A stretch of 6,451 nucleotides of DNA from Nitrospirota bacterium (GTDB taxonomy: Bacteria; Nitrospirota; Thermodesulfovibrionia; Thermodesulfovibrionales; SM23-35): positions 1 through 6,451 of the forward strand of contig JAOUJR010000102.1 in NCBI GenBank assembly GCA_029883145.1, given 5' to 3'. Numbering within the stretch: position 1 is the stretch's first letter; every line of letters begins with the position of its first letter. Both the position numbers and the translations under genes were made by a program. The notes beneath the pieces are model-generated. The model did not search any database. It worked only from the letters and a program-made list of their open reading frames with translations, and was not told the origin of the DNA. Shown one piece after another: positions 1 to 6,451 of the stretch.

Positions 1-321
1 GCCAAGCATCTTGCCGAAACGCTCGGCCCAGAACAGGTTGGAGCCGCCCTCGTAGAGAGACACGATGTTGTTGTTGTTAATCTGCGGCAGGATCCATTCT
101 TTTTTACCCCACACGCCGGATCCGTAGGGCCACTCGGTGGACTTGTAGCGTTCCTCGAACAGCTTCATCCACGCCTTTGCATCGCGGTTGGCAAGGGCGT
201 GAAGGTCGTGCTGCACTTCCAGCAGCGAACCGCATGTCTTGCAGCGATAGACGATCGAGTCGAGCGGATAGCTCGCCAGGCACTGCTGATTGATGCATTG
301 AAACCAGGCACGATATGACAT
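1..321 (-). CDS. thrC: Threonine synthase, N-terminal part (cut by window edge)
   Basis: The 107 codons present encode the N-terminus of a PLP-dependent threonine synthase, which converts O-phospho-L-homoserine to L-threonine and phosphate in the cytoplasm (last step of threonine synthesis). Seen: a zinc-ribbon-like start with Cys9, Cys14, Cys27 and Cys30 (CX4C...CX2CG), then the phrase GSLLEVQHDLHAL typical of this family. Near residues 86-107 comes the 'VSLYEGGSNLFWAERFGKML' stretch, which occupies the place of the usual 'SLGEGNTPL' segment. The PLP lysine lies beyond the window. The start at 321 is chosen because the protein begins as family members do, 'MSYRAWFQC'. An in-frame ATG ten codons upstream (351-349) would add an unlike sequence. 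There is no Shine-Dalgarno before either. The gene is GC-richer than the neighbouring sigma gene. Family assignment is firm; the exact start is fairly sure. Confidence 0.87.
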   Translation of the reverse strand, partial: MSYRAWFQCINQQCLASYPLDSIVYRCKTCGSLLEVQHDLHALANRDAKAWMKLFEERYKSTEWPYGSGVWGKKEWILPQINNNNIVSLYEGGSNLFWAERFGKMLG

Positions 322-328
322 AAAATTA

Positions 329-337
329 ATTATAACA
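329..337 (-). promoter_or_regulatory. Extended -10 promoter for threonine synthase; possible leaderless start
   Basis: On the minus strand the sequence reads TGT-TATAAT, a perfect -10 hexamer (334-329) with the TGn extension. No convincing -35 lies 16-18 bp upstream. The expected transcription start, seven bases beyond the hexamer, is at about 322-321, which is the A of the ATG itself. Together with the absence of any Shine-Dalgarno, this suggests a leaderless mRNA. This is inference from sequence only. Confidence 0.5.
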
Positions 338-366
338 CAGCATCTATGCATAAAATAATAATGAAA

Positions 367-372
367 TATAAT
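367..372 (+). promoter_or_regulatory. Candidate -10 box for the small gene at 432
   Basis: A perfect TATAAT lies 60 bp before the start of the downstream small gene, in a strongly AT-rich divergent region. No recognisable -35 sits at 16-18 bp and there is no TGn extension, so this rests on one hexamer in AT-rich DNA and could be chance. Confidence 0.25.
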
Positions 373-431
373 AGTATATTGTTGATGAGTATTGAGTTTC
401 GTTTAAGTCAATTTAATGGGGGTGGCAGTAT

Positions 432-671
432 ATGTCAGAAATCAATAACAGACTGAAAGAAATATCAGACAAGATGAGCGAACACATAATAACGGTAAAG
501 GGAACATTGGAACTTTTGGATGCATCTGTTTCAGAGGATGATTTACGCAACCTTATTCTCAAGGCTATCGAAAGAATGGAGGATATGCAGCAATTGTCTG
601 ATGAATTGTTTGCAGTGTTACAGCAGGTGTTCGAGAAAATGAATGAAGCAAAAGGCCGGAAAGAGCCTTAA
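432..671 (+). CDS. Small all-helical protein, possible degenerate HisKA-like hairpin (79 aa)
   Basis: No family is recognised with certainty. A strong Shine-Dalgarno-like GGGGGTGG (418-425) stands six bases before the ATG, supporting a real gene. The 79-residue product is highly charged, without signal peptide or membrane segment. It looks like two amphipathic helices (about residues 3-31 and 35-72) joined by a short turn 'DASVSED'. Residues 12-29 (SDKMSEHIITVKGTLELL) resemble the H-box helix of histidine kinases (S-H-E-L-R-T-P-L-x-x-I-x-G-x-x-E-L-L). The second helix, 'AIERMEDMQQLSDEL', resembles the second dimerisation helix. In that alignment the phospho-accepting His is replaced by Asp13, while a His sits at 18. 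It could thus be a DHp-like dimerisation module or simply an antiparallel coiled coil. It is transcribed away from threonine synthase and converges on rpoD. Gene call fairly sure; relationship to HisKA speculative. Confidence 0.68.
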   Translation: MSEINNRLKEISDKMSEHIITVKGTLELLDASVSEDDLRNLILKAIERMEDMQQLSDELFAVLQQVFEKMNEAKGRKEP

Positions 672-709
672 GATTTCTACTATTGTGTGTCTGCTAAATG
701 ACTTTATTT

Positions 710-783
710 TGTCATTCCGAGGTCGCATCGAGCGAGGAATCTCGTATTGAGATTGCTTCGGGACTCTGTCCCGCGCAATGACA
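710..783. repeat. Palindromic intergenic repeat with TGTCATT/AATGACA ends
   Basis: The ends are a perfect 7-bp inverted repeat, TGTCATT (710-716) and AATGACA (777-783). In the centre AATCTC (738-743) pairs with GAGATT (749-754) over a 5-nt loop. Each half also holds its own small hairpin: TCGC/GCGA (723-726/732-735) and CGGGAC/GTCCCG (759-764/768-773). The two 34-35 bp halves are similar to each other in inverted orientation. Elements of the TGTCATTGCGAG...GAAGCAATCTC type are known as dispersed intergenic palindromes in many bacterial genomes. I identify this by resemblance. It lies between two convergent genes, where it could act as a bidirectional terminator or mRNA end, although no T-run follows on either strand. 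Confidence 0.75.
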
Positions 784-833
784 GTGTAAAGAATGTTACA
801 GACAAGGACACTAGAAAGGCTACAGGATAAAAA

Positions 834-2264
834 TTAATCAATTAATACCTTCAATGCACTGCGTCTGTTTGGATGTTTCAGTTTTCTCAGCGCTTTTGCC
901 TCTATTTGCCTTACCCTTTCACGAGTAATAGAAAAGTGTCCCCCTACTTCTTCAAGGGTGTAGTCTTTATCAAATCCTATACCAAATCTCATTCTTATGA
1001 TTTTTTCTTCCCTTGGAGTGAGAGTTTGGAGAACCTTCAGTATCTGCTCGGTGACATTATTTCTTTCTGTATCAGAGTATGGGGAAGGACTATCTTTATC
1101 ACTCACATAATCCTCGATCTTTGAATCTTCATCTCCTATCGGAGTTTGAAGCGCGATTGGGTCCTGTATTGCCTTAAATACCTCTTCGATTTTTTTCGTT
1201 GATACTTCCAATTTTTTGGCAAGTTCTTCTTTATTCGGTTCTCTTCCAAGCTGTTGAGTTAATTCCCTGGACGCTCTGGTAACTTTATTGTAAAATTCCA
1301 TCATATGTACAGGAACTCTGATAGTCTTTGTCTGATCGATTAATGCCCTTGTGATTCCCTGTCGTATCCACCATGTTGCATAGGTGCTGAATTTGAATCC
1401 CATTTTGTAGTCGAACTTGTCTATGGCTTTCATAAGACCGATATTACCTTCCTGAATAAGGTCAAGCAAGGAAAGACCTCTTCCAATATAATTCTTCGCA
1501 ACATTCACTACCAATCTCAGGTTACGGGTTATTAATTCATTCTTTGCTTCACTCACAAGGATTTTTGCTTTTGTTATTCTCTCCCACTTCTCTTTCAATT
1601 CATCGATCTTTATCCCAACCTCTGATTCAACGTGCCTATATTCACTCTGAATTTCCTTTGCAAGAGCAGTAAGTTTTATAGAATTAATATCCTGTTTCTT
1701 TTTTTCATGTATTAATTTTTTTAAATCTTTTAACGTGCCATATCTTGCAACCTTTCTCTCTGCTACGGCTATTTTTAGTATAAGATTGTCAAGTACTTTC
1801 AAGCTCATTTCAAGAACTTCATCTGTTTTATCTTCATCTGTATTTTTCAGGTTCTCTTCGTCTTTGCCATCTAAACTCGCTTCAAGTTTTTTGTATAAAG
1901 GCAGTTGTGTCACGACCCCTTTTATTATCTTTTCCCCCTCTTCCAATATCTTCGCGAGCTCTATTTCTTCATTCCTTGTGAGTATCGAGATATTTCCCAT
2001 CGAATGGAAATATGCTTGAATAAGGTCCTCTGTTTCATCATACTCCTCTTTTTCCTCAGAAACTAAAATTTCATCCTCAGGAGTGTCAGTTTCCTGTTCA
2101 TCTATCACTTCAATTCCCATATCATGCAAAAGGTCTATAAGATCTTCTAACTCATCCGGAGTGTAATATTCTGAGGGAAGAGCATCATTTATCTCTTCAT
2201 ACGTAATACTTCCACGCCTCTTCCCGGTATCTATAATCTCTTCAATAATATCCTTTTCTTTCAT
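834..2264 (-). CDS. rpoD: RNA polymerase primary sigma factor, sigma-70 family (RpoD type)
   Basis: This group 1 sigma factor of 476 aa directs RNA polymerase to housekeeping promoters. Regions seen in order: 1.1 (about 1-56, acidic, with 'GSITYEEINDALP'), 1.2 (79-113), and a short Lys/Glu-rich non-conserved region (about 114-238). Region 2 (239-325) has 'LDLIQEGNIGLMKA' and 'FSTYATWWIRQ'; region 3 (326-400) includes the finger 'TPIGDEDSKIEDYVSDKD'; region 4 (about 405-466) has 'TLEEVGGHFSITRERVRQIE'. Contacts for the -10 box are kept (Tyr295, Trp298, Trp299, Gln302, Thr305, matching E. coli Y430, W433, W434, Q437, T440), as are -35 contacts (Arg448, Glu449, Arg452, Gln453). Phe290 replaces E. 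coli Tyr425. It is shorter than E. coli RpoD (613 aa), mostly in the non-conserved region. The start is set by AAGGAG four bases upstream. No dnaG precedes it, unlike many rpoD loci, so a second primary-type sigma elsewhere cannot be excluded. Clearly AT-richer than its neighbours. Confidence 0.93.
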   Translation of the reverse strand: MKEKDIIEEIIDTGKRRGSITYEEINDALPSEYYTPDELEDLIDLLHDMGIEVIDEQETDTPEDEILVSEEKEEYDETEDLIQAYFHSMGNISILTRNEEIELAKILEEGEKIIKGVVTQLPLYKKLEASLDGKDEENLKNTDEDKTDEVLEMSLKVLDNLILKIAVAERKVARYGTLKDLKKLIHEKKKQDINSIKLTALAKEIQSEYRHVESEVGIKIDELKEKWERITKAKILVSEAKNELITRNLRLVVNVAKNYIGRGLSLLDLIQEGNIGLMKAIDKFDYKMGFKFSTYATWWIRQGITRALIDQTKTIRVPVHMMEFYNKVTRASRELTQQLGREPNKEELAKKLEVSTKKIEEVFKAIQDPIALQTPIGDEDSKIEDYVSDKDSPSPYSDTERNNVTEQILKVLQTLTPREEKIIRMRFGIGFDKDYTLEEVGGHFSITRERVRQIEAKALRKLKHPNRRSALKVLID

Positions 2265-2435
2265 CGGTCTCCTTACAATAAGTTTTTTAACTTTATCTGC
2301 ATAACCCCAAGGTTTTTACAGCTTACTATGCAGTAAACTTCCGCTTGATATTTAACAATATGAAGAAATTAGACAAGATGAAAACATGAGATTTTTAATA
2401 CAAATAAGCTGAATTTTAAAACCATTTATATGTAT

Positions 2436-2444
2436 ATTATAACA
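2436..2444 (-). promoter_or_regulatory. Extended -10 promoter for rpoD
   Basis: The minus strand reads TGT-TATAAT, identical over nine bases to the box before threonine synthase. The -35 position offers only CAACAT/TCAACA-like sequence, so this would be an extended -10 promoter. The predicted start is near 2429, giving an rpoD leader of about 165 nt. The surrounding AT-rich DNA raises the chance of a coincidental match. Confidence 0.45.
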
Positions 2445-2528
2445 AAATTATTTATTTTATGTTGAGACTCCCGTCCATTTAGTTGAGTCAAAGTATGGAG
2501 CATTGAGGGAAAAGCCAAATGATTGACG

Positions 2529-2564
2529 TTCCGAGGGATGCTGAAAAAAGGTATAATGTATAAT
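2529..2564 (+). promoter_or_regulatory. Candidate phosphorylase promoter with two overlapping-register TATAAT boxes
   Basis: Two perfect TATAAT hexamers, 2552-2557 and 2559-2564, are spaced seven bases apart. For the first, a weak -35 (TTCCGA, 2529-2534) lies at 17 bp. A better TTGACG (2523-2528) is too far away (23-bp spacer). Transcription would start at about 2564 or 2571, leaving a leader of about 55-60 nt before the ATG. Confidence 0.45.
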
Positions 2565-2624
2565 ACTTACAGGAATTTAGTGAAGGATATGCAGAAGTGC
2601 TCGTAAATCATTTGGAGATATTCT

Positions 2625-5129
2625 ATGCAGGAAAAGAGGAATGTAACCTCCACACCATCGCAGAAACAGCGTGAGGATAGCCGCACCGGGTTAAGCACGG
2701 AAGCGATCAAGCAATCGATTCTTGATAATCTCTTCTTCCATCTTGCAAAGGTTCCGCATGCTGCAACCCGGAACGACTGGTATATGGCACTTGCGTATAC
2801 AGTCAGGGACAGGATGATTCAACGATGGATTAAAACACTCCAGAACTTTACGGAAGATATTACGGTCGTTGCGTATTTGTCTTCCGAGTTTCTCATGGGA
2901 CCACAACTCGGAATCAACCTCATTAACCTCGGCATCTATGATGAGGTCTTTCAGGCTGTAAAAGGATTAGGTCTTCATTTACACGAACTTACCGAGCAGG
3001 AGGAAGAGCCCGGGCTTGGTAGTGGTGGTCTTGGGAGGCTTGCAGCCTGCTACATGGATTCACTTGCAACTCTCGAGCTTCCTGCAATCGGGTACGGGAT
3101 TCGCTATGAATTTGGCACCTTTGATCAGGAGATTCAGGACGGCTGGCAGGTTGAAATGACCGATAAGTGGCTTCGCCAGGGTAACCCCTGGGAGATTCCA
3201 CGACCCGAGATCACCTACAATGTGAGTCTCGGCGGCCGCACCGAATCGTGTTATGACGAGCATGACTGTTTCCGGGTGCGCTGGATTCCCAAATTTTCTA
3301 TCAAGGGGACTGCATATGACACACCCGTTTCCGGATATAGAGTTGCGACAACAAACCTGTTGCGTCTTTGGAAGGCAGAGGCCATCGAATCCTTTGCTTA
3401 CGAAGCATTCACCATAGGTGATTACTTTGGTGCAGTGAACGAGAAGATTGCCTCAGAGTCGATCAGCAAGATCCTCTATCCCGATGACGAACCATACGTC
3501 GGCAAACAGTTACGGCTGGCGCAGCAGTATTTCTTTGTCTCCTGTGCTCTCCAGGACATGATCCGTTTGCACCTTTTGCGCTGGAAAAGCATCTATAACT
3601 TCTCTACATCCTTTGCAGTGCAGTTGAATGGCACCAATTCCGCAATCGCCGTGGCTGAACTGATGAGACTCATGGTGGATGAACATCTGGTGAGTTGGGA
3701 CAAAGCATGGTACATCACACAGAACACTTTTTCATATACAAACCATACAATTTTACCTGAAGCCCTCGAGAAGTGGCCTCTTACCCTGTTCTCAGGTATC
3801 CTCCCGAGACATCTTGAAATTATTTATGAGATAAACCGGCGCTTCCTTGACGAGATATGGTTAAGGTATCCTGACAATAATGACAAACTCACCAGTCTCT
3901 CCCTCATCGATGAGAGTGATCAGAAATATGTCAGGATGGCACAGTTTGCAAGTTTAGGGAGTCACGCAATAAACGGAGTTGCAGAAATCCATTCAGAGTT
4001 GCTTAAGAAGACCATACTCCCCGACTTTTATGAGATATATCCTGAGAGGTTTCTCAACGTCACCAACGGTGTGACACCGAGGCGCTGGATTGTACTCAGT
4101 AATCCAGGGATTACTGAACTTATTACGAATACAATCGGAGACCGCTGGATCAGTCAACTAAAAGAAATAGAACAGCTTGAACCCTTTGCTGATGACCCGG
4201 ACTTTATAAAAAAATGGCAGCAGGTAAAGTATGAAAACAAATGTGTTCTCGCCAAGATCATTTCTGACCGGACTGGAATTTCCGTTAACCCTGACATGCT
4301 CTTCGACATTCAGATGAAGCGTCTCCATGAATACAATCGCCAGCACCTCAACGTTCTTCACATAATCACGCTCTATAATAGAATTAAGAAAAACCCTCAG
4401 ATAGACATCACTCCACGCGCATTCATCTTTGGAGGTAAATCATCTCCTGGCTATTTCATAGCGAAGCTCATCATAAAACTGATCAATTCCGTTGCCGAAG
4501 TGGTGAACAATGATCCAGACGTGGCAGGACGCCTGAAAGTTGTTTTTTCCCCCGGCTTTAATGTAAAGAATAGTCAAAATGTTTATCCGGCTGCTGATCT
4601 CTCCGAACAGATCTCTACAGCAGGGAGAGAGACATCTGGTACAGGGAGTATGAAATTCTCTATGAATGGTGCATTAACGATAGGGACATTAGACGGAGCG
4701 AACATTGAAATCTGTGAGGAGGTGGGTGCCGAGAACTTTTTCCTCTTCGGGTTGACTGCAGAAGAGATTTCCAACATGAAATCTCATGGCTATAATCCCA
4801 TGGGATACTATAATGCCAATCCGGACATGAAAGAAGTGGTCGATCTTATCAGTTCAGGATTCTTTTCCAAAAAAGACATAAATCTGTTCAAGCCTCTTGT
4901 TGACTCATTGCTCTGTCGTGATGAGCATATGGTCATTGCCGATTATCAGTCCTACATTGACTGCCAGGACCGTGTGAGCGCGGCGTTCAGAGATCAGGAA
5001 AAGTGGACGAATATGTCGATACTCACTGTTGCGCGGATGGGAAAGTTCTCATCTGACCGATCCATACGTGAGTTCAACGAAAAGATATGGCACGCTGCAC
5101 CTCTAAAAATTGATAGTGAAAATGCATAA
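2625..5129 (+). CDS. glgP: GT35 alpha-glucan (glycogen/maltodextrin) phosphorylase homologue with altered active-site motifs
   Basis: The family releases glucose 1-phosphate from alpha-1,4-glucan ends using phosphate and PLP, in the cytoplasm. The 834 aa are full length for GT35. Seen: 'GLGSGGLGRLAACYMDS' (130-146), 'AIGYGIRYEFG' (154-164), 'YTNHTILPEALEKWP' (371-385, His374), 'TNGVTPRRW' (480-488, Asn481), 'MKRLHEYNRQ' (564-573), 'GGKSSPGY' (603-610), 'PAADLSEQISTAG' (655-667) and the PLP motif 'SGTGSMKF' with Lys677. Matching rabbit muscle phosphorylase (offset about 3), R569, H377, N484, E672 and K680 are kept. However, D339, H341 and P342 are Gly336, Asn338 and Ser339, K574 is Asn571, and N678 is Ser675. 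The frame is otherwise undamaged. A GGAG seven bases before the ATG sets the start. So family membership is certain, but normal phosphorolytic activity is doubtful. The next gene follows after 80 bp and may be co-transcribed. The gene symbol marks the family only. Confidence 0.93.
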   Translation: MQEKRNVTSTPSQKQREDSRTGLSTEAIKQSILDNLFFHLAKVPHAATRNDWYMALAYTVRDRMIQRWIKTLQNFTEDITVVAYLSSEFLMGPQLGINLINLGIYDEVFQAVKGLGLHLHELTEQEEEPGLGSGGLGRLAACYMDSLATLELPAIGYGIRYEFGTFDQEIQDGWQVEMTDKWLRQGNPWEIPRPEITYNVSLGGRTESCYDEHDCFRVRWIPKFSIKGTAYDTPVSGYRVATTNLLRLWKAEAIESFAYEAFTIGDYFGAVNEKIASESISKILYPDDEPYVGKQLRLAQQYFFVSCALQDMIRLHLLRWKSIYNFSTSFAVQLNGTNSAIAVAELMRLMVDEHLVSWDKAWYITQNTFSYTNHTILPEALEKWPLTLFSGILPRHLEIIYEINRRFLDEIWLRYPDNNDKLTSLSLIDESDQKYVRMAQFASLGSHAINGVAEIHSELLKKTILPDFYEIYPERFLNVTNGVTPRRWIVLSNPGITELITNTIGDRWISQLKEIEQLEPFADDPDFIKKWQQVKYENKCVLAKIISDRTGISVNPDMLFDIQMKRLHEYNRQHLNVLHIITLYNRIKKNPQIDITPRAFIFGGKSSPGYFIAKLIIKLINSVAEVVNNDPDVAGRLKVVFSPGFNVKNSQNVYPAADLSEQISTAGRETSGTGSMKFSMNGALTIGTLDGANIEICEEVGAENFFLFGLTAEEISNMKSHGYNPMGYYNANPDMKEVVDLISSGFFSKKDINLFKPLVDSLLCRDEHMVIADYQSYIDCQDRVSAAFRDQEKWTNMSILTVARMGKFSSDRSIREFNEKIWHAAPLKIDSENA

Positions 5130-5209
5130 AAGGGTTCAAGGATTCGAGTGAAATGAAAAAGAATATTCATATCCTATTTATCAACTAATAATTGGAGGGT
5201 AGAACCGCA

Positions 5210-5932
5210 ATGAATTATAAAGGATTGTCAGAAATCATACAGTCCTCTTCGCTGCTCAGCCAGGTTGAGGGAGCAGAGAAACTTTTTCTCTCAGGCCGCC
5301 GGAAACGGGGCGAAGATCTTGAGAGTGCGGTAAGATTCTTCCTGGAGTTCGTGCATGGTTTCGAAAGCTTCGATTTTGACGGTCCATGCGTTACTGTTTT
5401 CGGATCGGCTCGCTTTCAGGAGAGACATCGCTACTACGAGCTCGCCCGCGAACTTGGGCGCGCGCTCGCCACTGCAGGCTATGCTGTTATGACCGGAGGC
5501 GGCCCAGGGATTATGGAGGCTGCAAACCGGGGTGCCAAGGAAGGTGGAGGCTTGAGTCTCGGCTGCAATATTAAACTTCCCATGGAGCAGAAACCAAATC
5601 CATACCTTGATAAGTTCATCGAATTTGAGCACTTTTTCGTGCGCAAGGTAATGCTCGTAAAGTACTCCTCGGCCTTTGTCGTAATGCCCGGTGGTTTCGG
5701 CACGCTTGATGAGGCTTTCGAAGTGATCACACTTGCTCAGACCGGAAAGCTTGAGCGCTTCCCGGTCGTGGGTATGGTCAGGGACTTTTGGGATCATCTC
5801 CGCCGTTTCATGAGCGACACAATGCTTGCCGAGGGTACCATCAGCAAAGAGGATATGGATTTCATCCAGGGAGCGAACACAGTTGAGGACGCCATTCGCA
5901 TCATCCGTCGCCTCTCGCGAGGAAGCTTTTAA
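5210..5932 (+). CDS. LOG-family nucleoside-monophosphate phosphoribohydrolase homologue (TIGR00730 type)
   Basis: The 240-aa protein has the Rossmann-like fold family once misnamed 'lysine decarboxylase'. Characterised members cleave the base from nucleoside 5'-monophosphates (cytokinin ribotides in LOG, or AMP/other NMPs in bacteria). Seen: 'VTVFGSARF' (61-69), 'TGGGPGIMEAANRGA' (95-109), 'NPYLDKFIEFEHFFVRKVML' (130-149, with the Arg145-Lys146 pair) and the signature PGGFGTLDE (160-168, Glu168). These are the expected nucleotide-binding and catalytic residues, all intact. The start is ATG 5210, ten bases after GGAGGG (5194-5199). An upstream in-frame TTG at 5192 overlaps that ribosome site and is therefore unlikely. 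The residues before about 55 are a helical N-terminal extension seen in the longer subgroup. Cytoplasmic, no signal peptide. Substrate cannot be told from sequence. It follows the phosphorylase in the same direction but is GC-richer. Confidence 0.9.
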   Translation: MNYKGLSEIIQSSSLLSQVEGAEKLFLSGRRKRGEDLESAVRFFLEFVHGFESFDFDGPCVTVFGSARFQERHRYYELARELGRALATAGYAVMTGGGPGIMEAANRGAKEGGGLSLGCNIKLPMEQKPNPYLDKFIEFEHFFVRKVMLVKYSSAFVVMPGGFGTLDEAFEVITLAQTGKLERFPVVGMVRDFWDHLRRFMSDTMLAEGTISKEDMDFIQGANTVEDAIRIIRRLSRGSF

Positions 5933-5957
5933 AAAATGCTCTCGTGAATTGTATTTT
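5915..5957 (+). terminator. Weak candidate terminator hairpin overlapping the LOG stop codon
   Basis: TCGCGAG (5915-5921) plus AGC (5924-5926) can pair with GCTCTCGTGA (5938-5947): ten pairs including one G-T wobble, with a 2-nt bulge and an 11-nt A/T loop holding the stop codon. The downstream tract, ATTGTATTTTG, is only moderately T-rich. It may end the phosphorylase-LOG transcript, but the bulge and poor T-run keep this tentative. Confidence 0.3.
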
Positions 5958-5970
5958 GTGATTAGTAAAC

Positions 5971-6053
5971 AGTTATCTCAGCCCCAGCCCCAGCCTCAAC
6001 TTTAACCTGTCTTATCTTAGTTATCTCAACCTCAGCCTTAACCTTAACCTGTC
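5971..6053. repeat. Two-copy direct repeat built of degenerate hexamers (ARCCTN)
   Basis: Copy A (5971-6011, 41 bp) and copy B (6019-6053, 35 bp) both begin AGTTATCTC and end AACCTGTC. Between these ends lie degenerate hexamers of the form A-A/G-C-C-C/T-N. Counting the terminal AACCTG, A has five (AGCCCC, AGCCCC, AGCCTC, AACTTT, AACCTG) and B four (AACCTC, AGCCTT, AACCTT, AACCTG). The 6-bp length difference is exactly one hexamer. A 7-bp linker, TTATCTT, separates the copies. The plus strand is almost free of G; the minus strand carries runs of two to four G. Confidence 0.8.
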
Positions 6054-6202
6054 ACTACTGACCCGGACTTGCATTTTCTGCCATTTGCCTCAGCTTTTGC
6101 TGCGATGAAATGTACAAAGGTAGGATGCAGGAGTGGAATCCCGAGCTTGAATGAGGTTCTTTAATTCTTAGAAGAGAAGAAAGCTTTAATGTGACACCCT
6201 TC

Positions 6203-6235
6203 AGGCAATTTGTCCTGACAAAAGACAAATTGCCT
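6203..6235. repeat. Perfect 12-bp inverted repeat, 9-nt spacer
   Basis: AGGCAATTTGTC (6203-6214) and GACAAATTGCCT (6224-6235) are exact reverse complements. A second GACAAA at 6217-6222 lets TTTGTC (6209-6214) form an alternative, shorter hairpin with a 2-nt spacer. No T-run follows on either strand, so a simple terminator is unlikely. It is centred about 95 bp before the start predicted from the sigma-54-like promoter, a usual distance for an activator site. Confidence 0.75.
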
Positions 6236-6289
6236 TACGCAATTACTGTTTCATTTTTAAAATCTCAATAAAATCAATTTGTTGTATGC

Positions 6290-6305
6290 TGGTATTTCTC
6301 TTGCT
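6290..6305 (+). promoter_or_regulatory. Candidate sigma-54 (-24/-12) promoter for the last gene
   Basis: TGGTATTTCTCTTGCT fits the RpoN pattern TGGCAC-N5-TTGCW: TGG at -24, the A of the CAC part, and TTGCT at -12 match, with the required GG-N10-GC spacing (GG 6291-6292, GC 6303-6304). It differs from consensus at two bases of CAC. The predicted start is near 6315, with a leader of about 68 nt to the ATG. No sigma-54 gene or activator is in the window. Confidence 0.45.
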
Positions 6306-6382
6306 TATGTCTCATTAAAAGATAGATTTAACTCTTGTCAATTGATAAAATGAAGATAAAGTAGTACGATTTCGAGGGATAT

Positions 6383-6451
6383 ATGGATATCCGGAAACTC
6401 ATAGGGGTTATCCAGGAGATATTGCATCCTGCGGGGATCGTCGTCGACGGT
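6383..6451 (+). CDS. Start of an unidentified protein (23 codons, cut by window edge)
   Basis: ATG at 6383 is preceded by GAGGG (6374-6378) at four bases. The reading frame stays open to the window end, giving an N-terminus 'MDIRKLIGVIQEILHP' followed by AGIVVDG. This is an amphipathic helix and then a hydrophobic beta-like stretch, with no signal peptide visible so far. Too little is present to name a family. The upstream region has a possible sigma-54 promoter, suggesting regulated expression. Confidence 0.55.
   Translation, partial: MDIRKLIGVIQEILHPAGIVVDG

Follow-up and report, generated by a model that had tools for sequence, protein, structure and literature searches.

A Clade of Glycogen Phosphorylase-Like Proteins with an Altered Cleft: Predicted Loss of Catalysis and a Likely Role as Partner of an Adjacent LOG Nucleosidase

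Introduction

Few enzymes are as familiar from textbooks as glycogen phosphorylase, whose active site hardly varies. In a 6,451-nucleotide stretch of Nitrospirota DNA (the whole stretch is referred to here as the window), a long and intact phosphorylase frame reads NGTNS at the position of the usual NDTHP motif. What can be the use of a phosphorylase that is maintained with such a cleft? A first, sequence-only reading of the window had proposed that catalysis was lost or changed, and that the product had become either a glucan-binding regulator or an enzyme that uses a different donor or acceptor. The analysis presented here points to a whole clade with an altered cleft, predicted to be catalytically dead, whose likely role (probability about 0.6) is that of a non-catalytic partner of the LOG nucleosidase encoded next to it. 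A clade in which the catalytic site is free to vary and the scaffold is guarded would offer a natural dissection of the scaffold's non-catalytic work.

Results

The Window Protein Retains the Fold and Has Several Altered Cleft Residues

The gene and its altered or retained cleft elements are located as follows.

2625..5129, + strand: pseudo-phosphorylase ORF, 834 aa/codons, glycogen-phosphorylase fold, member of the pseudo-phosphorylase clade
3021..3032, + strand: SGGL, the glycine-rich loop (rabbit 133-136), with N133S
3627..3641, + strand: NGTNS replacing NDTHP, residues 335-339 (rabbit 338-342)
4335..4337, + strand: Asn for the presumed phosphate-site Lys, rabbit K574, window residue 571
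4629..4655, + strand: ETSGTGSMK stretch, retaining E672 and K680, the PLP lysine, with changes A673T and N678S

The window protein belongs to the GT35 fold and sequence family over its full length, scoring above the curated cut-offs of both PF00343 (Pfam, 1054.8 bits) and TIGR02093 (NCBIfam, 1124.2 bits). The best PDB match of its AlphaFold model (mean pLDDT 81, pTM 0.84) is the Crocosphaera structure 9wvu (TM 0.93; 61% sequence identity over 813 columns), and phosphorylases are found throughout the matches. Identity to mammalian glycogen phosphorylases, such as that of rabbit muscle, is 47%-48%. Segments of the model with pLDDT <50 lie at residues 1-16, 129-133, 258-261, 377-380, 663-676 and 688-691. 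Confidence in the cleft loops is lower than in the canonical control P0121, but as evidence of a damaged cleft this adds little and was set aside: the control likewise has pLDDT <50 at 662-666 and at both ends, and it too is soft at ~650-690.

In a HMMER alignment, NGTNS pairs with N338-D339-T340-H341-P342 of rabbit muscle phosphorylase (2pyd), the first residue of whose chain is taken as the initial Met for rabbit numbering. Further changes, in that numbering, are N133S, K574N (window 571), A673T (670) and N678S (675). The roles of the scored cleft sites are assumed from rabbit phosphorylase biochemistry, including that of K574 as the phosphate-site lysine. Compared with the cleft of active enzymes, the window protein departs at N133S, D339G, H341N, P342S and K574N, and the lysine that forms the PLP Schiff base (rabbit K680) is present as K677. 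Changes at rabbit Y648 and R649 were dropped as signs of cleft decay, being common to intact sister sequences.

The replaced motif noted earlier is real. It recurs in P0001, a cluster of two member sequences on two contigs, the longest of 10,445 b against the 6,451 of the window, with at least one K/R exchange relative to the window protein. A base-calling error at NGTNS is unlikely because P0001, a slightly different sequence, carries it too.

The Cleft Varies throughout the Clade

Relatives were collected with three protein queries, namely the window protein, a canonical sister (L016) and the most diverged genome member (L018/L047), the best 120 of ~8,000 scored candidates being taken for each; the last query contributed at least 16 further members from its best 120. 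At the genome level, the searches extended to 101 relatives, 230 genomes of the class and 395 of the phylum, and at least 80 loci were taken from a scan of named genomes. For the phylum search, the cleft counts cover loci within the host family. In the resulting tree of 369 aligned proteins, the window clade is monophyletic with 147 tips, support of 1.0 and a stem of 0.20; parsimony-step counts are based on an earlier, smaller tree in which the clade has 131 tips. Over residues 30-820, 144 of the 147 clade sequences and 221 of the 222 outside it are distinct (three identical pairs and one, respectively). Most clade members have no organism label, and those that do are assigned to Nitrospira, Nitrospirota, Nitrospirae or Thermodesulfovibrionales. 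Members with a protein name are annotated as starch, glycogen, maltodextrin or alpha-glucan phosphorylase, and because of this, metabolic models that use such names are likely to be wrong. A partial phosphorylase from another family (G176:C187:16681-18669) is 68% identical to the window protein.

Twenty cleft sites were scored (window 133-135, 335-339, 374, 481, 565, 566, 568, 570, 571, 669, 672-674 and 677), picked on the basis of phosphorylase biochemistry; L136 was inspected early as a 21st site outside the 20. All 21 residues are kept in none of the 144 distinct clade members, compared with 217 of 221 outside the clade. The 20 sites are intact in two clade members (P0004 and P0038, whose sole change among the 21 is L136 to Pro) against 218 of 221, the outside exceptions being L031, L032 and L132. 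Clustering at 90% identity gives the same picture for all 21 sites (0/80 clade clusters versus 154/158). NDTHP itself is kept in 15/144 clade members and in 221/221 relatives outside, which puts its replacement in the window protein far beyond chance. Of the 147 clade rows, 123 have something other than NGGL at the glycine-rich loop.

NGTNS, among the 144, is restricted to the window protein and P0001, and 39 different strings occupy residues 335-339 within the clade. The motif change picked out by the sequence-only reading is thus confirmed but is only part of the picture, as the whole cleft varies across the clade, and the alignment with GT35 members that it had proposed as a check returned clade-wide cleft changes at sites nearly fixed outside. 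Its suggestion of another donor or acceptor finds no support, since there is no shared set of replacements.

The contrast with canonical enzymes is also evident from the rate of change. All 115 controls from the L016 search keep the 20 sites; these sites account for 240 parsimony steps across the 131 sequences of the clade and for none in the controls, with similar tree lengths (13.6 and 12.7; rank test p=3.4e-11). Twenty random control-invariant sites reached the observed mean of 12.0 steps at a frequency of 5e-5. The control-invariant positions most changed in the clade include 338, 481, 136, 339, 376, 455, 675, 690 and 570, which we take to line the cleft or adjoin it, and 165, 87, 692, 375 and 439 also rank high. 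For each of the equivalents of Lys568, Arg569, Lys574, Gly135, His377 and Tyr573, between 12 and 63 of the 131 members have a different residue.

Some residues are largely retained. The E672 equivalent is kept in 127/131 clade members and the PLP lysine in 142/144. That this lysine is required in the clade held for 131/131 members and was overturned by P0255 (825 aa, 81% identical to the copy in genome G009) and P0256 (820 aa), which have His in its place yet keep these lengths. Because the lysine is kept in 142/144, PLP may remain as a structural group, although two members dispense with the lysine. Compared with GT35 phosphorylases, then, the cleft is altered in every examined member of the clade, and two lack the PLP lysine as well. 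Some members may retain activity, because P0004 and P0038 keep the 20 sites and 15/144 keep NDTHP. Decay of the catalytic site across the clade is strongly supported, and to judge from these residues catalysis has very probably been lost in it. The earlier proposal of lost catalysis in an otherwise intact frame is therefore strongly supported, for the clade rather than for a single protein.

The Protein Is Maintained while the Cleft Has Lost Constraint

The frame runs without a stop through each of the 13 genome copies, which have 822-838 codons. Across them, omega is 0.124 over 806 codons and 0.155 at cleft codons, with dS at saturation in the deeper pairs; the tree for the cleft is 1.6 times longer than that for the rest of the protein. 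Intact frames, low omega and the longer cleft tree together lead to the conclusion that the protein is maintained and that constraint has been lost at the cleft. Positive selection at the cleft was considered and rejected, given an omega of just 0.155 there versus 0.124 elsewhere; lost constraint, not diversification, is therefore claimed. The dN/dS estimate thus indicates purifying selection and not general decay, in line with the first reading. Homology to an enzyme, clade-wide loss of catalytic residues and purifying selection, the three features by which a pseudoenzyme is recognized here, are all found.

Compared with the controls, the clade changes more slowly in two stretches.

3495..3614, + strand: residues 291-330, 186 versus 334 parsimony steps, p=4.8e-5
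3810..3944, + strand: residues 396-440, less clearly slower, 298 versus 424 steps, p=0.0038

Residues 661-700 are the fastest (342 clade versus 67 control steps, p=2.3e-11). Because these three regions were chosen after inspection of the data table, the limit set by shuffling for 40-residue windows is a safer guide than the regional p values. Windows starting at 288-293 are the lowest and fall below the limit, as do those near 735; the fastest starts at 661 and exceeds it. The 396-440 stretch is absent among the lowest 40-residue windows listed. It does contain an Arg to Trp replacement at 412 (W412 in 128/131 clade members) and D432 and Q433, both frozen in 131/131; newly frozen positions include S208, Y210, T76, L318, Y363, E410, Q433 and R765. 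Residues 396-440 presumably align with the glycogen storage region of rabbit phosphorylase, and the frozen stretches are taken to represent its effector and glycogen-storage regions.

An Apparently Intact LOG Nucleosidase Accompanies the Pseudo-Phosphorylase

A second gene follows on the same strand.

5130..5209, + strand: intergenic gap of 80 bases, with GGAGG ahead of the LOG-X start
5210..5932, + strand: LOG-X, type II LOG-family nucleosidase, 240 aa, above the TIGR00730 and PF03641 cut-offs

No terminator-like site is found on the + strand within 5130..5209. LOG-X has the motif PGGFGTLDE and, as in type II LOGs, a catalytic Arg 23 residues ahead of the Glu; its nearest solved sequences are 1wek and 5wq3. 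The catalytic Arg and PGGxGTxxE are present in 12/12 full-length copies, all of which have by sequence the type II features of PGGxGTxxE, catalytic Arg and Glu, and an N-terminal extension. The type II definition and the residue roles are those given in the available portions of PMC5379747. LOG-X resembles the type II LOGs Cg1261 of C. glutamicum and Tt1465 of T. thermophilus in its N-terminal extension, in PGGxGTxxE with Asp before the Glu, and in the catalytic Arg; a phosphorylase partner is not mentioned in those portions. LOG-X is apparently an intact type II LOG nucleosidase and a predicted nucleotide-cutting enzyme.

The distribution of LOG-X matches that of the pseudo-phosphorylase. Among the 230 class genomes searched, LOG-X at ≥89% identity occurs in 13, and these are exactly the 13 of 20 family genomes with the pseudo-phosphorylase (one copy is a fragment of 91 residues lying at the end of a contig). 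It is found in 0/7 family genomes without the pseudo-phosphorylase, three of which are <90% complete; four of the seven have LOGs of 45%-49% identity, and three have none at E<=1e-40. If the genomes were independent, such co-presence would arise by chance once in 77,520 (Fisher's test). Measured match to match, LOG-X lies 16-84 bases downstream of the pseudo-phosphorylase on the same strand in 6/13 genomes, at ~0.9 kb in two, at 7.4 kb in one and on another contig in four. No LOG of >51% identity lies near the outside-clade phosphorylase loci, within flanks of ~1.5 kb to 8 kb. LOG-X is also well conserved: its mean identity is 91.7% versus 86.6% for RecA and is the higher in 55/55 pairs from 11 genomes, over which the pseudo-phosphorylase averages 68.7%.

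On a RecA tree, the pair has to change at least six times; most nodes of that tree are weakly supported, its outgroup G093 is placed among the family members, and G002 and G005 are left out (no RecA locus above cut-off). G000 and G001 are sisters at 100%, yet they differ for the pair. Shared descent or missing sequence may be partly responsible for the co-presence. On the genomic evidence as a whole, a functional tie between the pseudo-phosphorylase and LOG-X is probable.

Four genomes of family f21 (G196, G197, G198 and G201; loci L178-L181) have LOGs 69%-71% identical to LOG-X, and no phosphorylase match at E<=1e-150 was found in them. A LOG of this type can therefore act without the pseudo-phosphorylase, and the older role of LOG-X may be visible there.

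Proteins of the Mrr restriction-endonuclease type (280-305 aa, above cut-off, with a borderline ATP cone) were also observed, at L042 11321-12166, L178 7005-7859, L181 1718-2635 and L038 2315-3157. One adjoins LOG-X in G004, others adjoin the 70%-identical LOG in the f21 genomes G198 and G196, and in G011 such a protein is 4.8 kb from the pseudo-phosphorylase. They are a possible further partner.

Other Glycogen Genes in the Clade Genomes

The genome from which the window derives is a draft of 444 contigs and is 86.6% complete. The search for a second, canonical copy, proposed from the window sequence, found no full-length second phosphorylase in this 86.6%-complete genome; two proteins exceed the TIGR02094 phosphorylase cut-off, with the stretches EASGTSGMK and EACGTSGMK, in which E...K appears intact by eye. 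A GT5 glycogen-synthase-type gene is present. CBM48 had no match in the 86.6%-complete genome, and hence nothing there points to a branching enzyme of the CBM48 kind. Four of the 13 genomes (G009, G013, G018 and G019) also have a full-length phosphorylase of another group (L049-L052) with the scored cleft intact.

Discussion

A Likely Partner of LOG-X and the Alternatives

In the clade, constraint on the cleft was lost and the cleft residues changed in many lineages separately, the scaffold being kept. On the best explanation, phosphorolysis would have been lost as well. The pseudo-phosphorylase and LOG-X would act together, presumably as a complex, and residues 291-330 and 396-440 would be the likely binding surfaces that carry the remaining function. 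The frozen stretches would then tune the LOG nucleosidase through what they bind, whether partner, nucleotide or glucan. That the two proteins form a regulatory complex is put at a little under an even chance. A fuller version is tentative and rather doubtful: it would make this the first pseudo-phosphorylase family, a dedicated sensor subunit of LOG that reads the glucan or nucleotide state through the old storage and effector sites and ties the glycogen reserve to nucleotide turnover. If the tie to LOG is true, storage-polymer proteins are linked to nucleotide breakdown, which is directly testable.

The strongest competitor, though unlikely, is a dead phosphorylase acting alone as a glucan- or effector-binding protein of glycogen metabolism, with LOG-X merely co-inherited. 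It would account for the slower change in 291-330 and, less clearly, 396-440, it would find company in the GT5 gene and the two TIGR02094 phosphorylases of the own genome, and it sits easily with the four genomes in which LOG-X is unlinked. Against it are the co-occurrence of LOG-X (13/13 versus 0/7 family genomes) and the missing CBM48 match in the 86.6%-complete genome. The glucan-binding regulator of the first reading survives to this extent: it may hold, as the region that presumably corresponds to the glycogen storage site of the rabbit enzyme changes more slowly than in controls, but the co-inherited LOG nucleosidase is the strongest lead. Still less probable is a phosphorylase that remains active, or has changed its donor or acceptor, and tolerates a varied cleft. 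Such an enzyme might be expected to retain the E672 equivalent and the PLP lysine as widely as is seen (127/131 and 142/144), and NDTHP in 15/144 and the two members altered solely at L136 also speak for it; however, each of the six cleft equivalents has been replaced in 12-63 of the 131 members with no common set of residues, two members have no PLP lysine, and 115/115 controls are unchanged at the 20 sites.

The two remaining explanations concern the gene rather than its function. In one, selection relaxed once the role had passed to another phosphorylase, and the gene is turning into a pseudogene; this would fit the four genomes with a full-length canonical phosphorylase from a different group, but is very improbable in view of 13/13 full-length open frames, an omega of 0.124 and one stretch slower than in controls. 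An error of sequencing or assembly at the motif could be imagined in a draft of 444 contigs. Its probability is negligible, given NGTNS in P0001, including the second sequence on a longer contig, and the altered cleft of every examined clade relative. The partnership with LOG-X is accordingly preferred.

Relation to Known Systems

A phosphorylase bound by an unrelated protein has a bacterial counterpart in the complex of E. coli glycogen phosphorylase with HPr, going by the title of PDB entry 9s8k. The phosphorylase in that complex is presumably an active enzyme under regulation, and the clade protein would be the regulator instead. No inactive glycogen phosphorylase family was evident among open-licence PMC titles and abstract openings. 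The nearest precedent in kind found is MKIP1 of plants, a branching enzyme that has lost catalytic activity on glucans and is a splicing partner of Maturase K, as described in the available part of PMC13172542. The likeness lies, according to that part, in an enzyme of glucan metabolism that lost catalysis and partners an unrelated protein. MKIP1 differs in being a branching enzyme, in belonging to plants and in being proven there by experiment, whereas the role of the pseudo-phosphorylase is deduced from sequences.

Other Features of the Window

The upstream part of the window contains three further frames.

1-351, - strand: start of a protein that runs off the window, matching threonine synthase weakly (E 4.4e-4, under the cut-off)
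432-671, + strand: 79-aa ORF, no family match above cut-off
834-2264, - strand: RpoD/sigma-70 family sigma factor, 476 aa, upstream and divergent

The sigma factor scores just below the cut-off for the RpoD C-terminal domain (342.6 of 354 bits) and well short of that for the MzaA model (359.5 of 800 bits). It and the 1-351 ORF were considered as conserved upstream neighbours and rejected, being absent at the other clade loci compared; that comparison used ORFs of ≥80 codons and so leaves out the 79-aa ORF. The 1-351 ORF has Cys pairs resembling a zinc ribbon. The intergenic segment 710-785, GTCATTCCGAGG...GCAATGACAG, resembles by eye a dispersed inverted-repeat element.
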